From Anoxybacter fermentans (GTDB lineage Bacteria; Bacillota; Halanaerobiia; DY22613): 64,000 nucleotides of DNA. The position numbers and the translations under genes are program-made. The number at the start of each line of letters is the position of its first letter. Positions within the stretch are counted from its first letter, which is position 1. The DNA is taken from the NCBI RefSeq assembly GCF_003991135.1, contig NZ_CP016379.1, positions 1,240,001 through 1,304,000 of the forward strand, read 5' to 3'. Of the stretch, positions 1 through 64,000 are shown piece after piece. The notes beneath the pieces were generated by a model. That model had not been told where the DNA came from. It ran no database searches and saw only the letters and a list, made by a program, of their open reading frames with translations.

Positions 1-1022
1 TCTATTTTAGTATAGGGTAAGATTTCATTTTTATTCCTTTTTTTACCTTTTAATTTATCTGATAGCCGATATCTAATCAATGGCTGAGCAAAATTATATA
101 GAGGAGTAAGATAAGTACAATCCTTATCTAATTCCATGTAATTAATATCATCAAAAAGATAAAGTCCGTGATAATCTCTTCTTCCTAATCCCAAAATTAT
201 GGATTCACTGGCCCCGTAAATATCAAAAACTTCACTCTTTAAAACTGACTCAATATAATTTCTCAATGGTTTAGTAAGGGGCTCGCCCCCAGTAATTACT
301 CTGATAACATTAACATGAATTTTTCCCTCACTAATTAAATCACAGAGAATCTGTACTCCCGAGGGATAGCCGATAATTACATTTGGTTGAAAATCCTGAA
401 TCTTATCTACCCACTTATTAAGGGGCATGTTAATATTGACCAAAAGAGGTTCAAAGCCAAAACCTTTAATACCGGCATTGGCAGCCATGACTCCGCCAAA
501 TCTACCCTCTGTAGCAGCAATATAAGCTACTCTGATACCATCTAAAACTCCAATCTTCATGATATCTTTAATTTCAAACTCACCTTTACAGGCTCTAAAA
601 CCGGCAGCCAGAACAGTCTCCCAGGCTGGTTTATCATAGATAAAATATGTGGGTTGTCCTGTACTACCAGAAGAATGAACTACAGTATATTGATTTAAAT
701 ATTTTTCATCTTGATAGCAGGACTTTTTAAGAAATTTCTCGATATCTTTTCGATTTAGTTCTTCCCTAGTAGTTAGTTGATCAAAATTTTCAATAAAAAT
801 TTTTTTATCAATAGGAGGTAACTCGGAGATAGGAATCTCATCAAGATCCTTTTTTCTTATTCCATGACTGGAATAGTAGTCCCGATAAAATTTTGAGTTG
901 TTGTAAGCATACTTTAACAATTTTCTAAAACCATATTCCCTGATTTTAATAATCTCTTCTCTTGATTTGTAAAAATTTCTGCTCAATTTCCAGGCCTTGA
1001 AAACTAAACTAAAGTAATTCAT
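1..1022 (-). CDS. PaaK/CapK-like adenylate-forming ligase, partial (C-terminus off window)
   Basis: The reading frame starts at an ATG at 1022 (MNYFSLVFKAWKLSRNF) and stays open to the window edge, giving 340 residues of a protein that in this family is usually 430-450 long. The AMP-binding loop SSGSTGQP and the later motif DIYGASES are typical of phenylacetate-CoA ligase-like enzymes (PaaK/CapK type), which activate a carboxylate with ATP. In this subgroup the substrate often is not phenylacetate and the gene frequently lies in cell-surface polysaccharide clusters; the substrate here cannot be told. The C-terminal lid domain is missing only because of the window edge. Confidence 0.8.
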   Translation of the reverse strand, partial: MNYFSLVFKAWKLSRNFYKSREEIIKIREYGFRKLLKYAYNNSKFYRDYYSSHGIRKKDLDEIPISELPPIDKKIFIENFDQLTTREELNRKDIEKFLKKSCYQDEKYLNQYTVVHSSGSTGQPTYFIYDKPAWETVLAAGFRACKGEFEIKDIMKIGVLDGIRVAYIAATEGRFGGVMAANAGIKGFGFEPLLVNINMPLNKWVDKIQDFQPNVIIGYPSGVQILCDLISEGKIHVNVIRVITGGEPLTKPLRNYIESVLKSEVFDIYGASESIILGLGRRDYHGLYLFDDINYMELDKDCTYLTPLYNFAQPLIRYRLSDKLKGKKRNKNEILPYTKI

Positions 1023-1213
1023 CTATCTCTACCACCCGTTTCCTGAATTTTAGATTTATCCATTCTCTAACCATATTTTATGTTCTGTTAATTTATATAG
1101 AACTTAAAGTGACCTTCTTGATAACTAACTCCCACCTTTATATAAAAAAGTTCTAAAACTTTGTTTCGGTAACTTACTTTAAAATTCCTTCTCTTTACAT
1201 CAAACAAAATAAA

Positions 1214-1237
1214 ACCCGGGCCATCAAAAGCCCGGGT
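1214..1237 (-). terminator. Intrinsic terminator of the glycerate operon
   Basis: A perfect 8-bp stem (ACCCGGGC / GCCCGGGT) with an 8-nt loop lies 6 bp past the gntP-family stop codon. Read on the minus strand it is followed by TTTTATTTTG. Confidence 0.85.
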
Positions 1238-1243
1238 CTTAAA

Positions 1244-2578
1244 TTAAACAAATATAGTAGAAAGGATAAATACCACAATAATTGTAGTTATACCCTGAAT
1301 AAGAGTAGCCAATGAATGGGTTTTATAAGCTGTGGAAGTGTCAAGATTGGAGAACTGGCTAACTACCCAGAAATAACTATCATTAGCATGGGAAATGGTC
1401 ATAGCACCAGCACCAATGGACATTACAACCAGTGCTCTGGCAACTTCAGAATTCAAACCTAATTCTGGTAAAATCGGACTGACTAAAGCAGCAGTTGTGA
1501 TAAGTGCCACCGTTGAAGAACCTTGAGCTGTTTTCAGAGCAGCAGCTATAATAAAAGGTAAAAAGATTCCCAGGTGATACTGAGATAAGGTATTTCCCAG
1601 ATATTCTCCAATTGGGGTAGCTTTCAAAATTGCTCCAAAAGCTCCACCAGCCCCGGTAATCATTATGATAGATGCAGCATTTTTGAGTCCTTCCCCAACC
1701 CAGCCATTTATATATTCTTCACTCCATCTGGGTAACAACCTGAAAGCAATGAAAATACCAATTATTAACGCTACAGTCGGATCTCCAAAGAAATCAAAGA
1801 AGGTTTTAATTCCACCTTCACCAAATGGATGGCTTGGAAAATCAGCAATTGATTTTAAAGTAATCAAAATGATAGGAACAACAATTGGTGCAAAAGCATC
1901 TATTGGCTTTGGTAGGTCAATATCCCCTTCTTTAGTTTCCACTTCAATATCTGGTTCAATATAATATCTGGATGCAATTTTTGTAGACCATAGGTAACCA
2001 GCCAGGATAGCAGGAATAGCAACAATTAATCCGAATAAGATCACGAGTCCTAAATCAGCATTAAGAGTTCCAGCTGCTGCAATTGGCCCAGGAGTTGGTG
2101 GAACAAGTGTATGAGTTGCATATAAACCAGTCGATAAAGCTACAGCCATTGTAGCCATGGAGATTTTAGCTTTTTTAGCCAGAGATTTATTTAAGGATGA
2201 TAAAATAACAAAACCACTATCACAGAATACAGGAATAGAAACTATAGCACCGGTAATCGACATAGCTAAAGCAGATTTTGCTTTACCAACCCAACCCAAT
2301 ACAGTATTGGCCATGGTTAAAGTACCGCGGGATTTTTCCAATAAAGTTCCAATAATAGTTCCTGCTATAATAACAATTCCGATATAACTCAAAATACCTC
2401 CAAAACCACCTGTCACCGTCTTAATAACCTCAAGAGGTTCCATTCCTGATAAAAGGCCTACACCAAATGCAGCAAGAAGCAATACTAGAAATGCATGCAT
2501 TTTTATCCTTGCTGTCATCAGAACAATAAAAGCAACCGCCGCCGCTAAAATAACAAGCAACAAAGGCCCTTGTATCAT
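1244..2578 (-). CDS. GntP-family permease, probable glycerate transporter
   Basis: 444 residues, almost wholly hydrophobic, with about 12-13 predicted membrane segments and the family pattern of the gluconate/H+ symporters (GntP), including VPIFCDSGFVIL near residue 115 and the conserved SHANDSYFW near residue 400. GntP proteins import gluconate, related sugar acids or glycerate by proton symport at the inner membrane. It is the second gene after a glycerate kinase and 59 bp downstream of it, so glycerate is the likeliest substrate (inference from context). The ATG at 2578 has a GGGGG Shine-Dalgarno site 11 bp upstream. The operon ends in a strong terminator just downstream. Confidence 0.88.
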   Translation of the reverse strand: MIQGPLLLVILAAAVAFIVLMTARIKMHAFLVLLLAAFGVGLLSGMEPLEVIKTVTGGFGGILSYIGIVIIAGTIIGTLLEKSRGTLTMANTVLGWVGKAKSALAMSITGAIVSIPVFCDSGFVILSSLNKSLAKKAKISMATMAVALSTGLYATHTLVPPTPGPIAAAGTLNADLGLVILFGLIVAIPAILAGYLWSTKIASRYYIEPDIEVETKEGDIDLPKPIDAFAPIVVPIILITLKSIADFPSHPFGEGGIKTFFDFFGDPTVALIIGIFIAFRLLPRWSEEYINGWVGEGLKNAASIIMITGAGGAFGAILKATPIGEYLGNTLSQYHLGIFLPFIIAAALKTAQGSSTVALITTAALVSPILPELGLNSEVARALVVMSIGAGAMTISHANDSYFWVVSQFSNLDTSTAYKTHSLATLIQGITTIIVVFILSTIFV

Positions 2579-2608
2579 AATTGTATCATCCCCCTTTTAT
2601 TTATTTTT

Positions 2609-2651
2609 CTTATCAGCTTTTTTTATTAGTCACCTCCTTAAAGCTGATAAG
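2609..2651 (-). other. Intercistronic hairpin between glycerate kinase and permease
   Basis: A perfect 12-bp inverted repeat (CTTATCAGCTTT at 2609-2620, AAAGCTGATAAG at 2640-2651) spans the end of the kinase gene. The arm at 2640-2651 encodes the last kinase residues, and the 19-nt loop holds a GGAGGTG Shine-Dalgarno-like sequence with no start codon after it. No U-run follows, so this looks like an mRNA stability or processing element rather than a terminator. Confidence 0.55.
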
Positions 2652-3777
2652 AAAGAGTTATCATCCGCCCTATACTTTCACCCAATTCCTCCAATAAAAT
2701 CGGTGTTTTTTCTATTGCTGTATCCAGTGTCATCGGAGCATTGATTATTGAAAACAATGCATCTATCCCATGATCATAAACTTTAAGAGCTCCAGCACCC
2801 AGACTTCCGGCTATACCTATAACCGGCTTTGAGTATTTCTTAGCTACACGGGCTACTCCAATAGGGGTTTTCCCAAATATAGTCTGAGAATCTATTTTTC
2901 CTTCACCAGTTATCACTAAATCAACTTCCTTAACCTTTTCTTCAATCCGGCTTGCTTCTATTACAATATCTATACCAGGTTTTAGCTCTGCATTTAAGAA
3001 TGCCATAAGTCCCGCACCCAAACCCCCAGCAGCACCAGCACCAGGAATATTATCTACTTTAATTTTTAGATCACGATTAATTATCATAGCAATGTGCTTA
3101 AGCCCATCGTCCAACTCCTTTACCATTGAGGGAGTTGCACCCTTCTGTGGACCGTAAATATATGCAGCCCCATTTTTACCATAAAGAGGATTATCTACAT
3201 CACAGGCTACCTGGATATTTGCTTCTTTAATCCTTGGGTCCAGATTAGATAAATCAATCTTTTCAATCTTTTTTAATTCACCCCCACCAAAACCAACATT
3301 ATTTCCATTGGCATCTAAAAACCTGCCTCCTAAGGCCTGAGCCATCCCAATCCCACAATCATTGGTAGCACTACCACCAATTCCGATAATTAAATTCCGA
3401 CATCCTTCATCCAGTGCTACCTTAATTAACTCACCGGTACCATAAGTTGTAGTTTTTAAGGGATTTCTTTTATCTCTTGGTACTAAAGGTAATCCAGAAG
3501 CTGCTGCCATTTCAATAACGGCCGTTTTTCCATCACCTAGAATGCCAAAAAACGCCTCTACCTTTTCTCCCAATGGGCCAGTCACTACTTTTTTAACAAT
3601 CCGACCATTAGTTGCATCAACAAGAGAACGGACTGTTCCCTCTCCACCATCAGCCATAGGCAGTATCTCTATTTCAAATTGAGAATTTGCCTTTTTCAAA
3701 CCGCTTGCCAAATTCTCTGCAACCTCTATAGCAGTTAAACTTCCTTTAAAAGAATCAGGAGCTATCAATATTTTCAT
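2638..3777 (-). CDS. glxK: Glycerate 2-kinase (GarK/GlxK family)
   Basis: 379 residues, the usual length for this family. The N-terminus MKILIAPDSFKGSLTA, the segment IGGSATNDCGIGMAQALGG (about residues 133-151) and VITGEGKIDSQTIFGKTP (about 288-305) are hallmarks of type I glycerate kinases, which phosphorylate D-glycerate with ATP to 2-phosphoglycerate and feed it into lower glycolysis. It is the first gene of a two-gene operon with a GntP-type permease. A CdaR-type regulator, the usual controller of glycerate/diacid genes, lies upstream on the same strand. The start at 3777 has only a moderate ribosome site (GGATGGTGAG). Confidence 0.92.
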   Translation of the reverse strand: MKILIAPDSFKGSLTAIEVAENLASGLKKANSQFEIEILPMADGGEGTVRSLVDATNGRIVKKVVTGPLGEKVEAFFGILGDGKTAVIEMAAASGLPLVPRDKRNPLKTTTYGTGELIKVALDEGCRNLIIGIGGSATNDCGIGMAQALGGRFLDANGNNVGFGGGELKKIEKIDLSNLDPRIKEANIQVACDVDNPLYGKNGAAYIYGPQKGATPSMVKELDDGLKHIAMIINRDLKIKVDNIPGAGAAGGLGAGLMAFLNAELKPGIDIVIEASRIEEKVKEVDLVITGEGKIDSQTIFGKTPIGVARVAKKYSKPVIGIAGSLGAGALKVYDHGIDALFSIINAPMTLDTAIEKTPILLEELGESIGRMITLSYQL

Positions 3778-3996
3778 CTATTCTCACCATCCTAACTCAT
3801 TATTTAAAAATTACTGAAAAAATTATCTTATATAAATATTTTGATTTTTCAAAATAAAAAATAACTATGACTAGTTCCTTATCTCCTACTCCTTCAATCT
3901 CACTAAGATTTAAAATTATCTTTTTGTATTTTAATCAAAATAAAAAGATAATTCGTTTAATTTAAGTTTAAACTACACATTGTATAAATTCAATTG

Positions 3997-4047
3997 GCAA
4001 ATATACAATTTTCATACTATTATTTATTTTTATTTTTGTATATTTGC
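3997..4047. promoter_or_regulatory. Perfect inverted repeat upstream of glycerate kinase, candidate operator
   Basis: GCAAATATACAA at 3997-4008 and TTGTATATTTGC at 4036-4047 are perfect 12-bp inverted copies, 39 bp apart start to start, in the 280 bp between the glycerate kinase start and the palindromic repeat. Position and symmetry suggest a binding site for a regulator, perhaps the CdaR-like protein next door. The rest of 3778-4061 is AT-rich and holds no gene. Confidence 0.4.
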
Positions 4048-4061
4048 ACAAATCCAAATAA

Positions 4062-4198
4062 TGATTAAACTGCAAAAAGTCAATTTTAAGTGCAATAGAA
4101 ATTTTTTGTTTAACCATCTTAATGAGATTTCAGTCGAACTTTAGATGGTTCGAAAAATTTCTTTTAAAGCGAAAAATTAGCTTTTTACAGTAAAATCA
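4062..4198. repeat. Palindromic intergenic repeat, short form (copy 1)
   Basis: Starts TGATTAAACTGCAAAAAG and ends with its near-inverse (CTTTTTACAGTAAAATCA). About 137 bp, folding on itself over nearly its whole length. The left arm is of the B type (AAGTGCAATAGAAATTT), the right arm of the A type. It ends 18 bp before the stop codon of the CdaR-like gene, that is, immediately 3' of that gene. Confidence 0.85.
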
Positions 4199-4216
4199 AT
4201 AATTATTTATCTATTT

Positions 4217-5392
4217 TTATTTCTTTTTTTCAAATTTATAACATAGTAAAGCCATTTTTAACTGAATAGCATCTTCAAATTCAGTTGGATCAAGCCCTGT
4301 AATCTTTTTTATCTGCTTTAACCTATATACCACCGAATTACGGTGAATAAAAAGCTTGCGCGCAGTCTGACTTATATTCAAATTTGTAGAAAAATAAATT
4401 TCTAAACTCTGTTGAAGTTGTTGCTCTAAGGGAAACTTACTGGCAAGCTTTATCCGTACATCCCGTGATAAATCTTTGACCATGCGTTCTATAATCAATT
4501 TTTCAATATGATAAACTTCTTTTTGGGGATAAAACCTCTTCCCCAGATTTAAAGCTTCCATCGCTTCCTCAAAAGATTTAACAATCCCTCCCAAGTTCTG
4601 TTGGATACTACCAATACCAATTTTGCATTTAAGATCAAATTTATTACTCAAAATCTGTACTAAATTCTTTCCTATTTTTAGAAAGTTGGTCTCTCTCCAT
4701 TTCTCCTTTTTATCTTCATACATTAAAATAACAAATTTTTCTCCATCTAAATGGAAAACTTTTGTCTTTGTCCTACCATAAAAGAAATCCTGAATTTCAA
4801 ATTTAATCTCTTTTTTATATTGTTGTAATTTCATGTTGGTCTTTTTCTGCGGGTCTTTTAATAATTCATCCCAGAGGTTAATTACTTCAAGAACAAATAT
4901 CAGATAAGGTTGTTCAAAATTAAAACCCATCGCTTTAGCTCTGCTTTGCATAACACTTTCTGAAATATCTTTATTCTTACTCAAAATCTCTTTAATGAAT
5001 TGTTCTTCAGCCTGTTCTTCCAACTGTACCCTTTCCAAATAAAAAACCTGTTTAAGCATCAGTTCAACTGCCATCTTTACTAGACCACCATATTTTTCTA
5101 CTTCTTCTGGATCTCCCGTAATTCCCACTACTCCTATAATTTGCCCATTAAAATATATTGGCAAATTAATCCCGGGTTTTACCCCTTTTAAGTATTTTGC
5201 TTCCTGTTCTGAGATTTTTAGTATCTTTCCCTTTTCTATTACCTCTTTTGCACCTTCATGAAGAGTATTCAATCTTCGTGGATTTCCACTTCCAATGATA
5301 ATCCCCTTTTCATTCATAATATTTATATTTAAACCCAATATTTCCATAGTTCGATCTACGATTGTCTGGGCCAGTTGTGAAGTTAAATTCAT
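4217..5392 (-). CDS. CdaR-family transcriptional regulator (sugar diacid/glycerate sensor)
   Basis: 391 residues. Residues about 1-135 match the sugar-diacid recognition domain (MNLTSQLAQTIVDRTMEILG, then IIGSGNPRRLNTLHEGA and a GVVGITGDPEEV motif). A middle region is followed by a PucR-type helix-turn-helix at about 335-385 (LNISQTARKLFIHRNSVVYR). CdaR proteins activate genes for glycerate, glucarate and galactarate use. The neighbouring kinase/permease operon is the obvious target. The gene is monocistronic in appearance: a palindromic repeat separates it from the kinase gene. The ATG at 5392 follows an AAGGGGGTGAG ribosome site. Confidence 0.87.
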   Translation of the reverse strand: MNLTSQLAQTIVDRTMEILGLNINIMNEKGIIIGSGNPRRLNTLHEGAKEVIEKGKILKISEQEAKYLKGVKPGINLPIYFNGQIIGVVGITGDPEEVEKYGGLVKMAVELMLKQVFYLERVQLEEQAEEQFIKEILSKNKDISESVMQSRAKAMGFNFEQPYLIFVLEVINLWDELLKDPQKKTNMKLQQYKKEIKFEIQDFFYGRTKTKVFHLDGEKFVILMYEDKKEKWRETNFLKIGKNLVQILSNKFDLKCKIGIGSIQQNLGGIVKSFEEAMEALNLGKRFYPQKEVYHIEKLIIERMVKDLSRDVRIKLASKFPLEQQLQQSLEIYFSTNLNISQTARKLFIHRNSVVYRLKQIKKITGLDPTEFEDAIQLKMALLCYKFEKKK

Positions 5393-5521
5393 TTTGTCTC
5401 ACCCCCTTGTTTTCCGATTCTTAATATATTTACGGATTGTTTCCTTAAGAAATATTTCCAAAGTTATTCTTTCAGATCAGGGTATTTTCTCACACATATA
5501 ATATAACATATTCCAATAAAA

Positions 5522-5549
5522 CCCGGAGTAGATAGTTATCTTCTCCGGG
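5522..5549 (-). terminator. Terminator of the glycine cleavage operon
   Basis: Stem CCCGGAG / CTCCGGG (8 bp with the outer A-T pair) and a 14-nt loop, 14 bp past the lpdA stop codon. On the minus strand it is followed by TTTTATTGG. Confidence 0.8.
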
Positions 5550-5562
5550 TATTATCATATCC

Positions 5563-6936
5563 TTATTTATGTACCGCCTTTCTATATATATCCTCCACCG
5601 CTTCTAGTACTGTTTCTGCCAATGTTGGATGGGCATGGATAGTCAAAGTTATTGCACTTACAGTTAGTTTATTTTGTACCGCCAAAGCCAGTTCATGAAT
5701 CAAATCAGATGCATGTGGCCCAATAATCTGAGCACCGACTATAATATCATTCTCATCAGCAACAATCTTTACAAAACCATTTGGTTCATTAATGGTCAAA
5801 GCTTTACCATTAGCTTTAAAGAAAAACTTACCTATTTTTGGATTTAAACCTTTCTCTTTAGCCTTCGCCTCAGTCAAGCCAACCGTACCAATCTCAGGAT
5901 GGGTAAAAATACAACTGGGAATAACATCATAATTCATTGGCTTTTTCTCTTTGAAGATATTCTCCACAGCACGAATACCCTGAGCCGACGCAACATGCGC
6001 CAGCATCACTTTTCCTGTCACATCCCCAACAGCATAAATATTCGGGATATTAGTCTCCAAATACTCATTGACCACTACTGCACCACGATTTAAGGTTACT
6101 CCTAACTCATCTAACCCAAGGCCTTCAGTATATGGCAAACGCCCTAATGATAAAAGTGCCATTTGAGCTTCTATTACTGTCCCATTCTCCAATTTTGCTA
6201 CAATCCCATCATCTGTCCTTTCAATAGTCTCGATTTTAACTCCTGTCTGCACCTTAATCCGCGCCCTTTTGAATTGACGTTCTAATTCAGCACTAATCTC
6301 TTTATCTTCATTAGGAATCAATCTGGGCATAATATCCACCACAGTCACTTTACTTCCCAACTCAGTAAAAATTGAAGCAAACTCGCAGCCGATTACACCA
6401 CCGCCTACTACAAGTAAGCTTTCGGGAACTTCTTTCAAATTCAAAATCTCCTCACTAGTGATAATTCGTTCACCATCATAGTTCATGTTGGGAAAGGTTT
6501 GGGGTATAGAACCAGTTGCGATAATCAGGTTCTTACCACTAATCTTCTGAGTACCTTCTTCCCCACTAACTTGAACAGTGTTGGGATCAATAATTCTTGC
6601 CATACCTTTATAAACATCGATTTTATTCTTTTTAAATAAAAATTCGATTCCCTTAACCAACTGTTTAACAGTCCGCTCCTTGTGAGCCATAATCTTTTCA
6701 AAATCAACGGAGTAATTTTCCACATTTATACCAAAACGCTTTCCATCTTTAATTTTCCGCAATACATCACAACTGGCAGTCAAAGCCTTGGTTGGGATAC
6801 ATCCACGGTTTAAGCAGGTTCCACCGGGAGCATCCTTCTCAACAATAGCTACTTTACCACCCAATTGAGCAGCTCGAATGGCCGCCACATACCCCCCAGG
6901 ACCAGCCCCAATAACTATCAGATCATAACTCATCAA
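5563..6936 (-). CDS. lpdA: Dihydrolipoyl dehydrogenase (L-protein of glycine cleavage)
   Basis: 457 residues, typical length. FAD-binding GAGPGGYVAAIRAAQLG at the N-terminus, the redox-active pair GTCLNRGCIPTK (Cys41 and Cys46), a second nucleotide-binding VVGGGVIGCEFA near 176, TNIPNIYAVGDV and the C-terminal HAHPTLAE catalytic His/Glu motif are all present. It re-oxidises dihydrolipoyl-GcvH with NAD+. It is the last gene of the gcv operon, 3 bp after lipM, so it most likely serves the glycine cleavage system rather than a 2-oxoacid dehydrogenase; none of those is in the window. Confidence 0.95.
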   Translation of the reverse strand: MMSYDLIVIGAGPGGYVAAIRAAQLGGKVAIVEKDAPGGTCLNRGCIPTKALTASCDVLRKIKDGKRFGINVENYSVDFEKIMAHKERTVKQLVKGIEFLFKKNKIDVYKGMARIIDPNTVQVSGEEGTQKISGKNLIIATGSIPQTFPNMNYDGERIITSEEILNLKEVPESLLVVGGGVIGCEFASIFTELGSKVTVVDIMPRLIPNEDKEISAELERQFKRARIKVQTGVKIETIERTDDGIVAKLENGTVIEAQMALLSLGRLPYTEGLGLDELGVTLNRGAVVVNEYLETNIPNIYAVGDVTGKVMLAHVASAQGIRAVENIFKEKKPMNYDVIPSCIFTHPEIGTVGLTEAKAKEKGLNPKIGKFFFKANGKALTINEPNGFVKIVADENDIIVGAQIIGPHASDLIHELALAVQNKLTVSAITLTIHAHPTLAETVLEAVEDIYRKAVHK

Positions 6937-6939
6937 ACT

Positions 6940-7764
6940 TCACCTCCGGAAATTCCACTCATCATTTCCGTATTTCTCACGAATTAGTTTCTCTGTTAAC
7001 TCCTTTTCTTCATCCGTCAATTCACCAGGCTCTAAGTCAATCTGAAGAGACTCTTGAAAACCTTCTGTAAAGGCTTCCACCATTTTCGTATATGGAATAC
7101 GATATCCAAGTACCTGTTCAATAGAAGTTGCCTTATCAAGAAAAATCTTCTTCATCCTTTGTCGAATCTGCTCATTATTGAACTTAAGGACAGAAAAAAG
7201 CTTATCCACATTAATGGTATTCAAGATCGAACCATGTTGGAGTATCACACCACGCTGACGATTCTGAGCACTTCCTACTAACTTTTTACCATTCACAGCA
7301 ATCTCATACCACGATGGTGCATCAAAACAGGCAGAACTATTATGGGGATTGAGTGCATTCCGTCCTTTTCCTTCCAGTGAAACCATAGTTGCAAAAACAT
7401 TTAATTTCTCAAGCCCACGTAAAATTCCACGGCTGATCACTTTATAGGATTCGATAACAGTTGGTGGAAATAAGGGATGAGTATCGGGTACTATAAAGCT
7501 ATAGGTCAATTCATCATCATGAAGCACTGCCCTACCACCTGTCAGACGGCGAACAATACCAATTCCCAGGGCTTTACAGGCATCCACATCAATCTCATCT
7601 CTCATTTTCTGGAAATAGCCGATGGAGATAGATGCAGGAAGCCAGCCGTAAAAGCGGATAGTAGGCGGTATTTTACCCTCAGAAAGTAAAATCACATCTG
7701 CCTCATCTAATGCCATGTTAAATGCGGGATCGTTAAAACCGGTATTTAAAAGACGCCATTTCAT
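6940..7764 (-). CDS. lipM: Octanoyltransferase LipM (lipoate/octanoate attachment)
   Basis: 274 residues of the LplA/LipB/LipM cofactor-transferase fold. RRLTGGRAVLHDDELTYS (residues 72-89) is the family signature. SACFDAPSWYEI places a Cys at position 146, and with VGSAQNRQRGVILQHGS this matches LipM, which moves octanoate from octanoyl-ACP to GcvH through that cysteine, better than ATP-dependent LplA. Its ATG overlaps the stop of the upstream radical SAM gene (ATGA), so the two are translationally coupled. It would provide the octanoyl-GcvH substrate for the two radical SAM proteins encoded just upstream. A lipoate ligase role is the alternative. Confidence 0.85.
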   Translation of the reverse strand: MKWRLLNTGFNDPAFNMALDEADVILLSEGKIPPTIRFYGWLPASISIGYFQKMRDEIDVDACKALGIGIVRRLTGGRAVLHDDELTYSFIVPDTHPLFPPTVIESYKVISRGILRGLEKLNVFATMVSLEGKGRNALNPHNSSACFDAPSWYEIAVNGKKLVGSAQNRQRGVILQHGSILNTINVDKLFSVLKFNNEQIRQRMKKIFLDKATSIEQVLGYRIPYTKMVEAFTEGFQESLQIDLEPGELTDEEKELTEKLIREKYGNDEWNFRR

Positions 7765-8777
7765 TTACTGCCCACCTCCGTTGAATTGAGATGGATATTC
7801 TTTCCCTGCCTGACGGCAGAATATATCTCAACTCCCGACCAGAACCCGGTACTTTTTAAAGCATCAAAAATTTCATTCGGTTTTAGAGGACGGGGATAAT
7901 TATAAATTACCCCACCAGGACGTTCGTTGTAATATGGACGATTACAATCAGGACAACCGCTGGTTTCAAAGGCTTTACCACTATTTAAAAGGTTTAACAC
8001 TTCCTCACTATCCCGGTTAAAGCCAACTAATCTGCTGTCGGAAAATTGAAAATCATCAATTTCATAACCATATTTCATAATCAAAAAACGCGCCATCTGG
8101 ATACGCCGATAAACTCCTACATTCGGCTGGGGAAGATGAGCCAGTGGAGTTCCTTTTAAAGGAGTAAAAGCAAAAAGAGCAATCTCAACATTATATTGAG
8201 CTAGTTTAGCTATCAACCGCACTGCTTCTTCTTCTGTCTCCCCTAAACCGATAATGATATGGGTTCCTATCTGCCCAGGAAAAGTCTGAGCTGCTTTTAA
8301 AAGAAATTCCAATCTTTTTTTAAAAGAACCACCTTTTATTTCATTATATCTTTCAGGATTAACCACATCCAGGGAAATGGTTACCCGTTCAACTCCCATC
8401 TCCAACAGTTCCCTAATCTCTCCAAGATTATTCACACTTTTGGAAACACAAAGGGGTAATCCGGTATTCACCAGAGCTTTAATCTCTTCAGCCAATTCAC
8501 TTTCCCGGCCATCATCAACAGTCTGGATACAACAGCGTTTTAATTTTCCGCTTTTTCTGGCCTTTCTAATCCCTTGTACGATAGTGTCAATATCATATTC
8601 AGGCCAGACCACCCGTGAAAGCATTCTAGAATCAGCACCACTTTGAAAAGCCTGAGCACAGAATTTACAATTTCTACGGCAACCTTCACCATGCATCAAA
8701 TATGCGGTAGTTGGTAATGCATCTATTTTAATCTCCTTAAGCCCCAAAAGATGGGCAGTCCCGATGGACACTCTCAT
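7761..8777 (-). CDS. Radical SAM protein, two-component lipoyl synthase subunit (LipS1/LipS2 type)
   Basis: 338 residues from the ATG at 8777, preferred over an upstream GTG because GAGGAG lies 11 nt before it and it overlaps the previous stop as ATGA. The radical SAM motif is C33-x3-C37-x2-C40 (EGCRRNCKFCAQAF). A C-terminal GCPDCNRPYYNERPGG could hold an auxiliary iron-sulfur cluster. It resembles biotin-synthase-like proteins but lies between gcvPB and lipM with no biotin genes. A two-protein lipoyl synthase of this kind is known from Thermococcus (Tk-Lip1/Tk-Lip2, also called LipS1/LipS2), where two radical SAM proteins together insert sulfur at C6 and C8 of octanoyl-GcvH. It lacks the canonical LipA signature. 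Which of the two subunits this is was not decided. Confidence 0.78.
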   Translation of the reverse strand: MRVSIGTAHLLGLKEIKIDALPTTAYLMHGEGCRRNCKFCAQAFQSGADSRMLSRVVWPEYDIDTIVQGIRKARKSGKLKRCCIQTVDDGRESELAEEIKALVNTGLPLCVSKSVNNLGEIRELLEMGVERVTISLDVVNPERYNEIKGGSFKKRLEFLLKAAQTFPGQIGTHIIIGLGETEEEAVRLIAKLAQYNVEIALFAFTPLKGTPLAHLPQPNVGVYRRIQMARFLIMKYGYEIDDFQFSDSRLVGFNRDSEEVLNLLNSGKAFETSGCPDCNRPYYNERPGGVIYNYPRPLKPNEIFDALKSTGFWSGVEIYSAVRQGKNIHLNSTEVGSK

Positions 8778-9652
8778 AAAACACAGCACTCCTCTTCATA
8801 AACGATCTTATACCCCAATTCTTTTGCACGTTTTATGGCAAGTGGTGTAGGGTTTACAATTTTATTTAAACCTACCTCTACAGCATAATAGTCTATTTCT
8901 GCACGATACCTGCCACCAGGCCGCATGCACCCAAGATGAATCGGAATATCTGGAAAAGTCTCTCTAGCATAAACCATTAGCTTTAGAACTTCTTCCAATG
9001 CTGGAGGTTTACGATCAGCATAGTCCGTACCGCGGGTTGGGATAAAAATGATAAAAACAAGTCCTTCAACTCCCAATCGTGCCAGTGTGTCAATAGCCTG
9101 ATATTCTCCTTTAATTTCGCCACCTTTTAATCCAATACAGATATGGGGCATAACCTTCACATATTTTTGCAACATTTGATAGGTCTTAATATAATCATCA
9201 CCTGTTTTATTCATATGATAAACTTCTTTAATTGTATCATTATCCACCAAAAAATCAAAGGAGACACAATCCACATAAGTAGCTATAGATTTAATCTCTT
9301 CTTCACTGATTAACCCTACATGAGCATTGACCTTAAGACCATTAACCACCGATTTCAAAGGTTCTAAATTTATTGATACACGCCCATCATGACTACAGCC
9401 GCCGCTGATCAAACAACTGGTACTTTTTCTTCGTGCAATCTCTTTCCCTGCTTCTGTTATAGGGATCATATGATTTAAGTACTTTCCACCGCAATGGGAA
9501 CAGTTTAGATTACATTTCTTTCCTGTCGTGGTAATGACTGTGGTAGAGTTGGGCCGGACAAAGAAAATCTGGCCCGGGAAATGTATATCCCTGATCTCCC
9601 GGGCCTTTTTTATCCGTTCAAAAAGCCCCGGCTCTAATTTTCTGATTTCCAA
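8774..9652 (-). CDS. Radical SAM protein, partner lipoyl synthase subunit (LipS1/LipS2 type)
   Basis: 292 residues. The cluster motif is C47-x3-C51-x2-C54 ([15 protein letters not shown]), followed by [14 protein letters not shown] and a Cys pair at the very end (EEECCVL) that could serve an auxiliary cluster. The start is a TTG at 9652 that overlaps the gcvPB end by 19 bp and has AAGGAG about 12 nt upstream. The downstream radical SAM gene begins within its stop codon. The pair is placed exactly where a lipoyl synthase is needed, between the P-protein and LipM. A standalone sulfur-insertion or biotin-synthase-like role is possible, but the context argues for lipoylation of GcvH. Confidence 0.78.
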
Positions 9653-11100
9653 CGGAGAATTGGTCTCCTTGCTGCAGTTACTTCATCCAACCGGCCCACC
9701 ACAGTGGTCAGCGGTGCTTTAGTTACTTTATCAGGATCTTCCGTAATTTCCCTGGCAATATTGATCATAGCCTCAGCAAAGGCATCTAATGTTTCTTTGC
9801 TTTCAGTCTCTGTAGGTTCGATCATTAAAGCTTCTTTTACAATCAATGGGAAATAGATGGTAGGTGGGTGGTATTTGTAATCAATAAGCCGTTTGGCAAT
9901 ATCCAGAGTCGAAGCACCCTGTTTTTTCTGTTTCACACCGGATAAAACAAACTCATGTTTACATACCCGATCATATGGTAATTCATAATACTCTTTTAAA
10001 ATTTCTTTCAAGTAGTTTGCATTGAGAACAGCATCTTCACTTGCTAATCTTAAGCCTTCTGCCCCCATTGCAAGAATATAAGCAAATGCTTTAACTATAA
10101 CAGTAAAGTTACCATAACAGGCTTTAACCTTACCGATGGACTCAGGCCGATCAAAGTCCATGTAATAATATTCTTTTCCCTCTGCTTTTTCAATTAAAGG
10201 AACAGGCAGAAATGGAATCAACTTTTCTTTAACACCAACTGGACCGGAACCGGGTCCACCTCCACCATGGGGAGTACCGAAGGTTTTATGCAGATTAAGA
10301 TGAAGAACGTCAAAACCCATATCACCCGGGCGGGCCTTACCCAAAATAGCATTGGCATTCGCTCCATCATAATAAAGCAGACCGCCTGCATTATGAACTA
10401 TCTCGGCAATTTCAATAATATCAGTCTCAAAAAGGCCCAGAGTATTGGGGTTGGTCAGCATTAAAGCTGCTGTTTTTTCACTTACAGCCTTCTTTAATGC
10501 TTTAAGATCCACCAGACCGTTTTCGTTAGATTTTACTTCTACTACTTTAAAACCACACATGGCTGCACTGGCAGGATTAGTACCATGGGCAGAGTCAGGT
10601 ACAATCACTTCATTCCGGTTTTTATCTCCATTATGCAAATGGTAAGCCTTAATGATCATTAAACCTGTTAACTCCCCATGGGCACCTGCTGCAGGCTGGA
10701 AGGAGAAGCGATCCATTCCAGTAATCTCCTGTAACATTTGATCCATTTTATATAAAAGCTTTAAATTACCTTGAACTGTCTCTTCCGGCTGATATGGGTG
10801 ACTTAAGGCAAATCCTTGATACCGGGAGACATCTTCATTCACCTTAGGATTGTACTTCATTGTGCAAGAACCCAATGGGTAAAAGCCCGAGTCTACACCG
10901 AAATTTCTACGAGACAAAGAAGTAAAATGACGAACTACATCAACTTCACTTACCTCAGGCAGATTTGGCTCTTTTTTTCGCAATAAGTCAGGATCCAGAT
11001 AGGAATCAATCTCAACTCCGGTAAAACCATCTTCAGGTAGAGAAAACCCAACCCGACCTGGGGTACTCAACTCAAAGATCAATTTTTTCCCTTCTCTCAT
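9634..11100 (-). CDS. gcvPB: Glycine dehydrogenase (decarboxylating) subunit 2
   Basis: 488 residues, as expected for the second half of a split P-protein. The PLP-binding lysine is Lys272 in [36 protein letters not shown] and [11 protein letters not shown] are further cofactor-site motifs. With GcvPA it decarboxylates glycine and passes the aminomethyl group to lipoyl-GcvH. The start ATG overlaps the gcvPA stop (ATGA). The C-terminal coding sequence overlaps the following radical SAM gene. Confidence 0.96.
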
Positions 11101-12443
11101 TTAACCCCCTCCAATATTTGTATGTACTGGTCAATCTCTTCCTTACTCCGTTTTTCAGTAACCGCAACCATAAAGCAGTCAGATAACTCTGGATAATCAG
11201 ACCCAAGAGCATAACCACCAAGAATTCCATTATCTAGCAGGGTTTTAAGAACACTATCTACATCATACTCAGTCTTAATGACAAATTCCTTAAAGAAAGG
11301 TCCTTTAAATCGGGTTTTAAATCCGTCCAGCTGATTAATTTTTTCCATCAGATAGTGAGCTTTTTTAAAGGAATTTTCAGCTACCTGACGTAAGCCCTTC
11401 TTACCCATAACGGAAAGATAGACTAAAGCAGCCAGAGCATTCAAAGCCTGGTTTGAACAGATATTAGAAGTAGCCCGATGCCTGCGGATATGCTGTTCTC
11501 TTGCCTGCAAGGTTAAAACATATCCCCGATTACCCTCATGGTCGGTTGTCTGGCCCACAATCCGGCCCGGCATATAGCGCATAAAATCTTCTTTAGCCGC
11601 AAAAAAGCCAAAGGTAGGTCCTCCAAAGCTTACAGGATTACCCAGACTCTGCCCTTCACCGATAGCAATATCTGCACCCAATTCTCCTGGTGAGGCAAGA
11701 ATACCGAGAGCAATCGGATCTGCATTTATAATCATCAGACTATCATTGGCATGAACTTTTTTAGTAATTTTTTTTATATCTTCAATTATTCCAAAGAAAT
11801 TAGGATATTGAATGATTACACCTGCTACATCATCACTTAATTTAGATTCTAGATCTTCTAAATCTATTTTACCGTCTTTCATCTCAATCTCTACAAGATT
11901 GAAACCAGCACTATCAAAATAGGTTTTACAAACTTTCCGAACTTCCGGATGGACAGTTTTCGAGATCAAAACAGTACTACGTTTCCGCTTTACATTTATT
12001 GCCATAAAGCCCGCTTCAGCAGTAGCTGTAGCACCATCGTACATAGATGCATTGGAGACGTCCATACCTGTCAGTTCACAGATCATGGTTTGATATTCAA
12101 AAATGGCCTGCAAATAACCCTGACTCATTTCAGCCTGATAAGGGGTATAAGCTGTATAAAATTCAGACCTGAGCAGCATGTGATCTACAACTGATGGTAT
12201 ATAGTGATCATAATAACCTGCTCCTATAAAGCAAATATAATCCTGAATATTGACATTCATATCGCTTAAATCTTTACAGATTTTTTTTATCTCTAATTCA
12301 GAATGAGGACGGTTTAATTTCAACTTATCCTTTAAACGGATGGATTCAGGGATATCATCAAAAAGTTCTTCAATTGATTGAATCCCGATCCTCTCCATCA
12401 TTGCTTTGCGATCTTTAGAAGTATGTGGCAGGTAAGGAAACAT
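11097..12443 (-). CDS. gcvPA: Glycine dehydrogenase (decarboxylating) subunit 1
   Basis: 448 residues, the standard length for subunit 1 of the two-subunit P-protein. [53 protein letters not shown] and [19 protein letters not shown] are family landmarks. It forms the heterotetrameric glycine decarboxylase with GcvPB. It starts 3 bp after gcvH. Confidence 0.96.
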
Positions 12444-12446
12444 TCC

Positions 12447-12830
12447 TTATTCCTCCTCTGCACAAAATTCTTCATACTCTTCAGCATTAAGCAGATTATT
12501 AATCTGATCTGGATCGGAAATTCTTATTTTAACTATCCAATTCTCATAGGGATCTTCATTAAGCAGTTCAGGAGAATCTAACAATTCTTCATTCACTTCT
12601 AAAATTTCGCCATCAATCGGCATATAAATATCAGAAGTCGCCTTTACAGAATCAACTACCGCAAAGCTGTCACCTTCAACAAACTCTTCACCAACTTCTG
12701 GTAATTCTACAAAAACAACATCACCTAATTGTTCCTGTGCATAGTCTGTAATACCAATATAGCCTATTTCACCTTCCACTCTAATCCATTCATGCTCCTT
12801 TGTGTACTTAAGATCTTTTAATACCTTCAT
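12447..12830 (-). CDS. gcvH: Glycine cleavage system H protein (lipoyl carrier)
   Basis: 127 residues. The lipoylation site is Lys63 in VDSVKATSDIYMP, and the N-terminal KYTKEHEWIRV is typical. It carries the aminomethyl group on its lipoyl arm between P-, T- and L-proteins, and in Firmicutes it is also the entry point for octanoylation. It lies 19 bp after gcvT. The lipoylation enzymes are encoded three genes downstream in the same transcript. Confidence 0.96.
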   Translation of the reverse strand: MKVLKDLKYTKEHEWIRVEGEIGYIGITDYAQEQLGDVVFVELPEVGEEFVEGDSFAVVDSVKATSDIYMPIDGEILEVNEELLDSPELLNEDPYENWIVKIRISDPDQINNLLNAEEYEEFCAEEE

Positions 12831-12849
12831 TATGCATTCCCCCTTTAAA

Positions 12850-13953
12850 TTATTTTTTATAATTCTTTTTATAAAATGGAATAGGAATTACTTTTGCACG
12901 CATTGACCGTTTACCGCGTAAAACTTCAAATTCAGTCCCCAACTCACTATATTGGCTCTTTACCAATGCTAGACCAATATTTTTATCCAGAGTAGGTGAA
13001 TAAGAGCCGGTTGTGACAAAACCTATAATTTCACCATCCTTAGCCACTTTAAATTGAGCCCGTGGAATTCCGCGATCAATCATTTCAAATCCTACCAGTT
13101 TTCTTTTAAGTCCCTCCTCTTTTTGCTTCATTAGAACATCTTTTCCGATAAAATCATCGGTATTCAGCTTAACAAAGATTCCTAATCCCGCTTCCAGTGG
13201 TGTAATCTCTTCTGAAATTTCATGGCCATAAAGAGGTAAACCAGCTTCAAAACGAAGTGTATCTCTTGCCCCGAGACCAACGGGCTTAACACCCTGATCT
13301 CTACCTGTTTCTAAAATCAGATCCCACATATACACAGCATCCTGAGGAGCTAAATAAATTTCAAATCCATCTTCTCCGGTATAACCGGTACGGGAAATAA
13401 GCACATCTTTGCCACCAACTTTAGTTTCAGTAAAGTAGAAAAATTTAATACTTGAAAGGTCATAATCAGTAAGCTTCTGCAAAATCTCTTCAGCCTGTGG
13501 GCCTTGAAAAGCTAGCTGAGCAATCCTGTCAGACATATTTTCAATTTTTACATCAAAGTTTCCTTTATTTTGCATAATCCAATCATAGTCTTTATCAATA
13601 TTTGCTGCATTAACTACCAACATGTAACTATTAGAAGAATATTTATATATCAATAAGTCATCAACCACACCACCACTTGGATAACACATTAGATTGTACT
13701 GAACCTGATTATCTTTCATCTTTTTTACATCATTAGTCACCAGGTACTGAACAAAATCTTCAGCATCGGGACCATCTACCTTAATCTCTCCCATATGGGA
13801 AACATCAAAAAGCCCGGCATGATTACGTACTGTATGATGTTCTTCTATAATATTGGAATACTGTACAGGCATTTCCCAGCCTCCAAATTCAATAATTTTA
13901 CCACCATATTTTTTATAGATTTCAAAAAGAGGAGTCCTTTTTAAACTACCCAT
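12850..13953 (-). CDS. gcvT: Glycine cleavage T protein (aminomethyltransferase)
   Basis: 367 residues from the ATG at 13953. An upstream ATG at 13962 is rejected because it directly abuts the AAGGAGG ribosome site, while 13953 is 10 nt away. Landmarks include LFDVSHMGEIKV, YNLMCYPSGGVVDDLL (folate binding), RTGYTGEDGFEIYL and GARDTLRFEAGLPLYGHE. It takes the aminomethyl group from GcvH and makes 5,10-methylene-tetrahydrofolate and ammonia. It is the first gene of the operon, directly behind the glycine riboswitch. Confidence 0.95.
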   Translation of the reverse strand: MGSLKRTPLFEIYKKYGGKIIEFGGWEMPVQYSNIIEEHHTVRNHAGLFDVSHMGEIKVDGPDAEDFVQYLVTNDVKKMKDNQVQYNLMCYPSGGVVDDLLIYKYSSNSYMLVVNAANIDKDYDWIMQNKGNFDVKIENMSDRIAQLAFQGPQAEEILQKLTDYDLSSIKFFYFTETKVGGKDVLISRTGYTGEDGFEIYLAPQDAVYMWDLILETGRDQGVKPVGLGARDTLRFEAGLPLYGHEISEEITPLEAGLGIFVKLNTDDFIGKDVLMKQKEEGLKRKLVGFEMIDRGIPRAQFKVAKDGEIIGFVTTGSYSPTLDKNIGLALVKSQYSELGTEFEVLRGKRSMRAKVIPIPFYKKNYKK

Positions 13954-14002
13954 TGTCACCATCCCTCCTTATGAAATTTTGTGAATTTTTTTATTAACAG
14001 AA

Positions 14003-14032
14003 AGAGGAGCATAGAAAACTCTATGCTCCTCT
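14003..14032 (-). terminator. Riboswitch expression-platform terminator
   Basis: Perfect 12-bp stem AGAGGAGCATAG / CTATGCTCCTCT with a 6-nt loop directly 3' of the second aptamer, followed on the minus strand by TTTCTGTTAAT. It lies between the aptamers and the gcvT ribosome site, as in other glycine riboswitches, where bound glycine prevents termination. Confidence 0.8.
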
Positions 14033-14035
14033 GTC

Positions 14036-14216
14036 TATACCTGAGAGATTGGACCCGCTATAAATTAAAACGAGTCTTGCCCCTTCGGCGTTTTTCCATA
14101 CGGAAAAACTTTTCCAGAGTATCCGTCCAGATGCAGTCCTGGTGCCTGAGAGTTTCGCTATGATTTCATAGCTTGCTCCTTCGGCTTTCCTTATAAAAGG
14201 AAATCTCCTGCATCCT
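14036..14216 (-). promoter_or_regulatory. Tandem glycine riboswitch
   Basis: Two successive aptamers can be read on the minus strand. The first holds GCCGAAGGAGCAA and later ACTCTCAGGCACCAGGAC, the second GCCGAAGGGGCAA and later ATCTCTCAGGTATAGAC. These are the conserved core sequences of the glycine (gcvT) riboswitch. GGATGCA near 14215 can pair with TGCATC just after aptamer 1 to form its closing stem. The arrangement of two aptamers with a linker and a terminator before gcvT is the classic form and should turn on the operon when glycine is high. An open frame across this element is a by-product. Confidence 0.95.
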
Positions 14217-14320
14217 TCATCCAGATAACGATATTCACTTTTCAAAATAACACCGTTTATATACATTTTATTACAACATAAATTAAAAAATTCCTGCAAA
14301 TCTTTATAAAAAAACATAAT

Positions 14321-14368
14321 TGATTTTACTGCGAAAAGCTAATTTTTCGCTTTATGAAGAAATTTTTT
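14321..14368. repeat. Half copy of the palindromic intergenic repeat
   Basis: TGATTTTACTGCGAAAAGC followed by AATTTTTCGCTTTATGAAG and GAAATTTTT matches one A-type arm of the repeat family. The rest of the palindrome is absent, so this is a solo arm or a deletion remnant. Confidence 0.7.
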
Positions 14369-14398
14369 ACCTATCCATGAGGGCTGTTCACCTTATTA

Positions 14399-14414
14399 TG
14401 TTTCACGTGAAATT
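14399..14414. other. parS-like palindrome (candidate ParB/Spo0J site)
   Basis: TGTTTCACGTGAAATT matches the bacterial parS consensus TGTTTCACGTGAAACA in 14 of 16 positions, including the whole 12-bp core palindrome TTTCACGTGAAA. It is intergenic, between the riboswitch promoter region and the large lipoprotein gene. Confidence 0.6.
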
Positions 14415-14482
14415 TTACATTTCCTTTGAAAAAATGACCTTTTATAACTAGACCATCAAATTTATGATAAAATTTAAGCAAA

Positions 14483-14504
14483 AAGAGGGGGAAAGTCCCC
14501 TCTT
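14483..14504 (-). terminator. Terminator of the large LRR lipoprotein gene
   Basis: Perfect 8-bp stem AAGAGGGG / CCCCTCTT, 6-nt loop, directly after the stop codon. It is followed by TTTTTGC on the minus strand. Confidence 0.85.
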
Positions 14505-14505
14505 C

Positions 14506-17500
14506 TCAAGGTCCCCAAACTGGGTAGCTATCATCTGTTAAGTTATATGTTACCTGCCATTCATTTAAACCATCTTTATCCATTACAAAGATTTCATATT
14601 CTCCATCACGATCAGATACAAAAGCAATCATTGTTCCATCTATAGACCATACAGGATCTAAGTCGCTTGCGGCACTCTCAGTCAAACGTTTTGCAGATAA
14701 ACCAGCACCATCGATAGAACCAACACTTGAGATTGTGTAAATATCATAGTCACCGCCATCTCGTTTCGAAATAAACGCCAACATGCTACCATCTGGAGAC
14801 CAGGAAGGACTTCTGTCATCTGCAATATTAGTTGTTACCTGGACGATATTCCAACTACTATATGGATCTGCTGAACCATTAAATTCAATTGCCCAGATAT
14901 CCCCATTAGCTTCAAAGACGATTTTAGTACCATCCGGAGACCACTTAGGATTGGCACAAACACCATCAACGACAGTACCACCTGTCAATGATATATTATT
15001 GGAACCATCAGCTTTTATCTTCCAAATATTGCCTTGACTTACATAGGCAATATAGCTTCCTTCAGGAGACCATGTTGGTGCTTCATCATCATAATCATTA
15101 AGCGTCAGACGTAAAAGAGAAGTTCCATCTTCATTCATTACATATATATCATCATTACCTTCCTGATCAGAAACAAAGGCAATTTTATCTCCACCTGGAG
15201 CCCATACAGGACTTTTTTCATTAGCATAATCGGAGGTCAAGCGTGTTAGATTACTTCCATCAGCATCTACTACATAAATGTTACTATTACCTTCACTTGT
15301 ATCATAAGCTTCAAACAAAATTTTTGACTTATATGGATGCCATTGTGGTTTCTCTTCAATTAAATTAGTATTATTTGTTAGTCTTACTAAAATATTATTG
15401 GCATCCAGGTAATAAATTTCACCATTACTGCTATCCTGCAAAGATATAAAAGTGAGTTTATTTGGTAAATTGAGACTGGTAAATACTGCAGTAACAGTTA
15501 TATCACTATTCATTGTAACAGTCTCTGGATTTGTTGTAGATGTATCTATAGGACCACCTTCCCAATGATCAAAGAACCATCCTGCTGCAGGTTTAGCAGT
15601 TAAAGTTACATCAGTTCCTTCCTCATAGGTAGTTTGATCAGGATTCTTTTCTACTGTACCTTGGCCTGAAATATTAACTGTTAAAGTATATTGCGGTTTT
15701 ATAATGGAGAAAGTAGCTGATAAATCAGAAACCGGGCCATTTTCATTTCCAGTTGGATCTACAACTGGTTTTAATTCATAAGTTCCCACAGCAAAACTAC
15801 TACCATCAACCGTTTTCTGAACAGTTATCTCAGCACCAACAGCAAGTCCCCCACTGACAGTATCATCAAGACCCAATTCACCAATTAAAGATCCATTCTG
15901 ATAAATATCCCAGCTTATATCAAAGGAACCTGCATCCTTATTTCCATTATTCTTTACTGTAATTGATGCAGTAGCTGTGTCATCCTGCTCGACTGTGGTA
16001 GCTGAAATTGATAGATCAATTATTTCCAATTTGGCACCATAGACATTAATTGTGATCGTTTCACTATCACTTTGACCATTCGCTTCAGCAGTAAATGTTA
16101 CAGTATAACTACCTAAATCATCTATTGTTGGAGTCCAACTAAAGCTTCCTGTACTGGTATCAAAAGTAGCTCCCTGTGGCAAACCTGCAGCACTATAAGT
16201 GACCGGATCACCATCAGGATCATTGGCTGTTACCGTAAAAGATAATCCCTGACCTGCATCAACTGTTTTATCACCTATAGTACTGAGAACAGGCGGACGA
16301 TCAACATTATTTACTGTTATAGTTATGGTCTCACTATCAGTATTACCTTTACCATCACTAACTTTAAAGGTTATAGTATATGTTCCTGCGTCATCATAAG
16401 TTGGTATCCAACTAAATGTTTGAGTAGCAGGATCAAACTTATCAGTAACTTTTGAATCACCACTAACACTATAAGTCAATAGATCCTGATCTAAATCAGT
16501 AGCTGTAACAGTAAAAGTTAATTCTTCATTTTCATTAACTGACTTATCACCTATTGGATCAAGGACAGGTGGAAATTCAACATCATTGACTACAATGGTA
16601 ATTATCTCACTATCACTTTTCGTATTGGATGTGGCAGTAAAGGTTGCAGTATAAGTACCAATATCATCTATTGTCGGAGTCCAGCTAAATTCTCCGGTTT
16701 GACTATTTATAGTTGCTCCAGACGGTAAACCACTGACACTATAGGTGATAGGATCACCATCGGGATCACTGGCTGTAACTATAAAACTTAATTCACTATA
16801 CTCATCAACAGATTTGTCACCTATAGGATCAAGGACAGGTGGATGGTCAACGATTACAGTGATAGTTATGGTTTCACTATCAGTATTCCCTTTATTGTCT
16901 CTTACTTCAAAGGTTATAGTATAAGTTCCTTCATCATTATAAGTTGGTATCCAACTGAATGTTTGAGTAGCAGGATCAAACTTATCAGTAACTTTTGAAT
17001 CACCACTAACACTATAAGTCAATGGATCCTGATCTAAATCAGTAGCTGTAACGGTAAAAGTTAATTCTTCATTCTCATAAGCTGTCTTATCACCTATAGG
17101 ATCAAGGACTGGAGCAAATTCAACATCTTTTACTTCAATGGTAATTGTTTCACTATCCTCTGCACCATTAGATGCTGCAGTAAAGGTTGCAGTATAAGTA
17201 CCAATATCATCTATTGTCGGAGTCCAGCTAAATTCTCCGGTTTGACTATTTATAGTTGCTCCAGACGGTAAACCACTGACACTATAAGTGATAGGCTCAT
17301 TATCAGGATCATTAGCTGTTACTACAAAACTTAACTCACTATACTCATCAACGGTTTTATTACCTATAGGGTTAAGAACAGGTGGACGATCAACATTGTT
17401 TACCGTAATAGTTATTGTCTCGCTTGTACTTAATTCACTACCAGTAACAGTAAAGGTAATTGTATAAGTTCCTGCATCAAAATATCCCGTAGTCCAATTG

Positions 17501-19530
17501 AAAGTCTGAGTATCAGGATCAAACTTATCAACCAGGTCACCGACTGCAGTATATGTCAGTCCATCACCATCTGGATCAGTTGCAGATATAGTGAAAGATA
17601 ATGTTTCGGTTTCATTAATTGTTTTGTCTCCAATCGGTTGCAAAATCGGAGCCCGGTCAACATTATTTACTGTAATTGTTATTGTTTTTTCAATATCTAT
17701 CTGACCATCGCTTACATTAACGGTCAAAGTATAAGATCCAGCATCATCATAAGTTGGTGTCCAATCGAATGTTAAATTACCAAGATCAACCTTATCCTTA
17801 AGATCGCCACTGACATTATATGTTAATTCTTCACCATCTGGATCAGTTGCTGCTATACTGAAAGTCAATCTTTCATTTTCATTAACCGTTTTATCCTCAA
17901 GTAAATCAAATTCAGGAGGTCTATTAACATTAATTACTGTAATAGTTATTGTTTCACTAACCTCTACATTACCATCACTAACGGTAAAAGTCATAGTATA
18001 AGATCCAGCATCATCATAAGTTGGTGTCCAGCTAAAAGTTTGAGTATTTACATCAAATTTATCGGTCAAATCACCACTAACACTGAATGTTAGATCATCA
18101 TTATCAGGATCAGAAGCATATACAGTAAAAGTTAATTCTTCTGCTTCTTTAACAGTTTTGTCCCCTATAGTAGCAATTACTGGAGGTTCATTTTTATTAT
18201 ATTTATAGAGGACAGTAACTCCACGATTGATCAATGTCTGGATTACTGAGTCAATAGCCAAATTAAGACCTTCATTACCCATTAAGGTAACTTCCTTTAA
18301 ATTAATCAGTTCAAGTAAAACACTTATATCGGTAATTTGATTATTATGTAGATATAGTTTTTCTAAATTAGTTAAATTTGCCAAACCACTTATATCCTTA
18401 ATCTGATTATCACTTAGATCCAATTCTTTTAATGAAGTTAACCTGCTCAAATCACTAATATTAATTATTGAATTATTACTGAGATTAAGTTTTTCTAATG
18501 ATATCAAAGTAGTCAGAGGAAGAAGATTATTGATTTGATTATTACTCAAATCAAGTTCCTTCAAATTATCATACTGCCAGACCAGTTCCGTAATATCACT
18601 AATCTGATTATTACTTAAATTAAGTTTCTCTAAATTTTTTAATTTATCCAAAGCACTAATGCTGGTAATCTGATTTCCACAAAGATCAAGTTCTTTTAAA
18701 TTTGTTAACAGAGATAAAGCACTTATATCACTTATATTGTTATTATTGAGCATCAGTTTCTCTAAAGTTGTAAGTTTGGATAATTTTTGAATGTCACTAA
18801 TCAAGTTCCCACCAAGGTTTAGAACTGTTAGACTTTTACCTGCAAGCCAGACCAGATCATCAACATTATTAATCTGATTATTACTAAGATTAACCTCTTG
18901 TAAATTTTTCAGATTCGATAAAACAGTTATATCTTTTATCTCATTATAACTAAGGTAAAGATACTTCAAATTTGTTAATCCAGACAGATTAGAAATGTCA
19001 CTAATACCAGTTCTACTGAGATTTAACCGGGTTAAAGCAGTTAAATTTTCTATTCCTTTTAATGACTTAATCTCCATAACAGAAGCATCAAGTGAATCTA
19101 ATCCTTTAACATCCTCTTTTGTAATAGATCCAACAGGCTTATTAATTGCTTTCCGTACGGCTTTTTCAAGATTAGAATCCTCAAAAACAATTATTTCAGT
19201 AACATATTCTTGATTTTTACCTGTAAAATTTACATTATTATCATCTTTAGATACAACCCGTTTGATAGGTTCAAAAACCCATCCCTGTTTGGATGGAGTA
19301 ATGGTCACAGTACCCTTTAATCCAGATAATTTCCAATAACCGGAGTTATCTGTCTTGGTTCTAGCATTAGTTTCCCCAGATGCTGTTATAGTAACATCTG
19401 AAATACCTTCTCCACTCTGATCTATAATTTTACCTGAAACTGTATAAGAACGTTTTATAAAACACCCATTTAATAATAAAGCCAATCCGATAATCAAAAT
19501 ATAAAATGCTAAAAATCTCCTCTTAAACAA
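14506..19530 (-). CDS. Giant multidomain surface lipoprotein: LRR, eight Ig-like repeats, CARDB, InlB repeat, WD40-like propeller
   Basis: About 1674 residues, beginning most likely at TTG 19530 because GGAGG lies 8 nt before it and overlaps the alternative GTG. A hydrophobic signal ends in the lipobox LLNGC (Cys about 23), so the protein is exported and lipid-anchored. Domains in order: a carboxypeptidase-regulatory-like beta fold (about 30-105), an internalin-type LRR block (about 110-445), eight Ig/cadherin-like modules each starting PPVLDPIGDK or similar (about 450-1200), a CARDB-like domain, an InlB-type repeat (YTLTVNISGQGTVEKNPDQ) and about six PD40/TolB-like blades (NIYVVDADGSNLTRLTSD) at the C-terminus. 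Likely role is binding or adhesion; the ligand is unknown. It lies 26 bp downstream of a shorter LRR lipoprotein with the same LRR cap. Confidence 0.85.
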   Translation of the reverse strand: MFKRRFLAFYILIIGLALLLNGCFIKRSYTVSGKIIDQSGEGISDVTITASGETNARTKTDNSGYWKLSGLKGTVTITPSKQGWVFEPIKRVVSKDDNNVNFTGKNQEYVTEIIVFEDSNLEKAVRKAINKPVGSITKEDVKGLDSLDASVMEIKSLKGIENLTALTRLNLSRTGISDISNLSGLTNLKYLYLSYNEIKDITVLSNLKNLQEVNLSNNQINNVDDLVWLAGKSLTVLNLGGNLISDIQKLSKLTTLEKLMLNNNNISDISALSLLTNLKELDLCGNQITSISALDKLKNLEKLNLSNNQISDITELVWQYDNLKELDLSNNQINNLLPLTTLISLEKLNLSNNSIINISDLSRLTSLKELDLSDNQIKDISGLANLTNLEKLYLHNNQITDISVLLELINLKEVTLMGNEGLNLAIDSVIQTLINRGVTVLYKYNKNEPPVIATIGDKTVKEAEELTFTVYASDPDNDDLTFSVSGDLTDKFDVNTQTFSWTPTYDDAGSYTMTFTVSDGNVEVSETITITVINVNRPPEFDLLEDKTVNENERLTFSIAATDPDGEELTYNVSGDLKDKVDLGNLTFDWTPTYDDAGSYTLTVNVSDGQIDIEKTITITVNNVDRAPILQPIGDKTINETETLSFTISATDPDGDGLTYTAVGDLVDKFDPDTQTFNWTTGYFDAGTYTITFTVTGSELSTSETITITVNNVDRPPVLNPIGNKTVDEYSELSFVVTANDPDNEPITYSVSGLPSGATINSQTGEFSWTPTIDDIGTYTATFTAASNGAEDSETITIEVKDVEFAPVLDPIGDKTAYENEELTFTVTATDLDQDPLTYSVSGDSKVTDKFDPATQTFSWIPTYNDEGTYTITFEVRDNKGNTDSETITITVIVDHPPVLDPIGDKSVDEYSELSFIVTASDPDGDPITYSVSGLPSGATINSQTGEFSWTPTIDDIGTYTATFTATSNTKSDSEIITIVVNDVEFPPVLDPIGDKSVNENEELTFTVTATDLDQDLLTYSVSGDSKVTDKFDPATQTFSWIPTYDDAGTYTITFKVSDGKGNTDSETITITVNNVDRPPVLSTIGDKTVDAGQGLSFTVTANDPDGDPVTYSAAGLPQGATFDTSTGSFSWTPTIDDLGSYTVTFTAEANGQSDSETITINVYGAKLEIIDLSISATTVEQDDTATASITVKNNGNKDAGSFDISWDIYQNGSLIGELGLDDTVSGGLAVGAEITVQKTVDGSSFAVGTYELKPVVDPTGNENGPVSDLSATFSIIKPQYTLTVNISGQGTVEKNPDQTTYEEGTDVTLTAKPAAGWFFDHWEGGPIDTSTTNPETVTMNSDITVTAVFTSLNLPNKLTFISLQDSSNGEIYYLDANNILVRLTNNTNLIEEKPQWHPYKSKILFEAYDTSEGNSNIYVVDADGSNLTRLTSDYANEKSPVWAPGGDKIAFVSDQEGNDDIYVMNEDGTSLLRLTLNDYDDEAPTWSPEGSYIAYVSQGNIWKIKADGSNNISLTGGTVVDGVCANPKWSPDGTKIVFEANGDIWAIEFNGSADPYSSWNIVQVTTNIADDRSPSWSPDGSMLAFISKRDGGDYDIYTISSVGSIDGAGLSAKRLTESAASDLDPVWSIDGTMIAFVSDRDGEYEIFVMDKDGLNEWQVTYNLTDDSYPVWGP
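16308..17393 (-). repeat. Tandem duplication, 543-bp period, inside the lipoprotein gene
   Basis: Landmark stretches recur exactly 543 bp apart, for example the sequence beginning agtaacttttgaatcacc at 16444 and 16987, and ttgtcggagtccagct at 16671 and 17214. One unit encodes two Ig-like modules (181 residues); modules 4+5 and 6+7 are the two copies. Unit boundaries are approximate. Confidence 0.85.
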
Positions 19531-19556
19531 AACTATCACCTCCTATCAAACCAATA

Positions 19557-21122
19557 TTAACCATCACATAAAACTTTGACCCCTCTTTGCCGTAACGTAT
19601 CAATTACCTGGCTTGCTGGAGACCCTTGTGATAAATCAAGGTTAGGATTGTCCATAATATTAACTATCTGCAGACTACTTAAATCAAGTAAAACATATAT
19701 ATCAATAATTTGATTGCTTTCGAGATATAAATTTTCTAATTTATTTAAATTACTCAAACCATCAATAACCTCAATCACATTATGACTAAGATCTAACTCT
19801 CTTATATTAGTTAATTCACCCAGAACTCCAATATCACGAATTTGATTGTAAGAAAGATTGATTTTTTCCAATTGAGTTAAAACATGTAAAACATTAATAT
19901 CTCCAATCTGATTACCACTGAGATCAATCTCTTTTAAGTTACCATCTCCTAACCAGACCAAACCATCAATATTACTCAACTTATTTTCACTTAGATCAAG
20001 CTTTTCCATGTTTTTTAAGTTAAAATATTCAAAAACACTTATATCATCAATCTGATTACCACTGAGATCAAGTTCTATTAAATTCGTTAAGTCCGATAAA
20101 TCTCTAATATCATTTATCTGATTATCGGAAAGTGTAAGTTTATTTAAAGCAGTCAATCCAGACAAAACTGAAATATCAGTTATAAGATTACCTGCCAGGT
20201 TTAACTCAGTTAAATTTTTTAATTTCAAAGAGGTAATATCGCTAATCAGATTATTACTCAAATCAAGCTGCTCTAAGTTTATTAAATTAGCTAATGGACT
20301 AATATTACTAATTGAGTTAGATCTTAAGTCAAGATAAACTAAATTGCTCAATTCAGCTAAATAACTGATGTCAGAGATATTGTTGTCAGATAAATCTAAC
20401 CAGGTCAAAGATGTTAAATATTCAATTCCTTCCAGAGAATCTATTGATATATATGATGCATCAAGAGAATATAAATCTTTTACATCTTCTGGCATAATTG
20501 GGCCAGTTGGCTTATTAATTGCATCTCGAACTGCTCGCTCAAGATTAGGATCAGCAAATTTTATCCCTGTTATCGCAATCTCTTCAACAAATATAGCTTT
20601 AACTTCTTTATTTCCATCCATATAAATTGTAGTTGGATTTTTTTCTTTTTCAGTTACATCTCCATCCCAGCGATCAAAAATCCAGTTATCTGCTGGTTGA
20701 GCAGTTAATGTCACTTTTGTTCCTATTTTATAATTTTCACCTTCAGGATCTACAGTAACTGTACCTTCCCCAATAGTATCAATATTCAGTATAAAGGTAG
20801 CATCTTCATCAATCTCAAATACAGCAATAACATTATTATTTTTATCTACAGTGATATTAACCGGATTTGTACTTCCAGTTATATCTCCCTTCCAACTTTT
20901 AAATTTCCAGCCTTCCTCAGGTATTGCATTTAAAGTTACTTTAGTTCCCTTTTCATAAAGTGATTGATCTGGATTTTTCGTAACTTTTCCCTTACCCTCT
21001 GCAGCTATATTTACTTTAAAAAAACGCATAAGTTCATTAAATTCATTCGTAGATGAACAACCAGCTAAAATCCCTACCATAATGAAAAAGAGTACAATAC
21101 CTATTACTTTCTTTTTATTCAT
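19557..21122 (-). CDS. LRR lipoprotein with InlB-type repeats
   Basis: 521 residues. The signal peptide MNKKKVIGIVLFFIMVG ends in the lipobox LAGCSS (Cys about 22). Two InlB-type beta repeats follow (about 35-185: VNIAAEGKGKVTKNPDQSLY and LNIDTIGEGTVTVDPEG), then an internalin-like LRR domain of about 13 repeats built on the pattern NLxxLDLSxNxIxDI. The LRR cap FADPNLERAVRDAINKP is closely similar to that of the larger downstream lipoprotein, so the two are paralogues in one operon, 26 bp apart. Such proteins usually bind other proteins or polysaccharides at the cell surface. No catalytic domain is seen. Confidence 0.85.
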   Translation of the reverse strand: MNKKKVIGIVLFFIMVGILAGCSSTNEFNELMRFFKVNIAAEGKGKVTKNPDQSLYEKGTKVTLNAIPEEGWKFKSWKGDITGSTNPVNITVDKNNNVIAVFEIDEDATFILNIDTIGEGTVTVDPEGENYKIGTKVTLTAQPADNWIFDRWDGDVTEKEKNPTTIYMDGNKEVKAIFVEEIAITGIKFADPNLERAVRDAINKPTGPIMPEDVKDLYSLDASYISIDSLEGIEYLTSLTWLDLSDNNISDISYLAELSNLVYLDLRSNSISNISPLANLINLEQLDLSNNLISDITSLKLKNLTELNLAGNLITDISVLSGLTALNKLTLSDNQINDIRDLSDLTNLIELDLSGNQIDDISVFEYFNLKNMEKLDLSENKLSNIDGLVWLGDGNLKEIDLSGNQIGDINVLHVLTQLEKINLSYNQIRDIGVLGELTNIRELDLSHNVIEVIDGLSNLNKLENLYLESNQIIDIYVLLDLSSLQIVNIMDNPNLDLSQGSPASQVIDTLRQRGVKVLCDG

Positions 21123-21168
21123 TAATTATTTTCCCCCTTTTTTAAACACATCAAAAAATATCTAAAAG

Positions 21169-21202
21169 AGGGTGTAAAGTACAGTTATTGTCCTTGCACC
21201 CT
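21169..21202 (-). terminator. Probable terminator of the beta-barrel gene
   Basis: AGGGTG / CACCCT with extra pairing inside, 2 bp beyond the stop codon at 21205; minus strand continues CTTTTAGA. Moderate strength. Confidence 0.6.
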
Positions 21203-21204
21203 GT

Positions 21205-22077
21205 TTATAACATAAAACTTAAACCTGTCATAAAATAATTATTTCCATCTTTTTCTGCCTCTTTTTTATATTCACAACTGATCGTAAAACGTCTAAACAA
21301 TTTTTTCTCTCCTCTGATTATAATCCAATTGTTATAAGAATCATCTGTATTAATAATAATATTGGAAGTTAGCTTTACCGTATTAACAGGTTTAAATTCC
21401 ACTATATTTTCTAAATGTAAATTATCCATATCTTTGTCCTTTTCATAATAACCATATAAAATATAATTTGTCTGTTCATTTATGACATTTTTATATGCCA
21501 CTTTCAAATTAAACCGAATATTATTAAGATCATCAATGAAAAAGGTTCCTAAATGCCCCTTAAAAGAATGCTTTGAATTCATATTATATGTAAATCCACT
21601 TTCTAAACGTTTTATAATAATTCCCTCTTGATAAAAGTATAATTGAAAATTATTATGTAATGTTAGTTTTTTGTTTAAAATTTTATCAGATAATAATTTT
21701 ATGCTTGGAACAATTAAATCATCCTGTATAAAATAAAACCCTACCATCCCTGATAAAGCGAATGTTTCTCTATTTATTACTCTCTGCTTAAGTTGAAAAA
21801 TTTTATAGTTTTCCTGGGAAGATGAGTAATAATATAACTCCGAATTTCTTAAAATGCCGTAATTAAAATAAAACTCAGTATCAGATCCATTGTCCACCTT
21901 TTTTCCAGAGTCATACTCTAAAATTTTTGTATAAAATTCTAATTTACCATGTTTTAAATCATATTTTATCTCAGCCGTATCCATAAAATCTTCCCAGTAA
22001 TAAATATTCCGGGCAGCAGTCTCAGAAGTCAATGCTAAAACTAAAATTATAAAAATAGCAAAAATATTTTTTTTCAT
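21205..22077 (-). CDS. Probable outer-membrane beta-barrel protein of unknown function
   Basis: 290 residues from the ATG at 22077 (MKKNIFAIFIILVLALTS), preferred over the ATG 15 bp upstream because GGAGGT lies between them. A cleavable signal peptide is followed by alternating polar/aromatic strands throughout (for example YFNYGILRNSELYYYSSS and FTISCEYKKEA) and a terminal phenylalanine-containing strand (YFMTGLSFML). This pattern is typical of outer-membrane barrels and fits a diderm Firmicute. No specific family was recognised. It precedes the two LRR lipoproteins on the same strand, with a probable terminator between. Confidence 0.6.
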   Translation of the reverse strand: MKKNIFAIFIILVLALTSETAARNIYYWEDFMDTAEIKYDLKHGKLEFYTKILEYDSGKKVDNGSDTEFYFNYGILRNSELYYYSSSQENYKIFQLKQRVINRETFALSGMVGFYFIQDDLIVPSIKLLSDKILNKKLTLHNNFQLYFYQEGIIIKRLESGFTYNMNSKHSFKGHLGTFFIDDLNNIRFNLKVAYKNVINEQTNYILYGYYEKDKDMDNLHLENIVEFKPVNTVKLTSNIIINTDDSYNNWIIIRGEKKLFRRFTISCEYKKEAEKDGNNYFMTGLSFML

Positions 22078-22308
22078 AATTGTAACCTCCATGATTGTTA
22101 AAAGTATGGACCTAGATAATTTTTTCGACGTATTATTTATATTTCCTTCAATTGTCTCATAGGAAAATAGTCCTTATACATAAAAAGTTAGTATATCCAC
22201 AATTTCTAACCAAAGAAGTCATCCTCTTTACTGAAAGAATTTCCCGAAGGAATTAAAAACCTGTATTTAGAAATATATAAAACAAATAAAAAAGGAGATA
22301 ATGATTAA

Positions 22309-22668
22309 ATGTCAATAAAAATTCGAGAAATTTATTATCACGCTGTATGCTTTGTCACTCTAATTTTCTGTATCTTTGCCCTTACAGGTATGGCCAACAT
22401 TATAACTGACATTTTTTCCCTTCCTCAATTTATATTCCCTCAAAAATGGAAATATTTAAGCGTTTTAGCCAATTAGAACCTGATTTAAAAAAATAAAATC
22501 ACTTTTGAAGAATGGTTTGAAGAAAAACAAAAACTTTAGATTATGCAGGAAAAGAAAAACCGGATTCATCGCCTGACAACAAGTCTAAGTAGATCTATTA
22601 CACTTCTTTTAATCTCACTACCTCTATATATCTACCACTAGCGAAGGGTCAGAAAACTTGAAAATTAA
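22309..22668 (+). pseudogene. Decayed gene for a small membrane protein
   Basis: The ATG at 22309, 11 nt after AAAGGAG, begins MSIKIREIYYHAVCFVTLIF with one membrane segment. The frame shifts at about 22450-22460 to IFKRFSQLEPDLKK, stops, and shifts again to EEWFEEKQKL. It then carries an in-frame TAG (about 22538), continues as IMQEKKNRIHRLTTSLSRSI with a second membrane segment ending PLYIYH, and meets another TAG where Trp is plausible. It ends RRVRKLEN at 22668. Stitched together, the pieces read like one protein of about 115 residues with two transmembrane helices and a charged middle. The family was not identified. Confidence 0.65.
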
Positions 22669-22860
22669 CAACAAAATTGAGTAATATACCCTAAGACATA
22701 CCACCAGGCTGTTGAAAAAGGGGGTTTAGACAATTTGCTCCCCCAGGGAAACAGAAAATTTCTTCCGCTACCGGACGCTCCGCCGTCCCGACTGCACGCC
22801 CTTAAAAGTTAAGGCTTCCGCTCTCCTGACTTTAGCCTTGACTTATACGCTTCAGAAATT

Positions 22861-22925
22861 ATATTTAGTTTTTCTGGCAGTGCACGAACAACTCTCTAAA
22901 TAAAGAAAGGTTTGTCAACAAGCTC
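22861..22925. repeat. Second repeat type, copy 1
   Basis: ATATTTAGTTTTTCT followed by CAGTGCACGAACAACTCTCT and TTTGTCAACAAGCTC. It shares this order of blocks with 23162-23242. Together with the sequence from 22706 (GGCTGTTGAAAAAG, roughly inverse to the TTTGTCAACAAGC at its end) it may form a 220-bp element with short terminal inverted repeats. The stretch 22690-22860 between has no gene. Confidence 0.55.
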
Positions 22926-22948
22926 GGGGATTCTCCTCTTTTTTTTAT

Positions 22949-23162
22949 TTACAAAAAGCTAATTTTTCGCTTCTTGAGAAATTTTTCGAATCATCTAAAG
23001 CTCGATTTACGCCGAAATAAGGCTTCCTAATCAAAGAGCCCTTCTGACTCTTAGAACTAGCTCATCACATCCTGTGATGAGGCCTTATTTCGTCGGAAAT
23101 CTCGCAAAGATTTGACGAAAAATTTCTATATCACTCAAAATTAGCTTTTTGCAGTATAATCA
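22949..23162. repeat. Palindromic intergenic repeat, long form (copy 2)
   Basis: Ends ACAAAAAGCTAATTTTTCGC and GCAGTATAATCA. A-type left arm, B-type right arm, with the two apical hairpins of the long form (CCTAATCAAAGAGCCC and CTCATCACATCCTGTGATGAG, the second written in part). It is embedded between two copies of a different repeat. Confidence 0.85.
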
Positions 23163-23242
23163 TATTTAGTTTTTCTACTTTCTAAAGCTGAGTACCAGTG
23201 TGCGAGCAAGTCTCTAAAAAAGAAGGACTTATCAACAATCTC
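23162..23242. repeat. Second repeat type, copy 2
   Basis: ATATTTAGTTTTTCT, CAGTGTGCGAGCAAGTCTCT and CTTATCAACAATCTCA repeat the block order of 22861-22925 with an 18-bp insertion after the first block. It abuts the palindromic repeat directly. Confidence 0.5.
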
Positions 23243-23266
23243 ATGGCATACCCTAAGGTATGTCCA

Positions 23267-24427
23267 CTATTTTCCAAATAAAATCCTACCCAACATTGGT
23301 CGGTGGATTCGTATTGCCTGTTTCGGACAAAGTTCTTGACAACAAAAACAGCGAATACATTTATCCAGATCAGCATTTACACCCTTTTCCAACTTCTGAA
23401 TCACCTGAGGTGGACAGCTTCTAATACAATCCCCACATTGAACACAAATCTCCGGATCAAAAACCGGCTTTGGCCTGAGAAGACCGGTCATCCACTTTGC
23501 TAAAGGTTTAGGCAACCTCCGTTCCAATAATTTAGCCGAATAATCTATGTTCGGTGAATTAAAGTTTTCAGGTTTAAGCCTTCCGATTGGATCTCCCAGA
23601 AGCTGAACATCTTTTAATTCATAACCTAAACCTCTTTTTTTGGCCATCTTAATAGTAGGAATCTTTTCAGGTTTAATCTTGACCAATTCAGCCATCACCA
23701 CATCAAGAGCAAAAGGATTTGGACTCACCAATAAAGTATTCAATTCTATAGGTTTACCACCCGATGGCCCTTCTCCCTCCATTCCAATTATTCCATCCAT
23801 TATAGTCAATCCGGGAGAAACAAATAAAGCAATATCAATCAATGCATCAGCAAAATCATCAATTTTTTGCATATTTAAATGATACTCTGCTTTCAAGAGT
23901 CCTGGAATAGCACCAAATAAGTTCTTAACCCCGCCGGTCATTTTCGTTAATCCATGGGTTTTTAGCTTAGGCAGGTTAATAATCAAATCAGCATTTTTAA
24001 TATACTTACCAACAGTAACATTTTTTAAAATTTTACCTTCAGGAAAGGAATGTTTCACAAATCCAAACTCCCAATTTAATTCTGCACCGGTAGCAACTGC
24101 CACAGCTTCCATCCCAGTCCTGCGGTAAACCCGCTGCAGCAGAGTCCTATTAAACGGCCCACCAGGACTATCTCCAATAATAGCCTTTCCATCTGCTTCA
24201 TGCACCAATTCCGCAACAGCATGCACCACAGCAGGATGGGTAGTGGCTGCTTCTTCCGGTTTTTTTGCCATCAGTAAATTAGCTTTCAAAAGTACTTTTT
24301 GTCCTGGTTTAACGAAAGCTCTAATTCCACCCCAGGGCTCTAATCCATCTTTCAAACGTTCTTTAATCAAATTAACTTCATAACGATTACAATACAATAT
24401 CATAACACGATTATCCTTCAAATTCAT
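23267..24427 (-). CDS. DUF362 protein with C-terminal 2x[4Fe-4S] ferredoxin domain
   Basis: 386 residues. The DUF362 domain (about 25-300) shows VLLKANLLMAKKPEEAATTH, GDSPGGPFN and INLPKLKTHGLTKMTGGVKN. The C-terminus has two cluster motifs, CVQCGDCIRSCPPQ and CIRCFCCQELCPKQ. Family members are presumed iron-sulfur proteins of anaerobes; the reaction is unknown. The gene stands alone between palindromic repeats. Its stop follows a small palindrome, CATACCCTAAGGTATG at 23247-23262. Confidence 0.88.
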   Translation of the reverse strand: MNLKDNRVMILYCNRYEVNLIKERLKDGLEPWGGIRAFVKPGQKVLLKANLLMAKKPEEAATTHPAVVHAVAELVHEADGKAIIGDSPGGPFNRTLLQRVYRRTGMEAVAVATGAELNWEFGFVKHSFPEGKILKNVTVGKYIKNADLIINLPKLKTHGLTKMTGGVKNLFGAIPGLLKAEYHLNMQKIDDFADALIDIALFVSPGLTIMDGIIGMEGEGPSGGKPIELNTLLVSPNPFALDVVMAELVKIKPEKIPTIKMAKKRGLGYELKDVQLLGDPIGRLKPENFNSPNIDYSAKLLERRLPKPLAKWMTGLLRPKPVFDPEICVQCGDCIRSCPPQVIQKLEKGVNADLDKCIRCFCCQELCPKQAIRIHRPMLGRILFGK

Positions 24428-24540
24428 TTTATCTCATACTCCCTTTCCAAAATGTTAACTTTCCGGTCATTATTTTTATCTTTTTGTTTCTAAGTTCCAT
24501 TTATAAGTCAAAAAATCCTTCTTAAAATTTTAAATAAATA

Positions 24541-24726
24541 TGATTAAACTGCAAAAAGCTAATTTTTCGCTTTATAAAGAAATTTTTCGAACCATCTAAA
24601 GTTCGATTTCAATGACTTGCTTAGCTCATCAATCCTCATATGAGGCCATTCTTTTCAATCTCTCACTAAGATGGTTAAACGAAAAATTTCTATAGCGCTC
24701 AAAATTAGCTTTTTGCAGTTTAATCA
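24541..24726. repeat. Palindromic intergenic repeat (copy 3)
   Basis: TGATTAAACTGCAAAAAGC at the left and GCTTTTTGCAGTTTAATCA at the right are exact inverse copies over 19 bp. A-type left and B-type right arm. The apex (CAATGACTTGCTTAGCTCATC onward) is a shortened and diverged version of the long-form hairpins. It ends 11 bp from the permease stop codon. Confidence 0.9.
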
Positions 24727-24737
24727 TTAAAAAGATT

Positions 24738-26180
24738 TTATTTTTGTTTTTTATTCTGATTTTTAATAGGATAGCCACCTAAAAACGACGCATACTCCAC
24801 ATGTCGTAATTCATCTTTAAATTTAAAAGTTGCATGAGCATGACCAGAAAGAAAATAATAACCGGTAATTAGTACCAGCCATCCTATTCCAGAGTAAATA
24901 CCAATTCTCTGTTCCGGAATAAACCAGAGAGTGATAAGCACTCCAACTAACAAAATGGCCGCCAACCATGATGTATAAGGATAACCCGGCATTTTATATT
25001 CCAACTCTCCCTTAGCCCGCTCTTCTAAAATAGGACGATAAAAAATATGTGTTATAGAGATGAGCATCCAAATAAACATAAATCCAAAGGCAGAAATTCC
25101 AGTGATGTAAAGAAAAGCACTCTCTGGTGAGATATAATAAACCAGTACACCAACATAAAGAAAAAAAGTACTGGCAAGTACCGCATAAGTAGGTACTTTC
25201 GTCTTTTCATTTACTTTCCCCAAAATGGGAGGAGTAAAACCACTTTTAGCCAGAGAATATAACATTCGTGAACTAGTGTATAAACCACTATTCATACTTG
25301 ACAGAGCAGCGGTAATAACTACAAAATTCATAATAGTAGCTGCACCCGGTATTCCTATCCTATCAAAAACCAATACAAAAGGACTTCCAGATAACCCAAC
25401 ATTTTTCCAGGGAATAACACCTACTAATATAGCGATAGAACCAACATATAAAATTAAAGTTCTAGCTACAATTCCGTAAATAGCTTTTGGTACATCCTTC
25501 TTGGGATTTTCAGTTTCCCCTGCTGCCACTCCAATTACTTCCGTTCCTCCGTACCCAACCATTACCATAACCATGGAAAGTATTAGTCCTGAGATTCCCC
25601 GGGGAAAGAATCCTCCATATTTGACATAATTGGTTGTACCAATTGGTTTACCTATTATCCCAAAAATGAAACTAGCTCCAACAAGAATAAATAATATTAT
25701 AGCTGCAACTTTAATAAAGGAAAACCAAAATTCAAACTCACCAAATGATTTTACATTTCTAAGATTGACCCAGGTCATGGCTATAGAAAAAATAATTCCA
25801 AAAATCCAACCATACTGTCGTGGAAACCAGTATGACATATAAGTCGAAGCCGCTACAATCTCTGCAGCCATGACTACAACCCAGGAGAGCCAATATGTCC
25901 ATCCTACTATATAACCTGCATATGGGTGAAGTGCTTCTGCTGCATAAACCCTAAATGACCCCGGGACTGGATTGGCTACAGACATTTCCGCCAACGCTAA
26001 CATTACAAGCATCATGATCGCCCCGCCCAAGGCATATGCCAGAATTACACTTGGGCCAGCTAATTTTACAGTAGCACCACTTCCTAAAAACACACCTACT
26101 CCAATAACGCCTCCGATAGAAATCATGGTCAAATGTCTGGAAGTAAGACCACGTCCTAATTCCTCATTTTTACTTGCCAT
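24738..26180 (-). CDS. APC-family amino-acid permease
   Basis: 480 residues with about 12 membrane segments. The N-terminal GLTSRHLTMISIGGVIGVGV and GYGGTEVIGVAAGETENPKK near 210-230 are signatures of the AAT/APC amino-acid permeases (GABA, lysine, aromatic and related substrates). It imports an amino acid by proton symport; the substrate cannot be named from sequence. The ATG at 26180 (MASKNEELGRG) is chosen over 26198 because GGGAGG lies 10 nt before it. That ribosome site is part of a hairpin (26193-26232). Confidence 0.88.
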   Translation of the reverse strand: MASKNEELGRGLTSRHLTMISIGGVIGVGVFLGSGATVKLAGPSVILAYALGGAIMMLVMLALAEMSVANPVPGSFRVYAAEALHPYAGYIVGWTYWLSWVVVMAAEIVAASTYMSYWFPRQYGWIFGIIFSIAMTWVNLRNVKSFGEFEFWFSFIKVAAIILFILVGASFIFGIIGKPIGTTNYVKYGGFFPRGISGLILSMVMVMVGYGGTEVIGVAAGETENPKKDVPKAIYGIVARTLILYVGSIAILVGVIPWKNVGLSGSPFVLVFDRIGIPGAATIMNFVVITAALSSMNSGLYTSSRMLYSLAKSGFTPPILGKVNEKTKVPTYAVLASTFFLYVGVLVYYISPESAFLYITGISAFGFMFIWMLISITHIFYRPILEERAKGELEYKMPGYPYTSWLAAILLVGVLITLWFIPEQRIGIYSGIGWLVLITGYYFLSGHAHATFKFKDELRHVEYASFLGGYPIKNQNKKQK

Positions 26181-26192
26181 AACAAAAAAACC

Positions 26193-26232
26193 TCCCATCT
26201 GTTTAACTCATCTTTAGTTTTTACAGATGGGA
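26193..26232 (-). promoter_or_regulatory. Hairpin overlapping the permease ribosome binding site
   Basis: TCCCATCTGT (26193-26202) and ACAGATGGGA (26223-26232) are a perfect 10-bp inverted repeat with a 20-nt loop. On the minus strand the 3' arm contains the GGGA of the GGGAGG ribosome site and is followed by seven T. It could terminate transcription or hide the ribosome site. Confidence 0.5.
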
Positions 26233-26253
26233 GAAAATTTATAAAAGCTAACC

Positions 26254-26453
26254 TAATTAAACTGTAAAAAGCTAATTTCTCGCTCCTTGAGAAATTTTTC
26301 GGATCATCTAAAACTCGATTTCCGCCGAAATAAGGCTTCCTGATCAAAGAGCCCTCCTGGCTGATGAGGCCTTATTTCGTCGGAAATCTTGCTAAGATGA
26401 TTTGGCGAAAAATTTCTATGTCGCTTAGAATTAACTTTTTGCAGTATAATCAT
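26254..26453. repeat. Palindromic intergenic repeat, long form (copy 4)
   Basis: TAATTAAACTGTAAAAAGC at the left, CTTTTTGCAGTATAATCA at the right. A-type left, B-type right arm. The inner pair GAAATAAGGCTTCC and GAGGCCTTATTTCGTCGG is intact, but one apical hairpin has been truncated. It ends 2 bp before the stop codon of the M48 peptidase gene. Confidence 0.9.
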
Positions 26454-26455
26454 CA

Positions 26456-27583
26456 CTATTCTTTTTTATCAACCCACTCAAGCGCCATCTTTACCCTCTC
26501 ATCAATAGGTGGGTGAGAAGCTTTAAATAACAATTTATATAGACTTAATTTTAGTTCAGCCAGACTTTCATCTGCAAGTTTAACAAACGCAGTCGCTAGA
26601 TTACGGGGATTTTCGATAAGCCGAAGTGCATATTCATCAGCCTTTCTCTCAATTCTACGGCTAATATAAAGCTCAATTGGAGTAATTACCCAATTTATTA
26701 TTCCCCAGATTAAAAACAGCATGGGCAAACTGGCAATACTATCAATCTCATCATATCCCCACCACTTTACTAACGGTTGCCAGATCAGGGAAATTAAATA
26801 TGTTATAACAAGTAAAATTCCAAACTGGATTAAAAGAAGTTTAGTAATATCTCCATTAGCATGATGACCTATCTCATGTGCTAAAATTGCCTCAATCTCA
26901 GCTTCAGTATATTTATCCTGTAATGTATCACTCAGAATAATCTTTCGGGTTTTACCCATGCCAATTACCGCAGCATTTGCAGAATTAACTTTAGAGCTCA
27001 GATTAAATTCATATATATCTGTAACTTTGACTTTTGCACGTTCAAATAAATTTTCTAATCTTTGCCTTAATGGAGTATTTGGAAATGGTGTTAGTTTAAA
27101 GAATAATGGAAATAACACTACCGGCATTATAAATGTAAAAAGTATAATAAATATAAATCCTATGATTGTATAAATAATCCACCAACTTTCGGGCCATTTT
27201 TGAACCAAAATGAGAAATCCTCCACCTGCTATATTTAAAATTAAAAGTTCAAGGATTAAAACTTTCACTTTATCTAAAAACCATTCTTTTTTACTCTGGC
27301 TTGAAAGCTCAAACTCCAGATTTAGTCGATATTCAAAATAATCCAAAATCGAATTAAAAATCGTGTAAATTATATAAAAACCTGTTGTGAAAAGCACTAG
27401 TTTCATAATCCAACTTTCTGTCCAATCAGTTAAAAAATGATAAAGTCGTTTTTCTAAAGAAAACCCCAGAAAAATCGCCCAAAATAGAACATGGAAAATT
27501 CGATTAAACCAGTTGTATCGATCTTTACGCCGATGGAATTTTTTAGCCAATCTTCTTCGTTCAGGATTATATAAACATTCCAT
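26456..27583 (-). CDS. M48-family membrane metallopeptidase
   Basis: 375 residues from the ATG at 27583 (MECLYNPERRR); GGGGG lies 8 nt upstream, better placed than the GTG at 27592. The zinc site is AEIEAILAHEIGHHANGD with the third ligand in RIERKADEYALRL. Several membrane segments surround it, and the end HPPIDERVKMALEW is typical of Ste24/HtpX-type M48 peptidases. Family members process CAAX proteins or degrade membrane proteins. In bacteria a quality-control role is usual; the substrate is unknown. Confidence 0.9.
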   Translation of the reverse strand: MECLYNPERRRLAKKFHRRKDRYNWFNRIFHVLFWAIFLGFSLEKRLYHFLTDWTESWIMKLVLFTTGFYIIYTIFNSILDYFEYRLNLEFELSSQSKKEWFLDKVKVLILELLILNIAGGGFLILVQKWPESWWIIYTIIGFIFIILFTFIMPVVLFPLFFKLTPFPNTPLRQRLENLFERAKVKVTDIYEFNLSSKVNSANAAVIGMGKTRKIILSDTLQDKYTEAEIEAILAHEIGHHANGDITKLLLIQFGILLVITYLISLIWQPLVKWWGYDEIDSIASLPMLFLIWGIINWVITPIELYISRRIERKADEYALRLIENPRNLATAFVKLADESLAELKLSLYKLLFKASHPPIDERVKMALEWVDKKE

Positions 27584-27674
27584 TCCTATCACCCCCTCTT
27601 AAAGCCAAAATAAATTTGCCAATTTATTTCTCCAATCAAAATATAAAATCCTCTTTTTCACCTTCAAATATCAA

Positions 27675-27704
27675 AATTAGCCGTGCTTTTATGCACGGCT
27701 AATT
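27675..27704 (-). terminator. Strong terminator, probably of the yjjI-yjjW operon
   Basis: Perfect 12-bp stem AATTAGCCGTGC / GCACGGCTAATT with a 6-nt loop, followed by TTTGATATTTG on the minus strand. It now lies 220 bp from the yjjW stop because a palindromic repeat occupies the gap. The rest of 27705-27790 shows nothing. Confidence 0.75.
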
Positions 27705-27790
27705 CTAAACTCAATCTCATAATTTTATTATAAAGTTAATTTTTCAATGTTCAGAAAATTATACATTTTTGCAGGTTGTGGATAACATTA

Positions 27791-27926
27791 TGATTAAACT
27801 GCTCAAAACTAATTTTGAGCATTATTGAAATTTTTCGCCAAACCATCTAAAGTTCTTCAATCTCACTAAGATGGTTTAACGAAAAATTTCTATGGCACTC
27901 AAAATTAGCTTTTTGTAGTTTAATCA
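27791..27926. repeat. Palindromic intergenic repeat, short form (copy 5)
   Basis: TGATTAAACTGCTCAAAAC at the left and TTTTTGTAGTTTAATCA at the right. Both arms resemble the B type (GAGCATTATTGAAATTT and the inverse of GAAATTTCTATGGCACTC). Its last three bases are the TGA stop codon of the yjjW-like gene. Confidence 0.88.
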
Positions 27927-28787
27927 TGTAATATAAATTTCTTCAAATCCATCTTTAACAAAAATCTCTTTAATTTCTTCCATTAATTCACCTTCCGGTT
28001 CCAATAAATTCCGAAACTTAGCCCTAACCCCATGTTTTCGGAAAGGGATCAATCTAATCCTGATATCTCGTCCAATTTTAGCTAAATAATCAGCAGTTGC
28101 ATCAATTTGCTCCCTATCATCATTATATCCGGGAACAATTAACAACCTAACCTCATAAAGCTTCCCTTTATCATACAGATATGGGATGGTAGCTAAAACC
28201 AAGTCATTGGTCTCTCCAGTCAGTTGATAATGAACATCAGGATCAAAAGCTTTTAGATCTATCATTGCTCCATCTAAGACTGGTAGAAGAGTTTCCCAAT
28301 AGGATATAGGAGCTATACCATTACTATCAATAAAATTAGTCAAAGATGAAAGTTTATAATCATTTTTAATACAAGTAAAAAGCTCTTTAACAAAGTCCAA
28401 CTGTTGAGTCGCTTCTCCTCCCGAAACAGTAATGCCTGATATAAATGGGGCAACCCGATGTATCTCTTTTATTACCTCATCAACTTCCATCCAGCGGCTC
28501 CGAGGATTGCTATTTATTGGACAGACTTCAAGGCAGTGGTCACAATTAACGCATCTAGATTCATCGTAATTTATCCATGAGGGGTCACCTGCTATTATTT
28601 CCAGGGCATTAACCGGACATTCTTTAATACATTTTCCGCAAAAATTACAGATTCCAATAGTATGAGGGTTGTGACAATTAATACACTGTAAATTACAGCC
28701 CTGGAGAAATATAACCAGGCGGTTTCCAGGGCCATCGACAGCACTGAAGCGAATAATTCGATTAATGAGTGCCTGGAGTTTGCTCAC
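27924..28787 (-). CDS. yjjW: YjjW-type glycyl radical enzyme activase
   Basis: 287 residues. The radical SAM motif is C31-x3-C35-x2-C38 (GCNLQCINCHNPHTI), followed by a ferredoxin-like insert with CNFCGKCIKECPVN and CVNCDHCLEVCPIN, then VSGGEATQQLDF. This is the layout of PflA-like activating enzymes with extra clusters, and the partner gene identifies it as YjjW. It installs the glycyl radical on YjjI using S-adenosylmethionine. It overlaps yjjI by 26 bp. The stop codon is the terminal TGA of a palindromic repeat. Confidence 0.88.
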   Translation of the reverse strand: MSKLQALINRIIRFSAVDGPGNRLVIFLQGCNLQCINCHNPHTIGICNFCGKCIKECPVNALEIIAGDPSWINYDESRCVNCDHCLEVCPINSNPRSRWMEVDEVIKEIHRVAPFISGITVSGGEATQQLDFVKELFTCIKNDYKLSSLTNFIDSNGIAPISYWETLLPVLDGAMIDLKAFDPDVHYQLTGETNDLVLATIPYLYDKGKLYEVRLLIVPGYNDDREQIDATADYLAKIGRDIRIRLIPFRKHGVRAKFRNLLEPEGELMEEIKEIFVKDGFEEIYIT

Positions 28788-30309
28788 GGCTTATCACCCT
28801 TCTTTTACGCTGAAAAATACCTTGATTTTCAACAGCATTATATCCGAGCACCGTACTATCATACCGTGAACGTTTTTCTCTCTTCATTTGTTCTAAATCA
28901 GAACGGCGCACCAGATATCCGGTAATCCGTACAAATTCACCATCAGCCAGGTTAAAAGTAAAATCACGCATCCCCTGAGCAAAAGCACCCTTAATAATAT
29001 CCGCTACTGCCTGAGGATTATTTTGCACGGTATTTTCAAAATGAAAGATGTCACTAATACCTGCCTGGAATTTGTAATGATGAGGTGCTACAGCAGTAAT
29101 ATGTTCAAAAATTTCCGGCTCATCACCATAAGGTATCCGGGTTCCGGCAGTAACATCTACATCCAGATCAATTCCTGATTGTGAATGGAAAAAGGCTTTT
29201 CCACCATTTCCATCACAATATGGCAAAGGTCGTTGTGCTAAAATTTCAGCAATTACATCTGTAATTCGATAAGAAAGTTGATTGGCTTCTTCATCATGTC
29301 CATATCGTCCGTTTCGGCCTTTGCTTTCCATCAAAAGATTAACAGCCTCAGCCAAACCAAAAATTCCGAACATAGCTGAGAACTGATCCAGGCTAATCAA
29401 TCCCTCTTGCGCCAGAAAATCATGTTCAAAAAATTTAGCTTCTTCAACCAGATAACGAATCCGGGCTTCCATCACCTGTAAAGTAAGCTCTACATAATGG
29501 GGTAAAGTTTCTTTAAAATATGATTCAATATCACCGGAATGCTTTTCAACTGTCTTTTTTAAGTTCAATCTAACCAGAGTATGTGAACCTCCACCGATCT
29601 TTAAAGAATTATAACAACTAACTACAGCATACTTCTCACCAAGGTCCTTAACCATCATCGGATGGTTGGCAAAATGGGGTTTGCCAACAGCAAAGACAGT
29701 CTTAATTCCTTCCAATAGTAATTCATCTGTAGTAACTTCCGGATCATATTTTAAGGTTAGATTGGGTACTACCTGTTTAAGTTCCCTCTCAATTTTAAAA
29801 ATCACCCGGCCTACCCGGGTATCTTCTGGACCTAAATTCGCATGGACGAAACCATCAGGGAACATCCGGTCAACTGCGCGCCAGAAGAGCTTTAACTTAT
29901 GATAGAGTTCATCATCACTCACACCTTCAAGAAAAGGTATTAACAGTCGGTCTATATCACCTAAATAGACAGGAAATCCGGTAATGGAAGGAACCTGGCT
30001 ATATAAAATAGTTAAAAAATTTAACGCTTCAGCCAAATTTGTTGGTGGATCTAGCTCTAAAAATTCAGAACCCTGTTTTAATGCTTTCTCATAATCAGGT
30101 AAAATATATCTAGGCCGGTATGGTGCATGACCTTCATACAAATCACAGATAACCCTCTCATCCAACGCCTTTTTTGCCTCATCACCAAGAGGAGGGTATT
30201 CTACCAATTCCTCTGCCAAAAGGGCAAGTTTGTGCCTTCTTTGGTGATAAGTTAAACCAGGGTCATTTATAATCTTTCGTGCTCTTATTCTAAATTCTTT
30301 TAAATCCAT
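28762..30309 (-). CDS. yjjI: YjjI-family glycyl radical enzyme
   Basis: 515 residues, matching the usual YjjI length and much shorter than pyruvate formate-lyase. The glycyl radical site is Gly464 in EFVRITGYLVRRSDLEQ. The candidate catalytic cysteine is in AVVSCYNSLKIGGGSHT near residue 235. YjjI is a glycyl radical enzyme of unsettled physiological role. It forms an operon with its activase. The upstream 500 bp holds a large palindrome and a repeat copy but no gene. Confidence 0.88.
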   Translation of the reverse strand: MDLKEFRIRARKIINDPGLTYHQRRHKLALLAEELVEYPPLGDEAKKALDERVICDLYEGHAPYRPRYILPDYEKALKQGSEFLELDPPTNLAEALNFLTILYSQVPSITGFPVYLGDIDRLLIPFLEGVSDDELYHKLKLFWRAVDRMFPDGFVHANLGPEDTRVGRVIFKIERELKQVVPNLTLKYDPEVTTDELLLEGIKTVFAVGKPHFANHPMMVKDLGEKYAVVSCYNSLKIGGGSHTLVRLNLKKTVEKHSGDIESYFKETLPHYVELTLQVMEARIRYLVEEAKFFEHDFLAQEGLISLDQFSAMFGIFGLAEAVNLLMESKGRNGRYGHDEEANQLSYRITDVIAEILAQRPLPYCDGNGGKAFFHSQSGIDLDVDVTAGTRIPYGDEPEIFEHITAVAPHHYKFQAGISDIFHFENTVQNNPQAVADIIKGAFAQGMRDFTFNLADGEFVRITGYLVRRSDLEQMKREKRSRYDSTVLGYNAVENQGIFQRKRRVISREQTPGTH

Positions 30310-30353
30310 TCCCGGAACCCTCCTTATTTTGTATTAAACTCAAATTGTTTTTT

Positions 30354-30486
30354 ATTAATTAAGGAAATTTCATAATTAGCAAAACCATCAACCATTTTCA
30401 ATATATTGTGTTGCTATCCTCCTAATATACACAATATGTTGACTTGTAATGTTTAAAAATTTAATTATGAAATTCCCTCAATTATT
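30354..30486. repeat. Separate 133-bp imperfect palindrome upstream of yjjI
   Basis: Outer arms ATTAATTAAGGAAATTTCAT (30354-30373) and the near-inverse starting TAATTATGAAATTCCCTCAA (30462-30481) pair with few mismatches. Inner arms ATATTGTGT (30403-30411) and ACACAATAT (30429-30437) pair perfectly. Its ends differ from the main repeat family. Confidence 0.6.
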
Positions 30487-30493
30487 ATTATTA

Positions 30494-30718
30494 TAATTAC
30501 ACTGCAAAAAGCTAATTTTAAGCGACATAGAAATTTTTCGCCAAATCATCTTAGCGAGATTTCCGACGAAATAAAGCCTCATCACAGGAGGTGATGAGCT
30601 AATCAAGGGCCAGGATGGCCCTTTGATTAGGAAGCCTTATTTCGTCGGAAATCGAGCTTTAGATGATTCGAAAAATTTCTCAAGAAGTGAAAAATTAGTT
30701 TTTTGCAGTTTAACCTCA
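30494..30718. repeat. Palindromic intergenic repeat, long form (copy 6)
   Basis: Begins TAATTACACTGCAAAAAGC and ends GTTTTTTGCAGTTTAACCTCA. B-type left arm (AAGCGACATAGAAATTT), A-type right arm. Both apical hairpins are complete: CTCATCACAGGAGGTGATGAG, and CTAATCAAGGGCC pairing with GGCCCTTTGATTAG. Confidence 0.9.
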
Positions 30719-30726
30719 TTATATCA

Positions 30727-30770
30727 TGATTAAACTATAAAAAGCTAATTTTGAGCATTTGAAGGAAAAT
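30727..30770. repeat. Half copy of the palindromic repeat
   Basis: TGATTAAACTATAAAAAGC followed by TAATTTTGAGCATTTGAAGG matches a B-type arm, then the similarity ends. It lies 8 bp after the full copy and just outside the cheW terminator. Confidence 0.65.
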
Positions 30771-30791
30771 TTGACTTTTTGTAAATAATAA

Positions 30792-30809
30792 AAGGGGGAA
30801 CCCCCCCTT
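30792..30809 (-). terminator. cheW terminator overlapping its stop codon
   Basis: AAGGGGG / CCCCCTT with a short GC-rich loop; on the minus strand TTTTATTATTT follows. The stop codon TAA forms the start of the stem. Confidence 0.75.
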
Positions 30810-31329
30810 ATTTTTCGTTCAAGTAATCTTCCAGATCTTCCATGAAATCCAAATCAAATTTACCTTCAGAAGTAATAAAGACATTAATATCAAGAATAAT
30901 AATCAACTTTTCATCCATCTTACCAATCCCTTTAACAAAATCACATTTCAAACCGCCAATTCCTTTTGGAAGTGGATAGATATCTTCATCAGTAAATTCG
31001 TAAATTTCACGAACTTCATCCACGATAATTCCTACTTTACCCTGTTCAATCTCTATAATTAGAACTCGCTTCAAAGACTTATCCTCGTCATCTTTAGTTT
31101 TAATAGTAAGTTTTTTGCGGGCATCAATTAAGGGCACCACTTCACCGCGTAAATTAAAAATTCCGGCAATATAATCAGGAACATTAGGTAAACCTAAACC
31201 GGTTATCTCCGGTAATGGTTCAATTCCCTGTACATCAGTAATCTCCAGTCCGTATAATTTTTTCTCAATCCGGAAGATTATAACCTTATCAAATTTACTT
31301 TTTTGCCCTTCTTTGTTCTTATTATACAA
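30808..31329 (-). CDS. cheW: CheW-like chemotaxis coupling protein
   Basis: 173 residues with the CheW fold: KVIIFRIEKKLYGLEITDVQ, the receptor/kinase-coupling motif IAGIFNLRGEVVPLIDARKK, and RVLIIEIEQGKVGIIVDEVR. CheW links chemoreceptors to the kinase CheA. No cheA or receptor gene is nearby, so it is a stand-alone copy, possibly serving a distant cluster. Confidence 0.9.
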   Translation of the reverse strand: MYNKNKEGQKSKFDKVIIFRIEKKLYGLEITDVQGIEPLPEITGLGLPNVPDYIAGIFNLRGEVVPLIDARKKLTIKTKDDEDKSLKRVLIIEIEQGKVGIIVDEVREIYEFTDEDIYPLPKGIGGLKCDFVKGIGKMDEKLIIILDINVFITSEGKFDLDFMEDLEDYLNEK

Positions 31330-31428
31330 TGTTAAGACACCTCCTTAAGATTAAAGCAAAACAAACTTGTTTCTTGTCTTAAAAAATTCTGCAAAAAAAA
31401 CCATTCTCCTTCAAATGACATTAAAAAT

Positions 31429-32364
31429 TTATCTCTGGCCCGATTTGAGAACTTTTCTTCCCAACTTTGATGGCCCATATTCAATCAACCAGATACCAAT
31501 GATAGTAAAAACCCCACCAATAGCCATGGCTGGAGTTAAAGGATCGCCCAATAATATAACCCCTAAGATCAGTCCATAAACAGGAATTAAAAAAAGGATA
31601 ATACTGACCCGTGATGCCTCAACCTGAGTTAGTAGTTTGTTAAAAAGAAATAACGAAATACATGTAGGAAAGATAGCAAGATAAAATATCGCCATCCAGG
31701 TAGTTAAAGAAACCTCCTCTAACTGTGGAAATTCCTCCATAATCAAAGCACTACAGATTAATAATAATGTTCCAATAATACTGGAAAATGTTACTGCATT
31801 AATGGGATCAGTTCTTCCCACCAGTAATTTTGTGAAAATGGTGTAAAATGCATATGAGATAATAGATAATAAAATCAAAATATTACCCTTCACTGATCCA
31901 TCCAAATGTAAAAGGGTCTGAGGGTTGCCATCAGTAATGAGAATAAAACCACCTATAAATGCTATGATAAGACCAGCTACCCCAATAAAAGGAAGTCTTT
32001 CACGTAAAATAAGAACTGAAAGCAAAGCTACCAGCACCGGTTCTAAAGTATTAATCAGCGATGAAACAGAAGCAGTGGTATAACGAAGCCCTATATTTTG
32101 AAAAAAGGCTGCAAAAAAAGTTCCTACCAATCCAACAGCCAAAAATAAATACCAGTAATTCTTCAACTCCCTTAAAGATTTATTTAAAGATTCTTTACTT
32201 ATAAGAACCACTAAAAAAATCAGAGAACTTATAAAATACCGAATAGCTCCCATCCAGATCGGTGGAAGATCGGTCAAACAAATTTTTGTTGCCAAAAAGG
32301 TACTTCCCCAAAAAAGAGGAAGCACCACTAGAATCAAAAAACGATTAATAATTGATTTTCTCAT
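31429..32364 (-). CDS. EamA/DMT-family transporter
   Basis: 311 residues with about ten membrane segments in two repeated EamA halves (VLPLFWGSTFLATK near the start, LLSIISYAFYTIFTKLLVGR in the middle). DMT transporters of this type export metabolites such as amino acids; the substrate is unknown. Its ATG overlaps the stop of the upstream propeller gene (ATGA), so the two are co-translated. Confidence 0.85.
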   Translation of the reverse strand: MRKSIINRFLILVVLPLFWGSTFLATKICLTDLPPIWMGAIRYFISSLIFLVVLISKESLNKSLRELKNYWYLFLAVGLVGTFFAAFFQNIGLRYTTASVSSLINTLEPVLVALLSVLILRERLPFIGVAGLIIAFIGGFILITDGNPQTLLHLDGSVKGNILILLSIISYAFYTIFTKLLVGRTDPINAVTFSSIIGTLLLICSALIMEEFPQLEEVSLTTWMAIFYLAIFPTCISLFLFNKLLTQVEASRVSIILFLIPVYGLILGVILLGDPLTPAMAIGGVFTIIGIWLIEYGPSKLGRKVLKSGQR

Positions 32365-34043
32365 TCTCCATCACCATTTTTTTCTAAAGTATAGTAAAAT
32401 AATCTGCTTTTGATCTCATTAACTGACTGTTTTTTGTGCTTTAAATACATTCCTCCAACCACTAAACGTTTGGGGTTGGTTTTGGGATATGAACTGAAAT
32501 CGATAACAAAATATTCTAGCTTCGGAGTCTCAGCAATCAATTTGAGTTTTCCATCTTGATATTCCAGGACATAAATCTTACTATACTTGAACCAATCACC
32601 TTCAAAGAAATTCCGCCTTAGATAAATTTCGGGTAATCCATTGCCATTTAAATCCATTGAATAAATGGCAAAGCCATAATGATTTGATAAAACCCGGGGA
32701 TTTTTTAAAGTCTCATCTACAGTAAATATTTGAATTGTAGATCCCTCATCATCTCCCTGGGTAGTGGTAATAAGTTCTTCTTTTCCATCCCATTCCAGGT
32801 CAGTAAAGATGAATCTTTTTCCATAACCTTCTCCAAGATGATACATTTTCATAACCAATCCCTGATAATTAACAATATAAACAATACCCTGATCAAACAG
32901 AGCTATACCAGACGAACCGTACAATGTCACAGGTCGGGATAAAAACCGGGGCCGTTTACTTACCAACCGATCTTCTATCAACTTTAATAAATTACCATGA
33001 CCAATCACTTCATCTTTTCCATCTTTATCTATATCAACTGTAAGAATCTTGTAATCATTTGATAGAGGGAAGTAATTTTTATAGGTCCAAAGTACCTGAT
33101 AATCCTTCAGATCTCTTACTTCTATATTGGTTCCGCCACAATAAACTATCTCCAGATCTCCATCTCCATCCAGATCTCCTAAATCGAATCCGAGAATTAA
33201 ATTATTAAAAAGAGGACTTTGCCCATTTAACTCAAAATAGTACTGATATTCTTCTCCAGGCTTAAGATTTTCATCTAACTTCTCTATACTTGAAAGCTTG
33301 AAAACCTTTTGATTAGACCCTGATTTCTCATTTTCCAATTTCGTTTCTTCAGATTTTAACTCTTCAAGATCAGGTTTTTCCGAATCTATATATTTTTTAA
33401 ATTCACCCTGTTTTTGTTCCTCTTCAACAGTTTTTATCTCCAATTTCTCAGAATTGACATTCTTTGGCTCCTTTACATTGGGTAATGAAGGTAATTCAAT
33501 TGCTTGAATCTCTTCAATAGGTAAGGCCTTAATCGTTTCCCGATCAATAGTAATTAGTTCAACTTTTTTAGTAATCCCAGTTAACGTATTTACCACTAAA
33601 GCATTGATAGTATAATAATCCGGATGAGTTACCAGACTTGTCAGTACTAATCCAGAAATATTAAGTCTTTCACCTATTTTGCTGAAAAAATCCGCTTCCG
33701 GAAGATTCTCTTTTTTCAGTTCATTCCAGGTTTCTAAAACTTCATTAGATGATACAACACGTAAAGAAGGAAATTTACCTATTACCTCTTCCATTAGTTC
33801 CTGTAGATATCGGGCCAGATTTGGTTTTTCTCCATTTACATCCATCATTGGCAAAAGGCCTATAGTATAATAATAATCAGCATCGGGTTCAATCTCCGAA
33901 CTAATCTCTTGAAATAATCTAGCAGCCAAAACAGTAAAACGTGTACGAAGATATTGAGATGGACTAGTACTTAAAGCCAAAAAATTAAATTTTATCAGTA
34001 TCAGTAAAATTATAGCCAATAAAAAAACCCATCTTTTCTTCAA
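32361..34043 (-). CDS. Membrane-anchored FG-GAP/VCBS-repeat protein
   Basis: About 560 residues, beginning at TTG 34043 (LKKRWVFLLAIILLILI). GGGAGGGG lies 6 nt before it, whereas the TTG at 34070 lacks a site. An N-terminal membrane segment or signal is followed by a domain with YTIGLLPMMDVNGEKPN (about 65-150), a Lys/Glu-rich linker (about 190-260), and a beta-propeller with metal-binding repeats such as LGDLDGDGDLEIVYCGG and VDIDKDGKDEVIGHG. It is probably extracytoplasmic. Function is not known; translational coupling to an EamA transporter suggests an accessory or unrelated surface role. Confidence 0.7.
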   Translation of the reverse strand: MKKRWVFLLAIILLILIKFNFLALSTSPSQYLRTRFTVLAARLFQEISSEIEPDADYYYTIGLLPMMDVNGEKPNLARYLQELMEEVIGKFPSLRVVSSNEVLETWNELKKENLPEADFFSKIGERLNISGLVLTSLVTHPDYYTINALVVNTLTGITKKVELITIDRETIKALPIEEIQAIELPSLPNVKEPKNVNSEKLEIKTVEEEQKQGEFKKYIDSEKPDLEELKSEETKLENEKSGSNQKVFKLSSIEKLDENLKPGEEYQYYFELNGQSPLFNNLILGFDLGDLDGDGDLEIVYCGGTNIEVRDLKDYQVLWTYKNYFPLSNDYKILTVDIDKDGKDEVIGHGNLLKLIEDRLVSKRPRFLSRPVTLYGSSGIALFDQGIVYIVNYQGLVMKMYHLGEGYGKRFIFTDLEWDGKEELITTTQGDDEGSTIQIFTVDETLKNPRVLSNHYGFAIYSMDLNGNGLPEIYLRRNFFEGDWFKYSKIYVLEYQDGKLKLIAETPKLEYFVIDFSSYPKTNPKRLVVGGMYLKHKKQSVNEIKSRLFYYTLEKNGDGE

Positions 34044-34109
34044 ATCCCACCCCTCCCATTCTAAAGACAATCTTTTATTAAATTCGTGTTTTATTTAATA
34101 AATTCCTCC

Positions 34110-37100
34110 CTAAATCCTTTCAATTTCATTGTCCATTAACTTATTACATAAGCTATTATAAGAACAGATATGATAATAAGGACACTTATCAGGTTTAAAA
34201 GCACATGGAAACTGATTAATCATTCCTTCAATTACACCATTCTGTATGGCCTTTATAATTGCATTAGTAAGGTTAGTTATTTTCCTTTGAATTTTTTTAA
34301 ATTCCTGAGGACCAAATTCTATCTCCCAGAAAAGATCAGGAATAAGAAAATAAAGTTTGCATTTGACGTGATCAATTTCTGCTAATCGATGTACTGCCAA
34401 AGCATATATCTCCATTTGAAGCCTATAGTTTTGACCTATCTCTTCCAAATCTACTGCACTGATTTGATTTGTTTTATAATCAATGACTAAAGCCTGCTCG
34501 TGAGTGAGAAGCATTCTATCAATCGTTCCACGGATAAGTGAATTAGCTAAGACCAGGTTAAAAGAATACTCCCTATAATCCGAATCATAATTAAAATCTA
34601 TTTCATTTTTAATTTCTATCTCTCTAGCTAAAAATCTTTCTATATAAGGTTTGACTTCCTTTACCAGATGGTCAAAATCTATAGGAGTTGAAAACTTAGT
34701 AAATCCAAGCTGACGAATTCCACTCTTTAAAAGATCAGGTAATTGTTCAATATTTTTTATCCTTTCACAAAGGAAATGAATTAGTGTTCCCCATTCCGCT
34801 GGTTCCTTCAATCTTAAGCTCTGAAGAGGATTTTTAATATTAGACGGCATTCGCTGAAGATAACGGTGATAATACCAGCGTGGGCACTTTTCATAAGCCA
34901 TCAAAGCAGTAACACTGAAAGTATAATATCCCTTTTTCTCTCTTGGTTCTACAACTGAAATTCTTAAGAAATCCTTATAAACCTCACGCCATTTTTCCAA
35001 ATCTATAACTTTCTTATGGGAAGGATTAATTAGTTCTTTTGAGACATCCTTTGTTTGACGGTGACGAATACGTATCAGATGACTTCCATCAGGGCCATAT
35101 CTCAAAGTCTTAGATAATCCGTTAGAATTGGCAAACTGAAAAACATGTCCTAACCAATCGAACCAATTATTACCCTCGTCGATTTCCTTTTCTTTAACCT
35201 TTCCCACCGAACCGCTAATCAGCAAATAATCCCTGGCTCTGGTTACAGCTACATAAAAAAGTCTTTTCTTTTCAGCAATTTCCCGGCGTTTCTCTTCTTC
35301 CCAGATGTCAGCATGGATAGAAGTACTGATTCTATTTCCATTTAGTGGATCTTTTACCCTCAATCCCAATCCCAGCTTAGCATCAAAAAAAACAGCTGGA
35401 AAATTCGTAGCATTAATTAATTGGCGCTGCGCATCAGGGAGAATAACCACCGGAAATTCCAACCCCTTTGATTGATGAATTGTCATCAATTTAACAGTAT
35501 CATTCTGACCCGAAATCTGAGCCATTCCCTCTCTGGCCTCTTTTTCTTCCAATCTTTCAATATATTTTATAAATCCAGCTAAAGATGATAAAAGATTATG
35601 TTCGTACTGACGGGCCATAGAGATAAATTTATCCAGGTTGGCCCTGATAAGCTCAGCCTGTGGATGAGCCATCATTAACTGAAGATAACCAGTCTCTTCC
35701 AAAAGTTCAGTAATTAGAGCGGATATCTCAACCCGTTCCCGTTTTTGTCTTGCTTCCTTCAGCACCTGCAAAAATTTTTTTATCCTTTCCACAGAAACCT
35801 GACTCAAACCTTTGATCTCTTCAGCTTTTTCTATTACTTTACTGATCTCTACTCCTTTATCAGAAAGCCAGAAAAGATCTTCATCACTTAAGCCTAAAAA
35901 AGGAGAACGAAGTATACCCACCCATTCAATCTCTCTATACTGGTTATCTACAACCTTCAAAAGATTGATTAAATCACGTATTTCCTGCCGTTCAAAAAAC
36001 CCCCTGCCATTAACTACTGTATAGGGAATCCGATATCGTTGAAAAGCCTCTTCATAAACCTGAACATCGGTCAAAGCCTGAAAGAGAAGACAAATATCAC
36101 CATAACGCACAGAGCGGGCTTCTTCTACTCCATCTGGCCCCATTTCATAAACGAGTTTTTCCTTTTGCTGTACCATCTCTTGAATTCGTTGGGCCAGCTG
36201 ATCAGCTTCTTCCTCCCGGATATTAATTTCTTCTTCTTTTAACTCTTCTTTATCCAGAATCATAAATTCCACACAAAAATCAGATTGGTCACAGACCCGG
36301 AAAGCCGAAGAAGGTTTATACTCCATATCATAAGGATTATCTGAAGTTCCAAAAATCTTAGCAAAGAAATGATTTACAAAGTCAATTATCTTTTTTCTAC
36401 TTCTGAAATTTTTATCTAAAAAAATCTTCCGGCCGACCTGACTGATCTCGGTACTAAGTTTTTTAAAAACAGTTACATCAGCTCCGCGAAACCGGTAAAT
36501 AGATTGTTTAGGATCACCGACAATAAAAAGCTTGTTCCCTTCTATGGCAGCATCAACGGAACCACCAATTAGAAGTCTAATTAGTTGTTCCTGAATTAGA
36601 TTGGTATCCTGAAATTCATCGACCATGATAAATTTGTATTTATTTTGCAATTGTTTACATAAGTCCCGGTTATTTTTTAATACATCAATAGTTAATTTCT
36701 GTAAATCAAAAAAATCCAGACCATTTAAATTTTCTTTCTTTTCACTATACTTTTCATCAATTAATTTTAGAATTTCTACCAATGGTTGAATTAGTTTTTT
36801 AGCTTTAAGGTCAGCTAGATATAAATTAAACTCTTCTTCTATAGATTTAATTCTATTTTTATGCTCAGTTATTACTTTTGCAACCTTTCCTTTTAAAATT
36901 TCATTTAGTTTTAAAAAAACTTTCCTTTCAGGGTCAGCTAGAGATTTTAATTTCTGAATCTTTGGAACAAGTTCCGGCCATACCCTCTTTAATTCGTCCA
37001 ATTTAGCTTTGGTAGCTGAGGATAACTTTTGTGTTTGATTAATCTTTAGCAAATCTTCTACTAATTCAAAGATTTCACATTTCAATTCCTCTAATTTTTC

Positions 37101-37703
37101 AGCACTGGCAGATAATTTATTTAGAGTCATGGCCGAAATATCATCTAAAGTTAGTTGACTTCTACGGCTGTTAATGTAAGCATTTTTTAATAATCCATTA
37201 ATTGCATAAATACCAAACTCCCGTACAAGAGTAACCAGATGGGGACAATCCCTCTCAAGACCCTCCAGAAAAATCTCTTCAATGGTTTCATCTAATAATT
37301 CATCTGATTGAAACTCATCAAGGATCTGAAAAAAAGGATCTACTCCAGCCTGAATAGGATTTTCACGTAATATCTGTGCACAAAAACCGTGAAAAGTACT
37401 AATCCAGGCCTGATTTAGATCTTCTTTTACATTTCGCCAGAACTCCTTATCTTTTGGTGATTGAGCATTTAAAGCCCGGTTAAAGACCTCTTTTACAATC
37501 CTTTCTTTCATCTCTCCAGCAGCTTTATTGGTAAAAGTGATGGCCAGAATCTCATCTACTTTCGCCAACCTTTGGCTTATAAGATATAAATAACGCTCTA
37601 CAAGAACCCTGGTCTTACCTGAACCTGCACCTGCGTTAAGTATAATACTTTGATCTGTAGTTATAATTGCCTCTTTTTGGGCCCGGGTTGGTTCAAATCC
37701 CAA
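34110..37703 (-). CDS. addA: AddA helicase-nuclease subunit
   Basis: 1197 residues, near the family norm. UvrD-type helicase motifs are clear: Walker A NAGAGSGKTRVL (25-31), FIMVDEFQDTN, VGDPKQSIYRFRGAD, MTIHQSKGLEFPVVILP and LFYVAVTRARDYL. A C-terminal RecB-type nuclease domain has EWGTLIHFLCERI and the catalytic VIDYKTNQ. With AddB it resects double-strand breaks for recombination. Cys940 (YEKCPRWYYHRYL) and Cys1167, 1174, 1180 and 1186 at the C-terminus form a set that could bind an iron-sulfur cluster. It lies 6 bp after addB. Confidence 0.95.
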   Translation of the reverse strand: MGFEPTRAQKEAIITTDQSIILNAGAGSGKTRVLVERYLYLISQRLAKVDEILAITFTNKAAGEMKERIVKEVFNRALNAQSPKDKEFWRNVKEDLNQAWISTFHGFCAQILRENPIQAGVDPFFQILDEFQSDELLDETIEEIFLEGLERDCPHLVTLVREFGIYAINGLLKNAYINSRRSQLTLDDISAMTLNKLSASAEKLEELKCEIFELVEDLLKINQTQKLSSATKAKLDELKRVWPELVPKIQKLKSLADPERKVFLKLNEILKGKVAKVITEHKNRIKSIEEEFNLYLADLKAKKLIQPLVEILKLIDEKYSEKKENLNGLDFFDLQKLTIDVLKNNRDLCKQLQNKYKFIMVDEFQDTNLIQEQLIRLLIGGSVDAAIEGNKLFIVGDPKQSIYRFRGADVTVFKKLSTEISQVGRKIFLDKNFRSRKKIIDFVNHFFAKIFGTSDNPYDMEYKPSSAFRVCDQSDFCVEFMILDKEELKEEEINIREEEADQLAQRIQEMVQQKEKLVYEMGPDGVEEARSVRYGDICLLFQALTDVQVYEEAFQRYRIPYTVVNGRGFFERQEIRDLINLLKVVDNQYREIEWVGILRSPFLGLSDEDLFWLSDKGVEISKVIEKAEEIKGLSQVSVERIKKFLQVLKEARQKRERVEISALITELLEETGYLQLMMAHPQAELIRANLDKFISMARQYEHNLLSSLAGFIKYIERLEEKEAREGMAQISGQNDTVKLMTIHQSKGLEFPVVILPDAQRQLINATNFPAVFFDAKLGLGLRVKDPLNGNRISTSIHADIWEEEKRREIAEKKRLFYVAVTRARDYLLISGSVGKVKEKEIDEGNNWFDWLGHVFQFANSNGLSKTLRYGPDGSHLIRIRHRQTKDVSKELINPSHKKVIDLEKWREVYKDFLRISVVEPREKKGYYTFSVTALMAYEKCPRWYYHRYLQRMPSNIKNPLQSLRLKEPAEWGTLIHFLCERIKNIEQLPDLLKSGIRQLGFTKFSTPIDFDHLVKEVKPYIERFLAREIEIKNEIDFNYDSDYREYSFNLVLANSLIRGTIDRMLLTHEQALVIDYKTNQISAVDLEEIGQNYRLQMEIYALAVHRLAEIDHVKCKLYFLIPDLFWEIEFGPQEFKKIQRKITNLTNAIIKAIQNGVIEGMINQFPCAFKPDKCPYYHICSYNSLCNKLMDNEIERI

Positions 37704-37709
37704 TAGTGG

Positions 37710-40700
37710 TCACCCCCTTAAAAATTCCTTCTTGCGGCGAATTCTTGACGGTTCATAGCGGCAAATCTTTTTAAACCGACAGTAATCAGGACATTCCTTA
37801 GCTGGATTTACAGGAAAATATCCTGACCGTATATTAGTGATATACTCAATAATCATTTGATCAGCTTTATCAAGTAAAGTTCGCCAGTCTTCATCTGTAA
37901 GACAATTTTTACTCCGTGATGTAACAGGAATAAGATCCTTACGAATATCCCGCCAGATACCAGATTTACGTTCACATCTTAAAAGTGAAAAATATCCTGC
38001 TCCCAATACTTCTTTATCCTGACCACAGAGAATTTGCGCAGCTTTTATGTAAATAGGTAATTGCAGATCAATTCCCTCTTTTATTTCATCATATCCTTTT
38101 CTACCACCCAACTTATAATCATAAATGATCAGAAATTTACCATCCTGGGTTATATCTATCCGGTCGATCTTCCCACTAAATTTTACAACAATTTCACCAT
38201 CCTGATCTTTATGGATAATGACAGGTTCTGGATGATTCACTGTTCCTTTTTCCTGGTAATCCTTTTTTAAACCAAAACTGGCTTCAAGAAAAGTTGGCTT
38301 TAACTGATAATTCTGTTTAGATGCCTCTTCATACTCATAAGAGATCATACGGCTTAAGTTTTCGAGAACCTCTTCCCGATAAATTGCCCAGAGCCCACTT
38401 GGCAGATTTAAACCCGGCTGATACTTAGCCATAACTTCATCTGCTACTTCCTTTAAGCGGTTTAAAGCTGTATCAAGGGGTTCCTCTTTAAAACCAGGAA
38501 AATCTTTAAAAAAGAGAAACAAAATTTGATGATAAAGATTCCCCAGATCCAGAGGTTCTAATCTTAAAGTCGGTTCTTCTACTTTATCTAAATTGAGAAT
38601 TCGCTTACAATAATATTGAAATGGACAAAGTGCATAGTCATTAATTTGACTGATGCTATACACTCGCTCAGGATGATAAATTTTTTTAAGTTTTTTTATA
38701 ATATCATCCTGCTCTAAAATACCATCATATCGACTAAATTCAATTCCTTCCCGGAATTTAACTATTTCTCCTCTTAAATATAAATCCTGTAATCTGGCCA
38801 ATTCTTCAAAGGAGAATACTTCTTCTACATTATCAGATTCCCATAATTCCCGTAAAAAAATTTCATCCAATTCTCGCCTGGTTAAAGCCTCTTTAAGTAT
38901 ACTTTCAGCTCCCTGAAAACGGTTAGTTAATATACTATTCTCTTTAATTGACCTTTCTTTAAAAATATTTAAAACTTCCTGAATAAAAGATGAGGGTTGA
39001 ACCGATTCTTCTGTCTCTAAAGTAGGACAGGTAAGAACCAAACTCTCCTTTGCTGTACATACTGCTTCAAGAAAAAAAAGCCTTTCTTCTTCAAGCTGCT
39101 CATAAAATTGTTTAAAATAGATTCCCCTTTCTTTTAAAATTTTTCTCTCTTCTGGCTTAAAAAGCCAATCCTTTTCTCCATACCAGGGAAAATCCCCTTC
39201 TAACAATCCACCGATAAAAACATGTTTAAAACTTCTACCTCTGCTCTGGGATGGTGTCAGTATCTGTACAGCATCATATTCCACGTCCGATTCGGGAATA
39301 TGAAGTTCATCTGCGGCCTGTTTTAAAAATGAAATAAATTCTTTAGCAGAGATCTTTTTATCTTTATTTTGATAAGACTCCAATAGCAATCCAAACTGAA
39401 TCATATCCAAAAGAAGTTGCTGTAAATAGTCCAGACTGAGCAAATCCCTGCGCAGAATTTCTTGGTCACAGATTTTTGTAATCTGCTGATCCAACCTATA
39501 TGCAGCAAAAAACTTCAACAATGCCTGACTATGATCTAAAAGACTCTTAGGTTGAGCTAAAATAGACAACCTATTAAAGAGATCTATTAAAACCTCCTCT
39601 AATTGGGTCAATAAATCTAATTTTTCCTTGTTCTCTGATCCTTTTGACACTTCTTTTCTAAGATAGGTCCGGTAAAGTTTCAATTTTTTTAACCATTCAT
39701 TATGTCCCTTGATAACTCCCGCTTCTAGAATAAGCTGCTCATATAACTCGGTTGTTTTTTCATCACCAAATTGTAAGTATTGTGATTTAAGTATCTCAAC
39801 CACGCTTTCCCTTGACCAATCTTCAAAAAAAATATTATAGAGTTTAAGGATCAATTTAAAGATAGGTGTTCTGGACAGTTCTACACCGGCAGAAATTTGA
39901 TAAGGGATTCCCAATTCACGAAAAACCTCTTCAATATAAAAATGATAAAAACTAACATTACGTAAAATAATAGCAATATCATCCAACTTAAGTCTATTCT
40001 CTGTATCTTCAAGCAAAATCCGTTTGATCCAGCGCCCAATCTCTTCAATCTCTTTATAAGGATCGGGAGTATAAAGAATTTGAACAGTCTCATCTCCTTC
40101 TTTCTTTGGTGCAGATAAATTGAAAAGATTACAGCAAAGATGATTTAAAGTTTCAGTTCGACTCTTAAAATCCAGTTCATCCAGTTTTTTAAGCTCCCAA
40201 TCCCAATCTTCATTATGTGCCAGTTGTTGTAATTGATGAATCATATCATTTGAAGAAAGGAACAATTGACTCCGTTCTTCTTCTTTAAAAGTATGAACAA
40301 TAACCTCTTTCCCCTGTTCAATAAGGGCTTTTACTAACCGAAGCTGAAGCTGATTTAATTTATAAAATCCATCAATCACTATAAGTTTCAGATAATCCAG
40401 AAAACTACCTGTTGAACCATTTGAAGAATTCTGAATCCGATTAATCAAAATTTCATAATTCCGTTCTTCATCTACCAGATCATAGATATCGAGAAATTCC
40501 TCATATTTTTGATAAATATAGCCCAACTCCCGTTCTTTCTTTGAAATTGGATACATTGTAAGCCAATCTTCTGGTCTCTTTCCTATTTTCTTCACTTCTT
40601 TAAGCCACTTAAGAAGACTTGAATAAAATCCATCATACTTTACCATACCTTGTAAATAGCTCAACTGACCGGATTTTAGCAGTTCATTAGTTACAGTTTT

Positions 40701-41000
40701 TAAAATTAGTCTTTGTTGATAAACAGGTATTGGTGCTTGATAGACCAACCAATCTTTTAAAACCTCATTTACAAAACCATCAAAAAGATAAATAGGTAAT
40801 TTTTGCATTGCTGTCCCTATCTGACCATTACAATTTGAGATTTTGATATTGATTAAAGCATTTTCTACCTCTTTTTTTAACTGGATAGTTGGCACTAAAT
40901 AAGCAAAGCCAGTTCCTCTAAAATTCAGTAGTTTCGCACATAACTTAATTAACTCATCCCTACCTGTACTAAGCATCGGGCCATACAAAATTTCTGGCAT
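37710..41000 (-). CDS. addB: AddB helicase-nuclease subunit
   Basis: 1096 residues. The C-terminal nuclease domain has the catalytic LIIYDYKLGGRKGYDE. Four or five cysteines (Cys792 and Cys798 in CPFQYYC, Cys1070, 1074 and 1080 in CPDYCRFKKIC) match the iron-sulfur staple of AddB. The helicase-like core has TPSQSRGRSFKHVFIGGL. The N-terminal loop where many AddB proteins have GxGSGKT reads GPMLSTGRDE, so no classical Walker A is visible. An ISL3 element is inserted 49 bp upstream of the start. Confidence 0.9.
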   Translation of the reverse strand: MPEILYGPMLSTGRDELIKLCAKLLNFRGTGFAYLVPTIQLKKEVENALINIKISNCNGQIGTAMQKLPIYLFDGFVNEVLKDWLVYQAPIPVYQQRLILKTVTNELLKSGQLSYLQGMVKYDGFYSSLLKWLKEVKKIGKRPEDWLTMYPISKKERELGYIYQKYEEFLDIYDLVDEERNYEILINRIQNSSNGSTGSFLDYLKLIVIDGFYKLNQLQLRLVKALIEQGKEVIVHTFKEEERSQLFLSSNDMIHQLQQLAHNEDWDWELKKLDELDFKSRTETLNHLCCNLFNLSAPKKEGDETVQILYTPDPYKEIEEIGRWIKRILLEDTENRLKLDDIAIILRNVSFYHFYIEEVFRELGIPYQISAGVELSRTPIFKLILKLYNIFFEDWSRESVVEILKSQYLQFGDEKTTELYEQLILEAGVIKGHNEWLKKLKLYRTYLRKEVSKGSENKEKLDLLTQLEEVLIDLFNRLSILAQPKSLLDHSQALLKFFAAYRLDQQITKICDQEILRRDLLSLDYLQQLLLDMIQFGLLLESYQNKDKKISAKEFISFLKQAADELHIPESDVEYDAVQILTPSQSRGRSFKHVFIGGLLEGDFPWYGEKDWLFKPEERKILKERGIYFKQFYEQLEEERLFFLEAVCTAKESLVLTCPTLETEESVQPSSFIQEVLNIFKERSIKENSILTNRFQGAESILKEALTRRELDEIFLRELWESDNVEEVFSFEELARLQDLYLRGEIVKFREGIEFSRYDGILEQDDIIKKLKKIYHPERVYSISQINDYALCPFQYYCKRILNLDKVEEPTLRLEPLDLGNLYHQILFLFFKDFPGFKEEPLDTALNRLKEVADEVMAKYQPGLNLPSGLWAIYREEVLENLSRMISYEYEEASKQNYQLKPTFLEASFGLKKDYQEKGTVNHPEPVIIHKDQDGEIVVKFSGKIDRIDITQDGKFLIIYDYKLGGRKGYDEIKEGIDLQLPIYIKAAQILCGQDKEVLGAGYFSLLRCERKSGIWRDIRKDLIPVTSRSKNCLTDEDWRTLLDKADQMIIEYITNIRSGYFPVNPAKECPDYCRFKKICRYEPSRIRRKKEFLRG

Positions 41001-41048
41001 ATTAATTCACCTCAGGTTTAAAAAAATAGGCTCTCCGTCAAATGTTGT

Positions 41049-42423
41049 GAAAGATAAGTTGGCTCCGTTGAATTGATTGGTAAATTGATTTTGAAATAAA
41101 CATTTAAATTTAATAACTTAACATTGCATTAAATACTCTTCTCCTTAGATTCATAACATTTGGAACACCATATCCAATCCTTTTGATCAATTTAATCTTG
41201 TTATTGATACCCTCAGCAAAGCCATTGGTTATCTTAGTCTTAAAATAATTTAGTATTTTTTCTTCCCATCTTTGTATTATCTTTTTTACCTGGTAAAAAG
41301 GCATCAGCTTGCTTTTTATTACTTCTTTATACCACCTTTTTAGAGCTCTGGTGGCTTCTTTCACATCATCTAGCTGCAATAAGTCTCTGAATTCCTCTTT
41401 TAATTCCCAGGCCTTTTCTAGAGCTGGACTGAGTTCAAATAATTTGATGAGCTTTTCATGTTCTTCATCTGTCAATTCTTCAGCTCGTTTTTGGAGTAAT
41501 AAACGACTTTGAAAAAACTTTCTTCTCTGATGATTATTTACTGTTTGTTGAACTTGTTTTCTAACTTCATCAAGGGCTCTGTTCATTAAAGTTACAAGAT
41601 GAAATTTATCTATAACAATTTTTGCATGAGTAAATGCTGCATCTGCTACTGCTTTGAACGGCCGCCACATATCCATAGAGATCGATTGAATCTGTCGTCT
41701 TTGTTCATCTTCCCAACAATTAAAGTAGTCAATTAAATCATCCTTTTTGCGAGTAGGTAAAATGTCAATTAACTCCCGATTAATTGGATCTGTAATGCTA
41801 ACTCCATATTTATGGCGTTTTAAAACTGCAAATTCATCGATACTGATGGCTTTTAATTGACTAAGTTTTGAAACTTGTTGTTTAATGAGAGGGTCAACTA
41901 CTTTTTTAACTGCATTATTAACAGCTGTATAACTTAACCCGTTTTCTCTAGCAACTTTAGAATAATCCTTGCTGACAGTTTCTTTAGCAAGATATTTATC
42001 AAAGCGTTTGGTTTTACGGGCATATTTATCAATACTTTCATATTTTTCAGGGATACCCCTCTTATGACAATAAGGACAACGATATCTTTTCTTTAGAAGT
42101 CTAATGATTACTAGTTTACCTCTTATGGGGATGTCTCTAATATTTTGCCATTTTGTATCATGGATTTTATTAGTGATATTACCACACTGAGGACACACAA
42201 TGTGATTTTTCTTTGCTTCAGCGATAAAAATATATCTGTCCTCCGTTGAAATAATTTCAGTTGCAATAATGTCTGGCAAATCAAGAAATTTTATGATATT
42301 ATTATATTGCATTTGCTGGACTCCTTTCTTTGGTTTTTAGTTCGCAACTAATTAATTCAACGGAGCCAGCAAATGCCTTTTTATTTTTTATAATTTTTTC
42401 TTCACAACATTAATTATAGACCC
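41049..42423. mobile_element. ISL3-family insertion sequence with 8-bp target duplication
   Basis: 1375 bp. The left end GGCTCTCCGTCAAATGTTG and the inverse of the right end, GGGTCTATAATTAATGTTG, share GG-TCT and AATGTTGTGAA. Both ends also carry GGCTCCGTTGAATT as a subterminal repeat. AAAAAATA flanks the element on both sides (41041-41048 and 42424-42431), a perfect 8-bp duplication of the length typical of ISL3. The element carries one intact transposase. Confidence 0.92.
41110..42312 (-). CDS. ISL3-family transposase
   Basis: 400 residues, full length. N-terminal zinc-binding cysteines (IVCPQCGNITNK and YRCPYCHKRGIP), a helix-turn-helix region and the DDE transposase domain (SIDEFAVLKRHKYGVSIT, SMDMWRPFKAVADAAF, KIVIDKFHLV, and FAEGINNKIKLIKR near the C-terminus) are as in other ISL3 transposases. 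The gene appears intact and the perfect target duplication suggests recent insertion. Confidence 0.93.
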   Translation of the reverse strand: MQYNNIIKFLDLPDIIATEIISTEDRYIFIAEAKKNHIVCPQCGNITNKIHDTKWQNIRDIPIRGKLVIIRLLKKRYRCPYCHKRGIPEKYESIDKYARKTKRFDKYLAKETVSKDYSKVARENGLSYTAVNNAVKKVVDPLIKQQVSKLSQLKAISIDEFAVLKRHKYGVSITDPINRELIDILPTRKKDDLIDYFNCWEDEQRRQIQSISMDMWRPFKAVADAAFTHAKIVIDKFHLVTLMNRALDEVRKQVQQTVNNHQRRKFFQSRLLLQKRAEELTDEEHEKLIKLFELSPALEKAWELKEEFRDLLQLDDVKEATRALKRWYKEVIKSKLMPFYQVKKIIQRWEEKILNYFKTKITNGFAEGINNKIKLIKRIGYGVPNVMNLRRRVFNAMLSY

Positions 42424-42432
42424 AAAAAATAA

Positions 42433-42459
42433 AAAGATCTTTTTAAATTAAAGATCTTT
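42433..42459 (-). terminator. Terminator of the YkvA-like gene
   Basis: AAAGATCTTT occurs twice (42433-42442 and 42450-42459). The two copies pair, and on the minus strand are followed by TTATTTTTT. The ISL3 element begins just past this tract. Confidence 0.7.
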
Positions 42460-42481
42460 AAAAATCATCTATCTTTAAAAA

Positions 42482-42772
42482 CTATTTTACTTTATAATCA
42501 TCTTTATTTAGATTCACTACATTATCCTTATCCTTTTTATCAAACATACTTTGTTTATATTTTTCCAGTTCATTCTTAATCATTTGCCAACCAAATAACA
42601 ACACCCCCACATCTTCCAGATATCCAAATGGAAAAATAATATCCGGAAAGAGGTCTATAGGTGAGAGAAAATAGATCAAGGGAAGGAAAAATAATAATTT
42701 TTTCCAACCAGAAACATTTTGATCAGCTAGATAACGTACCAGCCAACTAAAGTTACGAATGACCCCCGCCAT
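42482..42772 (-). CDS. YkvA/DUF1232 small membrane protein
   Basis: 96 residues. KLLFFLPLIYFLSPIDLFPD is the DUF1232 signature (LxYxxxPxDLxPD), followed by FGYLEDVGVLLFGWQMIKNE. One or two membrane segments. Function is unknown. It has its own terminator and likely its own promoter. Confidence 0.88.
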   Translation of the reverse strand: MAGVIRNFSWLVRYLADQNVSGWKKLLFFLPLIYFLSPIDLFPDIIFPFGYLEDVGVLLFGWQMIKNELEKYKQSMFDKKDKDNVVNLNKDDYKVK

Positions 42773-42890
42773 AACAAAACCCCCTTTAAAAACAAAATGT
42801 ATATAAATTATTATTTCTCCACTCCAAACATTTTACCCTGCTTTTTAAATAATTTTTTATCAAATCACAAAACTACTCTTTAGAAAAAAA

Positions 42891-42935
42891 GAGCCCTGTA
42901 AATCAGATAGATATAATGTTCTATAAAAAGGGCTC
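42891..42935 (-). terminator. Terminator of the M42 peptidase gene
   Basis: GAGCCCT / AGGGCTC stem with a long AT-rich loop, 14 bp past the stop codon. On the minus strand it is followed by seven T. Confidence 0.8.
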
Positions 42936-42948
42936 CTTAAATATGTTT

Positions 42949-43986
42949 TTATTCTAATGTATAAGCTGCTAAAAGGGCAATAGAGTTTAAAAGTCCTTCT
43001 ATGTGAGTACGTTCAATACCATGGGAAGCGTGAACCCCGGGACCAATTAAAGCTCCACGAATATTATTGCCACCCCGTAAAGCTGCAGAAACATCCGAAC
43101 CATAGCGGGGATAAATATCAACAGCAAAATTCAGATTTTCCCGTTTAGCCAGTTCAATCAATTTACCAACGATATGGTAATCATACGGTCCGGAAGAATC
43201 CTTAGCACATATCGAAACATCTTTCTCAGTACATGTAAGGTCATCACCAACAGCACCCATATCTACCGCAATAAGTTCATCAATTTCCTCAGGAATGTAG
43301 GATGCGCCATGACCAACTTCTTCATATGTAGAGATGAATATTTTTAAAGTATGTGTTGGAATGAATCCTTCACGCTTAAACATTTCCATCAAACCAAAAA
43401 GAACAGCTACTCCAGCTTTATCATCTAAATGACGGGATTTAATAAAACCATTTTCCTTAATCACTGTTCTGGAATCAAAAGAGATGAAATCACCAACATT
43501 AACTCCTAATTTGAGTACATCCTCTTTTGAGTCTACTAGTTCATCAATTCTTATTTCCATATTTTCCTCTATTCTTTTCTGGTCCTTAGCATCTGAATAA
43601 ACATGAACTGATGGCTTGGTAGTGAGAATTGTTCCATCATAAACCCGGCCGTCCCGGGTATGGATTTGGCAATACTCCCCTTCCACAGTGTTCATCATAT
43701 AACCACCTATAGGAGTAAATCTTATTCTTCCAGAATCCTTAATAGAACGAACCATTGCTCCTAAAGTATCAACATGGGCAGAAAGACCAATGATGTAGTC
43801 ATCTTTTTTTCCGGGAATAGTAATTACTCCACAACCCTTTTTAGTTAATTCAAACGAAAATCCCAACTTTTCAACTTTTCTTTCAATCTTCTGCATAATT
43901 ATATGACAGAAACCTGTGGGACTGGGAGTTGTTAAAAGATCATTCAAAATATCCATGACATATTTACTATTAATTTTACTTTTCAC
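42949..43986 (-). CDS. M42-family glutamyl/leucyl aminopeptidase
   Basis: 345 residues. Metal ligands and catalytic motifs are visible: SAHVDTLGAMVRSI, HLDDKAGVAVLFG, STYEEVGHGASYIP, IAVDMGAVGDD and a final HASHGIERTHIEG. M42 enzymes are large tetrahedral dinuclear-metal aminopeptidases (TET/FrvX type) that clear peptides in the cytoplasm. Single-gene unit. Confidence 0.92.
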   Translation of the reverse strand: MKSKINSKYVMDILNDLLTTPSPTGFCHIIMQKIERKVEKLGFSFELTKKGCGVITIPGKKDDYIIGLSAHVDTLGAMVRSIKDSGRIRFTPIGGYMMNTVEGEYCQIHTRDGRVYDGTILTTKPSVHVYSDAKDQKRIEENMEIRIDELVDSKEDVLKLGVNVGDFISFDSRTVIKENGFIKSRHLDDKAGVAVLFGLMEMFKREGFIPTHTLKIFISTYEEVGHGASYIPEEIDELIAVDMGAVGDDLTCTEKDVSICAKDSSGPYDYHIVGKLIELAKRENLNFAVDIYPRYGSDVSAALRGGNNIRGALIGPGVHASHGIERTHIEGLLNSIALLAAYTLE

Positions 43987-44270
43987 ATTTTATCCCCTTT
44001 CATTAAAAAATCTGTTTTATTTTTTCTAAAATATTCTTCAATCAGACTTAAGATTCCTTTATTTCTCCTTCAACTTTCGCACCAAATTGATCGATAAGCA
44101 ACCTTACTTTCATTTACCATAATATAATTTATTTCTTGGTATATTATTGAATCATTTTCCATAAGATTTATTAATTTTTTTGAATGAAATTTCTTTGGTT
44201 TTCATATTAAATTACTGAATAATTTTTGATAATTAGTATTATTGCTTCTTATTTATTATTTTTGCTTATA

Positions 44271-44299
44271 TTGACATTTTTTAAAATTTATCTTATACT
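44271..44299 (+). promoter_or_regulatory. Near-consensus sigma-A promoter for the subtilisin gene
   Basis: TTGACA (44271-44276), a 17-bp spacer and TATACT (44294-44299) give an almost perfect housekeeping promoter. The transcript would have a leader of about 134 nt to the ATG at 44440. The leader contains a second AAGGAGGTGG site at 44341 with no ATG after it. The remaining 43987-44270 is AT-rich and shows nothing else. Confidence 0.8.
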
Positions 44300-44439
44300 A
44301 TTATTGTAAGTATTTCCAAATCAACACTTGACATGAATTAAAGGAGGTGGTCTTTAAAAGAGATTTTTTTAAAGTTGTAGGATAGTCATCGGGGGTCAAA
44401 CAATTTAAATTTAAAAAATTTAAGGGAGGAGTCAAGAAG

Positions 44440-45621
44440 ATGAGAAAGTTTAGTGTTTTGTTAGCTTTATTTCTGGTTTTAACTATTGCAGGTATGGCTT
44501 TTGCTGCTAGCCCTAATAGCAAAATGGATAGGGTTGTAGCTGATGAAATCACTTATAAATCCAAAGTTGACGTAATTGTTACCCTGGTAAAAGGTGCAAA
44601 AATGAATCCACATGGTCTCGATGGTACAGTAAAGCATGAGTACAGCATTATCAACGGTTTTGCTGGTTCCTTCACTCCTGCTGCTATCGAAGCTCTGGCT
44701 AAGAATCCTAATGTTAAATTCATCAGCAGTGACTATGTAGTAGAGGTTGCCTTAAATTATGGTGCTCCAACTATTAAAGCTCCCGATGCATGGGCCGCAG
44801 GTTATACTGGTAAAGGTGTTACCGTTGCTGTAATTGATACTGGAATAGATCCAAACCATCCTGCTCTGGCAGGTAGAATTGTCGGCTGGTATGATGCAGT
44901 TAATGGACAACCTACCCCTTATGATGATCATGGCCATGGTACTCACTGCGCAGGTATTGTAGGTAGCAATGATAGCTTCTATAGAGGTGTAGCTCCAGAA
45001 GTTAGCTTCTTCGGAGTTAAAGTTCTTGATAGTAGTGGTTCTGGTACTACATCTGATATCATCGCTGGTATTGATTGGGCAGTTCAGAATGGTGCTGACG
45101 TTATCTCCATGTCCTTAGGTGGAAGAGCTTATACTGATCCTGATAGTGATCCATTATGTCTAGCAGTGCGGAATGCATGGAACTCTGGTGTAGTTGTAGT
45201 TGTTGCTGCTGGTAATAGTGGCCCTGCTCCAAGAAGTATCGAGACTCCTGGTATTGAACCTAGCATCATCACTGTAGCTGCTGCTAACGACAATGATACT
45301 ATTGATTGGACCGATGATAGTATTGCTAGTTTCTCCAGCCGTGGTCCTACTAAGTATGGTGATCTGAAGCCTGATGTAGCTGCTCCTGGTGTTTACATCA
45401 TCTCCTGTGAAGCTAATACCGGTGGTTGGGTATCCAAGTCCGGTACTTCTATGGCTACTCCACATGTAGCTGGGGCAGCTGCTTTGATGCTTCAAGCTAA
45501 TCCGAACTTAACCCCAGATGATATTAAAACTGCTCTAATGAATACTGCAAATGACTTAGGTTATAAATGGGAAGTACAAGGTGCAGGTGAAATCAACGTT
45601 TGGGCAGCTATCAATTACTAA
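44440..45621 (+). CDS. Secreted subtilisin-like serine protease (S8)
   Basis: 393 residues. Signal peptide MRKFSVLLALFLVLTIAG with the likely cleavage after AMAFA; an I9-type inhibitory propeptide to about residue 105; then the catalytic domain with Asp in VAVIDTGIDPNHP, His in DHGHGTHCAGI and Ser in SKSGTSMATPHVAGAA. It should be an exported, self-processing protease for external protein. A strong promoter and a GGGAGGAG ribosome site suggest high expression, as does the frequent use of GCT and GGT codons. It is followed directly by an IS1182-type element whose end hairpin can act as its terminator. Confidence 0.95.
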   Translation: MRKFSVLLALFLVLTIAGMAFAASPNSKMDRVVADEITYKSKVDVIVTLVKGAKMNPHGLDGTVKHEYSIINGFAGSFTPAAIEALAKNPNVKFISSDYVVEVALNYGAPTIKAPDAWAAGYTGKGVTVAVIDTGIDPNHPALAGRIVGWYDAVNGQPTPYDDHGHGTHCAGIVGSNDSFYRGVAPEVSFFGVKVLDSSGSGTTSDIIAGIDWAVQNGADVISMSLGGRAYTDPDSDPLCLAVRNAWNSGVVVVVAAGNSGPAPRSIETPGIEPSIITVAAANDNDTIDWTDDSIASFSSRGPTKYGDLKPDVAAPGVYIISCEANTGGWVSKSGTSMATPHVAGAAALMLQANPNLTPDDIKTALMNTANDLGYKWEVQGAGEINVWAAINY

Positions 45622-45665
45622 TACTTAACCAATAAGGGAAGTCTGAAATCAAACTTATTGAAAAA

Positions 45666-45714
45666 GGGGCTGTCCCAAAAGTAATTAATTACTTTTGGGC
45701 ATGGCCCCTTTTTT
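45666..45714. terminator. IS end hairpin acting as bidirectional terminator
   Basis: GGGGC at 45666 pairs with GCCCC near 45708 around the 26-bp perfect palindrome 45674-45699. T6 follows on the plus strand, and A5 precedes it, giving T5 on the minus strand. It can end both the subtilisin and the transposase transcripts. Confidence 0.75.
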
Positions 45715-45779
45715 CATTGTTCATTTCAAATTCATTGAAAATTTTTCTGTTAAGAAAATAAAAACCCATACCTGACATT

Positions 45780-47336
45780 CTATACTGTTGCCAGTTTAGC
45801 CAGGTTATGGGCTATACACAGTAAACCCCATTCAATTTTTACTTTCTCAAGGCCACGAAGCAGAAATCTCCGGAATGACCAATTACCTTTGATCCTTCCA
45901 AAGACAGATTCCGCTTCAATTGCTCTTTGAGAACGGAGTTTCATACCTTTATCGGAACAAAGGTTTTCCTTTACCTTTTGCTTATATTCACGTAATTTAA
46001 AATTTATTCTTATTACTCGATCACCTTTGGCCCTGGTACAATTTTCTTTTAACTCACACCCATCACAATTTTCGCATTTGTAATATCTAATTTGTTTAGT
46101 ATATCCATTTTCAGTCTTAATTTCTTTTGTCTTACAGTAAATGAGTCTTCTTTGAGCAGGACAAATAAACTCGTCGTTTTCTTTATCATACGGCCAGTTT
46201 TCTACTTTAAATATATCATTTTTAAACTTCTTCTTTTGTTCTTTATGAAAAGTATTATACTTAACATAAATATTAGTATTAGCTTTCTCTAAGTAATCAT
46301 AATTTTCCTCACTACCATAACCTGAATCAGCTATCACATTCTCCGGAATCTTACCTGTAACTTCTTTTACTTTTTCTAAATGAGGTATTAAGCATCTTGA
46401 ATCTGCCGGCCTTTGATGAATACTATAACCAACTACAAACTGATTCTCTGTACCTATCTGAACATTATATGCGGGCTTCAATTGCCCATTTTTCATGTGG
46501 TCTTCTTTCATTCTCATAAAAGTTGCATCAGTATCTGTTTTAGAATAACTGTTTCGTCCATTTAAAATCTCTTCCTGTTGCTCATATTTTTTCATTCTGG
46601 GAAGACATTTAGTCTTGAGCTCTTTAATTGTTTTCTTTAACTTCTTGTTTTTGGAGTTCTTTTCTAGACGTTCTTCAAGTTCCTTAATTTTTTCTTCGAG
46701 TTTCTTTGAATCTATTTCTTTTCCTTCACCCATCTCCTCCAGGTCATTATCCCCATACAATCTATTCTCTTCTTCGTTGGTTTTCTCAATCTCTTTTAAA
46801 AGTTCATTAATTTTTGCCCTAAGCCTTGCTTTGTACTTCTTTGTCGCTTTTCTCCAGACAAAGCTATATTTGTTTGCATTAGCTTCTATTTTTGTACCAT
46901 CTAAAAAGTAATTCTCTAACTTTACATATCCTTCTTCTATAAGAAGTTCCAATACTGATGCAAATACCTCATCAATAACATCTTTCATGATCTCTGATCT
47001 GAATCGGTTTATCGTCCGAAAATCAGGTTTATTGTTACCACTAAGCCACATAAAATAAATATTTTCCCGAAGTGCCTTGGCAATTCGTCTTGATGAATAT
47101 ATTCTCTGAGTATAGGCATATACTATAACCTTAAGCATCATTTTCGGATGGTAGCTGCTTCTACCCCCACCTTTATATTTTTCAAGCAGGGGTTCAATAT
47201 TCATCCTTTCTATAGCTGAATTTACCACCCTTACTAAATGATTCTCAGGAATAAACACATCAAAACTCAAAGGCAACATTGTCTGATTCATATTATATTC
47301 AATAAATGTCTTTTTATTATGGTTTTTCCTCTTCAT
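45780..47336 (-). CDS. IS1182-family transposase
   Basis: 518 residues. N-terminal DUF772-type region (YHPKMMLKVIVYAYTQRIYS, SRRIAKALRENIYFMWLSG), then the DDE domain with FLDGTKIEANANKYSFVW, KTDTDATFMRMKEDHMKNGQ, ENVIADSGYGSEENYDYLEK and a C-terminal EAESVFGRIKGNWSFRRF. The gene is complete and open, so the element may still be active. Confidence 0.94.
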   Translation of the reverse strand: MKRKNHNKKTFIEYNMNQTMLPLSFDVFIPENHLVRVVNSAIERMNIEPLLEKYKGGGRSSYHPKMMLKVIVYAYTQRIYSSRRIAKALRENIYFMWLSGNNKPDFRTINRFRSEIMKDVIDEVFASVLELLIEEGYVKLENYFLDGTKIEANANKYSFVWRKATKKYKARLRAKINELLKEIEKTNEEENRLYGDNDLEEMGEGKEIDSKKLEEKIKELEERLEKNSKNKKLKKTIKELKTKCLPRMKKYEQQEEILNGRNSYSKTDTDATFMRMKEDHMKNGQLKPAYNVQIGTENQFVVGYSIHQRPADSRCLIPHLEKVKEVTGKIPENVIADSGYGSEENYDYLEKANTNIYVKYNTFHKEQKKKFKNDIFKVENWPYDKENDEFICPAQRRLIYCKTKEIKTENGYTKQIRYYKCENCDGCELKENCTRAKGDRVIRINFKLREYKQKVKENLCSDKGMKLRSQRAIEAESVFGRIKGNWSFRRFLLRGLEKVKIEWGLLCIAHNLAKLATV

Positions 47337-47357
47337 ATTTATATTTTACCATAAAAA

Positions 47358-47396
47358 AAAGGTGTTGTCTTTATAAAAATTTCTGACAACACCTTT
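47358..47396. terminator. IS-internal hairpin upstream of the transposase
   Basis: AAAGGTGTTGTC / GACAACACCTTT, a perfect 12-bp stem with a 15-nt loop and T- and A-rich flanks, lies between the IS end and the transposase start. It would block transcription entering from the MazG-like gene, a common self-limiting device of insertion sequences. Confidence 0.65.
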
Positions 47397-47419
47397 CTTT
47401 TAATATTTACTTTTGGGGG

Positions 47420-47773
47420 TTATAAAGGGACTTTTGGGACAGCCCCTTTGTTATTTCTACTTTTCACCAACTCTGCCGACCGCCAGTCTCGCTGACTATC
47501 CTTCTTTACCATCTTATCTATTAAAGCTTTTTCTAAATCAATCTCAAATTGATTAGCAAGAGCAATAAGGCAAACCAGAACATCTGCCAACTCTTCTCTC
47601 ATCTTCTCTTTAGAAAATTTCCCATAATTTGGTGACCAGATCCGTTTAAGTTCTGTGGCTACTTCTCCTATCTCTTCATTTAATAATGTAAAGATTTGCA
47701 AAGGATCCATGGTAAAACCTCTTTGACGACGAATTTTAGCTACTAACGCCTGTAGTTCCTTTAAATCTGCCAT
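47420..47773 (-). CDS. MazG-like nucleotide pyrophosphohydrolase, C-terminus rewritten by IS
   Basis: 117 residues. LLNEEIGEVATELKR (metal-binding EExxE) and MREELADVLVCLIALA (ExxD) mark an all-alpha NTP pyrophosphohydrolase, which cleaves non-canonical or excess nucleotides. The last nine residues (KGAVPKVPL) and the stop codon are read from the terminal repeat of the IS1182 element. The original end is lost, but the catalytic helices are intact, so the protein may still work. Confidence 0.85.
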   Translation of the reverse strand: MADLKELQALVAKIRRQRGFTMDPLQIFTLLNEEIGEVATELKRIWSPNYGKFSKEKMREELADVLVCLIALANQFEIDLEKALIDKMVKKDSQRDWRSAELVKSRNNKGAVPKVPL

Positions 47774-47949
47774 ACTTTCCTGCTCCTCTCAAAAATCTTT
47801 TTAAAATACTTTTTCTTTTTAAAATGAAAAACCCCTGCACAAGATTAACAATATAATTTGGATTATTTTCTTCTGTATCTTCCTTTTGACAGTGCAGATG
47901 GAAGATGATATACTAACTTTAGCAAATGATTAACGAAGGAGGTAGTATT

Positions 47950-50553
47950 TTGAAACAAATTAGTACAACCTTTATACTTTTACTTTTTATAGTCGCTCTT
48001 TTATCTTTTTCTGCTCTGGCAAATCAGAGTATTAAGTGGGAATTTATTGAAACAGAAAATCTTAAAATTATTTATCATCCTGAAGTTAAAGAACAGGCAT
48101 ATCATATTGCTAAAATTGCTGAGGAGGTTTTTAATGACCTCTCCCAATTCACTGGCTTTAAGCCCTACCGTAAAATCGCTATCGTAGTTTCGGGACAGGA
48201 TGATATTGCTAACGGATTTGCTATACCCAGAGATGTGATTAAAATCTGGGTAAATCCACTTCATATTTCGACCCGTGTGGATAAGGACTGGCTTAAAACT
48301 GTTGTAACTCATGAACTAACACATCTGGTACAAATGGAGGCAACCTTTGAAACTACATACCTGATTCATAAACTGACGGGGGCTTCTACTCCCCTTCTTC
48401 AACCGCCAAATACATTTTACCCAACCTGGTTTTTAGAAGGAGTAGCCCAATATGGTTCTGCTCGTTTCGGATATGATAGTCTTGATAGAAAACGCCAGAT
48501 GATCCTGGAACAGAAAATACATACTGACAATTTTTTTACCGATGCTGAATTAATTTGGGGCCGAAGTAATATTGGTGGTGAAGCTATTTACAATTACGGT
48601 TTTGGTTTTTTGGACTATCTAATGCGTACATACGGAGAAGAAAAATTTTTGGAACTTCAAAAAACCCATAATGATCTTTATTTTCTTGGGTTGAATAATA
48701 CCATTCGCATCGTCTATGGGAAAAGATTAGATGAACTAATCAACGAATGGAAAGATTCACTTAAAAAACGTTTCCCTATCAGGATTAACCGGGAAAAAGC
48801 TATTAGTATAACCAATAAACCCAATCTAGCTCAATGGAATGAACCCCAGGTTACCCCCGAGGGTGGAATTATCTTTGCAGAATCACATATTGATCGTTCT
48901 TCAATAAGAATAAGATACTGGAACCCCGAAAAGGGTCTTATTACCCTGCTGGAGGATCCTGCTCTTTTCTTAACCCGTCTCTCCCTTTCTTCTGACGGCG
49001 AAAGACTCCTCTATATTGCCTGGGAATACAAAAACCAGCATCTCAGATACGACCTATATGAGCTGGATTTGAAGAGTAAAAAAACAATACGCTTAACTAA
49101 AGATGAACGGATTTTGCTCGGGGTCCACTATGGTGACGGATACCTGGTTGTGAAAAATGATTGGGGGCGAAATCGTCTATACTACTTATTCAATGGCCAA
49201 TTAACACAATTAACAGATAATGATTATAATTTTAATATAACCGATCTGGCTGTTTCACCAGACCAAAAAAGAGTGGCTATCAACTTTAATTATAATGGTA
49301 GACGTGGTATTGGAATCTTGAATACAGATTCCTGGACTTATGATAAAATTTTCTTTCCTTCAGAAGGTCTGGATTGGCTTTTAGGTGACTTTATAGATAA
49401 TAAACACCTGACATTAAGTTGGGACAGATTAGACCATTATGATCTTTACTGTTTGAATATCGACACCGGAATCTGTGAAAGGATTACCAATACTCGTGAG
49501 GATATCTTACAGGGCCAGGTTAGATCTATAAATGGACAAACCTACTGGTATGGTCAAATTTATGGGCCGGAGGGATTTACTATTGCCAAAGGTAAAATAT
49601 TCCACGGTGAAAAAATAACCCTTGAGCCAGAAGAAATTAGTTTTAACCTTGACCCGATTCCTCAATTAAAACCAGTAAACAAGGGTAATTATAATCCTCT
49701 TTCTCAGCTAAGAAGTGATCTTTTTATTCCATATGTAACTACTGATCAATTTACCATAGGCTTAACCCACCTTTTGACAGATCCTTTGATGGAACTTATC
49801 ATATATTACAATCTGGAATGGGATCCAAATAAAAATCACTACCTTATTGATTTAGATTCAATCTGGCAAGGAACCAATCCTGGTTTCAATCTCACTTTGC
49901 ATAAAGATAAATCCAAAGTACAGGCTGCATTAACCCAATTCTATGACAGTTATCCTTATTATCTTTCTATTATACAGGGACTGGAATATGACGAACAATT
50001 TAGGCTTGACAAATTAGGATTACAAGTGGATAGAGTCTGGCAAAAGAGTAATCCAGGAAAAACTACCCTTTCTGTAAATTATTTTTTTCCCACTTCAACT
50101 GAAAAAGACGGATTTGATTTTACGTTAAAACATTCTCAAAATATTTCTATTGGTTACAGAGGGCATTCATTAACAAGTACTACCCGATTTCAATATACCA
50201 GAGGTAGAATACGAATTCCCTGGGGACGGGGAACTGAAATTATGTGGGTAGACAGCAACTATTACTTAGCTGAAATGCTGATTCATCAACAGATCAATTA
50301 TCAACATAATTTAGTTGATCTATCCTTCAACTTCAGTGACTTTATTCAGACTGGTCGGCTATATTTAAACCTTTTTAGCGAATTGGGTTTATTCTATAAT
50401 AACGGTCAATATATAATTGCTGACATGATAGGAACGGGGTTAGAATTTGAAACGAAAATTGTCCATCAAATACAGTTAAACCATTCTTTGAATGCAGCGA
50501 TTAACAGTAAAGGAGATTGGGATATAAAATATGATATAAAATTTCCCTTTTAA
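47950..50553 (+). CDS. Secreted metallopeptidase with beta-propeller and C-terminal barrel-like region
   Basis: About 867 residues, beginning at TTG 47950 because AAGGAGGT lies 6-13 nt upstream; the ATG at 47926 precedes that site. A signal peptide (LKQISTTFILLLFIVALLSF) leads to a gluzincin domain with VVTHELTHLVQME (about residue 122) and the glutamate ligand motif WFLEGVAQYGS. A middle region of propeller-like blades has LSLSSDGERLLYIAWEY and LAVSPDQKRVAINFN. The last 280 residues are amphipathic strands ending IKYDIKFPF, as in an outer-membrane barrel. Likely a surface or periplasmic protease; the substrate is unknown. Confidence 0.75.
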   Translation: MKQISTTFILLLFIVALLSFSALANQSIKWEFIETENLKIIYHPEVKEQAYHIAKIAEEVFNDLSQFTGFKPYRKIAIVVSGQDDIANGFAIPRDVIKIWVNPLHISTRVDKDWLKTVVTHELTHLVQMEATFETTYLIHKLTGASTPLLQPPNTFYPTWFLEGVAQYGSARFGYDSLDRKRQMILEQKIHTDNFFTDAELIWGRSNIGGEAIYNYGFGFLDYLMRTYGEEKFLELQKTHNDLYFLGLNNTIRIVYGKRLDELINEWKDSLKKRFPIRINREKAISITNKPNLAQWNEPQVTPEGGIIFAESHIDRSSIRIRYWNPEKGLITLLEDPALFLTRLSLSSDGERLLYIAWEYKNQHLRYDLYELDLKSKKTIRLTKDERILLGVHYGDGYLVVKNDWGRNRLYYLFNGQLTQLTDNDYNFNITDLAVSPDQKRVAINFNYNGRRGIGILNTDSWTYDKIFFPSEGLDWLLGDFIDNKHLTLSWDRLDHYDLYCLNIDTGICERITNTREDILQGQVRSINGQTYWYGQIYGPEGFTIAKGKIFHGEKITLEPEEISFNLDPIPQLKPVNKGNYNPLSQLRSDLFIPYVTTDQFTIGLTHLLTDPLMELIIYYNLEWDPNKNHYLIDLDSIWQGTNPGFNLTLHKDKSKVQAALTQFYDSYPYYLSIIQGLEYDEQFRLDKLGLQVDRVWQKSNPGKTTLSVNYFFPTSTEKDGFDFTLKHSQNISIGYRGHSLTSTTRFQYTRGRIRIPWGRGTEIMWVDSNYYLAEMLIHQQINYQHNLVDLSFNFSDFIQTGRLYLNLFSELGLFYNNGQYIIADMIGTGLEFETKIVHQIQLNHSLNAAINSKGDWDIKYDIKFPF

Positions 50554-50564
50554 TGATGAAAAAG

Positions 50565-50590
50565 AAAGGGTCTTTTAACGGCCCTTTTTT
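50565..50590 (+). terminator. Terminator of the peptidase/propeller gene
   Basis: AAAGGGTC / GGCCCTTT stem followed by TTTTT, 12 bp past the stop codon. Confidence 0.8.
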
Positions 50591-50649
50591 TATAAAATTT
50601 GACCGTCTGGTAAAAAAATGTTAAGATGATATTAAAAAATATATTAGGA

Positions 50650-50685
50650 GGTATTAGAAAAATGCATGGTATTAGAAAAATGCAT
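50650..50685 (+). repeat. 18-bp perfect tandem duplication at a gene start
   Basis: GGTATTAGAAAAATGCAT occurs twice head to tail (50650-50667 and 50668-50685). Each copy contains an ATG in the same frame, so the gene has two possible starts 18 bp apart. Confidence 0.95.
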
Positions 50686-51363
50686 AATGCAATCCTTCAA
50701 CGTGATAAAAAAACATATGCCATTATTCCTCATATGCCTGGAGGATTAACAAATGTTGAACAATTAAAAAAGATTATTAAAGTGGCTGAAAAATATAACA
50801 TTGAAGTAATTAAAGTAACCAGTGCTCAACGGATTGCGTTAATTGGATTCACTGAAGACCAGTTAGAAAGTGCCTGGGCAGACCTTGAAATGCCTCGAGC
50901 TAAAGCAACCGGAAAAGTAGTACGAAGTGTAAAAATCTGCCCGGGAAATAACTTATGCAAGTACGGACTACAGGATTCTGTGAAACTGGGATTAAAAATT
51001 GACGAAAAATATCACGGAATTGAACTGCCAAATAAAGTCAAAATCGGTGTAAGTGGATGTAAACTTGGATGTGCTGAATCCAGGATTAAAGATATTGGAT
51101 TATTGGGTACAAAAAATGGTTGGATGCTAGTGGTTGGCGGTTCTGCAGGAGCTAAAGTTCGGGAAGCTCAGGTACTGGCAGATGGATTATCTGAGGAGCA
51201 GGTCTTTAGATTAATTGATACTATCTTCGACTACTATCGTGAACAACCTTCTAATGCACGTTTAGGGGCACTTATAGAAAATATAGGATTTGAAAAATTT
51301 AAAGAAGATATACTTAAAAGAGCTGATTTAGCCTGCTCAAAAGAAAAGATGGAAAATAAATAA
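50662..51363 (+). CDS. Small sulfite/nitrite-reductase-like iron-sulfur protein
   Basis: 233 residues from ATG 50662 (AGGAGG 10 nt upstream). It contains a ferredoxin-like half domain (YAIIPHMPGGLTNVEQLKKI, VTSAQRIALIGFTEDQ) and a siroheme/4Fe-4S half with CPGNNLCKYG and VSGCKLGCAESRIKDIG (CX5C and CX3C). It covers only one repeat of a canonical sulfite or nitrite reductase (about 500 residues or more). Similar short proteins are known as dissimilatory-type or NirBD-related reductase-like proteins in anaerobes, with uncertain substrates. It stands alone, without siroheme or sulfate genes nearby. Confidence 0.82.
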   Translation: MHGIRKMHNAILQRDKKTYAIIPHMPGGLTNVEQLKKIIKVAEKYNIEVIKVTSAQRIALIGFTEDQLESAWADLEMPRAKATGKVVRSVKICPGNNLCKYGLQDSVKLGLKIDEKYHGIELPNKVKIGVSGCKLGCAESRIKDIGLLGTKNGWMLVVGGSAGAKVREAQVLADGLSEEQVFRLIDTIFDYYREQPSNARLGALIENIGFEKFKEDILKRADLACSKEKMENK

Positions 51364-51366
51364 TAA

Positions 51367-51390
51367 GGTTGGTGCTATTCAGCACCAACC
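51367..51390. terminator. Shared hairpin between convergent genes
   Basis: GGTTGGTGCT / AGCACCAACC, a perfect 10-bp stem with a 4-nt loop, sits between the convergent reductase-like and GAF genes. The T-runs on either side are weak. Confidence 0.7.
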
Positions 51391-51406
51391 ATGATGTTAA
51401 CAGATG

Positions 51407-51907
51407 TCAACAAATATTCTCCCAATGAACATTCTCTGCAAGAATTTGGACAAATTCTTCTAAACCTTTTTTATCTTCTTCATCAAAGCGATTTTTTATC
51501 GGACTATCAATATCCAATACACCTTTTAATTCTCCATCTTTAAGTATGGGCACAACAATCTCCGACTGAGATGCAGCATCACAGGCAATATGTCCAGGAA
51601 ACTCATGTACATCAGGTACTAATATCGTTTTCCGCTTTTCTGCTGCTGTACCACAGACTCCTTTTCCTATAGGAATATGGGTACAGGCTGGCTTACCTTG
51701 AAATGGCCCTAAAACCAGCTCGTCATTTTTCAACAGATAGAAACCAACCCAGTTAATCTCATCCATCTGATGGCCCAGAAGAGCTGACGCATTAGCCAAT
51801 TGAGCTAACCAATCAGATTCATAACAAACCTGGCCTATAAGAAGTTTATTCACCGTTTTATAAAAAAGTTGCTTATCATCAGTTTTTATTTTTTTTGCTC
51901 TATACAT
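51407..51907 (-). CDS. msrC: Free methionine-(R)-sulfoxide reductase (GAF type)
   Basis: 166 residues, a single GAF domain. INWVGFYLLKNDELVLGPFQ, ACTHIPIGKGVCGTAAEK and HIACDAASQSEIVVPILKDG carry the three conserved cysteines of fRMsr enzymes. VLDIDSPIKNRFDEEDK is also typical. It reduces free methionine-R-sulfoxide, an oxidative-damage defence. Own transcription unit. Confidence 0.93.
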   Translation of the reverse strand: MYRAKKIKTDDKQLFYKTVNKLLIGQVCYESDWLAQLANASALLGHQMDEINWVGFYLLKNDELVLGPFQGKPACTHIPIGKGVCGTAAEKRKTILVPDVHEFPGHIACDAASQSEIVVPILKDGELKGVLDIDSPIKNRFDEEDKKGLEEFVQILAENVHWENIC

Positions 51908-51984
51908 TTACCTTCCCCTTCCATGATAGACTGTATTTATGGTTAAATATTATGCAAAAGAACTGAAATTCCTGCTTTAATTTA

Positions 51985-52207
51985 TGATTTTACTGCAAAA
52001 AGCTAATTTTGAGCGACATAGAAATTTTTCGCCAAATCATCTTAGCGAGATTTCCAACGAAATAAGGCCTCATTAAAGGATGTGATGAGCTAATCAAGGG
52101 CCAGGAGGGCCCTTTGATTAGGAAGCCTTATTTCGGCAAAAATCGAGCTTTAGATGATTCGAAAAATTTCTCAAGAAGCGAAAAATTAGCTTTTTGCAGT
52201 TTAATCA
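51985..52207. repeat. Palindromic intergenic repeat, long form (copy 7)
   Basis: Begins TGATTTTACTGCAAAAAGC and ends GCTTTTTGCAGTTTAATCA. B-type left arm (GAGCGACATAGAAATTT), A-type right arm (inverse of CGCTTCTTGAGAAATTT). Apical hairpins CTAATCAAGGGCC / GGGCCCTTTGATTAG and GATGTGATGAG. The stop codon TAA of the PEGA gene lies inside the right terminus. Confidence 0.92.
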
Positions 52208-53445
52208 TTTATCCGTTCTAAATAGACCAGGCTATTTTCAGTAGTAATTATCATTGAAGAACTCCCTGGAATAGAGGTTACACCTACCACGAGAGATCCC
52301 ATATCCCTGGCCGTTATAAACTTTCCTGTTTCATCAAATAGATAGAGAAACCCTTGCTCTCCTCCTACCCATAGTTTATTTCTACAATAATCAAGCAAAA
52401 CAATCCTTTCACTAACTTCCTTACTATTAAGAATAGAACCACTTTCAGGCTCAAGAATATATATCTTTTTTCCTGAGGAGATATAAAGGTAATCCTTCAA
52501 AAGAATATTAATAGGTTTTTGAAAACCATTTCTTATAGAATAGATTTCTTTCCCTGTATGAGAAAAAGCATAAAAAACTCCACGCGAGGAGAGAAGATAA
52601 AGAAAATCATCAGTAATAATTCCCTGCTTTGCACCACCGTTGATTGAAAGTTTCAGAGAATACCATTGATCACCTCTCTGATGCCAGAAGGTTCCATCAA
52701 CTGTAAAAAAAGCAGGAGAATTGTCTAAAAAAACAAAACTCTCCGCTAAAATCTCCTCTTCAAACTCCTCTTTTTTAAGAAGCTCTCCCTCCAAAGTATA
52801 TCTGTATATTGTCGACCTATTAGCTAACAGCCAGAGGTTTTTGTCCTTTATCACTAAAGGGGTGACATCTATCCCGAGTTTTCGTTGCCAGAGTATTTTT
52901 CCACTATATCTATTAAAAGCATAAACTGAACCTTGAAAAGTACCCACAATCAAAAACTCCTGAGTTTGTATTACTGGCCTCAGTACAAGCTCATTAAGTA
53001 GATATGACCATACTTTCACTCTGTCAAGCTGAATAGCATCAACCCGTCCCTCTAAATCTACTGAATATACCATCTCCCCCTGCATTTGAGCTGGAATAAC
53101 ATACCGATTAGAACTGGTATGTATGTTAGAGGTAGCCAGAGTCAAGTCTGAAAGATAGACTTCTCTTCTAAATTTGCTATTAGGCTTAAAATCAATAAGA
53201 AGTTCCTCTGATTCAAAGCCTTCCTTTTCAAATCTAAAAGCCCGGAAACCTAAAGGAATGGATGTAATTTTAATAGGAGTCTTACCCATCATTTGGCCAT
53301 CCATATAAACTACTATATTTTCGAGGGGACTGGTAATCATTATCTCCCCTTTAGCATTATTGTAAGCATATAAGGCATAAGCAAATGACCCCACTATAAT
53401 AATTATAAATATAAAAACAGCCAAATGTGAATTTGTTCTATCCAT
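52201..53445 (-). CDS. Membrane-anchored PEGA/PQQ-like beta-propeller protein
   Basis: 414 residues from ATG 53445 (MDRTNSHLAVFIFIIIIVGS), 9 nt after GGGAG. One N-terminal membrane segment; a PEGA domain (about 35-95: ITSPLENIVVYMDGQMMGKT, IPLGFRAFRFEKEGFE); and a PQQ-like propeller with NRYSGKILWQRKLG and YLFDETGKFITARDM. Extracytoplasmic binding or scaffold function is likely; nothing more specific is seen. The last two residues and stop codon (ND-stop) fall at or in the terminal repeat of the palindromic element. Upstream lies the oppABC operon on the same strand, ended by a hairpin. Confidence 0.8.
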   Translation of the reverse strand: MDRTNSHLAVFIFIIIIVGSFAYALYAYNNAKGEIMITSPLENIVVYMDGQMMGKTPIKITSIPLGFRAFRFEKEGFESEELLIDFKPNSKFRREVYLSDLTLATSNIHTSSNRYVIPAQMQGEMVYSVDLEGRVDAIQLDRVKVWSYLLNELVLRPVIQTQEFLIVGTFQGSVYAFNRYSGKILWQRKLGIDVTPLVIKDKNLWLLANRSTIYRYTLEGELLKKEEFEEEILAESFVFLDNSPAFFTVDGTFWHQRGDQWYSLKLSINGGAKQGIITDDFLYLLSSRGVFYAFSHTGKEIYSIRNGFQKPINILLKDYLYISSGKKIYILEPESGSILNSKEVSERIVLLDYCRNKLWVGGEQGFLYLFDETGKFITARDMGSLVVGVTSIPGSSSMIITTENSLVYLERIND

Positions 53446-53473
53446 AACTTTCATCTCCCGTGATAAATAATAC

Positions 53474-53490
53474 GGAGGGATAATCCCTCC
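53474..53490 (-). terminator. Hairpin after the permease operon
   Basis: GGAGGGA / TCCCTCC, 7-bp stem, 3-nt loop, directly after the oppC-like stop. On the minus strand GTATTATTTAT follows, so termination may be partial and read-through into the PEGA gene is possible. Confidence 0.6.
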
Positions 53491-53491
53491 T

Positions 53492-54394
53492 TTAACGACC
53501 TTTTAATTTGGGGTCAAATGCATCTCTTAAACCATCACCAATAAAGTTAAATGCCAATATAGTACAAAAGATAAACATACCGGGCCAGAGAGCAAGCCAT
53601 GGAGCTGTAGAAAGATATTGACGAGCATTAATCAACATATTACCCCAGCTCGGTGTAGGAGGTTGAATTCCTAATCCCAGATAGCTTAAATAAGATTCTG
53701 AAAGAATGGCACTACCAACCCCCAAAGTCGCCGACACAATAATTGGTGCCAGAGTATTGGGTAAAATATGGGAAAAAATTATTCTTGGAGTAGATACACC
53801 CAAAGCTCTAGCGGCTTGAACAAACTCCTGTTCCTTAAGGGACAGTACCTGGGCCCGAACAATTCTTGCGATCCCCATCCATCCAAAAAGAACCAATACA
53901 ACAACCATATTAGTAAATCCAGGGCCAACCATATAAGCTACAACAAGCAGAACAGCTAAACGGGGCAAAGATATCATGAAATCTACGAAACGCATCAAAA
54001 CAGTATCTAACCAACCTCCAAAATACCCAGATATAGCCCCAATAAAGCTACCAATAATAACACTGGTTATTGAAACTATAAAACCTAAAGAAAGAGAAAT
54101 TTTACCACCAGCCAGAATTCTGGCAAATACATCCCGTCCTAATTCATCTGTACCCATCCAGAATTCTGTAGATGGAGGTTGAAAACGATTTAAGATATCC
54201 TGTTCCGTTATATCATGTTTACTGATTAAATCTGAAAAAATAGTCATAATCAATAAAACTCCAATAATGATAAGACCTATAATGGCCAGTTTGTGTTTTA
54301 AAAACCGCCAGAAAACCATAGAAAAGTAACTTTGAGACTTTTCGGTTAATCCGTGTCGAAGATCTTCAAGTTTAGCTGAATTCTGTGGCTGCAT
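53492..54394 (-). CDS. Oligopeptide-type ABC transporter permease (OppC/DppC)
   Basis: 300 residues, six membrane segments. HDITEQDILNRFQPPSTEFW and MGTDELGRDVFARILAGGKI are the OppC N-terminal signature. The ATPase-contact EAA motif is QAARALGVSTPRIIFSHILP. It forms the membrane channel with the adjacent OppB-type protein. It is 18 bp after it. Confidence 0.93.
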   Translation of the reverse strand: MQPQNSAKLEDLRHGLTEKSQSYFSMVFWRFLKHKLAIIGLIIIGVLLIMTIFSDLISKHDITEQDILNRFQPPSTEFWMGTDELGRDVFARILAGGKISLSLGFIVSITSVIIGSFIGAISGYFGGWLDTVLMRFVDFMISLPRLAVLLVVAYMVGPGFTNMVVVLVLFGWMGIARIVRAQVLSLKEQEFVQAARALGVSTPRIIFSHILPNTLAPIIVSATLGVGSAILSESYLSYLGLGIQPPTPSWGNMLINARQYLSTAPWLALWPGMFIFCTILAFNFIGDGLRDAFDPKLKGR

Positions 54395-54412
54395 TCATCA
54401 TTTCCCCCTTTC

Positions 54413-55381
54413 TTAAGAATATCGAATCCTTGGATCAATCAAAGCATAACAAATATCAGCTATGAGATTAAAAATAACCGTTAAAATAGCCAAAAACATG
54501 ACAATAGCCATGGTAATAAAAGTATCATGAGCATTTATAGAATGAATAAAGAGTCGTCCCATTCCAGGATACGCAAAAACAGCTTCAGTAATAATAGCGC
54601 CCCCAAAAATACCTGGAATAGCCAACATTATCAAAGTAATAAGAGGAATTAGTGCATTACGTAATGCATGTTTGTAAATTACTACCTTTTCACTCAAACC
54701 TTTTGAACGGGCAGTACGAATATAATCCTCACGAATAACCTCCAACATACTGGATCTCATGTAACGCATCCATCCAGCCATACTTATTAATCCCAGGGTA
54801 AAAGCCGGTAGAATCAGATAACGGATTCTATCTAAAATAAGATTTATAAGACCCGGTTCCACACTAACACTCCTAAAGCCAGCAGGTGGAAGCCAACCCA
54901 ATTTAACAGCAAAAAGATAAATGACTAGAAGTCCAAACCAGTGAGAGGGCATACTAAAACCAAAAAAGGCATAAACTGTCCAGAAATAATCCCAAATTGA
55001 ATACTGTTTTACAGCTGAAAAAATTCCAATAGGTATAGCAAAAGTAAGAGCAATAATAAAAGAACTACCAATTAGTAAAACAGTATTACCTAAGTTCCTT
55101 TTTATAATCTCCAGTACAGGTAGTTTGTACTGGCGCGAAAAGCCTAGATCACCACTTAAGACTCTTTTTATCCAACGTAAATATCTTAAATAAAAAGGCT
55201 GGTCCAAACCATAAACCTTCTTCAAAGCTGCTATATCCTCTGGAGTAATATTGGGATCACTCATCATCAGCATATCGATTGGATCTCCAGGCATATTAAT
55301 CAACAGAATAAAACTTACTAAAGAAATCAAAAATAGAACCGGTATAAACTGCAATATTCGTCGAATGATATATGTACTCAT
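54413..55381 (-). CDS. Oligopeptide-type ABC transporter permease (OppB/DppB)
   Basis: 322 residues with six membrane segments. MSTYIIRRILQFIPVLFLIS and FYLRYLRWIKRVLSGDLGFS are typical N-terminal motifs. The EAA loop is RTARSKGLSEKVVIYKHALR. With the OppC-type subunit it imports peptides or oligosaccharides delivered by the binding protein encoded upstream. Confidence 0.93.
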   Translation of the reverse strand: MSTYIIRRILQFIPVLFLISLVSFILLINMPGDPIDMLMMSDPNITPEDIAALKKVYGLDQPFYLRYLRWIKRVLSGDLGFSRQYKLPVLEIIKRNLGNTVLLIGSSFIIALTFAIPIGIFSAVKQYSIWDYFWTVYAFFGFSMPSHWFGLLVIYLFAVKLGWLPPAGFRSVSVEPGLINLILDRIRYLILPAFTLGLISMAGWMRYMRSSMLEVIREDYIRTARSKGLSEKVVIYKHALRNALIPLITLIMLAIPGIFGGAIITEAVFAYPGMGRLFIHSINAHDTFITMAIVMFLAILTVIFNLIADICYALIDPRIRYS

Positions 55382-55399
55382 TATTGCACCTCCATGATT

Positions 55400-55426
55400 G
55401 GGGAGGTCACATATCGCAACCTCCCC
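55400..55426 (-). other. Intercistronic hairpin between binding protein and permease genes
   Basis: GGGGAGGT / ACCTCCCC, 8-bp stem and 11-nt loop, without a U-run. Hairpins here usually protect the upstream mRNA and allow more binding protein than permease. Confidence 0.65.
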
Positions 55427-55443
55427 TTAATATTATCCCCTTA

Positions 55444-57102
55444 TTATTCGATATCCCACTCCCAACAGTTCCATGTATATGGATCTGCAGAACCAGTTGG
55501 TTTAATTCCTTTTACATTGGTCTTCCAGGTAGCAATATCGACGCGGAAGAAGAGTGGTAAAGATGGTAAGTCTTCAGTCCAGAGCTTCATCAATTCAACA
55601 TTAAGCTCCTGTCTCTTCTTCTCCGACATCTCTACTAACATCTTTTCAATAATTTTATCAGCTTCCTCGTTAGCCCATCCAGCTATGTTTTGGCCAGACC
55701 AACCATTTTCTTCAGTTGGAATTTGATCACTATGCCACATTAATGGCATACTGGTTGGGTAGGATACCCAGGCAAACATGATCATGTGAGGCCATTCACG
55801 TCTATAGAAGTGATCACCATTGAATAAAACAGCAGGTGGCATAACTTCAATCTCAAGTTTAACACCGATCTTTTTCCACATATCTTGCAGTACTTGCAAA
55901 GTTAATTCACGAGGACGATTACCGGAAGTGGTACGGATGTTAAGAATCATCTTTTCGCCCTTTTCATTTTCTAAAATTCCATCCTCACCTATAGTCCAAC
56001 CAGCCATAGCCATTAAAGCTAATGCTTTTTCTGGATTGTATTCATATTTCTTAATAACTTTATCAACTGCATCGGTATAGAGTGGATGACGTGGAGCCAT
56101 AAAGGTATGTGCTACTGGCAGTACTCCATCAAAGAGAGCATCTACCAATTTCTGACGATCTATAGCATACAACAATGCTTTCCGGACTCTAGGATCTCTA
56201 AATGGTGGATAATCGCGCTTATTTAAATCAATATGCTCCCAAACAACTCCAGGAACAAATTCAATGTTAATCTCATTTGGATCAACAGATTTCTTTAAGT
56301 TCATAGCAACATCGAATGGTACAGTTGGTGGCAGAGTAGCATCAACTTCACCGGTCTTAATCATAACAGCCAGAGTTTCGGTATCTTCTACAAAACGGGC
56401 AATAATTCTATCGATTTTCGGTTCAGCAATAAAGAAGTTTTCGTTCTTGACTACTTCGATATGGCTACCGGGTACCCAATCTTTCAGCTTATATGGACCA
56501 CGGCCAATAAATTGATTTGTCCAGTATGGATGGTTGATGAACTTTTCTTTGTCAGTTCTATAAACTTCTTCAAGAATATGTCTTGGCAGAGCGCCCTGAC
56601 CATTAATAGTCAGATCAGCAAAAGGATATAATTCTTTCCAGTAAACAATACACTCATAATCGTTGATTACTTCAATATGATCAATTTTCTTAGTAACATA
56701 GCGGCTGACAATAGGGATTTCTTCATCTAATCCAACTTCAAAACCAAACACATAGTCATGAATGGTATGCTTAACCCCATCATGCCAATAAACATCATCC
56801 CTTATTTTCCAATGAACTTCCATGGTACCATCATCATTTACGATCCAGGTACCATCTTCAACGCTGGGTCTGTATAAAGCAACAGCAGGATGAAGATCCC
56901 AATTGTTATCCCGATAAAGTAATCCTATATCCAGAAGTCCTTCCACAGTAGTTCCAGCTACCATACTAAACATAGGACCAAAACCATCAGGCTCCTGGGT
57001 CATCGCAAATTGTAAAACTTTTTCCTTACTTAACGCTACACTACTAACAACACATAGAGTTAACAAAATAGCCAAAAAAATGACAAACCTTTTTTGAGAC
57101 AT
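55444..57102 (-). CDS. ABC transporter substrate-binding protein (family 5, OppA-like)
   Basis: 552 residues from ATG 57102 (MSQKRFVIFLAILLTLCVVS); GGAGGAAAG lies just before it and after the alternative ATG at 57132. A signal peptide is followed by the SBP_bac_5 fold: WKIRDDVYWHDGVKHTIHDY, RGPYKLKDWVPGSHIEVVKN, RDPRVRKALLYAIDRQKLVD. It captures peptides, sugars or nickel-like ligands outside the cell; the substrate is not evident. No lipobox cysteine is seen. No ATPase gene is in the window. Confidence 0.92.
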   Translation of the reverse strand: MSQKRFVIFLAILLTLCVVSSVALSKEKVLQFAMTQEPDGFGPMFSMVAGTTVEGLLDIGLLYRDNNWDLHPAVALYRPSVEDGTWIVNDDGTMEVHWKIRDDVYWHDGVKHTIHDYVFGFEVGLDEEIPIVSRYVTKKIDHIEVINDYECIVYWKELYPFADLTINGQGALPRHILEEVYRTDKEKFINHPYWTNQFIGRGPYKLKDWVPGSHIEVVKNENFFIAEPKIDRIIARFVEDTETLAVMIKTGEVDATLPPTVPFDVAMNLKKSVDPNEINIEFVPGVVWEHIDLNKRDYPPFRDPRVRKALLYAIDRQKLVDALFDGVLPVAHTFMAPRHPLYTDAVDKVIKKYEYNPEKALALMAMAGWTIGEDGILENEKGEKMILNIRTTSGNRPRELTLQVLQDMWKKIGVKLEIEVMPPAVLFNGDHFYRREWPHMIMFAWVSYPTSMPLMWHSDQIPTEENGWSGQNIAGWANEEADKIIEKMLVEMSEKKRQELNVELMKLWTEDLPSLPLFFRVDIATWKTNVKGIKPTGSADPYTWNCWEWDIE

Positions 57103-57437
57103 TCTCTTTCCTCCTTTACTCTTTTTCTTCATTCTCCACTTCAGTATACATTAATAGTTAAACTTTACTCTTTACGAACCACCCCCTCAAAGATTATAAA
57201 TTATTTTTATTTTCTGAAAATTCTTTATAAATATTTTATAATATTTATTATTCGAACTATTTATAATATCTTCTTGAAGTCTTCACCAATAATATTATTC
57301 GCCTAAATACTAAAAATTCCTTTTTCTCTGAATAAAAAAATGCTATTTTCTTTATCGAAGTTATAAATTATAAGTTAAGGATAATTATTTCCATTAAATT
57401 AAATTCCAGTCATATTACCAAATATACTAAATAGAAA
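57103..57437. other. Gene-free AT-rich stretch upstream of the binding protein
   Basis: No gene is seen. On the minus strand a TATAAT (57193-57198) is suitably placed about 90 bp before the binding-protein start, but no convincing -35 box precedes it. Confidence 0.4.
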
Positions 57438-57457
57438 AAGAGCCTTAAATGGCCCTT
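57438..57457 (-). terminator. Terminator of the DUF4097 lipoprotein gene
   Basis: AAGAGCC / GGCCCTT stem with one mismatch pair, 6-nt loop, followed on the minus strand by TTTTTCTATTT, 8 bp from the stop codon. Confidence 0.75.
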
Positions 57458-57464
57458 AGATATT

Positions 57465-58358
57465 TTACCATCCTCTAATCTCAATATCAGAATTAGAAGT
57501 CTCTAAATTAACTATAGCCCCACCACCATTAACAATAAGTTTAATGATATCGTCTGTCAGAAGTCTTTTAGTGTGCTGCAGTTCACAACTGATACTGCCA
57601 TTACTGGTTTCGGCAGTTACATCCATTTTGCTATCTGAGGGGACTTCCATTATAATTCTACCATTACTGGTTTTCAGATTATATGTACCATTTATATCAA
57701 TGGGACTTCTAAATATAATACTGGAATTAGAAGTACTGAGAGTGACTTCTAACAATCCCTGATCACTAGCTTCTATATTAATAAAACCATTTTTACTTTC
57801 AACAGCAATTATCCCCGCAATATCATTTCCGGTAACCCTACCATTACTTGTAACTACATCCATAATTCCATTTACATTTTCTAATTCAATATGTCCATTA
57901 CTACTGACCACATTAATTCGTCTACTAAAGTCCTTAACTTCAACAAAGTCATTGCTGGTTTTATTATTTATATTGGAAACTGTCGAATTAGGAATTTTAA
58001 CCTTAAAATTAACACCAGCTGTCATAATACTCAAAGGGAAAAACGATGGTCGTTTCACTTTCACCTCTACTTTAGAATCATTTTCTATCAAATCAACATA
58101 AATCTCTTTTTCGAGAAACTCTTTTAATTTTGCTTGATCATCTCCTCTAGCCATTTTAGTTATCTCTAGATGAATATTATCATCTTCAGAAGATGCAATG
58201 GTCACATAACCGTTAAAAGTCTGAAGAACAAATTCCTCTCGAGCTGATATCTTTTTCATTAAAGTTTGTTTACCTTCATACCTACCTAAACCTATACAAC
58301 CAGCTACTAGACCAACTAAAGCCAGTAAAACCACTACTGTCAAATATTTTTTTCTCAT
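57465..58358 (-). CDS. DUF4097-family beta-helix lipoprotein
   Basis: 297 residues from ATG 58358 (MRKKYLTVVVLLALVG), GAGGAG 8 nt upstream. The lipobox is LVAGCIG (Cys about 21). The rest is made of short repeated strands with NGxIxLENVNG and SNGRVTGNDIAG type turns, the DUF4097 (putative adhesin) repeat. Extracytoplasmic; function unknown. The gene follows hypF on the same strand with a gap of 28 bp. Confidence 0.85.
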   Translation of the reverse strand: MRKKYLTVVVLLALVGLVAGCIGLGRYEGKQTLMKKISAREEFVLQTFNGYVTIASSEDDNIHLEITKMARGDDQAKLKEFLEKEIYVDLIENDSKVEVKVKRPSFFPLSIMTAGVNFKVKIPNSTVSNINNKTSNDFVEVKDFSRRINVVSSNGHIELENVNGIMDVVTSNGRVTGNDIAGIIAVESKNGFINIEASDQGLLEVTLSTSNSSIIFRSPIDINGTYNLKTSNGRIIMEVPSDSKMDVTAETSNGSISCELQHTKRLLTDDIIKLIVNGGGAIVNLETSNSDIEIRGW

Positions 58359-58386
58359 CAGTTTCACTCCTCTTAACAAACTTCTA

Positions 58387-60789
58387 TCAACCAAATGTAT
58401 CTTCTTTTTTCAGAATACACTGACTTGCTACATATACCTGGCCCAAAGCTAAACCTCCATCATTGGTAGGAACCTGACAGTGCTGAAATACTTCAAACCC
58501 TTCTCCTTCCAGACATTTTTTCAATCCCAAACTCAATAACCGATTCTGAAAAACACCTCCGCTCATTACTACACGCTGAAGCCCCAATTCCTGACGAATC
58601 TTTATACATAAATTTAAAGCCATCTCCACAACTGTTCCATGAAACCGCCGTGCAATCTTATAAGCCTTTTTGCCTGCACGTAAATCCCTTATAATAGCGC
58701 TAATTATCGGTAAAGGGTTAATCACAAATGGTGGACTATCATCTTCTACAATAAAGGGATAAGGCTCTCCTAATTCTTCACCGGCCAGTTCCTCCAATTC
58801 AATAGCCGCCTGGCCCTCATAGCTTATCCTTGTTCTAATTCCCAATATTGCGGCAACAGCATCAAAAAGCCGACCCATACTTGAAGTTTCAGGTACTTTA
58901 ATTCCTTTTTCAATAATTGTTTTAAGCATATTTATCTCATCCTTAAGAGAATACCAGAATGGTAGCTCCTGCAACCAATCTGCATCTGGCAAAGCCTTTA
59001 AGAGATAAGCAACCCCAATCCGCCAGGGTTCCTTAACCCCTTTATCACCACCAGGAAGGGGCAAATATTTAAGATGTGCCCAGCGTTCAAACTTTTCTGG
59101 TGAAGCTATCAATATCTCACCACCCCAGATTTTTCCATCTGTCCCATATCCGGTTCCATCAAAAGCAAGGCCAATTACTTGTCCATCTAATCCATGCTCT
59201 GCCATACAGCTAGCAATATGGGCATGATGATGCTGGACACCTATCAAACGCTTATCCTTATACTTCTTTAAAGCAAATTTAGTAGATATATATTCAGGAT
59301 GAAGATCATGTACTACTATTTCCGGTTCAATTTCAAATAACTTCACCATCTCATCAATCATTCGCCGGTAGTGATATAGACTATTTTTGGTCTTCAAATC
59401 TCCGATATGCTGACTCATAAATACCAGTCCTTTCTCCGCCAGTGCAAAAATATTATTCATCTCTCCCCCACAAGCAAGAATCGGTTCTTTTACTGCTGGC
59501 AATCTCAAGGGTATTGGAGCATAACCCCGACTTCGTCTTATCATCACTGGGCTATTATCAACCCGCTGAACTGAATCATCGCAAGGTCGTACAATCCGGC
59601 GATTATGGACAAGAAAATAGTCCACTATATCTCCTAATCGTTCCACTGCCTCCTGATCATCGTAAATAATCGGCTCTCCACTTATGTTTCCACTGGTCAT
59701 TACCAGTACCGGTAATGATTCATCGAATAAAAGATAATGAAGGGGCGTATATGGTAACATTACACCTAACCGACTCTGGGCAGGGGCAACCTCTAATGTA
59801 ATTCCATCATAGCCTTTAGCTTTCCACTTTAGTAAAACAATTGGCCGAACAGGACTGATAAGCAATTTTTCTTCCTCAGAAGAAACCTGACAATACCGGC
59901 GTACCACATCCAGATTAGGCATCATTACCGCTAAAGGTTTATCCGGCCGATACTTCCGTTTCCGTAAATTTTGTACTGCTTCACGATTTAAAGCATCACA
60001 TACCAGATGATATCCACCCAGTCCCTTTACTGCTGCAATTTTACCTTTTTTAAGTTCAGTTTTTAACTGAAAAATAGGCCTGACCCATTCAGGCAATAAA
60101 CCGATACTTTTATCACCCTTAACTTTTTCACAGAGCTCATAAGTTGCGGCAACTTCATCAACCAATCCATAATCTAAACTTGATCGTTCGTCTACTCTCT
60201 TCCCTGTTCTATCAGTCAGCCATACCTCTGGCCCACACACCGGACAGGCATTGGGCTGTGCATGGAATCTACGGTTTTTTGGATCATCATACTCTCTTTG
60301 ACATTCAGGACACATAATAAATTCGCGCATTGTAGTATATAACCGATCATAGGGCATCTCTTCGATGATCGTAAATCTTGGCCCGCAGTTGGTACAGTTT
60401 ATAAAAGGATAAAGATATCGTCGATCTTGAGGATCCATCATTTCCCTATAACAATCCTCACATAACGCCATATCAGGTGAAATTAGCGTCTTTACCTTTT
60501 CAGAACGATCCGAAGCACGGATAATAAATTCATTATCGCCAATTGGGTCTATAGACCAACTCTTTATAGAAACAATATGTGCTAGCGGAGGAGCCTTTAA
60601 TTTAATATCCTTAAGAAAAGCATTAAGTTTAGATCCACTCCCCTCAACTTCTATAAGAACTCCAGCACTATCATTAGTTACCCAGCCAGTCAAACCATGT
60701 TCTAAAGCAAGATTAAAAATAAAAGGGCGAAACCCAACTCCCTGAACTATTCCATTTATTCTAATCGCTATCCTTTCCCGGTCACCCAT
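58387..60789 (-). CDS. hypF: [NiFe]-hydrogenase maturation carbamoyltransferase HypF
   Basis: 800 residues, typical. Domains in order: acylphosphatase (RINGIVQGVGFRPFIF), two zinc fingers (CEDCYREMMD, CTNCGPRFTI, CPECQREYDDP, CPVCGPEVW), a YrdC-like domain (KGLGGYHLVCDA, MVMTSGNISGEPI region) and a Kae1-like domain with the metal site HHHAHIASCMAEH and GLAFDGTGYGTDG. It makes the thiocarbamate on HypE from carbamoyl phosphate for the cyanide ligands of hydrogenase. No other hyp gene is in the window. Confidence 0.96.
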   Translation of the reverse strand: MGDRERIAIRINGIVQGVGFRPFIFNLALEHGLTGWVTNDSAGVLIEVEGSGSKLNAFLKDIKLKAPPLAHIVSIKSWSIDPIGDNEFIIRASDRSEKVKTLISPDMALCEDCYREMMDPQDRRYLYPFINCTNCGPRFTIIEEMPYDRLYTTMREFIMCPECQREYDDPKNRRFHAQPNACPVCGPEVWLTDRTGKRVDERSSLDYGLVDEVAATYELCEKVKGDKSIGLLPEWVRPIFQLKTELKKGKIAAVKGLGGYHLVCDALNREAVQNLRKRKYRPDKPLAVMMPNLDVVRRYCQVSSEEEKLLISPVRPIVLLKWKAKGYDGITLEVAPAQSRLGVMLPYTPLHYLLFDESLPVLVMTSGNISGEPIIYDDQEAVERLGDIVDYFLVHNRRIVRPCDDSVQRVDNSPVMIRRSRGYAPIPLRLPAVKEPILACGGEMNNIFALAEKGLVFMSQHIGDLKTKNSLYHYRRMIDEMVKLFEIEPEIVVHDLHPEYISTKFALKKYKDKRLIGVQHHHAHIASCMAEHGLDGQVIGLAFDGTGYGTDGKIWGGEILIASPEKFERWAHLKYLPLPGGDKGVKEPWRIGVAYLLKALPDADWLQELPFWYSLKDEINMLKTIIEKGIKVPETSSMGRLFDAVAAILGIRTRISYEGQAAIELEELAGEELGEPYPFIVEDDSPPFVINPLPIISAIIRDLRAGKKAYKIARRFHGTVVEMALNLCIKIRQELGLQRVVMSGGVFQNRLLSLGLKKCLEGEGFEVFQHCQVPTNDGGLALGQVYVASQCILKKEDTFG

Positions 60790-60956
60790 CTTTTCTTATC
60801 TCTCCTTTTTTCCGTTTTTATCCAGAAGAAATATAAAAAATATCAGTAATCATTTCTTTTGAAACTTTTTAAACTAGCGAATAGCTTTCCCAAAAGATTT
60901 ATCTTTTAGGCAGCATATCCAATCCAGATCAAGATAACTTTTCCTAATAAATAAAA

Positions 60957-61093
60957 TGATTAAACTGCAAAAAGCTAATTTTGAGTGCTATTGAAATTTT
61001 TCATTAAACCATCTTAGTGAGATTTCAGTCGAACTTTAGATGGTTCGAAAAATTTCTTTTGAAGTGAAAAATTAACTTTTTGCAGCAAAATCA
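60957..61093. repeat. Palindromic intergenic repeat, short form (copy 8)
   Basis: TGATTAAACTGCAAAAAGC at the left, CTTTTTGCAGCAAAATCA at the right. B-type left arm, A-type right arm. Its middle is nearly the same as that of copy 1 (GAGATTTCAGTCGAACTTTA), a close sister copy 57 kb away. It lies between the divergent hypF and DUF5685 genes. The surrounding 60790-60956 and 61094-61307 show no gene. Confidence 0.9.
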
Positions 61094-61307
61094 CAAAATG
61101 TTTCTTTAATAAATTCGCTGATATGTTTAATTTTTCCTTCTAACCCTTCCAACGATAAATCTCTTTTGATTCTTTAAATTAAAAATCATAATTCCGCAGA
61201 ATAGAAATAAATTTGTTAGAAGTGAGGTATTTTATTAACAAAATCAAAGGAATTTTCTCATAGATGATGAACTTTAATATTAAAAATAAGGAAATTTTTT
61301 ATTATAG

Positions 61308-61526
61308 GTTATACTACAAAAAGCTAATTTTTCACTTCTTGAGAAATTTTTCGAATCATCTAAAGCTCGATTTCCGTCGAAATAAGGCTTCCTAATCAAA
61401 GGGCCCTCCTGGTCCCTTGATTAGCTCATCACCTCCTGTGATGAGACCTTATTTCGTCGGAAATCTCGCAAAGATTTGGCGAAAAATTTCTATGTCACTC
61501 AAAATTAGCTTTTTACAGTATAATCA
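61308..61526. repeat. Palindromic intergenic repeat, long form (copy 9)
   Basis: Begins GGTTATACTACAAAAAGC or close to it and ends TTTTTACAGTATAATCA. A-type left arm (CACTTCTTGAGAAATTT), B-type right arm. Both apical hairpins are complete (CCTAATCAAAGGGCCC with GGTCCCTTGATTAG, and CTCATCACCTCCTGTGATGAG). It ends 25 bp before the DUF5685 start and so occupies the promoter position. Confidence 0.9.
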
Positions 61527-61551
61527 TAAATACGTAAAGAGGTGAAATAAA

Positions 61552-62682
61552 ATGTACGGAATTTTAAAAGCTCGTAAATGCCAGGCTACTGAACAACAGT
61601 ACCGGGAGTTCAAGGCATATTATTGTGGGCTTTGTGACGCTTTAGCTACCTATTTTGGAAATTTGAGTCGAATAACTGTTAATTACGATATGACTTTCTT
61701 TTATCTTCTTTTAGATAGCCTGGTGGAAAAGAGTCAAAGAACTACCGGATTATGTCCCACTACTCCCTGGAAAAAACGGGATATCATTGTTAATAAGTAT
61801 CTGCACCCCTTTCTGGGAGCGGCAAATATCTATCTGGCTGGTCTTAAACTTAAAGATGACCTTTACGACCAGACCAGCGTAATTAAAAAAATTAGTTATC
61901 AGGCTTTTCAGGGAAAAATGGTGAAAGCTGCTCAAATCTTATTAGATTTGGGTGTTGACATGACAAAAGTAAATAAATTTTTTGAAAATCAGTTGATTCA
62001 AGAAGCTTCGGGAAAATCATTAGCTGATTACTATCAGGTTACTTCCCAGGGATTAGCTTTTCTTTTGAGTGAAGGAAGTAAGCTATTAAATCTACCTGAA
62101 AAAACACGCCTCGAACTTAAAAAATTAGGATTTGAATTAGGTAAGGTTATATACATTATGGATAGTTTTGTCGATTATCCTTCTGATACAAAAAATGATC
62201 GGTTTAATGCACTGGCTCAGGCCTTTGGTGATCAAATTCAATTAGTGGGCAATCTTTCTCCTGAAATCCGTAATGAAATTTACACTGTACTTCAAAATTC
62301 CCTTCAGAACACGATTCAGGTAATCGAAAAAATGGATTTTAAAAAGAACCGGGATTTGCTCAATCTTATCCTGCAAGAATTGCAAATCAAGGTTCAGTTT
62401 TTAGTAAAAAATACCCGTGATATGGAAGAAGTCGAAAAGATTGTCAAATCCGCTTCACCAATTTATCTGTTAAAACACCCAACCTATTTCTTTAAAAGCC
62501 GGGCAGCTCATCGGAAGTATGATCGCCACTATCATCACCATCATGACTGCTGTTGTGATTGTTGTGATTGTGATGATCTAATCACAACAGCCATCTGCTG
62601 TGATGCAGCCGATTGTGACTGTGATGCTTTAGAGTGTCTCAGCACTGGCAATCCCTGCGAACTTCTGGAGTGCTTCTGTTGA
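61552..62682 (+). CDS. DUF5685 protein with two aspartate motifs and a Cys-rich tail
   Basis: 376 residues, AGAGGTG ribosome site 7 nt upstream. The N-terminus MYGILKARKCQATEQQYREF and YYCGLCDA (Cys25, Cys28) mark DUF5685, a family without known function. It is mostly helical. KLKDDLYD (Asp102, 103, 106) and IMDSFVDYPSDTKNDRFN (Asp204, 208, 212) look like the two metal-binding aspartate motifs of isoprenoid synthases; this is an inference, not a family assignment. The last 50 residues contain five His and 14 Cys (for example YHHHHDCCCDCCDCDD), a likely metal-binding tail. It is coupled by a 1-nt overlap to a DUF502-like gene, then to a polyprenyl-synthetase-like gene. Confidence 0.8.
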   Translation: MYGILKARKCQATEQQYREFKAYYCGLCDALATYFGNLSRITVNYDMTFFYLLLDSLVEKSQRTTGLCPTTPWKKRDIIVNKYLHPFLGAANIYLAGLKLKDDLYDQTSVIKKISYQAFQGKMVKAAQILLDLGVDMTKVNKFFENQLIQEASGKSLADYYQVTSQGLAFLLSEGSKLLNLPEKTRLELKKLGFELGKVIYIMDSFVDYPSDTKNDRFNALAQAFGDQIQLVGNLSPEIRNEIYTVLQNSLQNTIQVIEKMDFKKNRDLLNLILQELQIKVQFLVKNTRDMEEVEKIVKSASPIYLLKHPTYFFKSRAAHRKYDRHYHHHHDCCCDCCDCDDLITTAICCDAADCDCDALECLSTGNPCELLECFC

Positions 62683-63119
62683 TGATGCCGGATTTAAAAA
62701 CTATTCTGCTTGGCTTAGTAATTTTACTTATTGCGGGATTGCTTTATTTGCTGAGACGACAACTAATGCTTTTGGCCATCAACCGCGGAATATTAATTAT
62801 TCAGAAACTTATCTTGAAAATACTGACTACATTAGGTGATTATAAAGCACCCAAATGGGTATTAGTAGAATATCCAAGCAAGGGAATATTTACACTGGGC
62901 ATCCTCTCTCAAACCGGTAAGACCAGATCAACGATATATATACCTTCCGGCCCAAGGTTAATCCCTGGCCAGACGGTCTTTCTTGACAATAATAATTGGC
63001 ATCATCTAGATTTAGACTTTGAAGAAGGTCTCAGAATAATAATCACCCTTGGCCTTGATCCCGGAACCGGGAAAATCTCACATAAAATCTGGAATAGAAT
63101 GGAGGATTTTCAGAGTTGA
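62682..63119 (+). CDS. DUF502-like small membrane protein
   Basis: 145 residues. The start ATG at 62682 overlaps the DUF5685 stop TGA by one base; GGAG lies about 13 nt upstream. One N-terminal membrane segment (ILLGLVILLIAGLLYLL), then a region like DUF502 proteins (WVLVEYPSKGIFTLGILSQT, IYIPSGPRLIPGQTVFLD). Only the C-terminal portion of DUF502 is matched. No function is known for the family. The overlapping gene arrangement suggests equal production with its neighbours. Confidence 0.65.
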   Translation: MMPDLKTILLGLVILLIAGLLYLLRRQLMLLAINRGILIIQKLILKILTTLGDYKAPKWVLVEYPSKGIFTLGILSQTGKTRSTIYIPSGPRLIPGQTVFLDNNNWHHLDLDFEEGLRIIITLGLDPGTGKISHKIWNRMEDFQS

Positions 63120-64000
63120 TAATCAAAAAAATTTACGAACATAAGTTGAAAAAATATCGCAACAAAATTAATAATCAATTAACACAAATTGTCCAGAATA
63201 AAATTGATGATGACAAGATAATAGAAATGATGCACTATGCTTTAGAAAGTGGCCGTAGATTTCGACCACTACTCTTTTTGTTGACCTACAAAATCTTTCA
63301 GCCTGAACTGGATAATAAAACTTACCAAATGGCTACCGCCATTGAACTTTTACATAAAGCTTCCCTGGTTCATGACGACTATCTTGATGGAGATAAATAC
63401 CGTCGTGGTAAGGCCAGCTTTTACCATAAATATGGTGATAGAATGGCAGTAATTGTAGGGGATATTCTGGTTAGCCTGGCCTTTGAAGAATTTCTTAAAG
63501 CTACAAATGATCCCTATCTGGTCCAGAGCTGGTCACGACTCTACCGCTTGTTAGCGCTGGGAGAAGCCAAAGATTTAATCTGGGAAGGAAATCAGGATAT
63601 TGATACCGAAAAGTTGAAATCCATGATCTACGGCAAAACAGCCAGTTTTCTGGAATTTGTCATGATAGCTGGTTGCTATCTGGCAACCAGGAATCAGAAG
63701 CTGGCTACCAAAATGGGACAGTTTGGCAAAGAGATCGGTTTTGCCTTTCAGATTATGAATGATCTGAATAATTGGTGTGGGTTAGAGAAGAAGTTGGGAC
63801 GCCTCCCCCAGCAAGATATCATATCTGGCAAAGTCAATCTGGTTACAAGGCTTGTTCAGCAGTATCAAACTTCAGTAATAGACCCTGCAAAATTAAAAGA
63901 ACGTGTTACAAATGAAGCCAAAGAGCTGGCTCTTCAACATATAAAAGCAGCTTATTGTATTTTAGAAAATCTGGACATTAATAATAAATACACTAAAGTT
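63116..64000 (+). CDS. Polyprenyl-synthetase-like protein, partial at window end
   Basis: The TTG start at 63116 overlaps the previous stop (TTGA) and has GGAGG about 10 nt upstream. 295 residues are read before the window ends; the family is about 300-350. ALESGRRFRPLL and the first Asp-rich motif VHDDYLDGD (Asp87, 88, 91) are well kept. The second motif, normally FQxxDDxxD, reads FQIMNDLNNW (215-219), losing two of the three usual aspartates. It may be a catalytically altered prenyl transferase or a partner subunit. Translational coupling ties it to the DUF5685 and DUF502-like proteins. Confidence 0.8.
   Translation, partial: MIIKKIYEHKLKKYRNKINNQLTQIVQNKIDDDKIIEMMHYALESGRRFRPLLFLLTYKIFQPELDNKTYQMATAIELLHKASLVHDDYLDGDKYRRGKASFYHKYGDRMAVIVGDILVSLAFEEFLKATNDPYLVQSWSRLYRLLALGEAKDLIWEGNQDIDTEKLKSMIYGKTASFLEFVMIAGCYLATRNQKLATKMGQFGKEIGFAFQIMNDLNNWCGLEKKLGRLPQQDIISGKVNLVTRLVQQYQTSVIDPAKLKERVTNEAKELALQHIKAAYCILENLDINNKYTKV

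Follow-up and report, generated by a model that had tools for sequence, protein, structure and literature searches.

The window, a 64,000-nt stretch of Anoxybacter fermentans DNA, holds nine copies of a palindromic repeat as detected by nhmmer, and our analysis centers on copy 7 (Table 1). The best nhmmer match of this copy begins at position 51981 and runs in the order B arm then A arm, which agrees with where an earlier note, made by reading the sequence, had located it. The element proper is bracketed by the hexamer ATTTAT on either side, and two hairpins lie between its arms. On the right it meets a minus-strand ORF with matches to a PEGA domain and a beta-propeller; this ORF ends inside the element, which provides its final sense codon and its stop.

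Folded in silico as RNA, the stretch 51980–52212 has an energy of –104.4 kcal/mol (z –11.7). As DNA, the target copy has energies of –65.4 kcal/mol on the plus strand (z –13.4) and –64.1 kcal/mol on the minus strand (z –11.9). In each of these three cases, 0 of 200 shuffled sequences folded as low.

Table 1. Positions, within the 64,000-nt window, of the target copy and its parts, the other copies and further features
Feature	Position	Strand	Remarks
Palindromic element proper (copy 7)	51986–52206	+	B arm first; 221 nt
Left target-site duplication ATTTAT	51980–51985		From sequence and boundary rule
Right target-site duplication ATTTAT	52207–52212		From sequence
B arm	51986–52068	+	GATTNNACTGC end, AAAAAGCTAATTTTGAGCGACATAGAAATTTTT, inner stem strand
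Hairpin 1	52069–52089	+	Family consensus loop AGGAN; stem degenerate in the target copy
Hairpin 2	52090–52121	+	Loop AGGAG at 52103–52107
A arm	52125–52206	+	Terminates in GCAGTNNAATC
Match to RF01731 (TwoAYGGAY), whole model	52019–52172	+	35.4 bits (gathering score 43)
Neighboring ORF	52201–53454	–	Last codon and stop codon (52201–52206) from element end
Copy 1	4061–4198	+	Short form without both hairpins; B then A
Copy 2	22950–23164	–	On plus strand, A then B
Copy 3	24540–24727	–	Form without hairpin 2; A then B
Copy 4	26254–26454	–	Hairpins partly deleted; A then B
Copy 5	27788–27927		B arm at both ends
Copy 6	30492–30715	+	Full; B then A
Copy 8	60957–61093	+	Short form; B then A
Copy 9	61307–61530	–	Full; A then B
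Isolated arm end	14312–14367
Tandem glycine riboswitch aptamers	14027–14220	–
Two adjacent long ORFs	16043–20354		Tandem DNA repeats of ~66 nt and ~270 nt
Multicopy IS, ISL3-type and one with DDE_Tnp_1_6/DUF772 matches	41020–42433 and 45661–47459

The window also carries one isolated arm end besides the nine copies. Copy 5 has B-type ends on both sides and mixed inner parts, which suggests recombination between copies. Other features of the window include tandem glycine riboswitch aptamers and two long ORFs with tandem repeats, the ~66-nt units of which are, at a guess, leucine-rich-repeat-like.

Unlike arms and their internal loops

The earlier note held that the two arms differ in a conserved way and so give each copy an orientation, with the order B/A at copies 1, 6, 7 and 8, A/B at copies 2, 3, 4 and 9, and B/B at copy 5. 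When arm order was taken as the strand of the best match, all nine copies were as described. The polarity extends to the rest of the genome, where, of 75 full copies retrieved and distinct by place, 74 prefer one strand, by 75.4–167.4 bits. These 74 also match the other strand at a lower score, and the 75th matches a single strand only. An exact arm 14-mer occurs 413 + 410 times on the two strands of the 3.56-Mb genome (823 in all), compared to 1 + 0 for the reversed sequence, indicating that the repeat is not due to chance.

A further claim, that defined internal loops distinguish the arms, is supported. In alignment A1, the same B and A loops are seen throughout. A1 has 55 rows and represents 54 copies, one of which (window 30493–30713, L076) enters twice. 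Other genera show a modified form: among 33 distinct foreign copies, the B-arm motif TGAGNRA is confined to the B arm in 13 and to the A arm in 1, occurs in both in 1 and is missing from the other 18. A tandem GA/GA internal loop recurs across genera, as judged by eye. A check proposed in the note, whether bulges are more conserved than stems, came out negative. Mean majority identity over the 54 copies is 0.838 for bulge and loop positions versus 0.949 for paired positions, although individual bulge columns are nearly invariant. Private mutations are about equally frequent at paired and unpaired sites (0.412 and 0.467 per site, respectively), and hence the likeness of the bulges within the A. 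fermentans genome mostly reflects common descent. From this pattern of private mutations, resident copies decay neutrally, and singleton changes (19 G-U versus 19 A-C) show no strand preference.

Mobility, genomic distribution and candidate enzymes

The repeat is a non-autonomous palindromic transposon of the MITE type, about 220 nt long, which inserts into A+T-rich intergenic DNA. Of 70 copies examined for direct repeats, 17 without a clear end were left out, and 26 of the other 53 have exact direct repeats at the boundary GATT..AATC, compared to 0.9 expected from mismatched pairs of flanks. The duplications are rich in A+T, many of them following an AT..AT pattern, with lengths of 6 nt in 14 copies, 7 nt in 11 and 8 nt in 1. 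Joining the flanks of 61 elements and comparing them with the loci fetched from outside a cassette array turned up one clean empty site, in a paralogous stretch in which ATATATT is present once where the site is empty and twice where it is occupied. Shortened subfamilies occur among the copies, and element length ranges from 137 to 229 nt.

To describe the distribution, we used 72 elements, full or shortened, in 464 kb comprising the window and 20 stretches across the genome, a biased sample in that several stretches were placed on known hits. None of the 72 lies wholly within an ORF of at least 90 aa, as defined by a simple ORF caller. Genes on both sides could be assigned for 69 elements. 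Same-direction gaps account for 52 of these, divergent gaps for 9 (4 plus, 5 minus) and convergent gaps for 8; these last are all on the minus strand of the record, which is meaningless relative to genes. In same-direction gaps, 30 elements run with the genes and 22 against them, in line with the earlier statement that orientation relative to the gene varies, and there is no gene-strand preference. Nor is there a replichore or leading/lagging bias outside one array (38:38 and 35:35, with replichores roughly drawn from skew). That array, at ~1.943–1.982 Mb (L135, L136), contains 17 elements, all in one orientation (minus), amid repeated units that match RHS repeats and DUF4225 and are in many cases spaced ~2.1 kb apart. 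These 17 elements were perhaps amplified together with the cassettes. Plasmid and phage collections gave no element match; one viral-contig match appears to be coding sequence rather than an element.

No partner transposase was established among the loci examined. The two abundant IS of the window, ISL3-type and what we take to be IS1182-like (the one with DDE_Tnp_1_6/DUF772 matches), were considered as parents and rejected, as their ends differ from those of the element. Among 30 of the 33 DDE_Tnp_1 loci, six weak free ends (3–4 of 18 bases off) were seen in five loci. The 504 kb of A. fermentans sequence inspected contain two weak free ends. At one locus (L205), two weak free ends face each other 2.6 kb apart; none of the 18 further loci that have this high-scoring transposase match shows such a facing pair.

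A predicted fold in 16 genomes of the class

The predicted fold is a long interrupted stem leading to a junction and two hairpins with AGGAN pentaloops. The reference structure is the minimum-energy fold of one young copy; RNAalifold applied to the 55 rows scrambled the middle, probably due to gap columns. With this structure, 95.7% of A1 cells form standard pairs, compared to 35–50% when the partner is slid.

BLAST matches were found in 7 of 60 relatives, those in two of them (G031 and G050) measuring no more than 36 nt. R1, a covariance model of the core, has matches in 16 of the 59 class genomes, including A. fermentans. With up to 62 candidates scored per genome and weak matches filtered, copy numbers are at least 62 in A. 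fermentans, 54 in G002, 12 in G005, 11 in G003 and 1–7 in twelve others; a genome of the same family (G001) has no R1 match. Both-side changes occur in 28 of 47 core pairs across six genera, amounting to 121 cells versus 41.2 in shuffles (0 of 500 as high). In a set of 28 different foreign cores, representing eight genera, at least three Watson-Crick types are used by 24 of the 47 pairs. The inner stem has 15 variants in hairpin 1 and 17 in hairpin 2, and complementarity persists in most. The outermost repeats also vary between genera yet stay complementary, and thus whatever mobilizes the elements may recognize shape over sequence. Loop 2 retains GGA in 26 of the 28 cores, and loop 1 has GGA or CGA in all 28 (GGA in 17, CGA in 12, with one overlap).

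Two genomes have distinctive forms. In G009, with six matches, the two copies inspected (L119, L134) lack both GGA loops and keep the outer fold. In G002 (L052–L057, L012), the core is embedded in a larger unit, which has ends resembling TAGGAGTTTCCCC and, by eye, ~9-nt direct repeats; this was judged from nine rows, two of which (L012 and L051) are one place. The larger unit may be a composite, similar short ends being nearby.

According to PMC2864571 and PMC6429828, RNA stems tolerate G-U far more than A-C, a property used for strand choice in structured-RNA work. We therefore counted both mismatch types in the element cores and, by the same method, in two control families, 6S RNA and the TPP riboswitch, both of them RNA. 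The cores contain 28 G-U and 21 A-C cells (2.5% and 1.9%; fresh alignment), or 26 versus 19 on the model alignment. For 6S RNA from 30 genomes of the class, the numbers are 162 and 4 (12.0% and 0.3%), and for TPP riboswitches, also from 30 genomes, 30 and 2 (6.2% and 0.4%). Fisher tests of the cores gave P = 4e-12 against 6S RNA and 3e-4 against TPP, values to be read with the caveat that cells are non-independent. In A1, the 54 copies have 136 G-U versus 100 A-C cells, at 51 versus 46 positions, with 19 versus 19 singletons; for all 55 rows, the figures are 138 versus 101, 51 versus 46, and 18 versus 19.

As decay of individual copies adds G-U and A-C equally, we also compared consensus sequences. 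All 89 pairs are Watson-Crick in the consensus of the young subfamily (25 rows from 24 copies); in the older consensus (12 copies) 87 of 88 are, with zero G-U. The two differ at 23 columns, six of which represent three pairs changed on both sides from Watson-Crick to Watson-Crick. Two more differing columns belong to terminal pairs: at 229 a one-sided change leaves the older consensus unpaired, a point against selection on the fold, and 234 is a gap in the older consensus. Strong covariation is usually read as a sign of functional RNA; here it is coupled with little G-U preference. Counting G-U versus A-C is a cheap test that might tell folded-DNA elements apart from RNA genes in collections of the Rfam type.

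Interpretation and related systems

On balance, and with confidence only a little past even, we favor a transposon whose folded DNA is under selection in the source copies, while inserted copies are neutral and the unlike arms provide polarity. We infer that folded DNA is what selection sees. The body is an imperfect palindrome, a single strand of which can form a long stem capped by two GGA-loop hairpins, and nearly every copy has a left (B) and a right (A) end; the selected form would be a single-strand hairpin or a cruciform. The step involved is likely mobilization, in which folding would bring the two ends close to each other and present the loops and asymmetric internal loops to a trans-acting recombinase able to read end identity from them. 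Complementarity has been kept over deep time in source lineages, on both strands alike and with G-U not favored over A-C in the manner of RNA genes, and a copy once inserted has no visibly protected function and decays neutrally.

The element has much in common with bacterial MITEs such as ERIC, Correia/NEMIS, QMITE2, YPAL and CIR, which are short, non-coding, mostly A+T-rich and bounded by inverted repeats and, according to PMC10969869 and PMC2229807, show target duplications and a stable fold. It differs in that its duplications are 6–8 nt and often AT..AT, whereas most families listed in those papers have a TA motif, and in that its three-way-junction fold is conserved across genera while ends and stems change. 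No such fold-conserved case is described in the portions of these two papers that we consulted, a word search of the literature found no MITE tied to ssDNA, a hairpin or a cruciform, and nothing relevant surfaced on MITEs in Halanaerobi- taxa.

An ordinary MITE is an unlikely alternative to selection on folded DNA. Here, the arms would be the same double-stranded transposase-binding sequence, template switching would maintain their likeness, and no fold would be selected. Such a model accounts for the Watson-Crick-only pairing and near-equal G-U and A-C counts, and for the direct repeats and decay as well. It fares less well with the stem variants of the two hairpins described above (15 and 17 in the 28 cores), since binding of a fixed sequence requires none of them; stems that vary freely and remain mostly complementary argue against plain double-stranded binding sites. 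Likewise, persistence of the GGA/CGA loops and of the A/B differences argues against simple arm copying, which would erase them, and the outer arms vary between genera and are complementary still. Another alternative is a cis-acting mRNA element, a terminator or stability element kept for the neighboring gene. That none of the 72 copies lies wholly within an ORF of at least 90 aa fits this idea, but the lack of orientation preference in same-direction gaps and the neutral decay speak against it, and we give it very little credence. Folded single-stranded DNA would also be the natural substrate of REP-associated Y1 (HUH) transposases, and one of three Y1 matches in the genome, the only full-length one, lies between two element copies (L197 1486–1896, 136 aa). 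Both flanking copies, however, have their own direct repeats (one mismatched) and thus represent independent insertions, and we rejected this RAYT/Y1 gene as the mobilizer; its position looks like a coincidence. The protein has HVR where HUH, the catalytic motif of Y1 transposases, is expected. Moreover, the element duplicates its target, and to our knowledge REP and IS200/IS605 elements do not. Nor does the element show the hallmarks of a REP/RAYT system, namely a Y1 gene framed by its own REP copies and no target duplication. Movement as a REP-type sequence is accordingly highly improbable. Integron attC sites and IS200/IS605 hairpins are comparable: they too are imperfect palindromes that function in the form of folded single strands, their asymmetric bulges conferring polarity. 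Unlike the element, to which no active Y1 enzyme is linked, these do not duplicate target DNA as far as we know.

The remaining alternative is a mobile RNA gene, transcribed copies of which would bind and titrate CsrA through the two GGA hairpins. CsrB/RsmY-type RNAs are RNA genes with many sites each. The paired GGA hairpin loops of the element resemble those of CsrA-sequestering RNAs of this type (PMC4383904). The element differs from them in that each of its many copies has two sites and in that its pairing shows little bias of the RNA type. The nearest known family is TwoAYGGAY (RF01731), which has the same long outer stem, junction and two adjacent GGA-loop hairpins, and tandem GA pairs as well (PMC4333381). 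The target copy matches the whole model at 35.4 bits (E value 0.00046), below the gathering score of 43, and another A. fermentans copy exceeds that score at 51.7 bits. PMC2864571 (2010), which first described TwoAYGGAY, lists it as a probable RNA, unlikely to be cis-regulatory, with examples in human gut, Gammaproteobacteria and Clostridiales; CsrA binding has been proposed for it in PMC4333381, and PMC11661157 terms it relatively unexplored. The csrA gene was detected in 43 of 61 genomes (42 above cut-off), among them 15 of the 16 element-bearing genomes (the exception being G043) versus 26 of the other 43 in the class. This association (Fisher P = 0.02, with related genomes and no kinship correction) is suggestive in favor of the CsrA reading. 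The persistence of GGA or CGA in the loops of foreign cores also speaks for it. Certain subsets also lean toward RNA: the foreign rows of alignment A2 have 24 G-U versus 8 A-C, a difference not upheld in the larger set (28 versus 21), and the outer and inner stems of the 28 cores have 20 versus 9. By hairpin, the cores have G-U:A-C counts of 4:0 (hairpin 1) and 2:10 (hairpin 2).

Other data argue against an RNA. The larger set is unlike 6S RNA and TPP in its mismatches, consensus stems are without any G-U, the elements have no preferred orientation to genes, and resident copies are not visibly protected on either strand. The two inspected G009 copies, of six matches, lack both loops. When the RF01731 model was run at E values up to 0.5 on 20 loci, nine of which are further A. 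fermentans copies, it matched the 51.7-bit copy alone; with stricter filters, the Rfam model gave no hit above cut-off in any other of the 61 genomes. In 15 foreign loci there was one match, to a copy from genus g8 (30.4 bits). The A[CT]GGA[CT] loop is found in 4 of the 28 foreign cores, in hairpin 1 only and all from genus g8, while loops in A. fermentans are mostly AGGAN. Elements here further differ from RF01731 in being multicopy and mobile, with target duplication, and in showing little wobble bias of the RNA type; the passages seen of papers that name RF01731 contain no statement of its mobility, and those found for CsrA together with MITEs contain no link between the two. Weighing these points, we consider the CsrA-titrating RNA improbable. 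Counting csrA in every element-bearing genome nevertheless moved our estimate for it upward by a small step. A further point against selection on folded DNA is that the known protein best suited to the GGA loops binds RNA; we can name no DNA-binding protein that suits them as well.

Selection on folded DNA could have a wider counterpart, which we put forward tentatively, as less likely than not. This would be a class-wide type of mobile DNA recognized by its folded shape, a Y-shaped palindrome with two GGA hairpins, freely varying stems and terminal repeats, and internal loops as end labels; TwoAYGGAY, and perhaps Bacillaceae-1, would then be folded-DNA transposons mistaken for RNA genes. If folded DNA is the substrate, the genomes offer many natural variants of one transposon fold as a means of identifying the enzyme. 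Should the element act as RNA instead, its spread has placed candidate sites for a global regulator at many loci. Under either reading, TwoAYGGAY gains a testable identity. As regards Bacillaceae-1, the complementary strand of an element in G003 (L106 1534–1595, minus) gives a weak match to that family, at 27.6 bits (cut-off 35) with an E value of 0.44.

Follow-up and report, generated by a model that had tools for sequence, protein, structure and literature searches.

A DUF5685 protein and its cysteine-rich tail point to a previously undescribed bacterial system for the possible modification of proteins with isoprenoid lipids

What is accomplished by a run of overlapping genes in Anoxybacter fermentans that places a protein of the DUF5685 family beside a polyprenyl-synthetase homologue? 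The literature on DUF5685 is essentially empty, with an incidental mention only, and an earlier reading made from the DNA letters (hereafter the sequence-only reading) proposed that three coupled genes of this run constitute a prenyl-related membrane pathway. The window, i.e., the whole stretch of 64,000 nucleotides that was analysed, comprises bases 1,240,001–1,304,000 of the complete 3.56-Mb chromosome, and all positions given here count from its first base. The three genes lie at its end:

61552..62682, plus strand: gene 1, the DUF5685 protein, 376 amino acids (Pfam PF18937, E 6e-49)
62682..63119, plus strand: gene 2, a DUF502-like protein, 145 amino acids, with a hydrophobic N-terminal anchor (hhalign to DUF502)
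63116..64000 in the window, plus strand: gene 3, a polyprenyl-synthetase homologue of the NDxNN/WFW subfamily, 315 amino acids (PF00348, E 2e-49)

A strong ribosome-binding site, AAAGAGGTGAAATAAAATG, precedes the run at 61552. The ATG of gene 2 at 62682 lies within TGATG, giving a 1-nt overlap with gene 1, and the start of gene 3, a TTG at 63116, lies within TTGA, giving a 4-nt overlap with gene 2; gene 3 then leaves the window and reaches its stop at the window-equivalent position 64063. The coordinates thus confirm the tight packing that had been claimed, which was even slightly under-stated since a fourth gene, just beyond the window end, overlaps gene 3 by 11 nt. Its product is a 144-residue homologue of the A24-type (type IV leader peptidase) membrane proteases, with a score against Pfam peptidase A24 of 28.1 bits (E 2.9e-6) that lies above the cut-off of 26.5 bits, and both candidate aspartates (in KDL and GAADVK) are present here as well as in the sister genus.

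The membrane anchoring that had been assigned to the middle gene agrees with the hydrophobic N-terminus of its product. This protein has no Pfam match at E ≤ 1, and so stays below the PF04367 cut-off, yet the label “DUF502-like” holds up in a comparison with a profile of 20 genuine DUF502 proteins (97% probability, E 3e-11, 31% identity), in which the match spans the C-terminal 75 columns, that is, the conserved C-terminal half. The idea that gene 2 might be a variant of the clostridial membrane protein or of a DUF2232-like one gained no support from profile comparison.

The DUF5685 protein itself matches PF18937 over residues 1–275 with 167.2 bits (curated cut-off 26.7 bits), and is predicted to consist of a core with the isoprenyl-diphosphate-synthase fold (residues ~6–288), a flexible linker and a Cys-rich C-terminal tail. 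The resemblance to isoprenoid synthases that was first suspected from two Asp motifs is supported by two independent predicted models. For the window protein, the AlphaFold2 model (mean pLDDT of 82, and >90 over most of residues 11–280) gives a best VIA-align Z against the PDB of 19.8 over 251 residues with an rmsd of 3.1, and the best 50 matches listed, with Z from 19.8 down to 17.1, all fall among the isoprenyl diphosphate synthases and their close relatives (~225–260 aligned residues, rmsd 3.0–3.7); chance matches between helical bundles have a VIA Z below ~13 according to the tool guide. The second model, of a clostridial DUF5685 protein ~24% identical to the window branch (pLDDT 93), finds the same family at a Z of 19.1, the best 50 matches listed again being isoprenoid synthases or close relatives. 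Among the matches listed for both models, polyprenyl synthases head the rows and CaaX-type enzymes (with the alpha/alpha-barrel beta subunit fold) are absent.

The Foldseek E-values for the two models are modest (5e-4 and 4e-3), which indicates that the relationship to isoprenoid synthases is a remote one, and since a sequence-profile search of solved structures with DUF5685 returned nothing meaningful, the fold assignment rests on the predicted models. When family profiles are compared, DUF5685 scores 30.5 against the polyprenyl synthases (40 column shuffles gave at most 20.0 and the reversed profile 17.6) and 25.8 against the squalene/phytoene synthases (best of 40 shuffles 19.9), and the profile alignment brings both Asp motifs into register with the FARM and SARM of the polyprenyl synthases.

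Conservation was evaluated over 132 DUF5685 sequences (61 after 60% redundancy reduction), and the most telling elements are located as follows:

61624..61635, plus strand: C25-x2-C28 (Y24-C-G-L-C), part of a three-Cys set, in 132/132 sequences
61753..61755, plus strand: C68, the third Cys, in a predicted beta hairpin between helices (DSSP strands 62–68 and 71–80), in 132/132 sequences
61855..61869, plus strand: first Asp motif, D102-D-x-x-D106 (FARM equivalent), aligned with HDD of the polyprenyl synthases
62161..62187, plus strand: second Asp motif, D204-x3-D208-x3-D212 (SARM equivalent), aligned with FQITDDILD

The two stretches originally quoted as paired Asp motifs, KLKDDLYD (residues 99–106) and IMDSFVDYPSDTKNDRFN (residues 202–219), are indeed present. 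Every one of the 132 sequences has C25, C28, C68, D102, E151, D204, D208 and D212, while D106 and N219 are found in 131 each, the middle aspartate of the first motif (Asp103) in 78, and G197 and Y201 in 98–100% of the reduced set. Such invariance of Asp, Glu and Cys residues argues for an enzyme under strong constraint, and C25, C28 and C68 form a likely metal site. The first motif, DDLYD in this protein, has the DDxxD form of the IPP-elongating synthases. The basic residues of GGKRxRP and RRG have no conserved counterpart in the 132 sequences, except possibly R40 (93%), and no Arg or Lys is conserved after residue 106, so the canonical RRG of the IPP-elongating enzymes is absent. Before the second motif, Tyr201 (98%) replaces the Gln of canonical and ComQ-type enzymes. 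On the strength of these residues, DUF5685 looks like a Mg2+-prenyl-diphosphate enzyme of this fold, but it falls outside the canonical elongating synthases.

The sequence-only reading made no mention of the last 44 residues of the protein, which turn out to be central to the argument:

62548..62679, plus strand: Cys-rich C-terminal tail (CCCDCCDCDD...CELLECFC), predicted to be disordered (pLDDT <50)

We surveyed 97 DUF5685 loci, mostly from Clostridia, for same-strand ORFs within 3.5 kb that have at least 5 Cys in their last 30 residues. An ORF with such a tail, either separate or fused to DUF5685, is found at 92 of the 97 loci, compared with 21 other such ORFs among ~4,800. At locus L042 the ORF counted has 55 codons and is probably spurious, the true tailed protein lying further upstream, and in the Hsp70-type clusters (L042–L045) a small Cys-tailed protein is located upstream within the same cluster. 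The carrier of the tail is usually a small J-domain protein (one such tail reads CxxCxxLWCADTCCECMGGDLISCC), and 87/97 loci have a same-strand gene from a single cluster, made up mostly of small J-domain proteins, with a median position directly after DUF5685. A membrane protein of ~170 residues is encoded downstream of DUF5685 at 73 loci of the 97. Chaperone partners recur at these loci, with two Hsp70 paralogues in one branch, and the tail is fused to DUF5685 in this genome, in the sister genus and on a Nocardia plasmid. A neighbour of the Nocardia gene has a similar D-x3-D-x3-D-like stretch, from which we draw no conclusion, the likeness amounting to one short motif at 0.8 bits.

Searched against its own genome, the window tail has a single match, the DUF5685 gene itself, and a search with the clostridial tail over eight genomes gave significant matches beside DUF5685 in five of the eight and nowhere else (one further match was insignificant). 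Since the significant matches in the genomes searched are confined to DUF5685 and its surroundings, the Cys tail looks like a dedicated partner of this family as opposed to a general sorting signal. Homology between the window tail and the clostridial J-protein tails was also considered, and because their alignment scores do not beat those of shuffled sequences, we claim a likeness in position and composition only. A search of the rest of this genome for a J-protein partner yielded only a canonical DnaJ-type match, and nothing on Cys-tailed J-proteins of Clostridia was found in the literature. As far as the models can tell, DUF5685 represents a new branch of the isoprenoid synthase superfamily, one that apparently does not elongate chains and that has a dedicated partner in the Cys tail.

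The presence of the Cys tail and the missing canonical Arg point to a system that modifies an acceptor, in place of a classic chain-building isoprenoid pathway. We tentatively favor, at somewhat less than even confidence, a prenyl-diphosphate-using system in which DUF5685 modifies, and probably S-prenylates, the Cys tail, with gene 3 either supplying the prenyl donor or acting as a second, ComQ-like transferase. In this scheme, DUF5685 would bind a prenyl diphosphate via Mg2+ held by D102/D106 and D204/D208/D212, would carry out no chain elongation, and would transfer the prenyl group to the Cys-rich tail of the partner dedicated to it, with a thioether as the most likely bond. The acceptor in clostridia would be the J-domain protein encoded next door, and as the tail is fused to DUF5685 in this genome, the enzyme here would modify its own tail or that of a neighboring subunit. 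The CxxC and third Cys may bind a metal, either for structure or for activation of the acceptor thiol, and anchoring or trimming of the product could fall to the two membrane proteins, DUF502-like and A24-like.

The same neighborhoods can be read in another way, which we regard as rather doubtful: DUF5685 might be a small-molecule isoprenoid enzyme (head-to-head or terpene-type) that makes a membrane lipid, with the J-protein and Hsp70 aiding its folding or placement and the Cys tail functioning as an anchor only. DxxxD in both motifs is the pattern of the squalene/phytoene synthases, and this pattern in DUF5685, the alignment of its second motif region with those enzymes, and the recurrence of the chaperones and of the ~170-residue membrane protein would all fit. 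It is the Cys tail, however, that forms the constant partner, and not redox or lipid-tailoring genes; moreover, the Pfam search gave no PF00494 match to DUF5685 at E ≤ 1, and it is the polyprenyl synthases that come first among the fold matches listed. No squalene or carotenoid genes were found among the recurrent neighbors of the 97 loci.

Distinctly unlikely is a role of the tail as a metal or Fe-S carrier, whereby the J-protein, together with Hsp70, would load a metal centre into the CxxC and Cys site of DUF5685 in an HscB/HscA-like manner. The invariant three-Cys set, the Cys density of the J-protein tails, the two Hsp70 paralogues of one branch and a His run in the window tail are consistent with this, but the sister genus lacks the His run, the recurrent neighbors of the 97 loci include no standard Fe-S assembly genes, and delivery of metal gives the isoprenoid-synthase active site no stated role. 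That a tail rich in Cys, Asp and His could equally bind metal is a point against S-prenylation in its own right.

Returning to the prenyl-transfer system that we favor, it is important to consider which genes accompany DUF5685 over evolutionary distance. The nearest relative in the collections, Halothermothrix sp. B5_bin.9 of the sister genus (MAG JAENYK010000003.1), has the four genes in the same order, with identities for genes 1–4 of 62, 55, 59 and 53%, respectively; genes 1 and 2 are there ~72 nt apart and do not overlap. Outside this genome, the exact trio with the DUF502-like gene recurs in that one sister genus only, while the pair of DUF5685 and polyprenyl synthetase recurs in three GTDB families. 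Of the two outcomes by which the sequence-only reading would have fallen, a fold unrelated to isoprenoid synthases and no recurrence of the three genes in other genomes, neither was seen, but the trio is not the recurrent unit, and the near-constant partner of DUF5685 is the Cys-tailed protein.

That the third gene encodes a relative of the polyprenyl synthetases is likewise correct, and it is a specialised copy whose two motifs are located as follows:

63374..63388, plus strand: FARM DDYLD of gene 3, intact and followed by RRG
63758..63772, plus strand: degenerate second motif NDLNN of gene 3 (DDxxD in the two housekeeping paralogues)

Gene 3 is the third polyprenyl synthetase of the genome, and the second motifs of the other two are canonical. 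Around its own second motif it reads FQIMNDLNN, with the upstream Gln kept, which together with the intact first motif and the NDxxx pseudo-second motif gives the sequence pattern of the ComQ/PalQ class. Having ND in the second motif does not by itself identify this class, given that a polyprenyl synthase beside a menaquinone-type methyltransferase (genome G012), likely of the menaquinone pathway, has NDLND. The protein ends in EWFW, and the WFW that the subfamily conserves at its C-terminus is no more than a candidate acceptor for prenyl transfer to a peptide Trp. An NCBIfam profile for family 2 encapsulin cargo ranks high for gene 3, but its score of 135.6 bits compared with a cut-off of 450 led us to reject that assignment.

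A profile of the NDxNN subfamily, searched against 398 genomes of the phylum, finds seven clear members (E <1e-110, the next at 1e-53), which belong to this genome and to two other families (f18 and f72). Five of the seven have DUF5685 within ~7 kb, and for the remaining two, which come from incomplete MAGs, the contig is 3 kb long and shows the same neighbors, Hsp70 or a membrane protein. As DUF5685 is present in 44 of the 398 genomes, this pairing is far from random. In the DUF5685 tree, a supported branch (95/90) separates the linked proteins, together with three others, from the clostridial J-protein group, and the link to the polyprenyl synthetase needs two changes on the tree. Most DUF5685 loci are without a linked polyprenyl synthetase, which also speaks against S-prenylation. 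It is very improbable that DUF5685 is a non-catalytic, regulatory subunit of a heteromeric polyprenyl synthase with gene 3, with which it shares a fold and, in this genome, translational coupling, since a gene of the gene 3 type is missing from most genomes with DUF5685 and a purely regulatory role is unlikely for a protein whose catalytic Asp residues never vary, whereas the GPPS small subunit is without them (PMC7839719).

The sequence-only reading is supported in part: it identified correctly the fold, gene 3 and the DUF502-like protein, its one error being to treat the trio as a recurrent unit. The results suggest that DUF5685 and the Cys tail belong to a bacterial system, not described before, by which proteins may be modified with isoprenoid lipids. 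Placement in a superfamily, an invariant active site and the partnership with a Cys tail give a concrete and testable function to a family found commonly in Clostridia. Should the tail prove to be prenylated, bacteria would possess cysteine prenylation machinery of their own; otherwise, what joins a chaperone, a Cys string and an enzyme of the isoprenoid fold still calls for an explanation. The most far-reaching version, in which DUF5685, with a metal-bound Cys set of its own, would be the founding enzyme of a CaaX-independent bacterial Cys prenylation that places a J-domain chaperone (here, itself) on the membrane and is widespread in Clostridia, we consider somewhat unlikely.

Among known systems, the trans-isoprenyl diphosphate synthases (PF00348) share with DUF5685 the all-alpha fold over ~250 residues and the order and register of the Asp motifs. 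DUF5685 differs from them in its low identity (~10–13%), its second motif of DxxxDxxxD and the lack of a conserved GGKRxRP or RRG, and adds the invariant three-Cys set, the beta hairpin and the Cys-tail partner. With the squalene/phytoene synthases (PF00494), besides the spacing of the motifs, it has a weak profile similarity that seems to be in register.

ComQ and PalQ are enzymes of the isoprenoid-synthase fold that prenylate peptides (PMC5331326, PMC10853753); ComQ, which prenylates a Trp of ComX, keeps the FARM and needs NDxxx (or GDxxx) in place of the SARM (PMC5331326), and it is this pseudo-second motif that gene 3 shares. DUF5685 has in common with ComQ, PalQ and ChrPC the fold superfamily, the first motif and an adjacent or fused acceptor-like segment. 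These enzymes act on the Trp of small peptides, whereas for DUF5685 the candidate acceptor is a tail rich in Cys, in many cases that of a J-protein, and the Trp-recognising Gln that the ComQ/PalQ class has three residues before the second motif is Tyr201 in DUF5685. The characterised peptide-modifying enzymes of this fold all target Trp and not Cys (PMC13290415), which, together with Tyr201, counts against S-prenylation.

MoeN5, the moenomycin prenyltransferase, is among the best Foldseek matches to DUF5685 and illustrates that the fold can prenylate an acceptor other than IPP, although it acts on a phosphoglycolipid and no Cys-tail or J-protein partner has been described for it. The eukaryotic cysteine string protein (DNAJC5) combines a J domain with a row of cysteines that carry lipid, and the clostridial partners of DUF5685 are similar to it in layout only, with their Cys string at the very C-terminus.

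The hyp cluster looks to have been split by the four-gene run that begins with the DUF5685 gene: hypF lies on one side of the run and a hydrogenase maturation block on the other, all on the strand opposite to it.

Window 58387-60789 and L002:6499-13726 (beyond window end), opposite strand: hydrogenase-related flanks of the four-gene run, named by eye
Window 60956-61093 and 61300-61532: a pair of MITE-like elements shortly before the DUF5685 gene
L040:1-5974: CRISPR-array-like region with cas3- and cas5-like genes, Halothermothrix sp.
L042, L043, L044/L152, L045, L153: Hsp70-type cluster
L159:6001-7862: DUF5685 with fused Cys tail and next gene, Nocardia sp. PE-7 plasmid
L156:6783-7835: polyprenyl synthase with NDLND second motif, G012 (same class)

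The block comprises hypE, hypD, hypB and hypA, and with it lie a TatC-like gene, a maturation protease and NiFe hydrogenase large and small subunits (all named by eye). The MITE-like elements share terminal inverted repeats (CTGCAAAAAGCTAATTTT...AAAATTAGCTTTTT), and one ends about 20 bases upstream of the DUF5685 start codon. In the sister genus, the Halothermothrix sp. DUF5685 operon is directly preceded by the apparent CRISPR array and cas genes.

The cluster of Hsp70, Cys-tailed protein, NDxNN polyprenyl synthetase and DUF5685 is undescribed. Its Hsp70 paralogues are about 510 aa long. Alongside them it holds a small Cys-tailed protein, another whose end is a degenerate J-like segment, the synthetase and a DUF2232-like membrane protein, with DUF5685 on the opposite strand. 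On the Nocardia plasmid the tail fused to DUF5685 is DDACDGGCDPVPDDCCDGSECCD, and the following gene contains YLDALRDWPSDVAAGR, similar to the second Asp motif of DUF5685.

A MenG/UbiE-type methyltransferase adjoins the G012 synthase, which has an ND second motif and is probably a quinone-pathway enzyme.
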